From Alistipes sp. (lineage in GTDB: Bacteria > Bacteroidota > Bacteroidia > Bacteroidales > Rikenellaceae), in assembly GCA_017631035.1 (NCBI GenBank), contig JAGBUB010000011.1, positions 1 through 40,667 on the forward strand: 40,667 nucleotides of DNA, written 5' to 3'. The position numbers and the translations under genes were made by a program. Below are positions 1 to 40,667 of the stretch, piece by piece. Each line of letters starts with the position of its first letter. Within the stretch, counting starts at the first letter, position 1. The notes beneath the pieces are model-generated. The model did no database searches, was not told the origin of the DNA, and saw nothing but the letters and a program-made list of their open reading frames with translations.

Positions 1-13
1 CTTTGTTTACTTT

Positions 14-397
14 TTACTTCTTTGCAGCCTTGGGTCGTTTAGCACCATACTTTGAACGACGCTGACGGCGACCGTCTACGCCTGCTGAATCGAGCGCACC
101 GCGCACGAGGTGATAACGTACACCTGGGAGGTCCTTAACACGACCACCACGTACGAGCACGATTGAGTGCTCCTGCAAGTTGTGACCCTCTCCGGGGATG
201 TAGGCATTGACCTCCTTGCCGTTGGTCAAGCGAACACGTGCCACCTTACGCATAGCCGAGTTCGGCTTCTTGGGAGTGGTAGTATATACACGAGTACATA
301 CGCCACGACGCTGGGGACACGCTGCGAGTGCAGGTGACTTACTCTTGTCTACCTGGCTAACTCGACCGTTTCTTACTAACTGTTGAATAGTTGGCAT
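14..397 (-). CDS. rpsL: 30S ribosomal protein S12
   Basis: Encodes the 127-aa protein S12 of the small ribosomal subunit decoding centre, which contributes to tRNA selection accuracy. The sequence shows the family signature [19 protein letters not shown] near residues 40-58 and the second conserved loop [15 protein letters not shown], with the basic tail usual for S12. The length is standard and the ATG is at 395-397. It is the first gene of a minus-strand unit running off the left edge of the window, where rpsG and fusA usually follow in bacteria (not visible here). A good -7 box lies upstream at 467-474. Confidence 0.98.
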
Positions 398-466
398 TGT
401 AAAAACTTTTGTCCTTTAATGGTTAATTTAAAAATTTTCGTCTTCTAAAACGTCCAATTCGGAGTG

Positions 467-474
467 CAAAGGTA
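467..474 (-). promoter_or_regulatory. rpsL promoter -7 element
   Basis: On the minus strand the sequence reads TACCTTTG, a perfect match to the Bacteroidetes TAnnTTTG box. Transcription would start near 460, giving a leader of about 60 nt before the rpsL ATG. I do not see a good TTTG -33 element at the usual spacing. Confidence 0.6.
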
Positions 475-479
475 GTGAA

Positions 480-1258
480 AAAAATTTAATAACACTATAT
501 AAAAGCATCTTTTTTCCGCATTTTTCAGCGATTTAGCCTATTTGCCATTCTTTTTACTTATCGTCACGCTAAAACTATAAGGTTTTATTTATACATAGGG
601 GTTTATGAGCGTATTTTTCAGCACTTTACAATTATTTAACATTGGGGTATGGAAACCGACCAAATTATAGCCAATATGTGGAATATACCCCGTTTCAGGG
701 GCGTAGGAGCGGGGGTAGAGCTGCGACGCCGAAAACGAAAAACGAGGGCGAAAAAGGGTAAAATCAGGCGAAAGTAGTGAAGCCCAAAAACTGGGCAAAA
801 AAGAGCAAATTCGAGGGCAAATTTGGCAAGAATCCCGAAGGATGCGGAGAACGAAAAGAGCCGTTTTTCGGACAAAAACGAGTGCGCTATCGGGGCGCGT
901 CACCCGAAAATGGGAGTGAAAACGGCGAAAAAATGGCAGGCTGTGAGAGTGAATTCATCTATAAAATCGGCAAAAAAGGGGCTAAATTGACAAAAATTGT
1001 TGAAAAAACGTTGATAAATCGGTTTTGCGACAGGGCAAAAAATGGGCCGTCGGAGGGCAAAATCGGGAAAAACAGAGGGCGCTGGAGAGAAAAAAGGGGT
1101 GTACTGGAGTGAAAAACGAAGTGCGCGGGATGAGAAAGAGTGAAAAAAAGAGTAGAACGTACGAGTAAAAATGTAGAACATATCGAAAGAAACGATATGG
1201 GGGAAAGGGTAAGAAGAAGAGTAAAAGGAGTAGAAAAAATGGGTAAAAAATGGGGGAA
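480..1258. other. Long intergenic region, purine-biased, no credible gene
   Basis: About 780 bp between the rpsL promoter and the promoter of the S46 peptidase. Open frames exist on both strands but their translations are low-complexity (Lys/Gly/Glu on plus, Phe/Ser/Pro on minus), unlike the neighbouring proteins, so I do not call them genes. From about 777 to 1258 the plus strand is strikingly rich in A and G, with many variants of GAGTGAAAA and GGCAAAAA. No tRNA, rRNA or known riboswitch is recognised. Confidence 0.6.
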
Positions 1259-1259
1259 T

Positions 1260-1290
1260 TTTGATATTTCGATTCGGCTCACTATCTTTA
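1260..1290 (+). promoter_or_regulatory. Promoter of the S46 peptidase gene
   Basis: TTTG at 1260-1263, a 19-nt spacer, then TATCTTTA at 1283-1290: a near-consensus Bacteroidetes sigma-ABfr promoter with one mismatch. The start point would be near 1297, so an upstream TTG at 1261 cannot be the translation start, which supports initiation at 1327 (or 1315). Confidence 0.75.
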
Positions 1291-1326
1291 CATCCGAAAA
1301 GAATATATAATATAATGTATAATAAT

Positions 1327-3408
1327 ATGAAAAAACTCTTTTTAACACTTACGGCTGCGGTGCTTTCGTTCACTGCAATGGCCGATGAGGGTATGTGGCT
1401 TCTGCCCTACCTTCAGAAAATGAACATCAAGGATATGAAGTCCAAGGGCTTGAAGCTCTCAGCCGAGGATATCTATTCGGTGAACAAGTCGTCGCTCAAG
1501 GACGCTATCGTAATCTTCGGTGGCGGCTGTACCGGCGAGATTGTATCGGAGAAGGGTCTTATCTTCACCAACCACCACTGCGGCTACAGCTCTATTCAGG
1601 CGCTGTCGTCAGTCGAGCACGACTACCTGAAGTATGGCTTCTGGGCATCGTCACACGGCGAGGAGTTGCCCGTACCGGGTCTTTCAGTTCGCTTCGTTGT
1701 ATCGATCGAGGATGTTACTGCAACCATCTTGGGTAACGTACCCTCAATCGCTGGCGAGGAGGAGCGTTCGAAGATCGTAGCAGAGAACACCGACGCATTG
1801 GTAAAGAAGATGAACGAGGGTCTGCCCGAGGGTCAGCAGGCGCAGGTTGTAGCCTTCTTCGGTGGCAATCAGTACTTTGCATTTGTTTATGAGACCTTCA
1901 CCGACATCCGTCTGGTAGGTACTCCTCCCTCATCAATCGGTAAGTTTGGTGGTGACACCGACAACTGGATGTGGCCTCGCCACACTGGCGATTTCTCTAT
2001 CTTCCGTGTATATGCATCGAAGGATAACAAGCCCGCAGCATACTCAAAGGAGAACGTACCCTACAAGCCCAAGCGTCACCTCGAGATCTCGATTGCCGGC
2101 TACAAGGAGAACGACTTTGCAATGGTTATGGGCTTCCCCGGCTCAACAACACGTTATATGACATCGTACGAGATCGACCAGATGCTCGAGGTGGACAACC
2201 CTCAGCGAATCTTCATCCGTGGCGAGCGTCAGGCAATTCTGTGGGAGGCTATGGAGGCAAGCGATGCAGTACGCATCAAGTATGCATCGAAGTATGCAAG
2301 CTCATCGAACTACTGGAAAAACTCAATCGGTATGTCTAACGGCATCCAGAAGCTCGGCGTAAAGGCACAGAAGCAGGCTGAGGAGCGTAAGTTCCAGCAG
2401 TGGGCCGACAAGAACATTCTGCCCGAGGAGCGTTACATCGACGCATTGCCCAATATGGAGAAGACTATCGCTGCCATCACTCCCATCGAGGGCTCGATGC
2501 AGTACCTGCAGGAGGCATTCCTGCGTGGCGTTGAGATTATCACCGCTGCTCGCACCGCTACGGCTCGTCTGGATGCGTTCTACAAGGATTATGAGGTAGA
2601 GCTCGACCGCAAGGTAGCAAAGCGTATGTTCGCCATCGCCAAGGAGAATATGGATCCCAAGTATCTGCCCTCGATCTACGCAGAGGTTATCGACACTCAG
2701 TTTGGCGGTAACATCGACCAGTATGTTGACTGGCTCTACAACAACTCGGCATTCTACTCACTTGAGAAGGCTAAGAACCTGAGCGAGGAGGCCCGCACTC
2801 AGGATCCAGCATACGTATTGGCGCAGTCGGTAATCAAGAGCTACAACTCACTGGTTCCCGAGTATCAGGCACTCAGCCCCCGCTACAACGAGGCACACCG
2901 CCTCTACGTGGATGGTCGTATGAAGATGGAGCCCGAGAAGGCTTGGTATTCTGATGCCAACTTCACAATCCGCTTGACATATGGTCAGGTATTGCCCTAC
3001 AACCCCTCGGATGCTGTGACCTACAACTACTTCACAACACTGGAGGGTGTAATCGCCAAGGAGGATAAGTCGAACCCGTTGGAGTTCACCGTAGAGGAGA
3101 AACTCAAGGAGTTGCACAGCAAGAAGGACTACGGTCGCTATGCCGACAAGGATGGCCGTCTGCACGTTGGATTCCTGGCAAACCTCGACATCACCGGCGG
3201 TAACTCAGGTTCACCCGTTATCGATGGCAAGGGCCGCTTGATTGGTCTTGCGTTCGACGGCAACTGGGAGGCTATGTCGGGTGACGTGGCATTTGAGCCC
3301 GCACTACAGCGTTGTATCGCAGTAGACGTACGCTACGTGTTGTTCGTGATTGACAAGTTTGCAGGCTGCAAGCATATTATGAGCGAGCTCGACATCGTGA
3401 GCAAGTAA
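1327..3408 (+). CDS. S46 family dipeptidyl peptidase, DPP7-like
   Basis: A 693-aa secreted serine peptidase predicted to release dipeptides from oligopeptides in the periplasm, feeding amino-acid metabolism. A signal peptide MKKLFLTLTAAVLSFTAMA precedes the mature protein. The triad is visible: His in TNHHCGY (residues 83-84), Asp in DTDNW (210-214) and Ser627 in GGNSGSPV. Eighteen residues after the Ser, the P1-specificity position is Gly645 in FDGNW. Family knowledge assigns Gly here to DPP7 (broad, hydrophobic P1) and Arg to DPP11 (acidic P1), so this is DPP7-like. The start at 1327 was chosen because it opens the signal peptide and lies after the predicted transcription start; 1315 is a possible alternative. 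It is monocistronic: promoter at 1260-1290, terminator at 3431-3463. Confidence 0.93.
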   Translation: MKKLFLTLTAAVLSFTAMADEGMWLLPYLQKMNIKDMKSKGLKLSAEDIYSVNKSSLKDAIVIFGGGCTGEIVSEKGLIFTNHHCGYSSIQALSSVEHDYLKYGFWASSHGEELPVPGLSVRFVVSIEDVTATILGNVPSIAGEEERSKIVAENTDALVKKMNEGLPEGQQAQVVAFFGGNQYFAFVYETFTDIRLVGTPPSSIGKFGGDTDNWMWPRHTGDFSIFRVYASKDNKPAAYSKENVPYKPKRHLEISIAGYKENDFAMVMGFPGSTTRYMTSYEIDQMLEVDNPQRIFIRGERQAILWEAMEASDAVRIKYASKYASSSNYWKNSIGMSNGIQKLGVKAQKQAEERKFQQWADKNILPEERYIDALPNMEKTIAAITPIEGSMQYLQEAFLRGVEIITAARTATARLDAFYKDYEVELDRKVAKRMFAIAKENMDPKYLPSIYAEVIDTQFGGNIDQYVDWLYNNSAFYSLEKAKNLSEEARTQDPAYVLAQSVIKSYNSLVPEYQALSPRYNEAHRLYVDGRMKMEPEKAWYSDANFTIRLTYGQVLPYNPSDAVTYNYFTTLEGVIAKEDKSNPLEFTVEEKLKELHSKKDYGRYADKDGRLHVGFLANLDITGGNSGSPVIDGKGRLIGLAFDGNWEAMSGDVAFEPALQRCIAVDVRYVLFVIDKFAGCKHIMSELDIVSK

Positions 3409-3430
3409 TACCTTTTATATATAGAGTGAA

Positions 3431-3463
3431 AGAGTGCCAGCTTTAGTGCTGGCACTCTTTTTT
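3431..3463 (+). terminator. Intrinsic terminator after the S46 peptidase
   Basis: Perfect 11-bp stem AGAGTGCCAGC / GCTGGCACTCT (3431-3441 with 3448-3458), a 6-nt loop, and a T-run through 3463. Confidence 0.92.
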
Positions 3464-3495
3464 CTTTGTGGCGAAATACAAAAAGATAGCCCAAA

Positions 3496-3526
3496 TTCGT
3501 TAGTATGAAAAAAAGTGTTATTTTTG
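3496..3526 (+). promoter_or_regulatory. Promoter of the DUF2490 gene pair
   Basis: TTCG at 3496-3499, a 19-nt spacer, then TATTTTTG at 3519-3526, a perfect TAnnTTTG box. The predicted start point near 3533 lies downstream of an in-frame ATG at 3505, which decides in favour of the ATG at 3556. Confidence 0.7.
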
Positions 3527-3555
3527 TATTTAGCGAAATACAAAATGACATTACT

Positions 3556-4335
3556 ATGAAGAGATTTTTACTACTTACACTCACTGCACTGGTAGCCCAC
3601 TGCACCGTAGCACAGGCACAGATACCAACACTTGCCGAGTCGTCGTCGAGCGACCTGCAGGCACGATTTAAGGCGGCCATCGAGATTCCGCTTGGCGATA
3701 AGTGGAGCATACAGTGGGGCGAGCAGTTGCGTACCAAGGATTCGTTCGGCACCATCGACAAGATACTATCGAGCATCACGCTGGACTACGAGCCGTGGAA
3801 ATGGCTGGAGGTAGGTGGCGAGTACGCCTTCGTGAACGAGAAGAAGGGCGCAGGCGACTGGCGCATCAAGCACCGCATAAACTTCAACGTGACGGGTAAG
3901 CTGAAGGTGGGCCGTTTCGACCTTTCGCTACGCGAGCGCATAAGACTGGTGGAGCGCGGCTATGAGACCAACGAGTATGAGACGCCCGACCCATTCACAA
4001 CACTTCGCACTCGATTTAAGGTGGCATACAACACCCCCACTCGCTGGAAGCCCTATGCCTACGCTGAGCTCTACACCACACTCAACGCTCCCAAGGTGGT
4101 GAGCAACTTTATGACCGAGGATTTGGAGCGCGACAACTACATCAACCGCATAAGATTGGTTGTGGGTAGCGAGCTTAAACTAAACGACAAGCACAAGATG
4201 GACCTGCACTATATGGTAAACCTGAACCGCTCGTACAAGATGGGATACGACAAAACCACGGGCGATGTGCAGAAGTGGGCGCTCGAGAAGTTGTGCGCAC
4301 ACGTTATTTGCGTGGAGTATAAATTTACATTATGA
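3556..4335 (+). CDS. DUF2490 family outer-membrane beta-barrel-like protein
   Basis: A 259-aa protein with a Sec signal peptide (MKRFLLLTLTALVAHCTVAQA) followed by alternating amphipathic strands with Trp/Tyr girdles (KWSIQWGEQLRTKDSF, KWLEVGGEYAFV, RFDLSLRERIRLVERGYE) and a C-terminal aromatic residue pattern (VICVEYKFTL) typical of outer-membrane barrels. This matches DUF2490, a common Bacteroidetes family of unknown function. The start was moved from 3505 to 3556 because the promoter overlaps the longer frame and 3556 opens the signal peptide. It overlaps the next gene by 4 bp (ATGA), so the two are translationally coupled. Confidence 0.85.
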   Translation: MKRFLLLTLTALVAHCTVAQAQIPTLAESSSSDLQARFKAAIEIPLGDKWSIQWGEQLRTKDSFGTIDKILSSITLDYEPWKWLEVGGEYAFVNEKKGAGDWRIKHRINFNVTGKLKVGRFDLSLRERIRLVERGYETNEYETPDPFTTLRTRFKVAYNTPTRWKPYAYAELYTTLNAPKVVSNFMTEDLERDNYINRIRLVVGSELKLNDKHKMDLHYMVNLNRSYKMGYDKTTGDVQKWALEKLCAHVICVEYKFTL

Positions 4336-4919
4336 CGAAAAAATTTAACATAATCATCCTTCTGTATGCGATGTTTCTCGCATTGTGCCCCACGATGAGT
4401 GCGGTGGCACAGGTTTTTACTCATCGTCTGCCGATGTACATCGTAAATGGTGAACGCAAGAGCGAGGAAGAGGTGCGAGCCATCGACCCCGAGGATATTG
4501 TGTCAAACGAACTGCTACCAGCCGACGAGGCGACAATCGAGAAGTATGGTCAGGATGCGGCAAATGGAGTGATAGTAATCACTCTGCGCTACGACACCGA
4601 GGCACGCTTTGAGGTGGATGGCGAGGAGACAAACTTCAGCGCCTACATAGCACGCCAGATAAAGTGGAGTGAGATGGACCCCATAGCACAGGTGGTGATG
4701 AAGCTGGAGGTGGGACCCGACGGAGTGGTCAGCGAGAAGGAGCTGCTGGAGTCATCGGATAGGCGACTGCTCAAACGCATACGCTCGGCAATTGAACAGG
4801 CTCCACGATGGGTGGCGGCACAAAAGGATGGCAAGGGAATAACCACGCAACACATATTGCGAATAACCCTACCCATAGGCAGCAAGATGCCACCGAAATG
4901 GGCGGTGATTATACGATAA
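4332..4919 (+). CDS. Secreted plug-like / TonB C-terminal-like protein
   Basis: A 195-aa protein with a signal peptide (residues 1-27, ending AVAQ). Residues about 33-84 (MYIVNGERKSEEEVRAI, then IEKYGQDAANGVIVITLR) resemble the short plug motif of TonB-dependent receptors, where a named residue precedes YG..AANGVI.I. Residues about 95-190 (ARQIKWSEMDPIAQVVMKLEV, GPDGVVSEKELLESSD, IEQAPRWVAAQKDGKGITTQHILRITLPI) look like a TonB C-terminal domain (gxV....v..SSg...ld..a...v...p.w.Pa...G). Bacteroidetes carry such pieces in BlaR1/M56 proteins; here there is no peptidase and no cytoplasmic anchor. It is coupled to the DUF2490 gene, so it may act with that envelope protein. Function unknown. Confidence 0.7.
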   Translation: MTKKFNIIILLYAMFLALCPTMSAVAQVFTHRLPMYIVNGERKSEEEVRAIDPEDIVSNELLPADEATIEKYGQDAANGVIVITLRYDTEARFEVDGEETNFSAYIARQIKWSEMDPIAQVVMKLEVGPDGVVSEKELLESSDRRLLKRIRSAIEQAPRWVAAQKDGKGITTQHILRITLPIGSKMPPKWAVIIR

Positions 4920-4925
4920 AAGATA

Positions 4926-4955
4926 GGCTGATAACAGAGAGTTATCAGCCTTTTT
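4926..4955 (+). terminator. Intrinsic terminator after the DUF2490 pair
   Basis: Perfect 10-bp stem GGCTGATAAC / GTTATCAGCC (4926-4935 with 4941-4950), loop AGAGA, followed by TTTTT. It may also serve weakly on the minus strand for the convergent nitroreductase gene. Confidence 0.92.
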
Positions 4956-4999
4956 CTTGTACCATAAATTTGTATAACAAGAGCCTTGTTAGACTTTTT

Positions 5000-5527
5000 T
5001 TATAGCCAGTGTACACGCTCCTCGCCTTCGTATGGAGGCAGGGGCTTGGGCTCGAAATCGGAGTAGCCGAGCGCCACGGCGCAGAGAATGCCATAGTGGG
5101 CGGGAATACCGAGAAGCGAACGAAGGTAGTCGTCGGCCTTTGCACCCTCGGGCTCATCCTTGAGGCAGGGACGATCGTTGACGTGTACCCAGCACGAAGC
5201 CAAACCCTCGTCGACAACGGCGAGCTGGATGGTGGTGGCGGCAATGGCGCAGTTGTCAATCCACAGGTCAGTTGCCTGCTTGTCGCCTGCCACGACGATG
5301 GCGGCTGTGGCATCCTTCATAAAGGCTGAGCCGTAGTCGCGCATATGCGACATTCGCTCGAGCAAGGCGCTATCCTCAACTACATAGAAACGTGTAGAAC
5401 GCGTATTACGCGATGTGGGAGCCACCAAAGCGGCATCGATGATGCGCTGTAACTTCTCTCGCTCGACGGGTGTTGAGAGGAACTTGCGTGTCGAACGACG
5501 ACGCGAGATAATCTGTTTGAATTCCAT
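5000..5527 (-). CDS. Nitroreductase family protein (FMN-dependent)
   Basis: A 175-aa cytoplasmic flavoprotein of the nitroreductase fold, which reduces nitro compounds or quinones with NAD(P)H. The N-terminal RRRSTRKF (residues 9-16) is the FMN-phosphate binding signature, and residues about 34-40 (LVAPTSRN) form the second FMN contact. The C-terminal LLGIPAHYGILCAVALGYSDFEPKPLPP is the usual distal motif. It is at the short end of the family and the true substrate cannot be inferred. It lies 59 bp downstream of the PKD lipoprotein gene on the same strand and converges with the DUF2490 pair. Confidence 0.9.
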   Translation of the reverse strand: MEFKQIISRRRSTRKFLSTPVEREKLQRIIDAALVAPTSRNTRSTRFYVVEDSALLERMSHMRDYGSAFMKDATAAIVVAGDKQATDLWIDNCAIAATTIQLAVVDEGLASCWVHVNDRPCLKDEPEGAKADDYLRSLLGIPAHYGILCAVALGYSDFEPKPLPPYEGEERVHWL

Positions 5528-5559
5528 AATCTAATCTATTTTGTTTTAGATGCTATTTA

Positions 5560-5576
5560 AATTTGGTCGCCAAATT
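5560..5576. promoter_or_regulatory. Inverted repeat between PKD and nitroreductase genes
   Basis: AATTTGG-TCG-CCAAATT, 7-bp perfect arms, in the 59-bp spacer upstream of the nitroreductase gene. It could be an operator or a weak hairpin; there is no T-run in the minus direction. Confidence 0.4.
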
Positions 5577-5586
5577 AAACAGCTTC

Positions 5587-7254
5587 TTACATATTTTCAT
5601 CCTCAAAGGCAAGTACCTCGGTCGAAATCTCGCCCAGGGCGCCCGCCACAAAATTGATAGCCGACTGCACCTTTATAAAGTCGATATACTGCAGGCCTAC
5701 GGCAGAGCCATCGGCCGCTACGGCCGACGATATCTTGAAATAGGTCTTCGCACTGGTGGCGGCGGAAGAGTCGCTATCGGTGCCCTGATTATCGGCATAG
5801 CCCCACTCGTAGGCATTATTAACCTGATTGCCCGTGGTGGCATCGACTACGGTATTGGGCTCAAGCAGTGAGCCGTAGAGCGTAAGAGACGGTCCCTCCC
5901 ACGCAGGGTAGTATGAGGGCTGGGTATGGGTAGAGTTACGGCTTATGAAGCCACTCTTGCCACGATTATCCATCCACTGCACATTCATATTATCGTACTC
6001 GGGGCGGTAATAGGTGATGGCGTAGCCTCGCTGGTAGGTGGACTTGCCCCACTCCGAGCCACGCAGTTCGTACCACACATCGTCGGGCAGACCATTGCCG
6101 TTGGAGTCCTGCATAACCCACACGATACCCGCCTCTGACGAGCCTTCGTACATATTACCCGTAATGCTGAAATCGTACTCCTCGCCACTTGCTATGCTAT
6201 GGTCGAAGCCCACAACAACATAGCCACCCCACGCTCCTAGCGAGAGGTATTTACCCTGAGAGAGTCGGCCCTCGGCATAGGTCGTAGCCGACGCAGCACT
6301 CTGCTCGCCGGCAAAGCCCGACTGCGGCTCGTTGATAAACTGACCTGCGGCAGGACGATACTCATAGACCTTGTTGCTGGTTGCCTTGCTCGACTCGCCT
6401 ACAGCGCGACGGTAGGTGCCCTCGGCGGGGGTTACCTCGACCTCCACCTCGCGAGTGAGCGAATAGCCGTCGGGGTCGGCAACGGTGAGTGTTATGTTAT
6501 ATGTTCCCACGCTTGTAGGGGTAAAGGCGAAGATGGCATCGGTAGACTCTACCCCACCCACACGCCAGCTATATGAGGGCGAAGCGAAGTTGCAGAGCGC
6601 AGCGTCGAGGTAGAGGGTGCGGCCGAGCGGAGTGGCGAAATATGATGGCATAAGTATCTCGCCAGCAAGGTGTTCCATCACACGAAGTGTAACTTGCTTG
6701 GTTGTAGAGCCATCGGCATTTGTAACGCAGAGCGAGAGGCTATGCTCGCCTGCGGAGTGGTTAATAAGCGTGCAGGTGGGTGAGGTAGAAACGGGCACGC
6801 CATCGAGCGACCACTCATATTGAGCCTCAGCACCACCGTTGAGCACATTGGGCACGATGGTATACTCGCCCACGGGGATGGTCAGCACACCCTCGTCGTT
6901 GGTTGCAAACGAGATAAGTGGTAGTTGCAGAGCCTCGACATCTATGCGGATATCCTCCTCGCTGCTACCCGTCGGATTGGTCACACGGAAGGTGAGATAG
7001 AAGGTGCCCTCTTTCGTTGCCGTGAAGGTATAGGAGGGTGTGGTGGCGAGGGTTACGCCATCCTGAATCCACTGGTAGCTCTGGCCATAGGTCGTAGTGG
7101 GTGCAAGGGTGAGAGACTGGCCCACCTTGAGGGTATAGTAGCCGCCTGCCTCGCCAAGCGAGATGGTGGGCAGAGGGTCCGTAGTAAGCTCCGTATGTGA
7201 GTTGCAGGCGCCAAGAAGCGCAAGCAGGGTGAATAATATGAGTAGTCTCTTCAT
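5587..7254 (-). CDS. Surface lipoprotein with PKD repeats
   Basis: A 555-aa predicted lipoprotein: MKRLLILFTLLALLGAC puts the lipobox Cys at residue 17. Three PKD/Ig-like repeats follow between about residues 30 and 275 (each with YTLKVG or similar, then SYQW..DG, ending in YNITLTVADPDG-like strands). The last 270 residues form one compact domain containing DSNGNGLPDDVWYELRGSEW, a motif I associate with Bacteroidetes cell-surface proteins, some near corrinoid-uptake genes; no B12 riboswitch is seen here. The longer frame to 7431 is rejected because 7254 opens the signal peptide and follows the amidohydrolase stop by 4 bp. It is the last gene of the holB-to-PKD run. Ligand unknown. Confidence 0.85.
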   Translation of the reverse strand: MKRLLILFTLLALLGACNSHTELTTDPLPTISLGEAGGYYTLKVGQSLTLAPTTTYGQSYQWIQDGVTLATTPSYTFTATKEGTFYLTFRVTNPTGSSEEDIRIDVEALQLPLISFATNDEGVLTIPVGEYTIVPNVLNGGAEAQYEWSLDGVPVSTSPTCTLINHSAGEHSLSLCVTNADGSTTKQVTLRVMEHLAGEILMPSYFATPLGRTLYLDAALCNFASPSYSWRVGGVESTDAIFAFTPTSVGTYNITLTVADPDGYSLTREVEVEVTPAEGTYRRAVGESSKATSNKVYEYRPAAGQFINEPQSGFAGEQSAASATTYAEGRLSQGKYLSLGAWGGYVVVGFDHSIASGEEYDFSITGNMYEGSSEAGIVWVMQDSNGNGLPDDVWYELRGSEWGKSTYQRGYAITYYRPEYDNMNVQWMDNRGKSGFISRNSTHTQPSYYPAWEGPSLTLYGSLLEPNTVVDATTGNQVNNAYEWGYADNQGTDSDSSAATSAKTYFKISSAVAADGSAVGLQYIDFIKVQSAINFVAGALGEISTEVLAFEDENM

Positions 7255-7258
7255 AAGT

Positions 7259-8380
7259 CTAAATAATTCTTCGTGCCGTAGCCGATGCCGAAAGTCCCTC
7301 CTGCGAGAAGCCCTCGATGTGAACGAGTCCCGGGCATTTGCCGACCTCAATAGAGCCCAGCTCATCCTCCATACCCAAGGCTCTTGCTCCGCCCAGCGTA
7401 GCCCACTCGAAGCGCTCGGCAATGGGCACATCGGGCAGGGCCCTTATCTCCTCGAGCATAGATAGCGAGGTGTTCGAGGCGAGGGAGTCGGTACCTAAGC
7501 AGATAAGAGCATTGCGGCGACGCAACAGCTCGAAGGCGGGGCGCAGGCCCGATATATAATCGTTGGAGCGGGGGCACAATACCCACGCCACGGGGTGACT
7601 AAAATGGGACTCAAGGGCAGTGACATCCTCCTCGTCGATGCAACAGTTATGCACCAGGATAAGGCGCTGTGAGGCGTCAAGCGAAGAGCACAGACGCTGG
7701 GCGGGAGAGCCATAGTGCAGGAAGTCGCACTGCCAGCCCATACGCTCGTACCACGACCACAACGAGCCTGCGTGGGAATATAGCGCACGCTCGTCGGGCG
7801 ACTCCATAAAGTGAATCGAAAGAGGGTTATTGCCCGCCATAGCGGCTACCGCCTCGAAAGCCTCCTGCTGCAACGAGTAGGTGGAGTGAGGTGTAGGCGA
7901 GGTGGCGGGATGCTCGAGTAGAGGCGCTATGGCCTCGACAGAGGATAATAGTCCGAATAGTTCGGCAAAGGAGTGGTAGCGGATGGGACTTTGGCTCTTC
8001 ATCGGGTAGGAGCTTTCGCCATTGACCACATCGCCCACGGCCTGCACACCCTCGGCCCACATAGTGGCATCGGCTGCGCGCAGGGCACAATCGCGCTCCT
8101 CGGCTGAGAAGCCTCCTCGCACCTGTCCGATGGCTCGTGCAAAGCCCGCAAAGCCTGTACCCGGCTCGATGGCGCCACGCAGATAGGAGAGTTCGATATG
8201 GCAATGGGCATTGACAAAGCCTGCCGAGATGGCGCCCGAGTAGAACTCGGTGTAGGGGCTATTGTCGAGTTGCTGCCACTGCTCGACACTCACCACACGT
8301 CCCGCATCGTCAACCGAGATGAGGGGACGTGGCGTTATGCGACCACGGTCGATGAGGTAGTGTGAGGCTATACGGCGCAT
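7259..8380 (-). CDS. Amidohydrolase-superfamily deaminase-like protein
   Basis: A 373-aa cytoplasmic metal-dependent hydrolase. The metal and catalytic residues are all present: NAHCH (His59, His61), SIHFMES (His190, Glu193), LVHN (His244) and LGTDSLASN (Asp298). The CPRSNDYI stretch at 269-276 is shared with aminodeoxyfutalosine and related TRZ/ATZ deaminases. By this motif it could act as the deaminase of the futalosine menaquinone route, but no mqn gene is nearby, so that is a weak inference; another N-heterocycle deaminase is equally possible. It lies 3 bp after the DUF4296 gene, within the long minus-strand run. Confidence 0.85.
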   Translation of the reverse strand: MRRIASHYLIDRGRITPRPLISVDDAGRVVSVEQWQQLDNSPYTEFYSGAISAGFVNAHCHIELSYLRGAIEPGTGFAGFARAIGQVRGGFSAEERDCALRAADATMWAEGVQAVGDVVNGESSYPMKSQSPIRYHSFAELFGLLSSVEAIAPLLEHPATSPTPHSTYSLQQEAFEAVAAMAGNNPLSIHFMESPDERALYSHAGSLWSWYERMGWQCDFLHYGSPAQRLCSSLDASQRLILVHNCCIDEEDVTALESHFSHPVAWVLCPRSNDYISGLRPAFELLRRRNALICLGTDSLASNTSLSMLEEIRALPDVPIAERFEWATLGGARALGMEDELGSIEVGKCPGLVHIEGFSQEGLSASATARRII

Positions 8381-8383
8381 AGG

Positions 8384-9229
8384 CTACTTATTGGCTTGTG
8401 ACTCGATGGCACGGATGAGTGAATCGGAGAAGATACGCATATGCGACTGCTCGTTGAAGAGCATATCAACACTTCGCTCGGTGAGAGGCGTGTGTGTAAT
8501 CTCGACATTATGGATAACCATACGGGGCATCTTGCGGCGCTTGGGCTCGCGGCTATAATGGAACATATCGACCACAAAGCTGGTGGTGATGCTGTCATCA
8601 AGGGGTAATAAGTACTCCTGATTGAAGGTGGCCGCCTTGCGACGTTGCAGCGTTCCGTTGAGCAACTCCTTCTGGCTCTCATCCTCATGCTCGAAATAAA
8701 CACGCATACGGCGGTTAGGCTCGCGGTCGAGCGAGTCGAGAGTATAGGAGCCCCTGACTTTATATAAACCCGGCTCAATGGTAGGAACCACTATGCGCAG
8801 ACGAGAGGAGTCGGCATCACGGTCGATGACAACATCCTTATCGGAGTAGATAACCCTGCTGAAGCGGCGTGAGGCCACATTGTCGATGGTATCCTGACGT
8901 GCCACACGCTCGCGCAACGATTGCGACTCCTCATCAAGAAGCCCAATCATATACTCGGCAACATCGCTCAGGCGGATACTCTTACGACGCGAGAAGCTGT
9001 TGATGGTGTATTGCACATCCTCGGTAGTGTAGCCATAGCGGGCAAAGATAGGCTCGTAAATGTTGAGCGAATCGATCGAAAAACCTGGGTTATAGGCAAG
9101 GTAGGCATTGACAAGCATAGCGTCGTGGAAGATTGCGCCAAGTATCTTGTCGGGGACCTCCTTGGGTTTGTTACACGCCAGCATAAGCAGCGCACTTGAG
9201 AGCAGCAGGGCGGAAAGTATACGTTTCAT
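8384..9229 (-). CDS. DUF4296 domain-containing lipoprotein
   Basis: A 281-aa predicted lipoprotein (MKRILSALLLSSALLMLAC, Cys19). Residues about 24-110 (IPDKILGAIFHDAML-like opening, then LNAYLAYNPGFS.DSLNIYEPIFARYGYTTEDVQYTI) match DUF4296, a Bacteroidetes family of unknown function. The rest is a charged alpha/beta region with conserved EPGLYKVRGSYTLDS and MVIHNVEI. Its ATG overlaps the stop of the upstream permease (TAATG), implying translational coupling, so it may be a partner or client of that transporter; this is an inference. Confidence 0.85.
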   Translation of the reverse strand: MKRILSALLLSSALLMLACNKPKEVPDKILGAIFHDAMLVNAYLAYNPGFSIDSLNIYEPIFARYGYTTEDVQYTINSFSRRKSIRLSDVAEYMIGLLDEESQSLRERVARQDTIDNVASRRFSRVIYSDKDVVIDRDADSSRLRIVVPTIEPGLYKVRGSYTLDSLDREPNRRMRVYFEHEDESQKELLNGTLQRRKAATFNQEYLLPLDDSITTSFVVDMFHYSREPKRRKMPRMVIHNVEITHTPLTERSVDMLFNEQSHMRIFSDSLIRAIESQANK

Positions 9230-10449
9230 TATTCTTTGTTATTCTCGCGCAGCAGGGCGCGAACGGTAAGATTTACAACTAAATACGATACCACGGCATA
9301 GGCCACGATGGTGAGCAGGATATCGGTGAGGTGCACCTCGACGGGGTAGGCGTTGACCATAAGGGTCTCGGCGTCGATACCCACAAAGCCGAAGCACTGC
9401 TGCAACAGGGCAAGGCCTACGCCCAGCAGCAGACCGATGACAAGGCTGATGATGGCCATCAGGCGGCCCTCGGCAATAAAGATGCCACGCACAAGGTCGG
9501 CACGGGCACCCAGCGTACGCAGAGTATGAATGTCGTCGCGCTTATCGATGACAACCATAACCAACGTGCCCACAATCGAGAGCGAGGCTACGACCATAAC
9601 CAGCACAGCGATGAAGAATACACCCCACTTTTCGAGCGCCATAAGGCGGTAGATAGAGTTGCTCTGCTCGCGCGTGCGTACCTCGAACCCTTCGCCCACA
9701 GCCTGCTGCAATCGCTCGGCTATGGCATCGGCACTCTCACCCTCAAGAATCTTGACCTCGACGGAAGAGGCTCGCCCAGGGTAGTTGAAGAGGCTCTGCG
9801 CTGCCTGTAGCGAGGTGATGACCATAGAGCGGTTCTCCTCGTCGATGGAGTAGATGCCCGCTATGGGGAGTGTACGTCGGGTATAGCCACCCACGGGAAT
9901 GAGGGTGGAAATACGGGCACGGTTGATGGCGTATAGATTGAGCGTTGTGCCCACGGTGGTAGCACGAAGCGAGGAGAGGTCCTGCAACACGCCAAAGGCT
10001 GCCACGACATAGTCGATGGAGTCGGCGTGAGTGGTGAACTCGCCCAGCATAAGGTTGTCGGCAAGTGGCACTACAGAGGTGTAGGCCTGGTCGACACCCT
10101 TCACGCTGACGATGGTGCGGTTGTCACCAATCTCGGCCAAAGCGCTCTGCTCGAGCACATAGGCAAGATTCTCAATGCCCGCCACAGAGCTAATCGCGGC
10201 TGAGTCGAGCTCCTCAATGGGGAAAGTAATACCTGCGTTAGGGGTGATGACCAAATCGGCATCGATGCTCTGGTAGAGCTCGCGCGTCATTGTCTCCAAA
10301 CCGTTAAATATCGACAACAGCAGGATGATGGCTGCAACGGGTACAGCCATAGCCACAATGCTCACGCCCGAGATGATGTTGATGACCGAATGGGACTTCG
10401 GCGAACGCACATAGCGGGCGGCAAAGAGATATTTAAGGTTTAGTTTCAC
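9229..10449 (-). CDS. FtsX-like ABC transporter permease (LolC/LolE type)
   Basis: A 406-aa inner-membrane permease. It opens with ARYVRSPKSHSVINIISG and one TM (about 27-50, ending FNGLE), the hallmark of LolC/LolE permeases that extract lipoproteins from the inner membrane. A periplasmic MacB_PCD-like domain (about 52-265) follows, then three TMs (about 275-400) with the FtsX motif LRTLGARADLVRGIFIAEG. No ATPase gene is adjacent, so LolD must be elsewhere. The start codon is GTG (10447-10449). Neighbouring lipoprotein genes fit a role in envelope biogenesis. Confidence 0.88.
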   Translation of the reverse strand: MKLNLKYLFAARYVRSPKSHSVINIISGVSIVAMAVPVAAIILLLSIFNGLETMTRELYQSIDADLVITPNAGITFPIEELDSAAISSVAGIENLAYVLEQSALAEIGDNRTIVSVKGVDQAYTSVVPLADNLMLGEFTTHADSIDYVVAAFGVLQDLSSLRATTVGTTLNLYAINRARISTLIPVGGYTRRTLPIAGIYSIDEENRSMVITSLQAAQSLFNYPGRASSVEVKILEGESADAIAERLQQAVGEGFEVRTREQSNSIYRLMALEKWGVFFIAVLVMVVASLSIVGTLVMVVIDKRDDIHTLRTLGARADLVRGIFIAEGRLMAIISLVIGLLLGVGLALLQQCFGFVGIDAETLMVNAYPVEVHLTDILLTIVAYAVVSYLVVNLTVRALLRENNKE

Positions 10450-10460
10450 ACTCGGCTAGT

Positions 10461-10808
10461 TTACTCTTTCAACAGCGAGTCGATATTCTCGATATACTCG
10501 AGCGAATCGTCGAGGAAGAACTGCAACTCGGGCACAATCTTGAGCTGGTTGCGGATGCGCTTGCCCAACTCACGACGGATAAACCAGTTGTTCTTCTCGA
10601 GCTCCTCCATAACGGCGGCATTACGCTCGAAGGGGAAGATGCTGAAGTATACCTTGGCATAGGCGAAGTCGGGCGATACACGCACGGTGGTCACCGTAAC
10701 CATTGCACCATTACCCAAGCCGCGACACTCCTTCTGGAGAATCTCGGCGATGTCGCGCTGAATCTGACGCGCGATCTTCTGCTGACGTGTAGTCTGTTGT
10801 TGTTCCAT
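10461..10808 (-). CDS. rbfA: 30S ribosome-binding factor A
   Basis: A 115-aa cytoplasmic KH-fold protein that assists late 16S rRNA processing and 30S maturation. It shows the family pattern: RQQKIARQIQRDIAEILQKE at the start, then VTVTTVRVSPDFAYAKVYFSIFP (about 38-60), and RELGKRIRNQLKIVPELQFFLDDSLEY near the C-terminus. It is 11 bp upstream of the permease and 27 bp downstream of the barrel gene. The length is normal. Confidence 0.96.
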   Translation of the reverse strand: MEQQQTTRQQKIARQIQRDIAEILQKECRGLGNGAMVTVTTVRVSPDFAYAKVYFSIFPFERNAAVMEELEKNNWFIRRELGKRIRNQLKIVPELQFFLDDSLEYIENIDSLLKE

Positions 10809-10835
10809 ATTCTATGTTCTTGTTTTATTTCTCAT

Positions 10836-11669
10836 TTAACGGCTTGGCACACTCGGCGCTGAGGTCGACTGCTGGAAGCGGAACTCCTTATCGGAGCGGT
10901 CGCGCTTGGCAGGTTTGTGGAACCACTCCTGGAAGCCCTCTTTGTTGAAGCGGTAGGCCAGCGTAATGCTCAAGTTGATGTTATCGATGGGCGAACGCAT
11001 AGGAGTCTGGTTGAAGGGGTTTTCCAGACCATCGGTAGCGTTGTCGTAGTATTTGTTCATATTACGCATCAGATCGGCATAGCCGAAGTAGTAGCGGGCA
11101 CGCACACCCAACTCATAGCGACCAAAAAGCAACGCAAAGCCTCCGCCGCCTGCAAGGCCGTAGTTCCAACGGTTGTCGCGCTCCAGACGCCAATTGTAGG
11201 AGTCCTTAACGCCCGTGTCGTCGTACTCATAGTCGCCTCCGAAATTATAGGAGAAGGTCAGCGCCGCCTCCAGATAGAGTCGTAGGTGGTTCTTGGCCAA
11301 ATAGACGTGAGGCTGCCAGATGATGGGCAGCATAATTGAGTTCAGTCGGCGAGTGTAGTAGGAGTAGTCGCGAATCTCCTCGCCCTTGGGCGATGTAGAG
11401 AGCGAATAGGAGTAGCCATACGAGAAGCCACGCTGCATATACTCGAGGTCGATACCTACGGCTCCGACAAATCGTGGCAGCGAGTAGTAACGCCACGAAA
11501 GACCGAAGTTGGTGCCACCCATAAGCATCTTCATCTCCTGCTGGGGATAAAAGCGAGCCGTAGCAGCACCCATACCGCCCGACACGCCAAAGGTGTGCTG
11601 GGCCGAGGCCGACGAGGCAAAGCCGATGGCGAGTGCCAAGAAAAGGGTTTTTAGTACTATCTTTTTCAT
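10836..11669 (-). CDS. Outer-membrane beta-barrel protein (PorT-like)
   Basis: A 277-aa protein with signal peptide MKKIVLKTLFLALAIGFASSASAQ followed by beta-strands typical of small 8-stranded barrels (HTFGVSGGMGAATARFYP, GGTNFGLSWRYYSL, VGAVGIDLEYMQRGFSYGYSYS, LGVRARYYFGYADLM, LSITLAYRFN). This resembles the porin-family barrels common in Bacteroidetes. A roughly 35-residue basic tail follows the last strand, which is unusual. The ATG at 11669 is preferred over the in-frame GTG at 11675. Confidence 0.85.
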   Translation of the reverse strand: MKKIVLKTLFLALAIGFASSASAQHTFGVSGGMGAATARFYPQQEMKMLMGGTNFGLSWRYYSLPRFVGAVGIDLEYMQRGFSYGYSYSLSTSPKGEEIRDYSYYTRRLNSIMLPIIWQPHVYLAKNHLRLYLEAALTFSYNFGGDYEYDDTGVKDSYNWRLERDNRWNYGLAGGGGFALLFGRYELGVRARYYFGYADLMRNMNKYYDNATDGLENPFNQTPMRSPIDNINLSITLAYRFNKEGFQEWFHKPAKRDRSDKEFRFQQSTSAPSVPSR

Positions 11670-11684
11670 CTTCACATATTTACA

Positions 11685-13751
11685 TTAGAAGCCACCAAGC
11701 GACGAAGAGCGCTGCTGTGTGCCGCCCGTCATTCCCGAGAGGGAGTTGGAGCCGGTGGAGTTGTGGCTGTGGTTATGGTCGGAGTGCTCGCCCGCCTGCT
11801 TGCGTTTCTCCTCGGCCTCCTTCTGCAGGCGTACCTGCTCACGATAATTGAGGCGCTCGATGAGTTGCTCCATAGTGACGTCGGAGAACAGAGTATTCAT
11901 ATCGAGTGTAAATTCAAACTCCCAACCTGCCTTCATCGTGAAGAGCTCCTCGTCCTGCTCGTTCTTGTAGAGCTCGGCACGCTCGCTCTGGCGACGCTCC
12001 ACCAGATTGCCCGAATCCCAGCTGCCATTACAGTTGGCATCCTCGATAATACGCACTCGCATCTCGCCTGTGGGCACATAGTTGATGGTATGCTCACCGC
12101 CACGCAGGTGCTTGAATTCACGCTGCACGTTGTTCGATGAGTTGAGCAGCTGGATGATATACTCGGAGTTCTCCTCGCGCGGAATGATGTTCAGGCGCAG
12201 GGTGGCGAACTTGGCAATGTCGGAAACAGTGAAGTTAAAGGTTAGTGAGTCGTTACCCTCGCCGGCAATGTCGGCCAGCGCATCGGTTGGGATGTAGAGG
12301 CGGTAGCTGCGCTCGGCAAGCCAACGCGACTGCATAGTCCACTTGCGGGGCGACAGGCTGTCGGGGCGGAAAGTGATGCGCTCACGCACGGTGTCGCGCT
12401 TATCGCTCCACGAGATAAGTTCAAAGGCCGTAGAGTCGAAGCGTGTGAGGGGAGTGGGGAACTCAAACTGCAGGTTGTTCTCGGGGTTAATCTCGGTGCG
12501 GTCGGTGGGCAATGTAAGCTTGAAGGTAGAGGCACGATGAAGCTCTGCAGCCTGCTTGCCATCGGACTCGGCACGGGCACGCTGACGCTCCTGACGCTCG
12601 CGCTCACGCTCCTGCTCGCGAGTCTCTACCCTACGCCACGCAAGACGCAACGCCTCGGTCTCGGGACGCAGAACACGCACTGAGTCGTGCTTGAGGTAGG
12701 ATACGCTACCACGAATGGTGTCGGGCAACTGCTCCGACTCGACATTGAGCCACAGAGCAATAGAGTCGCGCGTGGGCTTGAGATATTCGTAGATGATTTT
12801 ATCAGAAGGGATACCCTCCAACTCCAGAGAGCTAATCTCGGGGTGGTCGGCACCAAAGGCAAGGATAATCTTGTGCTGCTCGGGACGCATCTTGTCGCGC
12901 AGAGTCTGACGGCGGAAGCTCACATCGGTGAACATACGCAGGTAGATCTGCGGGTCGGCCGAGGGGTAACGGCGCACGGAGTCGTACCAGATAGCAAACT
13001 GGGGCATATCCTTGGGGTTGTAGGTACCATCGAGGAAGCCAATCTTATCGACCGAAGGCTCGTAGGACTGGTTATCGTTCTTATCCCAATAGGCATAGAC
13101 ACGATAGGGCACAGGCTTGAGGTTCTGAGCAATGAAGATACCATTGCGCTGCGAGCGGGCAATCTTCGAGGGCTTGTAGTTGAACATCGTAGAGTCGTAC
13201 TCCTTGGGCTCGGGAACAGAGTCGGCCTCGAAGAAGCAGACAAAGGTGCGACCGAGTGAATCGGAGGTCTGGCTATCCTCGGTGTAGCCCGACATATAGA
13301 GCGAGTCGATGATGGAACCCGTAGAGAAGACATAGCGCAGGCCGTGCAGAGGGTTACCCTCGTTGTTGTCGGCCACCGACGCACCAAACTCGATGGCATA
13401 GGTAGTGTTGGGCTCGAGCGAGTCGGGCTCAAGGTCTATCTGTATGCCTCGGCCACGCACGGCAACGGTGGGCTTCTTCTTCATAGCAGGCGAGGTGTAG
13501 AGCTCCTTCTGCTGATCCTTGAGCTGGACATACTCGTCGAAGGCCATATAGATGCGTTCGTCGGCAAAGTTAGTGGCATTGAGCATAGGGGTGACAGTGA
13601 CCACGCGGGGAGCGAGTGAGTCACGAGGGCCTCCTGTGGGTGAGCCGATAGAGGCGCAACGCGAGAGGAAAGCGCCACCAAAGAGCAGCAGCACGGCTGC
13701 CGACGCAAGGCGCGTTAAGTGGCGGGCAGGGGATTTATGTATCATCTTCAT
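11685..13751 (-). CDS. Ig-like (Big_5) lipoprotein with charged linker and His-rich tail
   Basis: A 688-aa predicted lipoprotein; the lipobox is FLSRC near residue 32. A Big_5/SbsA-like Ig domain (about 45-145: PRVVTVTPMLNATNF..ERIYMAFDEYVQL) is followed by a long beta-rich region including YRVYAYWDKNDN.SYEPS. A basic/acidic block of Glu-Arg repeats (about 380-405) separates it from a second Ig-like domain with LPTDRTEINPENNLQFEFPTPL. The last 40 residues are a low-complexity tail with HSDHNHSHN. The architecture matches Ig-like lipoproteins conserved in Bacteroidetes, function unknown. It sits 9 bp before the barrel gene. Confidence 0.8.
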   Translation of the reverse strand: MKMIHKSPARHLTRLASAAVLLLFGGAFLSRCASIGSPTGGPRDSLAPRVVTVTPMLNATNFADERIYMAFDEYVQLKDQQKELYTSPAMKKKPTVAVRGRGIQIDLEPDSLEPNTTYAIEFGASVADNNEGNPLHGLRYVFSTGSIIDSLYMSGYTEDSQTSDSLGRTFVCFFEADSVPEPKEYDSTMFNYKPSKIARSQRNGIFIAQNLKPVPYRVYAYWDKNDNQSYEPSVDKIGFLDGTYNPKDMPQFAIWYDSVRRYPSADPQIYLRMFTDVSFRRQTLRDKMRPEQHKIILAFGADHPEISSLELEGIPSDKIIYEYLKPTRDSIALWLNVESEQLPDTIRGSVSYLKHDSVRVLRPETEALRLAWRRVETREQERERERQERQRARAESDGKQAAELHRASTFKLTLPTDRTEINPENNLQFEFPTPLTRFDSTAFELISWSDKRDTVRERITFRPDSLSPRKWTMQSRWLAERSYRLYIPTDALADIAGEGNDSLTFNFTVSDIAKFATLRLNIIPREENSEYIIQLLNSSNNVQREFKHLRGGEHTINYVPTGEMRVRIIEDANCNGSWDSGNLVERRQSERAELYKNEQDEELFTMKAGWEFEFTLDMNTLFSDVTMEQLIERLNYREQVRLQKEAEEKRKQAGEHSDHNHSHNSTGSNSLSGMTGGTQQRSSSLGGF

Positions 13752-13765
13752 CGTTTAATCAAAAT

Positions 13766-14275
13766 TTAGTTATCATCCTCGATGGTATAGAAATCGTTCA
13801 CCACGCGCCATCCCGACGAGGGGTGCGACGCACGCCACGAGGCCATATAGAGTTTGGTGTCGACCGAAGCGAGGTTGACGGGAAGCTCATACTTGCGGTA
13901 GGCGTAGAGGCGCAGAGTGGGATTTACCACAACGAGCATCGATACGGGCTGCTCCAGACGCACCGAGGCGGGGTATGCAAGTGAGGCATCGAACGTGCCA
14001 AGCACATCGGGCTCGGTGAGCACAGTGCCGGTGGTCTTGTTGGTGATGCGGCGAGCGACAGCGTCGTCGTAGGAGCGGATACACCACTCGGTGGTATCGA
14101 CATAGTAGGCGTAGGTCTCAACCTCGAGCGAGGGTGTGATCTGGCCATCGGACGCGCTCTGGTCGTAGACGGCAATGTTGTAGTCGGTGTAGGTGACAAC
14201 ATCCTTGAAGCAACCGTGCAAGAGCAGGCCTCCAAAGATGAACAATGCTATATGTTTCAAAAAATTCTTTTTCAT
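13766..14275 (-). CDS. Hypothetical lipoprotein
   Basis: A 169-aa protein with signal peptide and lipobox LLHGC (Cys22). The mature part is beta-rich, with YAYYVDTTEWCIRSYDDA in the middle and SHPSSGWRVVNDFYTIEDDN at the end; I do not recognise a family. It overlaps folK by 4 bp (ATGA) and lies 14 bp before the Ig-like lipoprotein, so the two lipoproteins and the OM barrel are probably made together. Confidence 0.75.
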   Translation of the reverse strand: MKKNFLKHIALFIFGGLLLHGCFKDVVTYTDYNIAVYDQSASDGQITPSLEVETYAYYVDTTEWCIRSYDDAVARRITNKTTGTVLTEPDVLGTFDASLAYPASVRLEQPVSMLVVVNPTLRLYAYRKYELPVNLASVDTKLYMASWRASHPSSGWRVVNDFYTIEDDN

Positions 14276-14778
14276 ACGTTATCCGTACTCTGTTTCTCTT
14301 TCAACTCTTGGTAAATATCTCGTAGGCTACGACGCAACACAGGGTGGCGGTAGTGGCCCATAATTTCGCATAGCGGCTCGAGGGCGAACTCGCGCTCGTG
14401 CAAGAGAGGGTGCGGCACCTTCAGGCGAGGGGTTGAGATGATCTCGTCGTCGCAAAACATAACATCGACATCGACCACTCGCGAGGCGTAGCGCTCGCCC
14501 GTAATCTGTTTCTGCTCCTGCTCCTGCGCTCTGTTGCGACCCACCTGCTGCTCTACGGCAAGTGCCGCATCGAGCACTTCAAGGGGCGAGAGCTCGGTAT
14601 CAAGCACCAGCGCCTGGTTGGCAAAGGGCTCATCGGAAGAGAAACCCCAGGCCTGAGAGGCATAGATGCGTGAGCGGCTGAGGATAGGTCCCACGCTCTG
14701 CTCCAAAAGCTCTGCTGCGAGTTCCAGGATGGTCTCACGCGAGGGAGCATTGCTACCTGTAAGCAGGACTACTCGCAT
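14272..14778 (-). CDS. folK: 2-amino-4-hydroxy-6-hydroxymethyldihydropteridine pyrophosphokinase
   Basis: A 168-aa HPPK, which transfers pyrophosphate from ATP to the pterin in folate synthesis. It shows LLTGSN at the N-terminus, SQAWGF (substrate loop), and the signature RVVDVDVMFCDDE with the two Mg-binding Asp (103 and 105) followed by VPHPLLHEREFALEPL. The start is taken as the ATG at 14778, which overlaps the holB stop (TGATG), rather than a GTG one codon earlier. Confidence 0.93.
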   Translation of the reverse strand: MRVVLLTGSNAPSRETILELAAELLEQSVGPILSRSRIYASQAWGFSSDEPFANQALVLDTELSPLEVLDAALAVEQQVGRNRAQEQEQKQITGERYASRVVDVDVMFCDDEIISTPRLKVPHPLLHEREFALEPLCEIMGHYRHPVLRRSLRDIYQELKEKQSTDNV

Positions 14779-15914
14779 CACTTCAGGCGGTTAATCTGTT
14801 TGCTGACCGAGAGAGCGAAGTGGGTGAAGATAATGCGGGGGTTGCCGTTCTGGCTCACCTGACGCATAGCCTGCTCGATCTCACCGATCAGGAACTCTAT
14901 ATTCTGGTTGCCGATAAAGGGGGCAAACTTATTGCAGAAGGCTGCCTCCTCGCCCCACAGATAGCTTATCGAGCCAAGGCCCGCGTGGAGCATATAGCTC
15001 TCGCGCAAAAGGCGCGCCGCGTGGCGGAGCATCGAGCGCTGCTGCTCGCGGGTAAGCAGGGCCACCTCGTCGGCCCAGTCGATGAGCTCGAGGTGCTTAT
15101 CGTTATACGAGAGGCGCATAAGGCGGCAGAATAGGTCGAAGCTCTCCTTACGCACGGCATCCTCGTCGCCACCCGAGAGGCGGCGCATCTCAATCAAGTC
15201 GCCCGCAGCCAAGCGTGCTATGTTGCGGCGCTGCTGCTCGTCGCCCTCGACCATAGGCATCAAATCCTCGACGGTAAGGCGTGGCACGGCAACCTCCTGC
15301 GTACGCGAGATGACGGTGGGCAGGAGCAAATCGGCTCGCTCGCTGACCATCAAAAAGATGGTCTTCTCCCACGGCTCCTCGAGGATTTTCAATATCTTGT
15401 TGGCAGCCTCGTCGTTCATCGTTTCGGGCAACCAGATGAGCATAATCTTATACTCCGACTCGAACGACTTGAACGATAGGCGACGGATAATCTCGTCGGC
15501 CTCCTTAGCCGAAATAATACCTCGCAGAGTCTTGCCCAAATCGAGCATATCGTACCACTGCTGAGGGGTGAAGTAACCGCCCGTCTGTGCCACTATCTCG
15601 CGCCACTGCGGCATAAACTCGGCACTGAGTACAACCTCACCCGACTTCTTGCCCTGCTTGTTGACGGGGAAGACAAAGTGCAGGTCGGGGTGAGCCAACG
15701 CGGCTGTCTGCTGACAGCTGGGGCACACGCCACACGAGTCGCCATTCGTACGGTTGGGGCAGTTCAGATACTGGGCATAGGCAATGGCCAGAGGCAAAGC
15801 GCCCGTGCCAGCTACGCCAGTGAAGAGCTGGGCGTGGCTGATACGGCCACGGTCGATGCTCTGGGCAAGGTGGCGCTTGAGTTCCTGTTGGCCTATGATG
15901 TCGGCAAATTTCAT
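14778..15914 (-). CDS. holB: DNA polymerase III delta' subunit
   Basis: A 378-aa clamp-loader subunit. The AAA+ fold starts with FADIIGQQELKRHLAQSIDRGRISHAQLFTG. The P-loop is degenerate (GVAGTGALPLA lacks the Lys), as in delta' subunits that do not hydrolyse ATP. Zinc-binding Cys52, 61, 64 and 67 (NRTNGDSCGVCPSC) follow, and KILEEPWEKTIFLMVSERADLLLPTVISR is the sensor-1 region. First gene of the ten-gene minus run; its upstream 190 bp carries three hairpins. Confidence 0.93.
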   Translation of the reverse strand: MKFADIIGQQELKRHLAQSIDRGRISHAQLFTGVAGTGALPLAIAYAQYLNCPNRTNGDSCGVCPSCQQTAALAHPDLHFVFPVNKQGKKSGEVVLSAEFMPQWREIVAQTGGYFTPQQWYDMLDLGKTLRGIISAKEADEIIRRLSFKSFESEYKIMLIWLPETMNDEAANKILKILEEPWEKTIFLMVSERADLLLPTVISRTQEVAVPRLTVEDLMPMVEGDEQQRRNIARLAAGDLIEMRRLSGGDEDAVRKESFDLFCRLMRLSYNDKHLELIDWADEVALLTREQQRSMLRHAARLLRESYMLHAGLGSISYLWGEEAAFCNKFAPFIGNQNIEFLIGEIEQAMRQVSQNGNPRIIFTHFALSVSKQINRLK

Positions 15915-15981
15915 TAGTTAATACCTCTAATCGAAGTCTTTATATTAGTAATTCTGTTTATCAGCCTCTGACGGCATACCT

Positions 15982-16078
15982 TGCGGCCATAGGCCGCATT
16001 TGCAAATCTTACCCACCCCCAACCCCCGCCTCAGGCAGGGGCTTTGGTCGCTAACGCTCCGAGGGTGCAGGACCAAAG
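15982..16078. repeat. Three-hairpin intergenic block
   Basis: Within the 189-bp gap between holB and the cyclophilin gene there are three nested or adjacent inverted repeats: TGCGGCC-ATA-GGCCGCA (15982-15998), a C/G-rich stem with one mismatch at 16023-16041, and CTTTGGTC/GACCAAAG (16042-16049 with 16071-16078). None has a T-run. The C-rich sequence between is typical of dispersed intergenic repeats in Bacteroidetes. Confidence 0.6.
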
Positions 16079-16103
16079 GTTTTGCGGAAAGTGTTTCTCA
16101 ATA

Positions 16104-16808
16104 TTATTTCACCTCTCTAACGCTCAGGATTCGCACATCATCAATGGGGCGGTCGAGTGAGTCGGTAGCCGAAAGCTGAATCTTATCGACCACATCCAGA
16201 CCACTTACTACGTGACCAAAGACAGTATACGAACCATCGAGGTGGGGTGTGCCACCCACAGTCTTATACACCTCGCGGATAGAGTCGGGAAGGACGACCT
16301 TGCCGGCCGTAGAGCGGGTGATACGCTGCTGCTGGGCATCGAGTGTCTTATCGTCGAAGGTACGACCCCAAACGATGTAGAACTGTGTGCGTGAAGAGCG
16401 GCGCTCGGGGTTTACATCATCGCCCTCGCGTGCGGCAGCCAGCACGCCACGCTTGTGGTAGAGCTGGGGGAAGATGATCTCTGCAGGTATATCCTCCCAA
16501 TAGCGGGGGTCGCCCGTCTCCTCGCCATCGGCGAAGAACTCACTGCCGCTGATTGTGCGGGTGCGGGGATCACCGCCCTGAATCATAAAGTTCTCGATAA
16601 CGCGGTGAAACAATAAAGAGTCGAAGTAGTGCTCCTCGACAAGCTGCAAAAAGTTATCGCGGTGGATGGGCGTCAGGTCGCTAAGCTCGAGGACGATGTC
16701 ACCCATCGTGGTTCGCATCTCCACGCGGCGGGGCTTCGTGGGCTCGGGCTGTGAGCCACAAGCAACCATAGCGACAACCGCTACAAGTCCAAAAATTATC
16801 TTTTTCAT
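16104..16808 (-). CDS. Cyclophilin-type peptidylprolyl isomerase lipoprotein
   Basis: A 234-aa periplasmic lipoprotein (MKKIIFGLVAVVAMVAC, Cys17) of the cyclophilin family, which catalyses cis-trans isomerisation of prolyl bonds in folding envelope proteins. Visible motifs: TTMGDIVLELSD, the active-site FHRVIENFMIQGGDP (about 72-86), a loop insertion about 110-180 in which RSSRTQFYIVWG takes the place of the usual SQFFI core, and HLDGSYTVFGHVVSGLDVVDKI. It is 21 bp downstream of dut. Confidence 0.92.
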   Translation of the reverse strand: MKKIIFGLVAVVAMVACGSQPEPTKPRRVEMRTTMGDIVLELSDLTPIHRDNFLQLVEEHYFDSLLFHRVIENFMIQGGDPRTRTISGSEFFADGEETGDPRYWEDIPAEIIFPQLYHKRGVLAAAREGDDVNPERRSSRTQFYIVWGRTFDDKTLDAQQQRITRSTAGKVVLPDSIREVYKTVGGTPHLDGSYTVFGHVVSGLDVVDKIQLSATDSLDRPIDDVRILSVREVK

Positions 16809-16829
16809 TTTGAATCCTGAATTTTGAAT

Positions 16830-17261
16830 TTACTTACCCGTAGAGCCGAAGCCACCAGCGCCACGCTCGGTTGAAGAGAGCTCGTCGGTGAGTTGCCACT
16901 CAATCTGCTCGTAGCGGGCAACAATCATCTGTGCGATGCGCTCGCCAGCCTCGATGGTGAAGGGCTCGTTGCTCAGATTTACCAAAATAACCTTAATCTC
17001 GCCACGGTAGTCGGCGTCGATGGTGCCAGGAGAGTTCAGCACGGTGATGCCGTGCTTAGCCGCCAAGCCACTACGGGGACGAATCTGCATCTCGTAGCCC
17101 TCGGGCAGTTCGACAAACAGACCTGTAGGAATCATTGCTCGCTCCAGAGGGCGGAGCGTAACACTCTCGTCGAGGTTAGCACGGATATCCAAGCCAGCCG
17201 ACAGAGGGGTCTGGTACTCGGGAAGCGCGAAACGCGAATTATTTACGATTTTTACTTTCAT
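16830..17261 (-). CDS. dut: dUTP diphosphatase
   Basis: A 143-aa trimeric dUTPase converting dUTP to dUMP and pyrophosphate. All five family motifs are visible: [11 protein letters not shown] (motif 1), [11 protein letters not shown] (2), [20 protein letters not shown] (3), [10 protein letters not shown] (4) and the C-terminal [11 protein letters not shown] arm (5). The length is typical. It sits 17 bp after the flippase gene and 21 bp before the cyclophilin lipoprotein. Confidence 0.97.
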
Positions 17262-17278
17262 AGTTATCTCTGTTTTAA

Positions 17279-18757
17279 TTATTTTCTACGTAATACCGAT
17301 CTGAGCATCGCACGCAAATCGATCTTCTCACGCCACACGGCATAGGCCACAAACAGGGCGAAGATTACGACATTGGCCACATAACCCATCAGCTGACCCA
17401 CATAGGGCAACAGTGCCTCGCTCGCAAAGAAGAGCGCAACGCCAAGCACGACATACTCCACGATGCGACGCACGTCGTAGGGTGTGGGGAAGTAGCGGCG
17501 ATTGAGGTAGTAGCTCACCACCACCATAGCGGCCTCGGCAACAAAACGGGCCCACGCGGCACCATAGTATCCCCAGCGGGGGAGCATCACGACGTTGGCT
17601 ACGACCGTAACGGCCAGACCAACGAAGGTTACATAGATGGCGAAGCGGGTCTTCTCCTCGCGCTTATACCAGAACGAGAGGTTGAGCCACACACCTGCCA
17701 GCACATTGGCACCCAGAATGACGGGCAGGATGAAGATGCCCTCGCGGAAGTCGCGGCCCACAATCAGCGCAAACACATCGCGGAAGAGGGCTATGCCGAG
17801 GAAAATCATCATCGAGGCCATCATATAGTACTTCAGCGCAGCGGCGTTGGACTCCACAAACTCCTCCTTCGAGAAGTTCGATAGGAAGAAGGGCTCGGCC
17901 GCAAGACGGTACATCTGAGTGAAGAGTGTCATCACCACGGCAATCTTAGTGATGGCGCCATAGATGCCGAGCTGTGCCATAGATATATCCTCGGGCAAGA
18001 GGTATTTGATCATCTGGCGGTCGATAAACTCGTTGGCAGTGCCTGCAATGCCACCCACCAACAGGGGTAACGAGTAGGCAAGTATAAGGCGCAACTGGCG
18101 GCCATCGATGCGGGGAATGGTGCGCTCGGTGGTGGGCAGAATGAGCAGGAACGTAGCCACGCTGGCTACAAGGTTGGTAACAAAGACCCATCCCACGCCA
18201 AACTCCGACTCGAACAATCCCGTAGCCTGAAACACCACAGCAAGCGAGACGTTGATAACCACGTTGCACGCCTTGAGCATAACAAACTTAAGGGCTCTAC
18301 CCTGCTCACGCAGACGCGAGAAAGGAATCATCGTAGCCACATCGAAGAGGATAATCGAGGCGACCAGCACCACATAGAGCTCGTTGCCAACGTAGGCATC
18401 GCCCATCCAGCGGGCAATCGTTGAGCGGAACAATACAACCACAACGAAGAAGAGCAACGAGGCTACAAGCGTAGCGCCCCAAGTGGTTGCAAAGAGGTGG
18501 CGTTTCTTGCGGCGCACATCCTCCTCTGCCCCACCCTCGGCTTCGGCCTTGGCGGCAAAGCGGAAGTAGCTCGACTCCATACCCATCGACAACAACACCA
18601 GCGCAAAGGGGATAAGCGCATAGACGTCGGTCACGATGCCGTAGGCCACCTGACCAAACACACGCGTGTAGAGCGGTGTGAGCAGGTAACTGAGCAGTCG
18701 CACGACGATGGTGCTGATGCCGTAGATGGCGGTCTGTTTAGCTAACTTTTCGAGCAT
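17279..18757 (-). CDS. Oligosaccharide flippase (MOP family, Wzx-like)
   Basis: A 492-aa integral membrane protein with about 12-14 TM segments. It opens with [31 protein letters not shown], the standard start of polysaccharide biosynthesis / MATE-like MOP flippases, which move lipid-linked glycans across the inner membrane. The substrate is unknown; no glycan gene cluster is adjacent. First gene of the flippase-dut-cyclophilin unit, with a leader of about 125 nt. Confidence 0.9.
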
Positions 18758-18888
18758 TTTTCACTTTTCGGTTTGGGGCTCATCCATCCCTTGCCGGGGC
18801 TGGAGGCAGAGCCGAATTTCTCGCGCTCACGCGTGTGAGGCGTGCCTGCGACGCATAAGCGCACGCGCACAATGCGCGATATGACCTG

Positions 18889-18896
18889 CAAAGTTA
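18889..18896 (-). promoter_or_regulatory. Flippase-dut promoter -7 element
   Basis: TAACTTTG on the minus strand, a perfect TAnnTTTG box. The start point would be near 18882. The transcribed leader contains a palindrome CTCACACGCGTGAG and CG-rich inverted repeats. No clear TTTG -33 element. Confidence 0.55.
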
Positions 18897-18899
18897 ATA

Positions 18900-19079
18900 A
18901 TTTTATTGGATTTGAGGGCCTGTTTTGGCGGCTTTTCACTGCGGGGTGGCAGAAATGGAGAATTTAGGTGTAAAATTTTCTTTTCTCACCGAGGAGGGGT
19001 TATCGGACTGAATAAGACGATTTTAGGGGTGAGGGAGTTAAATAATTTAATAAATAATTGAATTTTTATAGTCAAAATA
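18900..19079. other. AT-rich divergent spacer, nothing recognised
   Basis: About 180 bp between the minus-strand flippase promoter and the plus-strand promoter of the virus-derived cluster. No open frame of note, no tRNA and no attachment site is recognised. Confidence 0.5.
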
Positions 19080-19111
19080 CTTGACAAACGCTTTTTCGTG
19101 TATTATATTTG
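19080..19111 (+). promoter_or_regulatory. Promoter of the virus-derived cluster
   Basis: CTTG at 19080-19083, a 20-nt spacer and a perfect TATATTTG box at 19104-19111. Transcription would begin near 19118. It is the only strong promoter I see in front of the nine-gene cluster. Confidence 0.7.
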
Positions 19112-19113
19112 CA

Positions 19114-19179
19114 GTGTCGCAAATCACTAATCAGCATATTTATAAAGCCATTTTATAGGATTGGGCGAGTTTGCGACAC
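19114..19179 (+). promoter_or_regulatory. 10-bp inverted repeat at the transcription start
   Basis: GTGTCGCAAA (19114-19123) and TTTGCGACAC (19170-19179) are perfect complements separated by 46 nt, which themselves contain a TATAAA/TTTATA inner stem. The left arm overlaps the predicted start point, so it may be an operator half-pair or a 5' stem of the leader RNA. Confidence 0.55.
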
Positions 19180-19217
19180 GAGGCAACAATAAATTAAATT
19201 ACTGAACTTATCGTTTT

Positions 19218-19295
19218 ATGAAATACACTGTCCTCAACGCTATCAAACTTCCCTCTGCACTGCCACCGCACGGCGGGCTGAATAGCGAGTTATGA
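19218..19295 (+). CDS. Possible 25-codon leader ORF
   Basis: ATG at 19218 to TGA at 19295, beginning MKYTVLNAIK and ending NSEL. The codons (GTC CTC AAC GCT ATC) look like those of the surrounding genes and the ATG follows a TTTT-rich, A-rich stretch. Its last codons GAG TTA TGA form the left arm of a downstream inverted repeat, an arrangement seen in attenuators. No homologue is recognised and translation is unproven. Confidence 0.35.
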   Translation: MKYTVLNAIKLPSALPPHGGLNSEL

Positions 19296-19363
19296 ACATA
19301 TCAACAGCGAGGTTACATATGTAATGCTGACTTTTCAACATAGGCCAAACTGCGTCATAACTC
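19287..19363 (+). promoter_or_regulatory. Leader inverted repeat plus internal palindrome
   Basis: GAGTTATGA (19287-19295) pairs perfectly with TCATAACTC (19355-19363). Between them lies the perfect 12-bp palindrome TTACATATGTAA (19313-19324), a plausible protein-binding site. The right arm is followed by TTTAAAAAG, not a full T-run. Confidence 0.5.
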
Positions 19364-19447
19364 TTTAAAAAGCAGAGATGAGCGCCAGTAGCCTCGGCGC
19401 ATTATCAACAACGGGCTACATTGCAATCAACAATTTTATTAACACCA

Positions 19448-19468
19448 GAAGCCGAAAAAATCGGCTTC
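19448..19468 (+). promoter_or_regulatory. Hairpin 24 nt upstream of first cluster gene
   Basis: GAAGCCGA-AAAAA-TCGGCTTC: an 8-bp perfect stem with a five-A loop. With no T-run after it, it is more likely a translation-control or RNA-stability element than a terminator. Confidence 0.5.
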
Positions 19469-19491
19469 CGACCCCTAACACCCCTAAAAAA

Positions 19492-19896
19492 ATGAACCGA
19501 ACCAACCTACTGAAAGCCATCGAGAGCTCGGCAACGGCCAACGGCTATCACTTCTACTCGGGCGATGAGCACTACATTCCGCAGCTCGCCACGGCCTACC
19601 CTGCGCTATGGCTCAACCCGCCAAAGTTTCAATCCATCGAGGGTCGCACGCACGGAAAGATTACCTATGCCGTGACGCTGCACGCCATCGACGCCAACCC
19701 CAAGCTTTCGCCCGAGGAGCGTACGCAGGTGGGCACACGACTCGAAGAGCAGTTGCTCGACACATTTACCTCGCTATCGCAGGCCGACTTTGTGGTGACG
19801 GTGGAAAACCTGACGATCAAACATCAGTCGCTCACGCGAACGGCACTGGATGATGTGACAGCTACGGCGACGGCCGATGTGATTACATTCTTCTAA
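19492..19896 (+). CDS. Tail-terminator-like protein, cluster gene 1
   Basis: A 134-aa protein, MNRTNLLKAIESSAT onward. An upstream in-frame ATG at 19378 gives a 38-residue low-complexity extension and is rejected because 19492 follows a CCCCTAAAAAA leader like other cluster genes. The fold pattern (N-terminal helix, IPQLATAYPALWLNPP, strand TYAVTLHAID, long helix ERTQVGTRLEEQLLDTF, C-terminal strands VVTVENLTIKHQ and ATATADVITFF) resembles siphophage tail terminator / tail completion proteins in size and order. This is structural pattern-matching only; no signature proves it. Confidence 0.55.
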   Translation: MNRTNLLKAIESSATANGYHFYSGDEHYIPQLATAYPALWLNPPKFQSIEGRTHGKITYAVTLHAIDANPKLSPEERTQVGTRLEEQLLDTFTSLSQADFVVTVENLTIKHQSLTRTALDDVTATATADVITFF

Positions 19897-19915
19897 CCTA
19901 AAAACAACCTACATT

Positions 19916-20890
19916 ATGAAATTTACATTACTGCCCGAGGCATACTCATCGTTTCGGGAGCCCCTTCTCTACGCCTTCACGACCGAGAGCGAAACGCCAC
20001 GCGACGTGGAGATTAAGATTATCGACTGCGCCAACGGCGAGGTGATTGGCCGAAAGCGACTATACAACGTAACCTCGGGCGAGGTGGACATCGCACCCTA
20101 CCTGCGCTCGGTGGCACGGCCTACGCTGCCCACGACAATCGAGGGTTGTGGCGAAATCGATACCTCGACAAACATTCGTGTGATAGTGCAGGCCGATGGC
20201 GTGGACTCGGAGCCTAGAAAGTTCATCGCCGCAAAAATTGACCGCAACGCAATCTTCACGCTACTCTCATCGCAGCACCTGAATCGCACGATGGCGCACG
20301 ACGAGTTCGACATTGTCTGCTACTTCTCGTGGCCCGACATTGTGGTGAGCCTCGACGTGGAGTTCATAGGCAGTGGCAGCGAACTGTTGACAATTACCCC
20401 TCCCTCGGGCGGCCAGCGAGCCGTGGCGGTGACGGCCCGTGGTAGAGAGGGTGTTGATGCTATGAGGGTGACGCTCAAGGTGGATGGCACACCGATGGAG
20501 GTAATCGAATATGACCTCAAACCCAACCTCAGCAACGCCCGACGTGTGGCGTGGCTCAATACACAGCTCTCGCCCGAGGTCTACACCTTCCCGCTACGCA
20601 AGGGGGTGCTCATTGAGTCGACACGTCGCCATATGGAGAGTATCTGGGGACGTGAAGCGGCCAGCGTGGAAGCCCGCAACGAGCTGAAGCTACTCTCGGC
20701 ATACGAACCCGAGCAACAAATCAGGGCCATTGCCGAGATCCTCTACTCGCCCAAGGTATGGCTCATTGAGGGCCACGACGTGCGTAGCGTACTGCTCGCC
20801 ACCGACCGAGTGCTGATTTCGCCAAGCAAAGGTATGGGCATAGTGGAGGTGGACATTCGTGCCGCAGAGGAGGGCGTGCTGCTATGGTAG
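19916..20890 (+). CDS. Distal-tail-like structural protein, cluster gene 2
   Basis: A 324-aa beta-rich protein with no signal peptide. It starts FTLLPEAYSSFREPLLYAFT; the segment RRVAWLNTQLSPEVYTFPLRKGVLIE (about 208-233) resembles the W.N..G..E.YTF pattern common in Bacteroidetes phage tail-tip proteins. The C-terminal third has EIL YSPKVWLIEG-type strands. Its end overlaps the next gene by 7 bp, implying stoichiometric coupling with the large hub-like protein. The tail-tip (Dit-like) assignment is tentative. Confidence 0.5.
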   Translation: MKFTLLPEAYSSFREPLLYAFTTESETPRDVEIKIIDCANGEVIGRKRLYNVTSGEVDIAPYLRSVARPTLPTTIEGCGEIDTSTNIRVIVQADGVDSEPRKFIAAKIDRNAIFTLLSSQHLNRTMAHDEFDIVCYFSWPDIVVSLDVEFIGSGSELLTITPPSGGQRAVAVTARGREGVDAMRVTLKVDGTPMEVIEYDLKPNLSNARRVAWLNTQLSPEVYTFPLRKGVLIESTRRHMESIWGREAASVEARNELKLLSAYEPEQQIRAIAEILYSPKVWLIEGHDVRSVLLATDRVLISPSKGMGIVEVDIRAAEEGVLLW

Positions 20891-23214
20891 AGATTAAAAT
20901 CGACGGACAGAGGTGCGACACCGAGTCCTCGTTTGTGCCCGACAAGCGAGCCTTCTCGTTCGACGCCAAGGCTCTGGCCGATGTCGACAAGCAGCGCACA
21001 GGTCGCACGCTCACACTACGCCTGCCGTTATCGCCCACCAACGACCGCATAATGGGTTATGCTGCCGACCCTGCTGCGGCCGAGCTCTTCAACGCCACGT
21101 ATCACGAGGGTGAGGTTGTCGTTGACGGCGTTTCGCTCCTTAAGGGCGTGGCTACGCTGCTGGCCATCGAGGCTGATGAGGCTGTGGGATACTACAAAAT
21201 CCGCATACGCGACGGTGCGGGCGACTGGATTGAAAGCATAGCATCGAGGAGCCTCTCTCAGACCGACATAGGTTTCGAGGCTACGCTCAACGCAGAGACC
21301 ATTGTCCAGAGTTGGAGTGGCGAGCAGGGGGTAAGGTTTCTGCCGGTGCTCTTCGACGACTATCGCAACCCACACGACACGACATCGCTCTACCCACCCC
21401 AGCGAGTAATGACGGTGGCCGACTACTACCCCTTCATCTCGGTGAGAAAGTTATTGCAGGCCATATTCAAGGGTGCAGGCTACACGGTAGAGGGACAATT
21501 TATGGAGAGCGAGATGATGAAAAAACTCTACTTCAGCGGCCGTTACCCCTCGTCGGGTCGTTCGCTTAGGCGACTTGAAGAGAGTTCGGGATTTAAGGCC
21601 ACACGCACAACAGCCTCGACGACGACGGCCGACGAGTCGGGCAGGGTGTGGCTGACGCCGCTGGTGCTCACCTCGTCGCTGGGCAACTTTGTGGATTCGA
21701 CCGAGGGCGATGGGTGCTACAACAACCACGGCGTGTTGCAGATAGACTCGTCGGGCGTGGAGTACAGGCCCACGGTAGAGGCGAGTGTGAGTTTTGAGAT
21801 TGGGCTAAAGTACACCACCGAGTACAAGATGTTATCGAGCAGTCGCTTGCAGGGTTTCGACGCCTTATATGTCGATGCGGGATGCGATTTAGAGATTCCG
21901 CTTGCAAATCAGTTCAAGGACCGACGCTCGAGCCTCACGCCCGGTGTGGAGTACAGATTGGTGAACTTCAGCCACCAGACGGGTACCATCTACCGATTGG
22001 TATATATCACCGACTCGGGTTCGACCAACATCAAGACTTTCACCAAGGCCGAGACATTATTCACAATGCCCTCGCTCAGCGGTGGACGCTGTGTGCTACA
22101 GACCGCCAACGGCAAGGAGGTCACCGGCGACTGGGCTATCTACGACGGATGGGTGACCACCACAGGAGAGGTGGAAGTAGAGGTGGTATTGCAGACTCCG
22201 CCCGAGAGGCTCTCGCCCTCGACGGCCAAGAGCTTCAACAATATGTACCTGCACGGTGCAGAGGCCGAGCAGAGCGTAACGCTTGCGGCGGGATGCACAC
22301 TGCAGGCACGCTTCACCTCATCGCCTGCCGAGGGGTCGGCACTCACCTCCGAAACCATCCTCGGGCATCAGTGCTCGCAACTCGACTTCGTGAAGGCCAT
22401 AGTGCAGATGTTCAACCTGCGCATAGCGACCATCGAAGGCTCGCGCAGGCTTTTGATTGAGCCTTATGACAACTTCTACAACGGTGCGCTACACGACATC
22501 AGCCACTATGTGGAGCCACACAAGCCTATGCTGGCAACGGAGATGGCTGCCGAGGTGAGTCTCTCACGCTCGCTCGGCTACCGTAGCGAGGGCGATGGTG
22601 CCGTTGCACGACACAACGCTCAGAATGACGAGGTTTTCGGTCGCTGGAGCACCACAACACCCTCCTATGTGGCAAAGATGGGGAGTGAGCGCCTGACAAA
22701 CTCGCTCTTCTGCCCCACCATCTCGACAACGGGAGTACACGCCTCGGCACCATCGGCCCTGATTATGCAAGTGGGTGACCGCGACGCCGACGCAACGGAG
22801 GAGGTGGCAATGCGAATCGTAAGCTACGAGGGTATGGAGCCCCTGCCCGAGGGCGAGAGCTGGGGTGCGCCATCGTTCGGGGCGGAGTATCCACTGGCGG
22901 CCTTCCACTTTGCCGAGCGCTTCACGCTCTGCTTCGAGGATCGTGACGGGGTGCAGGGTCTACACCGCTACTACGACAAGCAGTGGAGCGAAGAGTCAAA
23001 GCGTCGCCGACTCAGCCTCTCGCTCACGTTGCCCGCACACCTCGTGCAACATATGTGCGACTGCGACGAGGACGGTGGCGCTCGCGACACCTACCGACTC
23101 AACATTGGCGGCCAGGGGGCGAACTACCATCTGAGTCGGGTGGTATCTTTCGACACGACCATAGGGTGTGCACAATGCGAATTTGTGCGTACCATTACCG
23201 ATGAATTAACCTAA
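20884..23214 (+). CDS. Large tail-hub-like protein, cluster gene 3
   Basis: A 776-aa protein, the largest of the cluster. It begins MVEIKIDGQRCDTESSFVPDKRAFSFDAKAL and contains FPLPLSPTNDRIMGYA-like and ADYYPFISVRKLLQAIFKGAGYTVEG stretches, a layout I associate with Bacteroidetes phage tail or baseplate hub proteins that start with a Dit/hub-like domain. QCSQLDFVKAIVQMFNLRI.TIEGSRRLLIEPYDNFY (about 500-540) also fits a hub motif. The C-terminus has a Cys-containing CDCDEDGG and CAQCE. No enzymatic domain is recognised. There is no tape-measure protein before it. Confidence 0.5.
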   Translation: MVEIKIDGQRCDTESSFVPDKRAFSFDAKALADVDKQRTGRTLTLRLPLSPTNDRIMGYAADPAAAELFNATYHEGEVVVDGVSLLKGVATLLAIEADEAVGYYKIRIRDGAGDWIESIASRSLSQTDIGFEATLNAETIVQSWSGEQGVRFLPVLFDDYRNPHDTTSLYPPQRVMTVADYYPFISVRKLLQAIFKGAGYTVEGQFMESEMMKKLYFSGRYPSSGRSLRRLEESSGFKATRTTASTTTADESGRVWLTPLVLTSSLGNFVDSTEGDGCYNNHGVLQIDSSGVEYRPTVEASVSFEIGLKYTTEYKMLSSSRLQGFDALYVDAGCDLEIPLANQFKDRRSSLTPGVEYRLVNFSHQTGTIYRLVYITDSGSTNIKTFTKAETLFTMPSLSGGRCVLQTANGKEVTGDWAIYDGWVTTTGEVEVEVVLQTPPERLSPSTAKSFNNMYLHGAEAEQSVTLAAGCTLQARFTSSPAEGSALTSETILGHQCSQLDFVKAIVQMFNLRIATIEGSRRLLIEPYDNFYNGALHDISHYVEPHKPMLATEMAAEVSLSRSLGYRSEGDGAVARHNAQNDEVFGRWSTTTPSYVAKMGSERLTNSLFCPTISTTGVHASAPSALIMQVGDRDADATEEVAMRIVSYEGMEPLPEGESWGAPSFGAEYPLAAFHFAERFTLCFEDRDGVQGLHRYYDKQWSEESKRRRLSLSLTLPAHLVQHMCDCDEDGGARDTYRLNIGGQGANYHLSRVVSFDTTIGCAQCEFVRTITDELT

Positions 23215-23234
23215 TTGAAAACCTAAAAGAGAAA

Positions 23235-24239
23235 ATGCAAACCAAGATTACAATCAGAAACGAAGCTCACACCTGTTACATCGACATCGAGGGCACGATA
23301 GGCGTACCCGAAGAGCATCAGTTCGAGAATGGCGACTCGCGTGTGGCTACTTTCAAGACACTACGTCACGAGGTGCAACGCATAGCCGAGATTGCCGCCA
23401 AGAGTGTGGTGGTGAACATACGCTCGACGGGCGGCGATGTGAACGATGCACTGCTCATCTACGATGCGCTGATGGGACTCGATGCACACATCACAACACG
23501 TTGCTACGGCTACACAGCCTCGGCTGCAACAATCATCGCACAGGCGGCAAACGACGGCTGTCGTGAGATTTCAAGCAACGCTATGTACCTGATACACAAG
23601 TCAACCTGCTCAATCGAGGGCAACGCCTCGTCGCTCGACGCACGTGCCGACCTATTGCGCAAGACCGACGAGCGACTGGCCGCACTCTATGCTCTGCACT
23701 CGGGACTCGATGCCCAGTTCTTTGCCGATTTAATGGCTGAGAATGGAGGCGAGGGACGTTGGCTCACGGCCCAGGAGGCGGTGGCGGCAGGTCTTGCCGA
23801 CCGCATTATCGAGCCTGCGGCCACGACCCAGCAACCCTCAACGGAGAGTGACCTGCCCACCGACAAGGCCCTACACGGCGAGGCGCACAACTCGACAGCG
23901 AGCGTGATTATCCGCTTCCTGCTCGGACGTCTGGCCTACCGCATCGAGGAGTGGCTGGAGAGCCTGCACCATAAGCATCAGTCAAAGCGCGAGGAGCGCA
24001 AAGCAAAGAAGCAGGCCGAGACACTCGCCCCCGAAGAGGAGAGCACCAAAGAGGAGAGTTCGCTACCGCAGGCGGCTGTACAGAGCCCCTCGCGTTCGGC
24101 GATTGCCTTCGACGAGGGTCAGCGCCGAGCCTTGGCCACACGCACAAAGCCTGTGGAGGACCCCTCGATGAATCAGTCTGTGCAGCAGGCCAACGAACGA
24201 GCCTACGCCGACGATGCCAAGGCCTTCGGCAGATACTAA
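23235..24239 (+). CDS. ClpP-type prohead protease with scaffold-like tail, cluster gene 4
   Basis: A 334-aa protein. Residues 1-195 are an S14 ClpP/SppA-like fold: VVVNIRSTGGDVNDALLIYDAL (oxyanion region), catalytic Ser96 in YGYTASAAT, His121 in AMYLIHKST, and RWLTAQEAVAAGLADRI. The position of the third (Asp) residue is unclear: the stretch before RW is GGEG. Residues about 196-334 are charged, Gln/Glu/Lys-rich and probably helical, like a capsid scaffold, so this looks like a protease-scaffold fusion. It lies directly upstream of the capsid gene, the usual order. Confidence 0.85.
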   Translation: MQTKITIRNEAHTCYIDIEGTIGVPEEHQFENGDSRVATFKTLRHEVQRIAEIAAKSVVVNIRSTGGDVNDALLIYDALMGLDAHITTRCYGYTASAATIIAQAANDGCREISSNAMYLIHKSTCSIEGNASSLDARADLLRKTDERLAALYALHSGLDAQFFADLMAENGGEGRWLTAQEAVAAGLADRIIEPAATTQQPSTESDLPTDKALHGEAHNSTASVIIRFLLGRLAYRIEEWLESLHHKHQSKREERKAKKQAETLAPEEESTKEESSLPQAAVQSPSRSAIAFDEGQRRALATRTKPVEDPSMNQSVQQANERAYADDAKAFGRY

Positions 24240-24299
24240 ACCACACAAAACCAAACTTTTACAAAAACCGATTAACAAACCTAAAACAACAGTAAAATT

Positions 24300-25292
24300 A
24301 TGTCAAACATTATCGTAAATCCCAAAACTTATTCAGGTCGCGAACTTGAGACCATCTTCTTCCGTCCCCTCTTGACCGGTCCTTCGGCCGAGTCACTCGG
24401 AATCCGCATCCTCTACAATATGCCTATGCCCACCGTAGTGCAGATCTGGGACAACAAGCAGAACGTGCTCACGCCCTTCGATCAGGCATCGGGCTGGAGT
24501 GGCGGCACAAAGTCGACACACTACCAGAAGACAATCCCTATGTCGCGCGTGAAGGCCGAGAACTCGTTTGCGGCAAGCGACTACTTCTCGACCGTCTTCG
24601 AGATGATTACCAACCGTGCCGATGTGAATATGGAGGATCTGTCGGGCACCGAGTTGGAGGCTGCCGAGACCGAGCTCTTCCGTCGTGCCATCGCCGAGTC
24701 TATTCGTATGAATATGTGGTTGGGCGACAAGGATAACACACTCAACACAAGCTTCAACAGCTTCGACGGTCTGCTCAAGATTATCAACACCCGCGTGAAG
24801 AGCGGCGAGATTGCCACCTCGTCGACCAACCTGAGCACGATGTTGAACGAGATGGAGATTGGCGAGCTCTTCTCTGAGGTTGTGAGCAAGGCCAACCCCC
24901 GACTGAAGGGCCTTTATGCCGAGGGTCAGGTGGCATTCTTCGTCTCACCCCGCATCTACGCCCTCTACCAGAGCTACCTCGACAGCGCCTACGGCTCGGC
25001 ATCGTATCAGGATTGCCAGACAGGTCGTGCACAGCTCGCCTACCACGGCTTCCCCGTAATTGAGATTAACCTCGAGCCCTACATCGGCGAGTCGGAACTC
25101 TCGGAGGATTTCATCATCTTCACCGACCGTCGCAACCTGGCCCTGGCTGTGAATACGGCCGACAGCCCCGGTTCGGAGATTCGTATGTGGTACAACCCCG
25201 ACGAGATGGAAAACCGCCAGCGTGCAGTGTTTGCCATCGGCTGCGAGGTGTTGGACGAGGAGTTGGTGTCGGCCTACATCGACGCCCAGTAA
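24300..25292 (+). CDS. Major capsid protein (HK97-like), cluster gene 5
   Basis: A 330-aa protein following the protease by 60 bp. It starts SNIIVNPKTYSGRELETIFFRPLLTGP and ends with FIIFTDRRNLALAVNTADSPGSEIRMWYNPDEMENRQRAVFAIGCEVLDEELVSAYI, the typical P-domain/A-domain end of HK97-fold capsids in Bacteroidetes phages. The middle GLLKIINTRVKSGEI and FVSPRIYALYQSYLDSAYG also fit. There is no N-terminal delta scaffold, consistent with the scaffold-like tail on the protease. The leader ACCTAAAACAACAGTAAAATT is A-rich, suggesting strong translation. Confidence 0.82.
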   Translation: MSNIIVNPKTYSGRELETIFFRPLLTGPSAESLGIRILYNMPMPTVVQIWDNKQNVLTPFDQASGWSGGTKSTHYQKTIPMSRVKAENSFAASDYFSTVFEMITNRADVNMEDLSGTELEAAETELFRRAIAESIRMNMWLGDKDNTLNTSFNSFDGLLKIINTRVKSGEIATSSTNLSTMLNEMEIGELFSEVVSKANPRLKGLYAEGQVAFFVSPRIYALYQSYLDSAYGSASYQDCQTGRAQLAYHGFPVIEINLEPYIGESELSEDFIIFTDRRNLALAVNTADSPGSEIRMWYNPDEMENRQRAVFAIGCEVLDEELVSAYIDAQ

Positions 25293-25304
25293 TAAGTGTG
25301 CCCT

Positions 25305-25757
25305 ATGACCGAGAAGAGATTATATAAGCCTGTGGGCGGAGTGGCCCACGCTGAACTATTCGCGGTAGGAGGGCTAACGTCGGCAGAGGATTTGGTACAG
25401 GGGCGAGGTCTTAGAGTGGAGCTAAGCGACGATGGGTCGCACTACCACGAGGAGGCCTCGGCCGACAACCTGCCCGTGAGCGTGCAACACACGCTCACCC
25501 TCTGCTCGACGCGATGGCAGGCGACCGAATGGTTCGATGCCGACTTCCTTGCCCGCGCCTCGGCCGACGGTGTGGTGGCTCGCATAGGGCTCTGCTCGGG
25601 CGAGAGTATAGTGGTGGGATGGAGCCAGCGCTTTGGCTTCGAGCAACCGCTACGACTACGCTCGCTGCTCTTCAACTCGGGCAGCCACGCCAACGACTCA
25701 CCGCGCGTGGAGCTGACACTCTCATCGTGCGACACCTGCTCGGCCTTCGATAAATAA
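25305..25757 (+). CDS. Tail-tube-like protein, cluster gene 6
   Basis: A 150-aa protein 12 bp after the capsid gene. It is beta-rich and ends with FNSGSHANDSPRVELTLSSCDTCSAF, which resembles the C-terminal 'sGs...d.P.v.LtLs..dt' ending of Bacteroidetes phage tail-tube or virion proteins. The middle VQHTLTLCSTRWQATEWFDADFLARASADGVVARI is consistent with strands around a central helix. The assignment is weak; a capsid decoration protein would be an alternative at this position. The ATG at 25305 was chosen over the GTG at 25296. Confidence 0.45.
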   Translation: MTEKRLYKPVGGVAHAELFAVGGLTSAEDLVQGRGLRVELSDDGSHYHEEASADNLPVSVQHTLTLCSTRWQATEWFDADFLARASADGVVARIGLCSGESIVVGWSQRFGFEQPLRLRSLLFNSGSHANDSPRVELTLSSCDTCSAFDK

Positions 25758-25776
25758 CACAGCAAAGAACAACATT

Positions 25777-27000
25777 ATGGAAAAAAGAAATACAAAGTCG
25801 ATGGTGGCTGTAGCCAACCGCAAGCAGGAGTCGCTCTTCGCAGTCTCGACACGTGCCGTGGAGAACGAGAAGTTCTGGCGCTGGGGTGATGACAACCTGT
25901 TGCCGAATGCACTCTCGCTGATGTCGCGCCGCTCGACCACCCACCGACGAATAATCAACGACAAGGCCGACTACATTGCCGGCAAGGGCTTCTCGTTCGA
26001 TGAGCAGGAGCCCCTGCTGGCCCAGATTGTGGAGCGAGCCAACGGTGAGGGCGACTCGCTGCGCCGCATAATCTACCGCCTGGCCTTCGACAAGGCGCTG
26101 ATGGGAAATGCCTTTCTGGAGATTGTAACCGACCCCGAGCACTCGTTCCTCTCGCTCTATCATCAGGATGCCTCGCACTGCCGACTCGCGCGTGACTCGC
26201 AACACATACTTTTGCACCACGACTGGTCGTCGTTCAAGGGCGAGCAGATGCAGTCGCTACCCCTCTACCCGCGCTTTGAGCAGCAGGCCGACGGCACTCT
26301 GCGTTCGATAGTGCATTACAAGGAGTATGAGCCTATGTTTGCACACTACGGCGTACCGAAATACATTGCAGGAATGGGCGTGAGTGCCATAGCCTACAAG
26401 ACCGACTGCTGGAACATATCGCGACTCGACAACTCGTTCCAGCTATCGGGCATTATGATGCTCGACGCCACGCTCGAGAGCGAGGCCGAGGCCGAGCGAC
26501 TGGTGCAGACGGCCGAGAAGCGCTTTGCGGGCACACCCGGACAGGTGATGTTTGTGGTGGGCGGAGGTGACGAGAACAACTCGTCGCGTTTCATCCCGCT
26601 CGAGTCGCACAACGAGGGCGACTGGAGTGCACTGCACGATCAGGCTACGAGCGACATCGTGATTGCCCACTCGTGGTTCCGCTCGCTCAGCGGACTCGAC
26701 TACTCGGCAGGCTTCAGCGCCGAGCGCATCCTGCACGAATATGAGGTGGCTCTGAACACCGTGATTCTAGCCGAGCAGGAGGAGCTGCTCGCGCCCATCA
26801 AGCGCATACTGCGCGAGGTGGTGGGTGTGAATGGCTCATCGCTCGAGATTGTAAACCGACCGCCGACACGTTCCAAGCCAATCTATATGAAGGTATGGGA
26901 GGCCCGCAAGGCCGACGGACTGGAGTACGATGCCGATGATGAGCGTCAGCAGGCCTACCTGTCGGAGATAACAAAGTACAACGTAACAAAAATTAACTGA
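25777..27000 (+). CDS. Phage portal protein, cluster gene 7
   Basis: A 407-aa protein. WRWGDDNLLPNALSLMSRRSTTHRRIINDKADYIAGKGF at residues about 33-73 is the typical portal entry motif of Bacteroidetes phages (DN.LP, repeated binding of S..H and I.GKG). YRLAFDKALMGNAFLEIV and the C-terminal helix SGLDYSAGFSAERILHEYEVALNTVILAEQEELLAPIKRIL fit the wing and stem of HK97-type portals. In most phages the portal precedes protease and capsid; here it follows. No terminase gene lies next to it. Confidence 0.8.
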   Translation: MEKRNTKSMVAVANRKQESLFAVSTRAVENEKFWRWGDDNLLPNALSLMSRRSTTHRRIINDKADYIAGKGFSFDEQEPLLAQIVERANGEGDSLRRIIYRLAFDKALMGNAFLEIVTDPEHSFLSLYHQDASHCRLARDSQHILLHHDWSSFKGEQMQSLPLYPRFEQQADGTLRSIVHYKEYEPMFAHYGVPKYIAGMGVSAIAYKTDCWNISRLDNSFQLSGIMMLDATLESEAEAERLVQTAEKRFAGTPGQVMFVVGGGDENNSSRFIPLESHNEGDWSALHDQATSDIVIAHSWFRSLSGLDYSAGFSAERILHEYEVALNTVILAEQEELLAPIKRILREVVGVNGSSLEIVNRPPTRSKPIYMKVWEARKADGLEYDADDERQQAYLSEITKYNVTKIN

Positions 27001-27012
27001 CCCTAAAGAACT

Positions 27013-27489
27013 ATGGCAAACAAGATTATTTCCCCGCCCGAAGTGGTGGCTCTGGCCTTCAGCGATGGAGGCTATGTGGCGAGCGAGGTGGTGAGCGAGG
27101 TGGATATTACTTCGGCCATCGAACGATGGATAAGGCCTGTGGTGGGTGAGCCCCTGCTCGAGGCGGTAGAGGGCGGCGACTACGCCACACTACTGGAGGA
27201 GTATCTGCGACCTGCGGTGGCCGCCTATGTGCGTCTGGCCATTCAGCCACGACTCAATGTAGCCACCTCGCAACTTGGACTCTATGCGCCCAACTCCTCG
27301 CACCACAAAGCTGCCGACGAGGCTTCACGACGCGAGTTAATGCGTTGTTTACGCACGCGAGCCACCACGCTGCTACGCCGCCTATCGACCTACCTGGAGC
27401 AGAACAAGGAGTCGATAAAGGAGTATAAATCAAGCGATAACATTCTAAACCGATGCTCACTCGATGGAGGCTTTATACAGATTTTTTAA
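27013..27489 (+). CDS. Head-tail connector-like protein (DUF6712-like), cluster gene 8
   Basis: A 158-aa, mostly helical protein: ISPPEVVALAFSDGGYVASEVVSEVDITSAIERWIRPVVGEPLLEA, then LLEEYLRPAVAAYVRLAIQPRLNV and a C-terminal helical region LMRCLRTRATTLLRRLSTYLEQNK. This pattern is shared with small helical proteins encoded just after portals in Bacteroidetes phages (I believe DUF6712), which serve as head-tail adaptors. It is 12 bp after the portal. Confidence 0.6.
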   Translation: MANKIISPPEVVALAFSDGGYVASEVVSEVDITSAIERWIRPVVGEPLLEAVEGGDYATLLEEYLRPAVAAYVRLAIQPRLNVATSQLGLYAPNSSHHKAADEASRRELMRCLRTRATTLLRRLSTYLEQNKESIKEYKSSDNILNRCSLDGGFIQIF

Positions 27490-27519
27490 CAGCTTGCCAC
27501 TCTGGCGTTATCTGCGCCG

Positions 27520-27945
27520 ATGGCTACGAAAGGGGGTGGTGGGATGAGTCGCGGCATAGAGAACTGTAATCCGGGCAACATACGTCGTTCGCGAGTGCGC
27601 TACCGAGGCGAGTGCCACCCCTCGACCGACCCACTCTTCAAGCAGTTTGAGACGATGGAGTGGGGTTATCGTGCGATATTCATCCTGCTCGACACCTACC
27701 GCTCGCGATATGGGTTGCAAAGCATACGGCAGATGATTATACGCTACGCACCACCCACCGAAAACCACACAGCTCTCTACATCGATGCGGTGTGCGATAT
27801 GACGGGCATACGTCCCGACCTGCCCATCGACACGCGCGACAGAGCCACGATGGTGCCCATAGTGGCGGCCATTTCGCGAATAGAGAATGGCTGTGCGGCC
27901 TGCCGTGCCGAAGTCGAAAGAGGATTCGACCTGACAGGGTTTTAG
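27520..27945 (+). CDS. Muralytic 'structural protein P5'-like protein, cluster gene 9
   Basis: A 141-aa protein with SRGIENCNPGNIRRSRVRYRG, FKQFETMEWGYRAIFILLDTYR and IIRYAPPTENHTALYIDAVCDMTG: the conserved pattern of the lysozyme-like family often named structural protein P5, thought to cleave peptidoglycan. The start may be 27544 (MSRGIENCN), because the first eight residues MATKGGGG are low-complexity. There is no holin or signal peptide. Last gene of the cluster. Confidence 0.7.
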   Translation: MATKGGGGMSRGIENCNPGNIRRSRVRYRGECHPSTDPLFKQFETMEWGYRAIFILLDTYRSRYGLQSIRQMIIRYAPPTENHTALYIDAVCDMTGIRPDLPIDTRDRATMVPIVAAISRIENGCAACRAEVERGFDLTGF

Positions 27946-27972
27946 GATTGGGTTAGTGATATAAAGTAATCT

Positions 27973-27994
27973 AAAAAGGACTTTTAAGTCTTTT
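27973..27994 (+). terminator. Weak terminator-like hairpin after the cluster
   Basis: AAAGGACTT / AAGTCTTTT pair with one G-U; the loop is tight and the T-tract lies inside the 3' arm. It is 28 bp after the last cluster stop codon. Confidence 0.4.
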
Positions 27995-28391
27995 CCACTT
28001 TTTGTGGAAAAAGTGGAGCAAAAGCCACCGCAAGGCGAAATTTCGGGGATCGTCGCTTGTCGTCGGTAAAACGATTGCTTCGCACTTTTGAAAGCAATCA
28101 AAAGGTCATCGTTTTTTAACCCTCCGTCGGCGCAACGCCCTTTTTCCCTAAATTTCGCAGTGCGGGAGGGGCTGACGCATTAAAAAAAATACAAATCACA
28201 CCTATGGTGTGAAGCATCGCGGTCGGCAAGTTTTCGGAAATAGGGCAGGCGGGAAAATTTCCGTTTAAAAACAGAGAACTTTTCACGAAGTAAAAGCGCG
28301 AAGGCGTCTGTTTTAAGAAATTTTTGCCGCTGAACCCGAAAACTTGTCTCCGCGCGGTTTTTGCGCCACTTTTTTGGCGGCAAAAAGTGGC
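27995..28391. repeat. Intergenic element bounded by two like hairpins
   Basis: The left boundary is CCACTTTTT-GTGG-AAAAAGTGG (27995-28016); the right boundary is GCCACTTTTT, a 7-nt loop, AAAAAGTGGC (28365-28391). The two share nine-base arms in the same orientation about 370 bp apart. The interval has long frames on the minus strand with low-complexity basic products, and I reject these as genes. This looks like a dispersed Bacteroidales intergenic repeat (from memory, unverified). Confidence 0.5.
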
Positions 28392-28445
28392 ATAAAGAAA
28401 AATTAACCCAAAAACAAAGCCACTTTTACAACGCTTAAACTTTTT

Positions 28446-28490
28446 TGACCAAATGGAGAGGGAAGGCTTCTTCGTTTGGTCATTTTTTTT
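28446..28490 (+). terminator. Intrinsic terminator upstream of comEC
   Basis: TGACCAAA (28446-28453) pairs with TTTGGTCA (28475-28482), followed by eight T. It would end readthrough from the cluster or act as an attenuator just before comEC, whose ATG is 14 bp after the T-run. Confidence 0.7.
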
Positions 28491-28503
28491 GTAACTTAGC
28501 TCT

Positions 28504-30051
28504 ATGCTTCCGCCGCTCGAAAACATAGCCTCGCACCTACGCCAAACGCCTATGCTCAGTGCATTGGCAGCACTCATCGTGGGCATACTTCTGGCCGAAT
28601 GGATTGAGCCATCGGTCGTGGTGGTAGCAGGCGCAACGGTCTTGGGCTTAGCAACTTTCATCTTGGGGCGAAAATCCGCAACAGGCGACCTTGCTGTGCT
28701 CATAATAATCGTTCTCGTGGGTGCTCTGGCCCGCACTCTGCGTACTACGCCCTCGCTACCTGCTGTGGCCCAGATGGAGATTGAGGTGGTGCGCACGACC
28801 ACCCTTCGCCACAACACCACCTACGCCGAAGGGCGCATCAGAGCGCTGCGTCAAGATGGCTCCACCCTGCGCTCGAGAGCCGAGGTGCGGCTCAGCATAC
28901 GCGACTATACGATGTCTGATGGCGACAGGCTCATAGTGGCTGCCTCGGCACGTCCCTTCGGCTCAGGGGAGGCCTACGACCGATATATGGCGGCACAGGG
29001 TTTTGTGGCCGAGATTTTCATTACCGAGCAGGATATTCTCCACCACCAAAAGGCCGAGCCAAAGTTCATAACGCGACTGCAACACTCTGCTCTGCAACGC
29101 ATTAAGCAATTAGGTCTATCGCCCGATGTGGAGGCCGTAGCCCGCACCGTTGGTCTGGGCGAGAGGATAGCCATAAATAGCGACCTGCGCCAAAACTACT
29201 CGCTCAGTGGCGGAGCACATCTGCTGGCAGTGTCGGGTCTGCACGTCGGCTTTTTGTGTATGGTACTCAACATTTTGCTGGTGCTACTCACCCTGCTACG
29301 CAACGGGCAGATAGTGAGGAGCATTGTCGTGGTGGTCGGGATATGGATATATGCCGCCATAGCGGGCTTCTCGCCCTCGGTGGTGCGTGCGGCGGTGATG
29401 TTCAGCATTGTGCAGGCCTCGCTCCTCGCCTACTCCTCGGCTCGAACACTCAACTCGCTATGTTTCACAGCCTTTGCTCTGCTCATCTTGGATGCACGCA
29501 CGCTGCACGATGCCGGTTTTCTACTCTCCTTCACAGCCGTGGCAGCCATCGTCGAGTGGGTGATTCCCTTCACCGCATCCAAAAGGCAGGCGCTACCCTC
29601 GCATAACCCTCTGCGCGATGTCGTGCGCCGAGTGATGATATGGCTGATAGTATCGATTGCCGTCGCCATAGCCGCCACCGCGGCCACCCTGCCGTTGGTG
29701 AACCATCTGTTTGGTAACATATCGCTATGGGCCATCGTACTCGGCCCCGTGCAGATGTTGCTGTGCGGAGTAGCGGTAGCAACAACCATAGGCTGGGTGC
29801 TGATGCCAATACCTCTGCTTGGAGGGGTTGTAGCAGGCATATTGGAGCTGAGCATTGGAGCAATGAATTCGCTGGCGCAGTGGGCGGCCGAGAGTGGTGC
29901 GCTCTCAACGCAGAGCAGTATTGGTAGTGGTTGGTGCATAGCCATATATACACTATTTGTGGCATTTACCCTCGCTCTGTGGGCCCTGCCTCGACCCAAA
30001 AGAGATGGTTATCGGGATTTTGTGTTGCACGAAACGGTGAGCGAAGAATAA
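28504..30051 (+). CDS. comEC: ComEC/Rec2-type DNA channel protein, without metallo-hydrolase domain
   Basis: A 515-aa integral membrane protein. The N-terminal TMs and DUF4131-like part (residues 1-170) precede the Competence domain, whose signature GGAHLLAVSGLHVGFLCMVLNILLVLL (about 238-264) is clear. About ten TM segments end near residue 500. The C-terminal beta-lactamase-like nuclease domain of full-length (about 700-aa) ComEC is absent; such short forms are common in Bacteroidetes. A TAACTTAG box at 28492-28499 would give a very short leader, so the ATG at 28552 is an alternative start. Confidence 0.88.
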   Translation: MLPPLENIASHLRQTPMLSALAALIVGILLAEWIEPSVVVVAGATVLGLATFILGRKSATGDLAVLIIIVLVGALARTLRTTPSLPAVAQMEIEVVRTTTLRHNTTYAEGRIRALRQDGSTLRSRAEVRLSIRDYTMSDGDRLIVAASARPFGSGEAYDRYMAAQGFVAEIFITEQDILHHQKAEPKFITRLQHSALQRIKQLGLSPDVEAVARTVGLGERIAINSDLRQNYSLSGGAHLLAVSGLHVGFLCMVLNILLVLLTLLRNGQIVRSIVVVVGIWIYAAIAGFSPSVVRAAVMFSIVQASLLAYSSARTLNSLCFTAFALLILDARTLHDAGFLLSFTAVAAIVEWVIPFTASKRQALPSHNPLRDVVRRVMIWLIVSIAVAIAATAATLPLVNHLFGNISLWAIVLGPVQMLLCGVAVATTIGWVLMPIPLLGGVVAGILELSIGAMNSLAQWAAESGALSTQSSIGSGWCIAIYTLFVAFTLALWALPRPKRDGYRDFVLHETVSEE

Positions 30052-30068
30052 CTTTACGAAAAAAAGGC

Positions 30069-30076
30069 TATATTTG
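30069..30076 (+). promoter_or_regulatory. Candidate -7 box before the DUF486 gene
   Basis: TATATTTG, a perfect TAnnTTTG match 30 bp before the ATG at 30106. No good -33 TTTG is at the right distance, so confidence is moderate. Confidence 0.45.
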
Positions 30077-30105
30077 CCGCCCGAAAGCAATATAATCAAG
30101 TCGAA

Positions 30106-30474
30106 ATGAAAGCATTGTACACCATTCTGTTGCTCGTGGTATCGAATGTCTTTATGACCTTCGCCTGGTACGGCCACCTGAAGTTGCAGCAGATGAAACT
30201 CATTGATTCGTGGCCACTCTATCTGGTCATCATCTTTTCGTGGGGCATAGCACTGGCCGAGTATGCGTGTCAGATTCCAGCCAACCGCATCGGATTTATC
30301 GATAACGGAGGCCCCTTCACGCTTATGCAGCTCAAGGTGATGCAGGAGGTAATCACGCTGATTATCTTCACCGTATTCACCACCGTATTCTTCCGTGGCG
30401 AGGCACTCCACTGGAACCACCTGGCGGCATTCTGCTGTCTGGTGATGGCCGTATATTTTGTATTTATGAAGTAA
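30106..30474 (+). CDS. DMT-like small membrane protein (DUF486)
   Basis: A 122-aa protein with four TM segments, MKALYTILLLVVSNVFMTFAWYGHL to the C-terminal CCLVMAVYFVFMK. It matches DUF486, a family related to small multidrug/metabolite exporters; the substrate is unknown. The motif EYACQIPANRIGF after the second TM is conserved in the family. Its stop overlaps the next ATG (TAATG), so it is coupled to the methyltransferase gene. Confidence 0.88.
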   Translation: MKALYTILLLVVSNVFMTFAWYGHLKLQQMKLIDSWPLYLVIIFSWGIALAEYACQIPANRIGFIDNGGPFTLMQLKVMQEVITLIIFTVFTTVFFRGEALHWNHLAAFCCLVMAVYFVFMK

Positions 30475-31622
30475 TGACGCGCGAGGAGTTTTCCACACTT
30501 CTGCTACCCGAGGTAAGGCAGGCCATCGACGCAAATATCGACCGCGACCCATTGCAGATTGCGCTCGACAGACGCATCGTGCACGCTCGCGAGGTGGCCT
30601 CGCAGGTTAAGTATCTGCAACGCGCCCGCACGAAGCTACCCCGCCTGTATGAGGCTCGAGCCATAATCCCCGACCGTGCCTTTGAGCAGTCGTCGAGCGA
30701 GGATTGTGCCGTGGCAAAGCCCCTGCGTGGAGGCCGACTGCTCGACCTGACGTGTGGCCTTGGCATCGACTCGCTCACTATGGCGGCACACTTCGAGCAG
30801 GTGGTGGCACTCGAGCGCGACGAGGTGCTGGCCGATGTGGTGCGAGAGAATATGCGCCGTATGGGTATAAGCAACGTGGAGGTGATCACGACCTCGGCCG
30901 AGGAGTATGTGGCTACTTGTGGCGAGCACTTCGACTGGGTATATGCCGACCCCGACCGACGCACGGCTGAGGGACGACGTGTGGTAAGGCTGGAGGATTG
31001 TTCGCCCAATATGGTGGCCTTGTGGCCTATGCTCAAGCGCATAACCGAGCGTATAGCGATAAAGAACTCACCGCTGTTTGATGTCGATGAGGCATTCCGC
31101 ATCTTCGGCGAGTGTGGCGTGGAGGTCATATCGCGAGGCGGAGAGTGCAAGGAGGTGAACATCTACGCTGATGGCCGTGGGGCACGCATAGCAGCCGAGG
31201 CGGTAGGTCGCCAGAGGGTGGAGTTTGCACGCGACGAGGTGGTGGACAAACCCTGCCAGGGTGAGTTTATGGCCGAGGAGTATGGCTATCTGATTGTTCC
31301 CGATGTGGCGCTGCAGAAGGCACGTCTTGTACAGCATTCGCTGCGTGAGGTGGCCGATGTGTGGAGCAACAATTCGTTTGGTTTTGCTCGCGTGGAGCCT
31401 ACGAATGTGCTTGGCCGAGTGGAAGCGATTGAGCGCATCGAAACATTTGACGCAAAGCAACTTAAGCGCGAGCTGAAGGGTCGCGGAGTGGACATCATAC
31501 TGCGCGATTTCCCGATGGGCGTCGATGAATTACGTCGCAAGATGGGCGCCAAGAGCGGCAATGAGGTAAGGCTGGCACTAACGAAGATAAAGGGTAAACT
31601 TTACAGCATATATTTGAAATAG
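30474..31622 (+). CDS. Class I SAM methyltransferase with THUMP-like domain
   Basis: A 382-aa cytoplasmic protein. A helical N-terminus (residues 1-80) precedes the Rossmann SAM-binding core RLLDLTCGLGIDSLTMA (about 88-104), VALERDEVLADVVREN, and the catalytic-like motif DWVYADPDRR (about 154-163). The C-terminal region (about 240-382, ending IKGKLYSIYLK) matches the THUMP-like domain found in this Bacteroidetes family, suggesting an RNA substrate. The exact target is unknown. A bidirectional terminator follows. Confidence 0.85.
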   Translation: MTREEFSTLLLPEVRQAIDANIDRDPLQIALDRRIVHAREVASQVKYLQRARTKLPRLYEARAIIPDRAFEQSSSEDCAVAKPLRGGRLLDLTCGLGIDSLTMAAHFEQVVALERDEVLADVVRENMRRMGISNVEVITTSAEEYVATCGEHFDWVYADPDRRTAEGRRVVRLEDCSPNMVALWPMLKRITERIAIKNSPLFDVDEAFRIFGECGVEVISRGGECKEVNIYADGRGARIAAEAVGRQRVEFARDEVVDKPCQGEFMAEEYGYLIVPDVALQKARLVQHSLREVADVWSNNSFGFARVEPTNVLGRVEAIERIETFDAKQLKRELKGRGVDIILRDFPMGVDELRRKMGAKSGNEVRLALTKIKGKLYSIYLK

Positions 31623-31651
31623 AAAAGGGAGTCCGAAAGACTCCCTTTTTT
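31623..31651. terminator. Bidirectional intrinsic terminator
   Basis: Perfect 11-bp stem AAAAGGGAGTC / GACTCCCTTTT (31623-31633 with 31639-31649), loop CGAAA, T-run on plus and A-run on the other side. It separates the convergent methyltransferase and prolyl-tRNA deacylase genes; it touches the latter's stop codon. Confidence 0.92.
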
Positions 31652-32156
31652 AGTATAGTTCGATGTACTCGTAGGTATTCCCCACAGCCTGCAGATATCG
31701 CTGAAACATCTCCTGCGAGATGACCACCGTAGCGGTGTTGTCGTTGGGGTGAAAACTCAGCGAGGCCTCGTTGCGAAGGTTGGCATCGAGGAAGAGATGC
31801 ACGTGGTTCTCACTATCGTTCACCAAGCCGAAGGGCGACACCGAGCCGGGCCTTAGGCCCAGCCACTTCTCCATACGCTCGGGCGAGGCGAACGAGAGCT
31901 TGCCCTGACGAAGACGCTGCTCCAGATCGTGGATGGCCATCGTACGCTCGCTGTCGAAGACAACCAGGTAGTGACGGTTGCCCTTATGGTTGCGGAAGAA
32001 GAGGTTTTTGCAGTGCTTCGAGCCGTCTGCACGCCAATACTGGCGGGCAATCTCGATAGTAGGTGCCTCGGGGTGATCATATACCGAGTACTCTATGTCG
32101 TGTGCCGCCAAGAAGTCGAAGACAGGCTGTCGGCGAAAGAAATTTTCGTTCTCCAT
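31650..32156 (-). CDS. Prolyl-tRNA deacylase (YbaK/ProX family)
   Basis: A 168-aa trans-editing protein that removes mischarged amino acids from tRNA-Pro. It shows YSVYDHPEAPTIEIARQYWRADGSKHCKNLFFRN (residues about 22-55), with the conserved Lys of KHCKNLF, and PGSVSPFGLVND (about 103-114). The length matches ProX/PrdX. Its start is 2 bp after the KdsC-like stop. Confidence 0.93.
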   Translation of the reverse strand: MENENFFRRQPVFDFLAAHDIEYSVYDHPEAPTIEIARQYWRADGSKHCKNLFFRNHKGNRHYLVVFDSERTMAIHDLEQRLRQGKLSFASPERMEKWLGLRPGSVSPFGLVNDSENHVHLFLDANLRNEASLSFHPNDNTATVVISQEMFQRYLQAVGNTYEYIELY

Positions 32157-32158
32157 AG

Positions 32159-32698
32159 TTATCTCGATGGTATTCCCAATACACCCTGTCTATCCTTAGC
32201 CCACTCATCCTGCGAGCGCAAGACCTGCTCGACAATGTCGCGAACGGCACCCTTGCCACCGCTAAACTCCGACACATAGCGCGAAGCCTCGATAACCTCG
32301 GCGCAGGCATCGGCAGGGCATACGGGGATGCCAACGAGCTCCATACACTCCAGATCGGGGATGTCGTCACCCATATAGATTGTCGTAGCGGGGTCGATCT
32401 CATAGTCGGCAAAGAACTCGTGCATAGCCCTGATTTTATCCATACATCCCAGATACATTCGCGTAACACCCAGACGTTCCATACGCGAGCGCAATAGGTT
32501 GCCGTGACCGCCCGAGATGATGCACACCTTATAGCCTCGGCGCACGGCATAGGCTATGGCGTAGCCATCCTTGGCGTTATACTTGCGGATGAAATCCGAG
32601 CCATCGCCGATGGGCATAATACCTCCGTCGGTCATCACACCATCGACATCAAAGACAAAGGCCTTGACCTTTGCTATATCTTCTTTGAAGTTTGCCAT
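32159..32698 (-). CDS. kdsC: KdsC-like HAD phosphatase (KDO-8-P phosphatase)
   Basis: A 179-aa protein with the HAD motif FVFDVDGVMTDG (Asp17, Asp19), IRKYNAKDGYAIAYAVRRGYKVCIISGGHG (motif II), and YMGDDIPDLECM (motif IV). These identify the tetrameric KdsC family that makes free KDO for lipopolysaccharide. It overlaps the DUF2520 gene by 25 bp. Confidence 0.92.
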   Translation of the reverse strand: MANFKEDIAKVKAFVFDVDGVMTDGGIMPIGDGSDFIRKYNAKDGYAIAYAVRRGYKVCIISGGHGNLLRSRMERLGVTRMYLGCMDKIRAMHEFFADYEIDPATTIYMGDDIPDLECMELVGIPVCPADACAEVIEASRYVSEFSGGKGAVRDIVEQVLRSQDEWAKDRQGVLGIPSR

Positions 32699-33456
32699 AT
32701 ATATTCGGTTAATAGTTTATAAATCTGCTTCTCTTTCTCGCCCTCGAGCATAGCCTCGTGGCGCTCGGCCACCGAGCGATCGCCCCTGACGGCCGGTCCC
32801 GTCTGCACACGGCGCGGATGATTGGCATCGACAGCCTTGCGTGCAGTCTCCTCGATAAGTGGTCGCAGGACATCGAACGGCAGGTCGGCATACTCATTCA
32901 GGCGGTCGGCAGCCATAGCATAGAGGGAATTGACAAAGTTACACGACAGCACGCCCGTGAGATGCACCTCGCGTCGTACGGCTGATGTAGCACGATAGAC
33001 CCTGCGGCTGAGCATCTTCGCCACACGCTCGACAAAGAGTGTCGTGGGTTCATCCACACCCTCAACAAAGAGGGGCACAGCCGAGAAATCGACTCTGCGG
33101 CCTGCGGTGAAGGTCTGGAAGGGGTACAACACACCACACCCCTCATCGCCCAGCACACTCTGCTCGACACTGCCAGCCGTATGCACCACAACCGAGCCCA
33201 CGCGTCGGCGCAGCCTCAAGGCCACCTCGCCCACGGCACGGTCGCTCACGGCAATGATGTAGAGGTCGGCATCGGCCGCTTGGCTCAAATCGGCACACCA
33301 CCCCGAGCCCGCCAGGCGAGCCACCTCGGCCACACGCTCGGCATTGCGCGCCACCACCTGACGCAACTCCAACTCAGGGCACTCGCCCACGGCTATGGCT
33401 ACGGCCTCGGCCACATTGCCACTGCCTACGACAACAACACCCAACCTACTCTCCAT
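32674..33456 (-). CDS. Rossmann-fold / DUF2520 protein
   Basis: A 260-aa protein: an N-terminal NAD(P)-binding fold VVVVGSGNVAEAVA, then ISDRAVGEVAL and VVHTAGSV, and a C-terminal all-helical DUF2520 domain (LTGVLSCNFVNSLYAMAADRL and VQTGPAVRGDRSVAERH). It resembles ketopantoate/pyrroline reductase-type enzymes in fold, substrate unknown. The ATG at 33456 is chosen over a TTG at 33468. It overlaps both neighbours (by 11 and 25 bp). Confidence 0.88.
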   Translation of the reverse strand: MESRLGVVVVGSGNVAEAVAIAVGECPELELRQVVARNAERVAEVARLAGSGWCADLSQAADADLYIIAVSDRAVGEVALRLRRRVGSVVVHTAGSVEQSVLGDEGCGVLYPFQTFTAGRRVDFSAVPLFVEGVDEPTTLFVERVAKMLSRRVYRATSAVRREVHLTGVLSCNFVNSLYAMAADRLNEYADLPFDVLRPLIEETARKAVDANHPRRVQTGPAVRGDRSVAERHEAMLEGEKEKQIYKLLTEYIWQTSKKI

Positions 33457-34744
33457 CGGTAAGATCAATTATGAGTTTATTCATTTCGCTCTGGCTTGAG
33501 ATGCTCTTCAGTGCATCGACCGTCGCGGAGGCACGCTGGCTCAGAGCCGTAGTACACAACGACTCGGGGGTGGTGTCGACATAGTTATCGACAGCCTCCA
33601 GCACATCGCACACACGCAGCGTAGTCACGTCGCGTGCCGGAGCGTAGGCCACGTCATAATCCTCCTCCTCGCAACGCACCTCGTTGAGCACCTCGGCGGC
33701 AACGAGCTTGGTGATTAGCTTACTGGCTATGCGGGTATGCAGGCCCAAGGCCTCGCGGATGGTAATCATAGGCACAGCCCCCTCGCCACGACGGAAGGCA
33801 CGGGCGACGTAGGCGGCAATGGCGAGCATCAGCTTGCGGCTCACATCGTAGCTCACATCGGGCAGGGCACGCTCCTCGTCGAAGCGTTTCTCGTTCTGGA
33901 TGGCAAACGAGAGCTCGCAACCGATGAGCAGGATGCTCCACGAGTTCTGCATCCAGAGCATAAACAGAGGCAGAGCGGCGAAGCTACCATAGATGGCGTT
34001 ATATGAGGTCATCCACTTAATCAAGTAGACGTACAACGACTGGAAAACAAAGAAGCACGTTCCCGCTATAACGCTGGCCATAATGGCCGAACGCAGGCGC
34101 ACCTTGGTGTTGGGCAACACCAGATAGACAAAGGTAAACATAGCCCACACGACAAACAGCGACAGAGCATTGGAGCCGATGTTCATCCACACCGTGTCCT
34201 CCATTCCGAGCAACTCGCGGGCATAGCCTCCCACCGAGGTGGCAACAATCCACAACAGAGGCGCAATGATTACCACGGTGATGTAGTCGCTATACTTACG
34301 CACAAGGTTGCGGGTGGACTTTACCTCCCAAATTTTATTGAAGTTGGCCTCGATACTCTCGAACATACGAATAACGGCCCAGAACAGCGTAACCAAGCTG
34401 ACCGTAGCCATCACACCGCCACGCGTGCGAGCCAGAGCCTTGTTGGCGAAGTCGACTATGTAGTCGACAACCTCGGGCATCTGCGGCAACATCGCGTAGA
34501 GGTTATCTACCAGACTCTCGGCAAGGCCAAAGCTCTTCACCACGGCAAAGACCAATGCCAGCACGGGCACAAGCGAGATGAGGGTGTAGAAAGTGAGTGC
34601 AGCGCTCATATCCATAGTGCCGTGAGCCATCAGACCCTCGAGCGTGTAGATGATGAGTTTGAGCGGGCGCACCGTCCACCCAAGACCCGGAATTCGCGAG
34701 ATGGGCGAGAGCAGGTCGTAGAGTATTTTCAGTGGTTTGTGCAT
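33446..34744 (-). CDS. YihY/BrkB family membrane protein with winged-helix tail
   Basis: A 432-aa protein. Residues about 25-300 carry the six-TM YihY/virulence factor BrkB domain (HGTMDMSAALTFYTLISLVPVLALVFAV; ATLVTLFWAVIRMFESIEANFNKIWEV). Residues about 310-400 form a winged-helix-like region (KLMLAIAAYVAR, TIREALGLHTRIASKLITKLVAAEVLNEV), a fusion frequent in Bacteroidetes. Function is unknown despite the old name ribonuclease BN. First gene of the YihY-DUF2520-KdsC-ProX unit. Confidence 0.9.
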   Translation of the reverse strand: MHKPLKILYDLLSPISRIPGLGWTVRPLKLIIYTLEGLMAHGTMDMSAALTFYTLISLVPVLALVFAVVKSFGLAESLVDNLYAMLPQMPEVVDYIVDFANKALARTRGGVMATVSLVTLFWAVIRMFESIEANFNKIWEVKSTRNLVRKYSDYITVVIIAPLLWIVATSVGGYARELLGMEDTVWMNIGSNALSLFVVWAMFTFVYLVLPNTKVRLRSAIMASVIAGTCFFVFQSLYVYLIKWMTSYNAIYGSFAALPLFMLWMQNSWSILLIGCELSFAIQNEKRFDEERALPDVSYDVSRKLMLAIAAYVARAFRRGEGAVPMITIREALGLHTRIASKLITKLVAAEVLNEVRCEEEDYDVAYAPARDVTTLRVCDVLEAVDNYVDTTPESLCTTALSQRASATVDALKSISSQSEMNKLIIDLTDGE

Positions 34745-34790
34745 ATTTTATAAATTCAATATTTTCTTTTTTACGTCATTGCGAGGGAGT

Positions 34791-35044
34791 ATCTGTTGTA
34801 CTCTCCCCGTTGGGGACTACATTTCTTTATATAATTATACCCCCTACCACTGCGGGGTTAGTGGTTATTTATTACACCCCTTCCCCCTGCGGGGACTCCC
34901 CCTAATAGGGGGAGAGTTATTTGTTTTTTATTTCTTCTCCATCTAACTCCTCCCCTAACTTAGGGGAGGTGCCGTAAGGCGGAGGGGTAATACCAAGGAG
35001 TAATACTGATAGGTAAAACAGAAGGATACTGTAAAGTAATAAAC
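34791..35044. repeat. Repeat and hairpin block on the left side of the DUF559 gene
   Basis: The block contains the first copy of a 70-bp repeat (34872-34942) and several palindromes: CTCCCCCTA-A-TAGGGGGAG (34896-34914), CTCCCCTAA-C-TTAGGGGAG (34950-34968), and CCACT/AGTGG around 34847. The 3' part contains CCGTAAGGCGGAGGGG. No gene is present. Confidence 0.8.
34872..34942 (+). repeat. 70-bp direct repeat, copy A
   Basis: Begins TTACACCCCTTCCCCCTGCG and ends TTCTTCTCCAT. It differs from copy B (35461-35536) by one C/A change and short indels. It flanks the DUF559 gene together with copy B. Confidence 0.85.
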
Positions 35045-35425
35045 TTACAACATTCTATCTATATCGGCGATAATGGTTTCAGGCTCTTTCCACACCATTT
35101 TATTCTCAAATCTCAACACCCTAATGTTGTGATTCTGCTCAAGGTAGCGACTTCGTTCTATATCGTGCTCCATACCGCTCTCCGTAAAATGGTCTTTGCC
35201 ATCCAATTCAATCGCCAACTTTATCTCTGGACAATAAAAATCCAATATATACGGACCTACGGAGAATTGTCGGCGCCATCTCAAACCTTTTATCTGCCTA
35301 TTTTTAAGCATCCCCCACAATGTAGCCTCGGCTGCCGTGCCGTAAGTGCGAAGTTGGCGGCGTTGCTCTTTCAGTTCAGGTTTATTTTTGAACCGAACAA
35401 ATGCTTTGTTCCTATTTTCATCCAT
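35045..35425 (-). CDS. DUF559 endonuclease-like protein (Vsr-like fold)
   Basis: A 126-aa protein. FKNKPELKEQRRQLRTYGTAAEATLWGMLKN is the typical opening, followed by RWRRQFSVGPYILDFYCPEIKLAIELDGKDHF (about 50-80), with the Asp-x(n)-ExDG residues of the PD-(D/E)XK-like nuclease fold and ERSRYLEQNHNIRVLRFEN. It is related to Vsr mismatch endonucleases, but DUF559 activity is not established. It is flanked by direct repeats, so it may be part of a small mobile element. Confidence 0.88.
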   Translation of the reverse strand: MDENRNKAFVRFKNKPELKEQRRQLRTYGTAAEATLWGMLKNRQIKGLRWRRQFSVGPYILDFYCPEIKLAIELDGKDHFTESGMEHDIERSRYLEQNHNIRVLRFENKMVWKEPETIIADIDRML

Positions 35426-35460
35426 AATACCCTCCTCGTTGATGGCTACTTATGTTTATT

Positions 35461-35536
35461 TTACACCCCTTCCCACTGCGGGGACTCCCCCTAAATTAGG
35501 GGGAGAGTTATTTGTTTTTTATTTTATTCTCTCCAT
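35461..35536 (+). repeat. 70-bp direct repeat, copy B
   Basis: TTACACCCCTTCCCACTGCG to TATTCTCTCCAT. It includes CTCCCCCTAA-A-TTAGGGGGAG (35485-35505). It lies 3 bp from the stop codon of the RelA/SpoT gene and could act as its terminator on the minus strand. Confidence 0.85.
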
Positions 35537-35538
35537 CC

Positions 35539-37761
35539 CTAATTATTTACTCGGTAGGCGCGTTGTACGCCACGAATACGCATAATCGAGTGAATGAGCA
35601 GATCGACAATCGAGGTTGAGGGCACCTCGACGCTGATCGTGCCACGCATCGTGCCGTCGCCACGAGCGGCAAGATTAAGGGTGCGGATGTTGAGCCTGAG
35701 CTCGCGCGTAACCACCTCGGTAATCTGATTGCCTATGCCTGCCATATCGGCCGCCACGATGGCAATGGTCGCACGGAACGCACCATCGGCATTGCCACGC
35801 CAGCGAGCCTCCATCACACGATAGGGATACTGCTCCTTGAGGCGTGCGGCATTGGGACAGTCGGAGCGGTGGATGGTGATGCCCGACGATATGGTCACAA
35901 AGCCAAAGATGTCGTCGCCCTTGATGGGGTTGCAACACTTGGCAAGTTTATACTCTATGTTGTTGATTTTCTCATCGATAACAAGTGCATCCGATCGGCG
36001 TGCTGCGGGGGCATCGTCGGCCTGCGCAGCCTTCGACTCCTCCTTCTTGCGCTCGGCCTCGGCCGCCGCCACACGGCGCTGCTCCTCGGCCTCACCCGAA
36101 ATCCACTGCTGGAGAATCTCCTTAATCGATATAAAGTCAATCTTCTGCAAGGCAATCATCGAGTATACCTCGCGACCTGTACGCACCTTGAGCACCTTGC
36201 CCAGGTAGGCCACAGCCTCGTCGATGGGGACTGTTATCTTCCAATTCTTGAGCTTACGCTCGAGCTCCTCGCGACCGATGCGGGCGTGCTTCATCTGCTC
36301 GTTACGCAGCCACGACTTGATGCGGCCACGAGCCTTCGATGTAACGCAGAACGACAACCAATCGGACTTGGGAGTCTGGTTCTTCTGCGTCATAACCTCC
36401 ACAATATCACCATTGTGCAACACCTCGCGGATGGGCACGGCACGATTGTTCACCTTAGCTCCCGTGCAGGTTGCGCCAAGGTTGGTGTGGATGTCGAAGG
36501 CGAAGTCCAGCACGGTAGCACCCTCGGGCAGTTTGCGGATGTCGCCATTGGGCGTAAAGACAAAAATCTCGCTGGTCGAGGGCTTGGCATCGAAGCGCTG
36601 AGTAAGCGAATGGGTGGTCTCCTCCAGCGCCTCTCTAAGACGGCTGAGCCACTGCTCCGAAGTCTGCGCACCCTGATTTACACCCTTATAGCGCCAGTGG
36701 GCGGCGATACCTCGCTCGGCTACGGCATCCATACGCTCGGTGCGAATCTGAATCTCGACCCAGCGACCTCCGCCAGCCGATACGGTGGTGTGCAACGACT
36801 CGTAGCCATTCGACTTGGGGATGGTTACCCAGTCGCGCATACGTTTGGGGTTAGGTGTATAGCAGTCGCCAATGACCGAGTAGGCAGTCCAGCAGAACTG
36901 CTTCTCCATCTCGCGGGGACAGTCGATAATAATACGCAGGGCGAAGATGTCGTAGACACCCTCGAAGGGAACGTTCTGCTTACGCATCTTGTTCCAGATC
37001 GAGTATATTGACTTGGTGCGGCTCTTGATGTGGTAGTTAAGGCCTGCCACCGACTTGAGCTTCTCCTCGATGGGCACTAGGAAGCGGGCGATGAAGGTCT
37101 GACGCTCGCTCTCGGTCTCCTCCAGACGACGGCAGATATATTCGTAGTCCTTGGGCTCGAGCCACTTAAGGGCCAAATCCTCCAACTCGCTCTTCAGCGC
37201 ATACAGACCCAGCTTGTGGGCAATGGGGGCGTAGAGGTTCATACTCTCCCAGCTCTTCTTGCGGTGCTTGGCAACAGGGAAGATGCGTAGGCTACGCATA
37301 ACCTCCAATCTGTCGGCCAGCTTGATGAGAATCACACGCGGATCCTCCGAGTAGCTCACCAGCATATCGCGGAAGTCGTTGGCCTGCTCCTTCGAGACCT
37401 TGAGTTTGATGTTCGATATCTTACACAATCCCACGATAATACCCAGCACGGGTTCGCCAAACTGCTCGCGTATCTCGCGCGAGAGGGGCTCCACACTCTC
37501 GGGGCGCTCCTTGTTGGCGATGCGGATCACATCGTGCAGGATGGCTGCCACGGTAGAGTTACGACCAAGGCCCAACTCACGGGCAACAATCTCGGCTACG
37601 GCCACATCGTGGTCGAGCAGCGGAGTGCCATCGTAGCGGGCATAGCCCTGCATCTGGGCATGGGCATAGAGCAGAGCCTTGTCGACCTGCTCCTGGGTGG
37701 TTGGTGAGTAGCTCTCGGCAATAAATCGGCGCAAAGAGCCATATTTCTGTAATACATCCAT
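35539..37761 (-). CDS. RelA/SpoT (p)ppGpp synthetase with degenerate hydrolase motif
   Basis: A 740-aa RSH protein. HD domain (residues about 30-190): His51 and His76-Asp77 are present, but the next two conserved positions (HDxxED) are Arg80 and Ile81, and the HN of LADRLHNMR reads LADRLEVMR; hydrolysis is probably lost. The synthetase (about 210-345) keeps RTKSIYSIWNKM, KRMRDWVTIPKSNGYESLHT and VEIQIRT. A TGS domain (FTPNGDIRKLPEGATVLDFAF) and a C-terminal ACT domain follow. The start was moved from the TTG at 37767 to the ATG at 37761. Confidence 0.93.
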   Translation of the reverse strand: MDVLQKYGSLRRFIAESYSPTTQEQVDKALLYAHAQMQGYARYDGTPLLDHDVAVAEIVARELGLGRNSTVAAILHDVIRIANKERPESVEPLSREIREQFGEPVLGIIVGLCKISNIKLKVSKEQANDFRDMLVSYSEDPRVILIKLADRLEVMRSLRIFPVAKHRKKSWESMNLYAPIAHKLGLYALKSELEDLALKWLEPKDYEYICRRLEETESERQTFIARFLVPIEEKLKSVAGLNYHIKSRTKSIYSIWNKMRKQNVPFEGVYDIFALRIIIDCPREMEKQFCWTAYSVIGDCYTPNPKRMRDWVTIPKSNGYESLHTTVSAGGGRWVEIQIRTERMDAVAERGIAAHWRYKGVNQGAQTSEQWLSRLREALEETTHSLTQRFDAKPSTSEIFVFTPNGDIRKLPEGATVLDFAFDIHTNLGATCTGAKVNNRAVPIREVLHNGDIVEVMTQKNQTPKSDWLSFCVTSKARGRIKSWLRNEQMKHARIGREELERKLKNWKITVPIDEAVAYLGKVLKVRTGREVYSMIALQKIDFISIKEILQQWISGEAEEQRRVAAAEAERKKEESKAAQADDAPAARRSDALVIDEKINNIEYKLAKCCNPIKGDDIFGFVTISSGITIHRSDCPNAARLKEQYPYRVMEARWRGNADGAFRATIAIVAADMAGIGNQITEVVTRELRLNIRTLNLAARGDGTMRGTISVEVPSTSIVDLLIHSIMRIRGVQRAYRVNN

Positions 37762-37773
37762 AGTCAAACTCTT

Positions 37774-38556
37774 TTACGGTTTACGGACAACGTATAAATC
37801 CTCGTCGGTGAGTGCATAGAGCGCTCGCTCGGCCTCGGTGAAGGCCTCAATGTAGGGTATGACATATACCTCGAAGCCCGCACGCTCGAGGCGCTGGGCA
37901 TAGTCGCGGCCATAGATGCGACGGTGGTCGTACTGACCAAAGATGCGGGTGCGCTCCTCCTTGTCGGTTATGGTATCGTCCTCGAACGTGAGCTCCCTGG
38001 CCTTATCAACGGGCGAGAGAACTACGCCCCAGCCACCACGTCTTAGGATGCGGTGCAGTTCGCTCAGGGCACGGCCATCGTCCTCGACGTGCTCGAGGAT
38101 ATGGTTGCAGATAACGGCATCGAACGAGCCATCCTCCAAAGGAATCTGCTGCACATCGAAGTGCATATCGGCCAGCGGGCTCTCCAGATCGGCCGTGACG
38201 TAGCGTTCGGGTTGCGAGGAGTACATCTTGCGGAACTTACGCATAAGGGCCACCTCGGGTGCTATGTGCAACATACGGGGCAGAGCCATAGCTCCGCGAC
38301 CAAGGTCGCTCTCCCTCACAAGCCACAACCACAGCAGGCGGTGACGCTCGAGCGAGAGGCAACGCGGACAGAGGGCATTCTCGCGCGAGGTGACGTAGCC
38401 GTAGGGCAAAAACTTACGACGACGGCATCCGCACACGGGGCACTCCTTGCCTCGACCCACATAGAAGAGGCCGAGAATGGGTACCGCCCACCCTGCCATA
38501 CGTTGCAGGAGCGGACGTGGCACGAGATTTAATATGAATTTGATTAGTTGCTTCAC
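37774..38556 (-). CDS. Class I SAM methyltransferase with N-terminal zinc ribbon
   Basis: A 260-aa protein. N-terminal residues 1-35 are hydrophobic/basic (possible membrane association). CPVCGCRRRKF and CPRCLSLERHRLLW (about 38-73) form a Cys4 zinc ribbon. A methyltransferase core follows: RMLHIAPEVAL, YVTADLESPLADMHFDVQQIPLEDGSFDAVICNHILEHVEDDGRAL. The substrate is unknown; similar proteins occur near glycan and envelope genes. GTG start codon. It lies 12 bp upstream of relA/spoT and 15 bp after xseB. Confidence 0.85.
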   Translation of the reverse strand: MKQLIKFILNLVPRPLLQRMAGWAVPILGLFYVGRGKECPVCGCRRRKFLPYGYVTSRENALCPRCLSLERHRLLWLWLVRESDLGRGAMALPRMLHIAPEVALMRKFRKMYSSQPERYVTADLESPLADMHFDVQQIPLEDGSFDAVICNHILEHVEDDGRALSELHRILRRGGWGVVLSPVDKARELTFEDDTITDKEERTRIFGQYDHRRIYGRDYAQRLERAGFEVYVIPYIEAFTEAERALYALTDEDLYVVRKP

Positions 38557-38571
38557 TTTCTATCCACTTTT

Positions 38572-38763
38572 TTATGCCTCCAACTGCTCCTTCACGGCAC
38601 GCTCCACGTCGGTGAGCTGTGCACGGCACTGGGCTATGAGTTCGGTAGCACGCTTAACCTCAGCGGCGAGTGCATCGACATCGATCTGCTCGTCGCGCAG
38701 GCGTGCAAGAATCTGCTCGACCTCGGCTATTGCTTCGGAGTATGTTAGTTTTTTCTTTGCCAT
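38572..38763 (-). CDS. xseB: Exodeoxyribonuclease VII small subunit
   Basis: A 63-aa helical hairpin subunit: LTYSEAIAEVEQILARLRDEQIDVDALAAEVKRATELIAQCRAQL is the classical XseB pattern. It binds XseA several times per complex. It lies 8 bp after xseA. Confidence 0.95.
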   Translation of the reverse strand: MAKKKLTYSEAIAEVEQILARLRDEQIDVDALAAEVKRATELIAQCRAQLTDVERAVKEQLEA

Positions 38764-38771
38764 ATATTGTT

Positions 38772-40016
38772 CTATTTTATTTCTGCCTTTATGCTTCCCT
38801 TGGCGAGCTGGATATCCACCTCGCGACCCGACAGCCCCTCGGTTGAGGTTACGGCTCGTCCATCGAGGCGCACCACAGCAAAGCCAAGGCGCAGAATCTT
38901 CTCGGGCGAGCGGGCTTCGACAACCTCCGCAGCCCTATCGAGCAGAGCCCGCTGGCGCTCCAGTCCACGCCCAACGGCCGAGACCAACTGCTCACGCAAC
39001 ATAGCAAGTCGTGCCGAGCCTCTGTCGCAGTAGCGCAATGACTCACGCTCTATGTCGGCAGCCATACGCTCCACCCTAACGCGGGCACGTTGGGTGGCGG
39101 CAACGGCCATATCGGCAAGGCGGTAGGCCGCCTCGTCGAGCCACGCCATCTCACGAGCCATACCGTCGGTGAGCCACGCCGCAACGGCGGTGGGGGTTTT
39201 CAGTGGTGTGTGCGCCACCATATCGGCGACGCCGGTATCCTTGTCGTGGCCTATGCCTGTGATGACGGGCAGCGGAAACTGCGCCACATAGGAGCATAGA
39301 CGGTACGAGTTAAAACAACTCAAATCGCTTGCCGAGCCACCACCACGGATGATGACAACGGCATCGAAGCGCTCCTGCTGCTGAGCCACCTGCTCAAGAG
39401 CCGCACAGATGCTATCCTCGGCCGAAGAGCCCTGCACAACGGCATCGAAGAGCGTAGTGATGAAGGCATAGCCACCCTCACGGAGTTCGTTGCAGAAGTC
39501 GCGATAGCCTGCCGCCGCCGCACTCGACACCACGGCTATGCGTTGCAGGGGTCGGGGGAGGGTGAGTGAGCGGTTCATATCCCACACGCCATCGCGCTGG
39601 AGTTGCGCTATGGTCATCTGCTTCTGTCGCTCGACCTCGCCAAGGGTGTAGGAGGGGTCGATGTCGGTAATCTGCAACGAGAGGCCGTAGAGCTCGTGGT
39701 ACGAGACCACCACCTTGGCCATAATCTTCATACCCGCTGCTAAGGCCGAGCCTGTCTGCGACTGGAAGTAGGAGGAGAGCATACCCCACTGCGACCGCCA
39801 GATGACGGCACGTACCTGCGCACGCGGGATGGGTGTGCCACCACGCGTGGGCTCGCTCTTCTCGATGAGTTCGAGGTAGCAGTGACCCGAGTAGTTGACC
39901 TTCAATTCCGACACCTCGGCCACAACCCACAGGGGCAGGGCGAGAGCACCCTCAACGGCCGCCTTGATGCGGTGCTGAAGCTCGGTGAGAGTGATATGTT
40001 GTCGTTGCGAGGTCAT
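38772..40016 (-). CDS. xseA: Exodeoxyribonuclease VII large subunit
   Basis: A 414-aa catalytic subunit degrading single-stranded DNA to short oligonucleotides. The N-terminal OB-fold (about 8-105: LTELQHRIKAAVEGALALPLWVVAEVSELKVNYSGHCYLELIEK) is followed by the nuclease core VVSSAAAAGYRDFCNEL, VVIIRGGGSASDLSCFNSYRLC and PVITGIGHDKDTGVADMVAHTPLKTPTAVAAWL, then a coiled-coil domain. It starts the xseA-xseB-methyltransferase-relA/spoT unit. Confidence 0.96.
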   Translation of the reverse strand: MTSQRQHITLTELQHRIKAAVEGALALPLWVVAEVSELKVNYSGHCYLELIEKSEPTRGGTPIPRAQVRAVIWRSQWGMLSSYFQSQTGSALAAGMKIMAKVVVSYHELYGLSLQITDIDPSYTLGEVERQKQMTIAQLQRDGVWDMNRSLTLPRPLQRIAVVSSAAAAGYRDFCNELREGGYAFITTLFDAVVQGSSAEDSICAALEQVAQQQERFDAVVIIRGGGSASDLSCFNSYRLCSYVAQFPLPVITGIGHDKDTGVADMVAHTPLKTPTAVAAWLTDGMAREMAWLDEAAYRLADMAVAATQRARVRVERMAADIERESLRYCDRGSARLAMLREQLVSAVGRGLERQRALLDRAAEVVEARSPEKILRLGFAVVRLDGRAVTSTEGLSGREVDIQLAKGSIKAEIK

Positions 40017-40034
40017 AACATTTATTCTAATTTA

Positions 40035-40065
40035 CAAATATACAATTCTAAATGCAAAATTCAAA
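40035..40065 (-). promoter_or_regulatory. Promoter of the xseA unit
   Basis: On the minus strand: TTTG (40065-40062), a 19-nt spacer, then TATATTTG (40042-40035), a perfect Bacteroidetes consensus. The start point is near 40028, just 12 nt before the ATG. The best promoter in the window. Confidence 0.85.
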
Positions 40066-40118
40066 ATTCAAAATCGCAGGTGGGAAAATAGATGCAATGG
40101 TGTTATAGGTGCAATAAA

Positions 40119-40144
40119 AAAGGACCACCTTTTAGGTAGTCCTT
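40119..40144 (-). terminator. prfA terminator
   Basis: On the minus strand the hairpin AAGGACTACCT-AAA-AGGTGGTCCTT (one G-U pair) is followed by a T-run. It lies about 145 bp after the prfA stop, beyond the structured element at 40178-40274. Confidence 0.8.
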
Positions 40145-40177
40145 AATCCTTTATATAATTGTCGAGATTTTCAGATG

Positions 40178-40274
40178 CTTGAGATATTTTGAAGCCACCG
40201 CAGTCCGAGCCTACGCAGCATACTTTGGCGTATGTGAGTAGGGCGAGGGCAAGGTGGATGCCGAAATATCCAAG
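40178..40274 (-). repeat. Structured element in the prfA 3' region
   Basis: Outer arms CTTGAGATATTTTG (40178-40191) and CGAAATATCCAAG (40262-40274) are complementary with one bulge and a G-U. An inner stem CATAC/GTATG (40219-40223 with 40230-40234) is extended by CTAC/GTAG. The minus-strand RNA would carry this between prfA and its terminator. It may be a dispersed Bacteroidales repeat; no gene is present. Confidence 0.5.
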
Positions 40275-40286
40275 CAGATAAATCTC

Positions 40287-40667
40287 TTACAACTCGCTCT
40301 CCTTTAGGCGCTCCGCATTTTCAGCTACAATCAGCTGGTCGATGCAACCCTGGATGTCGCCATCCATAAATGCCGAGAGGTTGTAGATGGTGTAGTTGAT
40401 ACGGTGGTCGGTGATACGTCCCTGGGGGTAGTTGTAGGTACGAATCTTTGCCGAGCGGTCACCTGTCGACACCATTGTCTTACGCTTCGATGCAATCTCG
40501 TCGAGGTACTTCGAGTACTCGAGGTTGAAGATACGCGTACGCAACTCCTCGAAAGCCTTGTCGAAGTTCTTGAGATGCGACTTCTGATCCTGACACTGCA
40601 CGACGATACCTGTGGGGATGTGGGTAAGGCGGATAGCCGAGTTGGTGGTGTTCACCGACTGGCCACC
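40287..40667 (-). CDS. prfA: Peptide chain release factor 1, 3' part (truncated by window edge)
   Basis: The frame stays open to the window edge. The visible 126 residues begin at [20 protein letters not shown], the catalytic GGQ motif that promotes peptidyl-tRNA hydrolysis, and end with [38 protein letters not shown] confirms RF1 (as opposed to RF2). A GTG at 40655 is only an internal Val. His after GGQ in enteric RF1 is Ser here, which I believe is normal for Bacteroidetes. Confidence 0.95.

Follow-up and report, generated by a model that had tools for sequence, protein, structure and literature searches.

What the family Rikenellaceae carries is probably a domesticated siphophage that functions as a gene transfer agent (GTA) and is split between two loci, a candidate for that class of agents and not a proven member of it. 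To judge from its genes, such a system would pack DNA, lyse cells and transfer the DNA. The first locus is a cluster of structural genes in the window, that is, the whole stretch of DNA analysed, which comprises contig C15 in full (coordinates 1-40667; 40,667 nucleotides) and belongs to an Alistipes genome (G000) of 1.25 Mb in 41 contigs that is 57% complete. The second, on another contig of the same genome, holds the gene for the large terminase (TerL). Three roles had been suggested in the preliminary description of this DNA: a GTA, a tailocin or a cargo shell. The first fits best because the terminase co-occurs in the same genomes; the other two fit less well, since capsid and terminase are the most widespread of the tested parts, whereas some lineages have lost g1, g6 and g3.

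The nine open frames of the cluster, all on the + strand between 19492 and 27945 and joined by short spacers or overlaps, were seen again as first described. The flanks, described as housekeeping genes, do look host-like, with family matches to DNA polymerase III delta subunit, ComEC and RelA/SpoT. The nearest upstream neighbours of the cluster resemble what we take to be a flippase, a dUTPase and a peptidyl-prolyl isomerase. The same flanking neighbours recur in some relatives. As had been reported, genes for terminase, tape measure, integrase and replication are not found at the cluster, none being recognised among the nine proteins in a Pfam and PHROG scan; in this 57% complete genome the scanned neighbours of the cluster and of TerL belong to host families or to no family. 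About 380 nt before g1 the sequence contains a putative promoter (TTGACAA...TATATTTG; 19081-19115, + strand), which could be aligned by eye in three relatives (L032, L035 and L041) and was matched as a pattern in 6/8 checked relatives whose cluster starts with g2. A leader stem-loop follows (19114-19178, + strand; fold z-score -3.6), with 0/200 shuffled sequences equally stable; Rfam gave no match across 18700-28600.

The product of g4 (334 aa; 23235-24239) is a ClpP-type head maturation protease, matching Pfam PF00574 (Clp protease) at E 3e-26 and phrog_94 (head maturation protease) at E 4e-42. The major capsid protein is encoded by g5 (330 aa; 24300-25292), whose sequence gives weak matches only; its AlphaFold2 model (pLDDT 82, pTM 0.79) retrieves HK97-fold capsids when compared by Foldseek with PDB and BFVD, the capsid entries 6tb9 and 6tsu of the Rhodobacter capsulatus agent (RcGTA) among them. 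A resemblance to encapsulins, usual for HK97 folds, is seen in the model as well. The portal protein is encoded by g7 (407 aa; 25777-27000; phrog_11226 portal, E 2e-20), with a Pfam portal match below the family cut-off. Its neighbour g8 (158 aa; 27013-27489) belongs to DUF6712 (Pfam PF20459, E 1e-11) and, from its position beside the portal, probably encodes the head-tail connector.

The AlphaFold2 model of the g6 protein (150 aa; 25305-25757, with a possible GTG start at 25296) reaches a pLDDT of 92 and finds lambda gpV as its best Foldseek match (E 1.8e-3, probability 1.00); no match had E < 0.001, and among the 50 matches listed nearly all are tail, baseplate, neck or contractile-system proteins. 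The protein is thus predicted to fold like a siphophage tail tube, at a modest best E-value. This fold speaks against the earlier 'connector-like' reading of g6, while the other parts then named, capsid, protease, portal, muralytic and probable tail proteins, stand. Searches with capsid and g6 profiles against the sequences of solved structures had yielded nothing useful, and fold comparison succeeded instead. For g1 (134 aa; 19492-19896, in a frame open from 19378) neither Pfam nor PHROG offered a useful family; synteny with phages and perfect co-occurrence with g6 make it a probable tail terminator. Purely by synteny with phage tail genes, g2 (324 aa; 19916-20890) is a probable distal tail protein. 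The longest frame, g3 (776 aa; 20884-23214), probably encodes a tail-tip or hub protein, its homologue in the phage L121 matching phrog_737 (minor tail protein) at E 5e-6. The last gene, g9 (141 aa; 27520-27945, with a probable start at 27544), encodes an endolysin-like muralytic protein (phrog_873 endolysin, E 2e-39).

Comparison with relatives shows how variable this set of genes is. A total of 146 records were found, from which 80 named records were kept (Alistipes, Rikenellaceae and two 'Bacteroidales bacterium'); the 81 loci examined were all picked for holding the capsid gene, and 59 of them have room on both sides. The full set, found in 20/59 loci, amounts to ten genes, the nine of the window and a holin gene between g8 and g9. 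Another 24 lack g1 and g6, seven lack g1, g6 and the holin, three, including the window, lack the holin alone, and two lack g1, g6 and g9; single loci lack the holin and g9 (L054), g9 (L107) or six genes (L106). In these 59 loci g1 and g6 are both present in 25 and both absent in 34, with no discordant case, which is what one would expect if they encode a tail tube and the matching terminator. The tenth gene was recognised as a holin by its matches to phrog_199 in three sequences (E 3e-7, 4e-5 and 2e-3), and the gene at the same place in the prophage L293 meets Pfam Phage_holin_4_1. It is present in 47/59 loci and missing from 12/59, and holin and g9 stand together in 44/59. The window has no intact holin; it retains a remnant of 27 codons (27464-27547, + strand), which at both ends looks like the full-length gene of relatives; its stop codon overlaps position 27544, where g9 probably starts. 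For the system as a whole, the claim that lysis genes are absent therefore does not hold, and the comparison suggests that lysis was once part of the system and that several lineages have since lost the holin.

The packaging gene, which had also been reported absent, is absent only from the cluster. TerL is encoded in the same genome by a 469-aa frame on contig C21 (phrog_38, E 8e-86), and its ATP-binding stretch PPQHGKS is invariant in 12/12 aligned orthologues. In some other genera the two loci adjoin. TerL stands just before g4, g5, g7 and g8 in genomes G134 and G137, before g5, g7 and g8 in G139, where g4 comes after those genes, and about 4 kb before g2 in G142; none of g1, g2, g3 and g6 was seen in the examined stretches of G134, G137 and G139, and G136 retains a g6 match. 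In five genomes in which TerL and the capsid gene share a single contig, the gap between them extends from about 1.3 kb (G134) through 20 kb (G119), 0.22 Mb (G118) and 0.76 Mb (G120) to 2.0 Mb (G104). The simplest reading of these arrangements is that the capsid and TerL loci were once joined and were later separated.

The distribution of both loci was followed in a family set of 113 genomes, which consists of the genome of the window and 112 that are at least 90% complete. The capsid profile was matched in 109/113 genomes and in 14/16 genera, with one match per positive genome except in G006, which has two, and in the table of the profile search (109 genomes) the capsid frames are free of stops. 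A TerL profile built from 12 orthologues also matched 109/113 genomes, with one match in 100 of them. The two genes co-occur: 107 genomes have both, two have neither (G125 and G128), and only four are discordant, two with the capsid alone (G108 and G110) and two with TerL alone (G100 and G115; Fisher p 0.0056). The tail-tip gene g3 is present in 104/113 genomes and was not found in six genomes of the groups g34, g36 and g37. Outside the family both genes are rare. In a set of 198 genomes of the order Bacteroidales the capsid profile matched seven, three of them Rikenellaceae and the other four weak or partial, and the TerL profile matched eight, again with three Rikenellaceae; the best of the five TerL matches outside the family (G192) lies beside a small terminase of phage type. 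A search with one protein as query gave 36/61 genomes, 36/37 within the genus and 0/24 from other families. Pfam Terminase_6N was matched in 51/53 family genomes (the genome of the window and 52 that are at least 97% complete), singly in 47 of the 51, and in 6/14 control genomes.

The terminase locus has a conserved structure of its own. There are 51 distinct TerL sequences, 49 of which, the prophage L293 included, have at least 1.1 kb of sequence upstream. In these 49, a small upstream gene X, without Pfam or PHROG match, was found in 40, a divergent LexA-like repressor gene in 40 and both in 38; L293 has neither. The repressor combines HTH and Peptidase_S24 domains, and it is far from general in the order, being detected at E 1e-30 in 9/198 genomes, three of which are Rikenellaceae; the genome of the window contains another match, a weaker one. 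Of 50 distinct repressor stretches, 45 contain an S24-like G-D/E-S-M/L motif and 46 have Ala-Gly or Cys-Gly as a pair within the linker region. LexA and CI undergo self-cleavage upon DNA damage, and by analogy the motifs suggest that this repressor would do the same. The palindrome TTCAA-N3-TTGAA, or a near-match, overlaps the promoter of X in many of the listed intergenic sequences. It is not clearly shared with the cluster, since among 64 upstream regions 10 contained it with at most one mismatch, compared with 3/64 in a single simple shuffle, and the exact palindrome was found once in each.

The small terminase at this locus appears reduced or was not found. Two genomes of group g26, aligned with phage sequences, have its C-terminal half alone, the HTH half being absent, and partial matches were found in two further genomes. 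Groups g34 and g37 have a short gene at the same place, without a clear family match, which is a candidate by position alone, and with the two seeds used the search beside TerL gave no small terminase in Alistipes or g38. Six virus records, which may be fragments, had no match to Terminase_6C.

The origin of the cluster is indicated by phages that share its gene order. Three virus contigs (L121, L162 and L164) contain g3, a frame of 1010-1015 aa, g5, g6 and g7 in that order, and the long frame of L121 (1010 aa) matches a tape measure (phrog_991, E 8e-56). The prophage L293, in the Alistipes genome G006, shares both the gene order of the window and a TerL of the same profile; it runs TerL, g1, g2, g3, an 893-aa frame, g4, g5, g6, g7, g8 and carries in addition a Terminase_2 small terminase, a reverse transcriptase and the holin, with an integrase about 8 kb upstream on the same contig. 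The same genome also holds a domesticated cluster (L298). What separates the cluster of the window from these phages is the long tape-measure-like frame after g3 (between g3 and g4 in L293), which it lacks; L293, for its part, has neither X nor the LexA-like repressor beside TerL, unlike most TerL loci of the family. The cluster thus appears to be an L293-type module minus the long frame and the terminase. The 893-aa frame has no Pfam tape-measure match. The tape-measure family PF10145 was above cut-off in 10/53 genomes (18/53 at E 0.001), was not above it in the genome of the window and never lay within 100 kb of the capsid gene on the same contig in these 53 genomes; as Pfam misses the 893-aa protein of L293, an unlinked tape measure of that type may still be present. 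It had been proposed that a terminase or tape measure next to the cluster in relatives would make it an ordinary prophage remnant. A terminase does adjoin the head genes in other genera, and a tape-measure-like frame is present in the sister prophage, but an ordinary remnant follows from neither, since the orthologues kept across the family are not a decaying prophage.

Capsid and portal searches of annotated phages retrieved only distant portals and two unannotated human-faecal scaffolds. Pieces of the cluster also occur in virus collections as if they were phages, most of these contigs being short, with the cluster and little else. For that reason such records are not evidence of packaging.

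The mode of descent was examined in 28 genomes that have capsid, TerL and the host gene RelA/SpoT. Distances were strongly correlated (Mantel r 0.81 for capsid and TerL, 0.86 for capsid and host, 0.93 for TerL and host), with 0/2000 permutations as high in each comparison. The trees shared 15 (capsid-TerL), 20 (capsid-host) and 14 (TerL-host) of 25 splits, and well-supported conflicting pairs of splits numbered one, one and three, respectively, so that capsid and TerL seem largely to follow the host gene. Rates of substitution were estimated from seven independent close pairs, among which TerL is not included; between one and seven pairs were usable per gene, and none for g1. The lowest median dN/dS of the cluster was that of the portal (0.06; seven pairs), followed by g4 (0.11; five), the holin (0.13; five), g6 (0.14; one), capsid (0.17; seven), g9 (0.17; four), g8 (0.17; six, one of them at 0.50), g3 (0.20; five) and g2 (0.26; four). 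For TerL there is a median of 0.20 from 311 non-independent, divergent pairs only, in a set near saturation. A first dN/dS set, of divergent and non-independent pairs (medians 0.20-0.58), was set aside as near saturation. Taken together, these comparisons indicate that the cluster has been kept by purifying selection and inherited vertically for the most part. Selection for a particle, as first proposed, is supported by presence in 109/113 genomes, host-like trees and medians of 0.06-0.26 in the few close pairs.

If the system works as a GTA, its repressor would be relieved in some cells, the S24 domain suggesting DNA damage; heads would assemble and then be matured by the protease. TerL would then pump host DNA into them by way of the portal, and it would do so with little sequence preference, given a small terminase that either has lost its DNA-binding half or was not found. 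Holin and endolysin would lyse the cells, some other route taking over in lineages that have lost the holin, and particles with reduced tails would deliver the DNA to kin, probably through the g2/g3 tip. This delivery step is uncertain, since g1 and g6 are missing in 34/59 loci and g3 was not found in six genomes. The same gaps admit a different reading, namely a domesticated particle that packs DNA and transfers no genes, kept for some other benefit of lysis, for example because it harms competitors or releases DNA or nutrients. The conservation of head, portal and TerL and the presence of lysis genes in most loci would suit it, and delivery may be unneeded, seeing that many loci are missing tail parts and that one group of genera is missing g3. 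Purifying selection nevertheless maintains g2 and g3 in most of the family, which suggests contact with a recipient, and we regard a particle without transfer as unlikely.

Host-made capsid and terminase parts might alternatively be conserved as a decoy that disturbs the assembly or packaging of related incoming phages. A related prophage, L293, does exist in the genus, and an S24 repressor could turn the genes on along with an infecting or induced phage; yet interference needs few parts, and protease, portal, g8, tip and lysis genes have been kept as well, so that this function seems highly improbable.

Decay bears on a further alternative, an old grounded prophage that is decaying slowly and has been kept by chance. 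The statement that every frame is complete is true of the window; some relatives have broken or lost frames. Capsid and portal are gone from G115, where TerL is kept; neither capsid nor g3 was found in G100; TerL is truncated in G066; in G108 the portal lies in two frames and TerL was not found; and g3 is broken in G158 and L106. Some of these cases may be assembly errors. Such decay would be expected of a grounded prophage, as would a lost tape measure and the disappearance of holin, g1 and g6 from some loci. Against this stand the presence of stop-free capsid frames in 109/113 genomes over 14/16 genera, the host-like trees, the purifying selection and the persistence of a separate TerL in the same genomes. 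Sporadic, prophage-like presence is not what the sequences point to, the capsid gene appearing family-wide in single copy, without an integrase in the cluster and with decay limited to a minority, and chance retention has very little probability. A tailocin or a cargo shell is the least probable role: a cluster with tail-tube and tail-tip-like parts but no tape measure recalls the former and the encapsulin-like capsid model, common to HK97 folds, the latter, yet a tailocin is a tail without head or packaging genes and an encapsulin-type shell has no portal or terminase, whereas here capsid, protease and portal are in the cluster and TerL in the genome, portal and terminase, needed by neither, are conserved, and none of the nine proteins was recognised as a sheath or a cargo enzyme.

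The GTA reading can be compared with agents already described. RcGTA, of Rhodobacter capsulatus and its alphaproteobacterial relatives, is a domesticated tailed phage with an HK97-fold capsid, as is the candidate here. According to passages in the literature, agents of this type are vertically inherited (PMC10883770), and the small terminase of RcGTA is without a DNA-binding domain (PMC11841831). In Alistipes, by contrast, TerL is unlinked from the head genes, the cluster has no tape measure and a small terminase was not found, and some lineages of Rikenellaceae have lost tail genes. Particle and transfer are proven for RcGTA, whereas the Rikenellaceae system is known from its genes. Closer in habitat is FpGTA of Faecalibacterium, a gut commensal, for which one article describes two separate operons, structural and lysis genes, a short or absent tail and a small terminase without an obvious DNA-binding domain (PMC12946183). 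As described there, the terminase of FpGTA accompanies the head genes, and the separate operon is that for tail and lysis, whereas here TerL is the separate part; FpGTA is also backed by particle and DNA data. VSH-1 of Brachyspira, which the title of an article cited in PMC11841831 presents as a prophage-like GTA with a divided genome, is similar in that division, here between structural cluster and TerL locus.

According to one review, bioinformatic identification of GTAs is difficult, and how prevalent they are is not known (PMC11841831). In a study of gut particles, Rikenellaceae are listed among the most abundant families in total DNA; particle-borne bacterial DNA is there dominated by other families, and the main text does not contain the word Alistipes (PMC12946183). 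The titles and abstract openings of the open-licence papers retrieved name no GTA of Rikenellaceae or Bacteroidota, which leaves room for one published elsewhere. The chances are about even that the system represents an independent, family-wide GTA lineage of the Bacteroidota, perhaps the first of the phylum. In such a lineage the terminase would have moved away from the head genes; the small terminase would have lost its DNA-binding half and then vanished from the terminase locus; the tail would have been stripped stepwise, tube and terminator being lost together in part of the genus and the tail tip being absent in three genera; and a LexA-like repressor of its own would be in control.

Two-locus systems of this kind escape notice, since either locus alone resembles a remnant and pieces of the cluster are filed as phages. 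The family-wide candidate offers a natural series of a phage pared down to a packaging machine, and there are natural mutants with a break in one of its two halves. Alistipes and its relatives are common gut bacteria, and if the system is working, genes would be exchanged in the gut by a route that has so far gone unnoticed.

In Alistipes the large terminase, TerL, is encoded at a locus separate from the phage-derived cluster, and the short gene that precedes it, here called gene X, recurs widely. In the source genome gene X lies upstream of TerL on contig C21 (L193:7886-8173) and encodes about 96 aa; it occupies the same position in 40 of the 49 loci with distinct TerL sequences and at least 1.1 kb upstream, and searches of Pfam and PHROG with it gave zero matches. 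In two genomes of the Rikenellaceae genus g26 (G123:C3:18462-20036 and G124:C31:6249-7817) TerL is matched in two parts within a single open frame, so that its ATPase and nuclease halves are separated by inserted sequence. A prophage related to the cluster, and apparently complete, is found in Alistipes genome G006 (L293 and L295, contig C31); there a reverse transcriptase adjoins the terminase genes and could be part of a diversity-generating element.

In three genomes of genera g34 and g37 (L194:5376-6521, L195:6665-7720 and L196:13229-14218) a long insertion of low complexity, with abundant Ser, Thr, Glu, Asp and Asn residues, interrupts the DUF6712 protein of the cluster. The cluster leader, at 19200-19480 of the window, contains repeats resembling TTATNAACA or TTTTCAACA, which are likewise present in loci L032, L035 and L041 and which look like DnaA boxes. 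Fragments of the chromosomal cluster are also recorded as viruses in IMG/VR (L112-L119), and two from human faeces (MT838736 and MT838805) have been entered in GenBank as 'Bacteriophage sp.'. Finally, genome G066 (L284 and L285), in which TerL is truncated and the capsid cluster retained, is a natural half-mutant.
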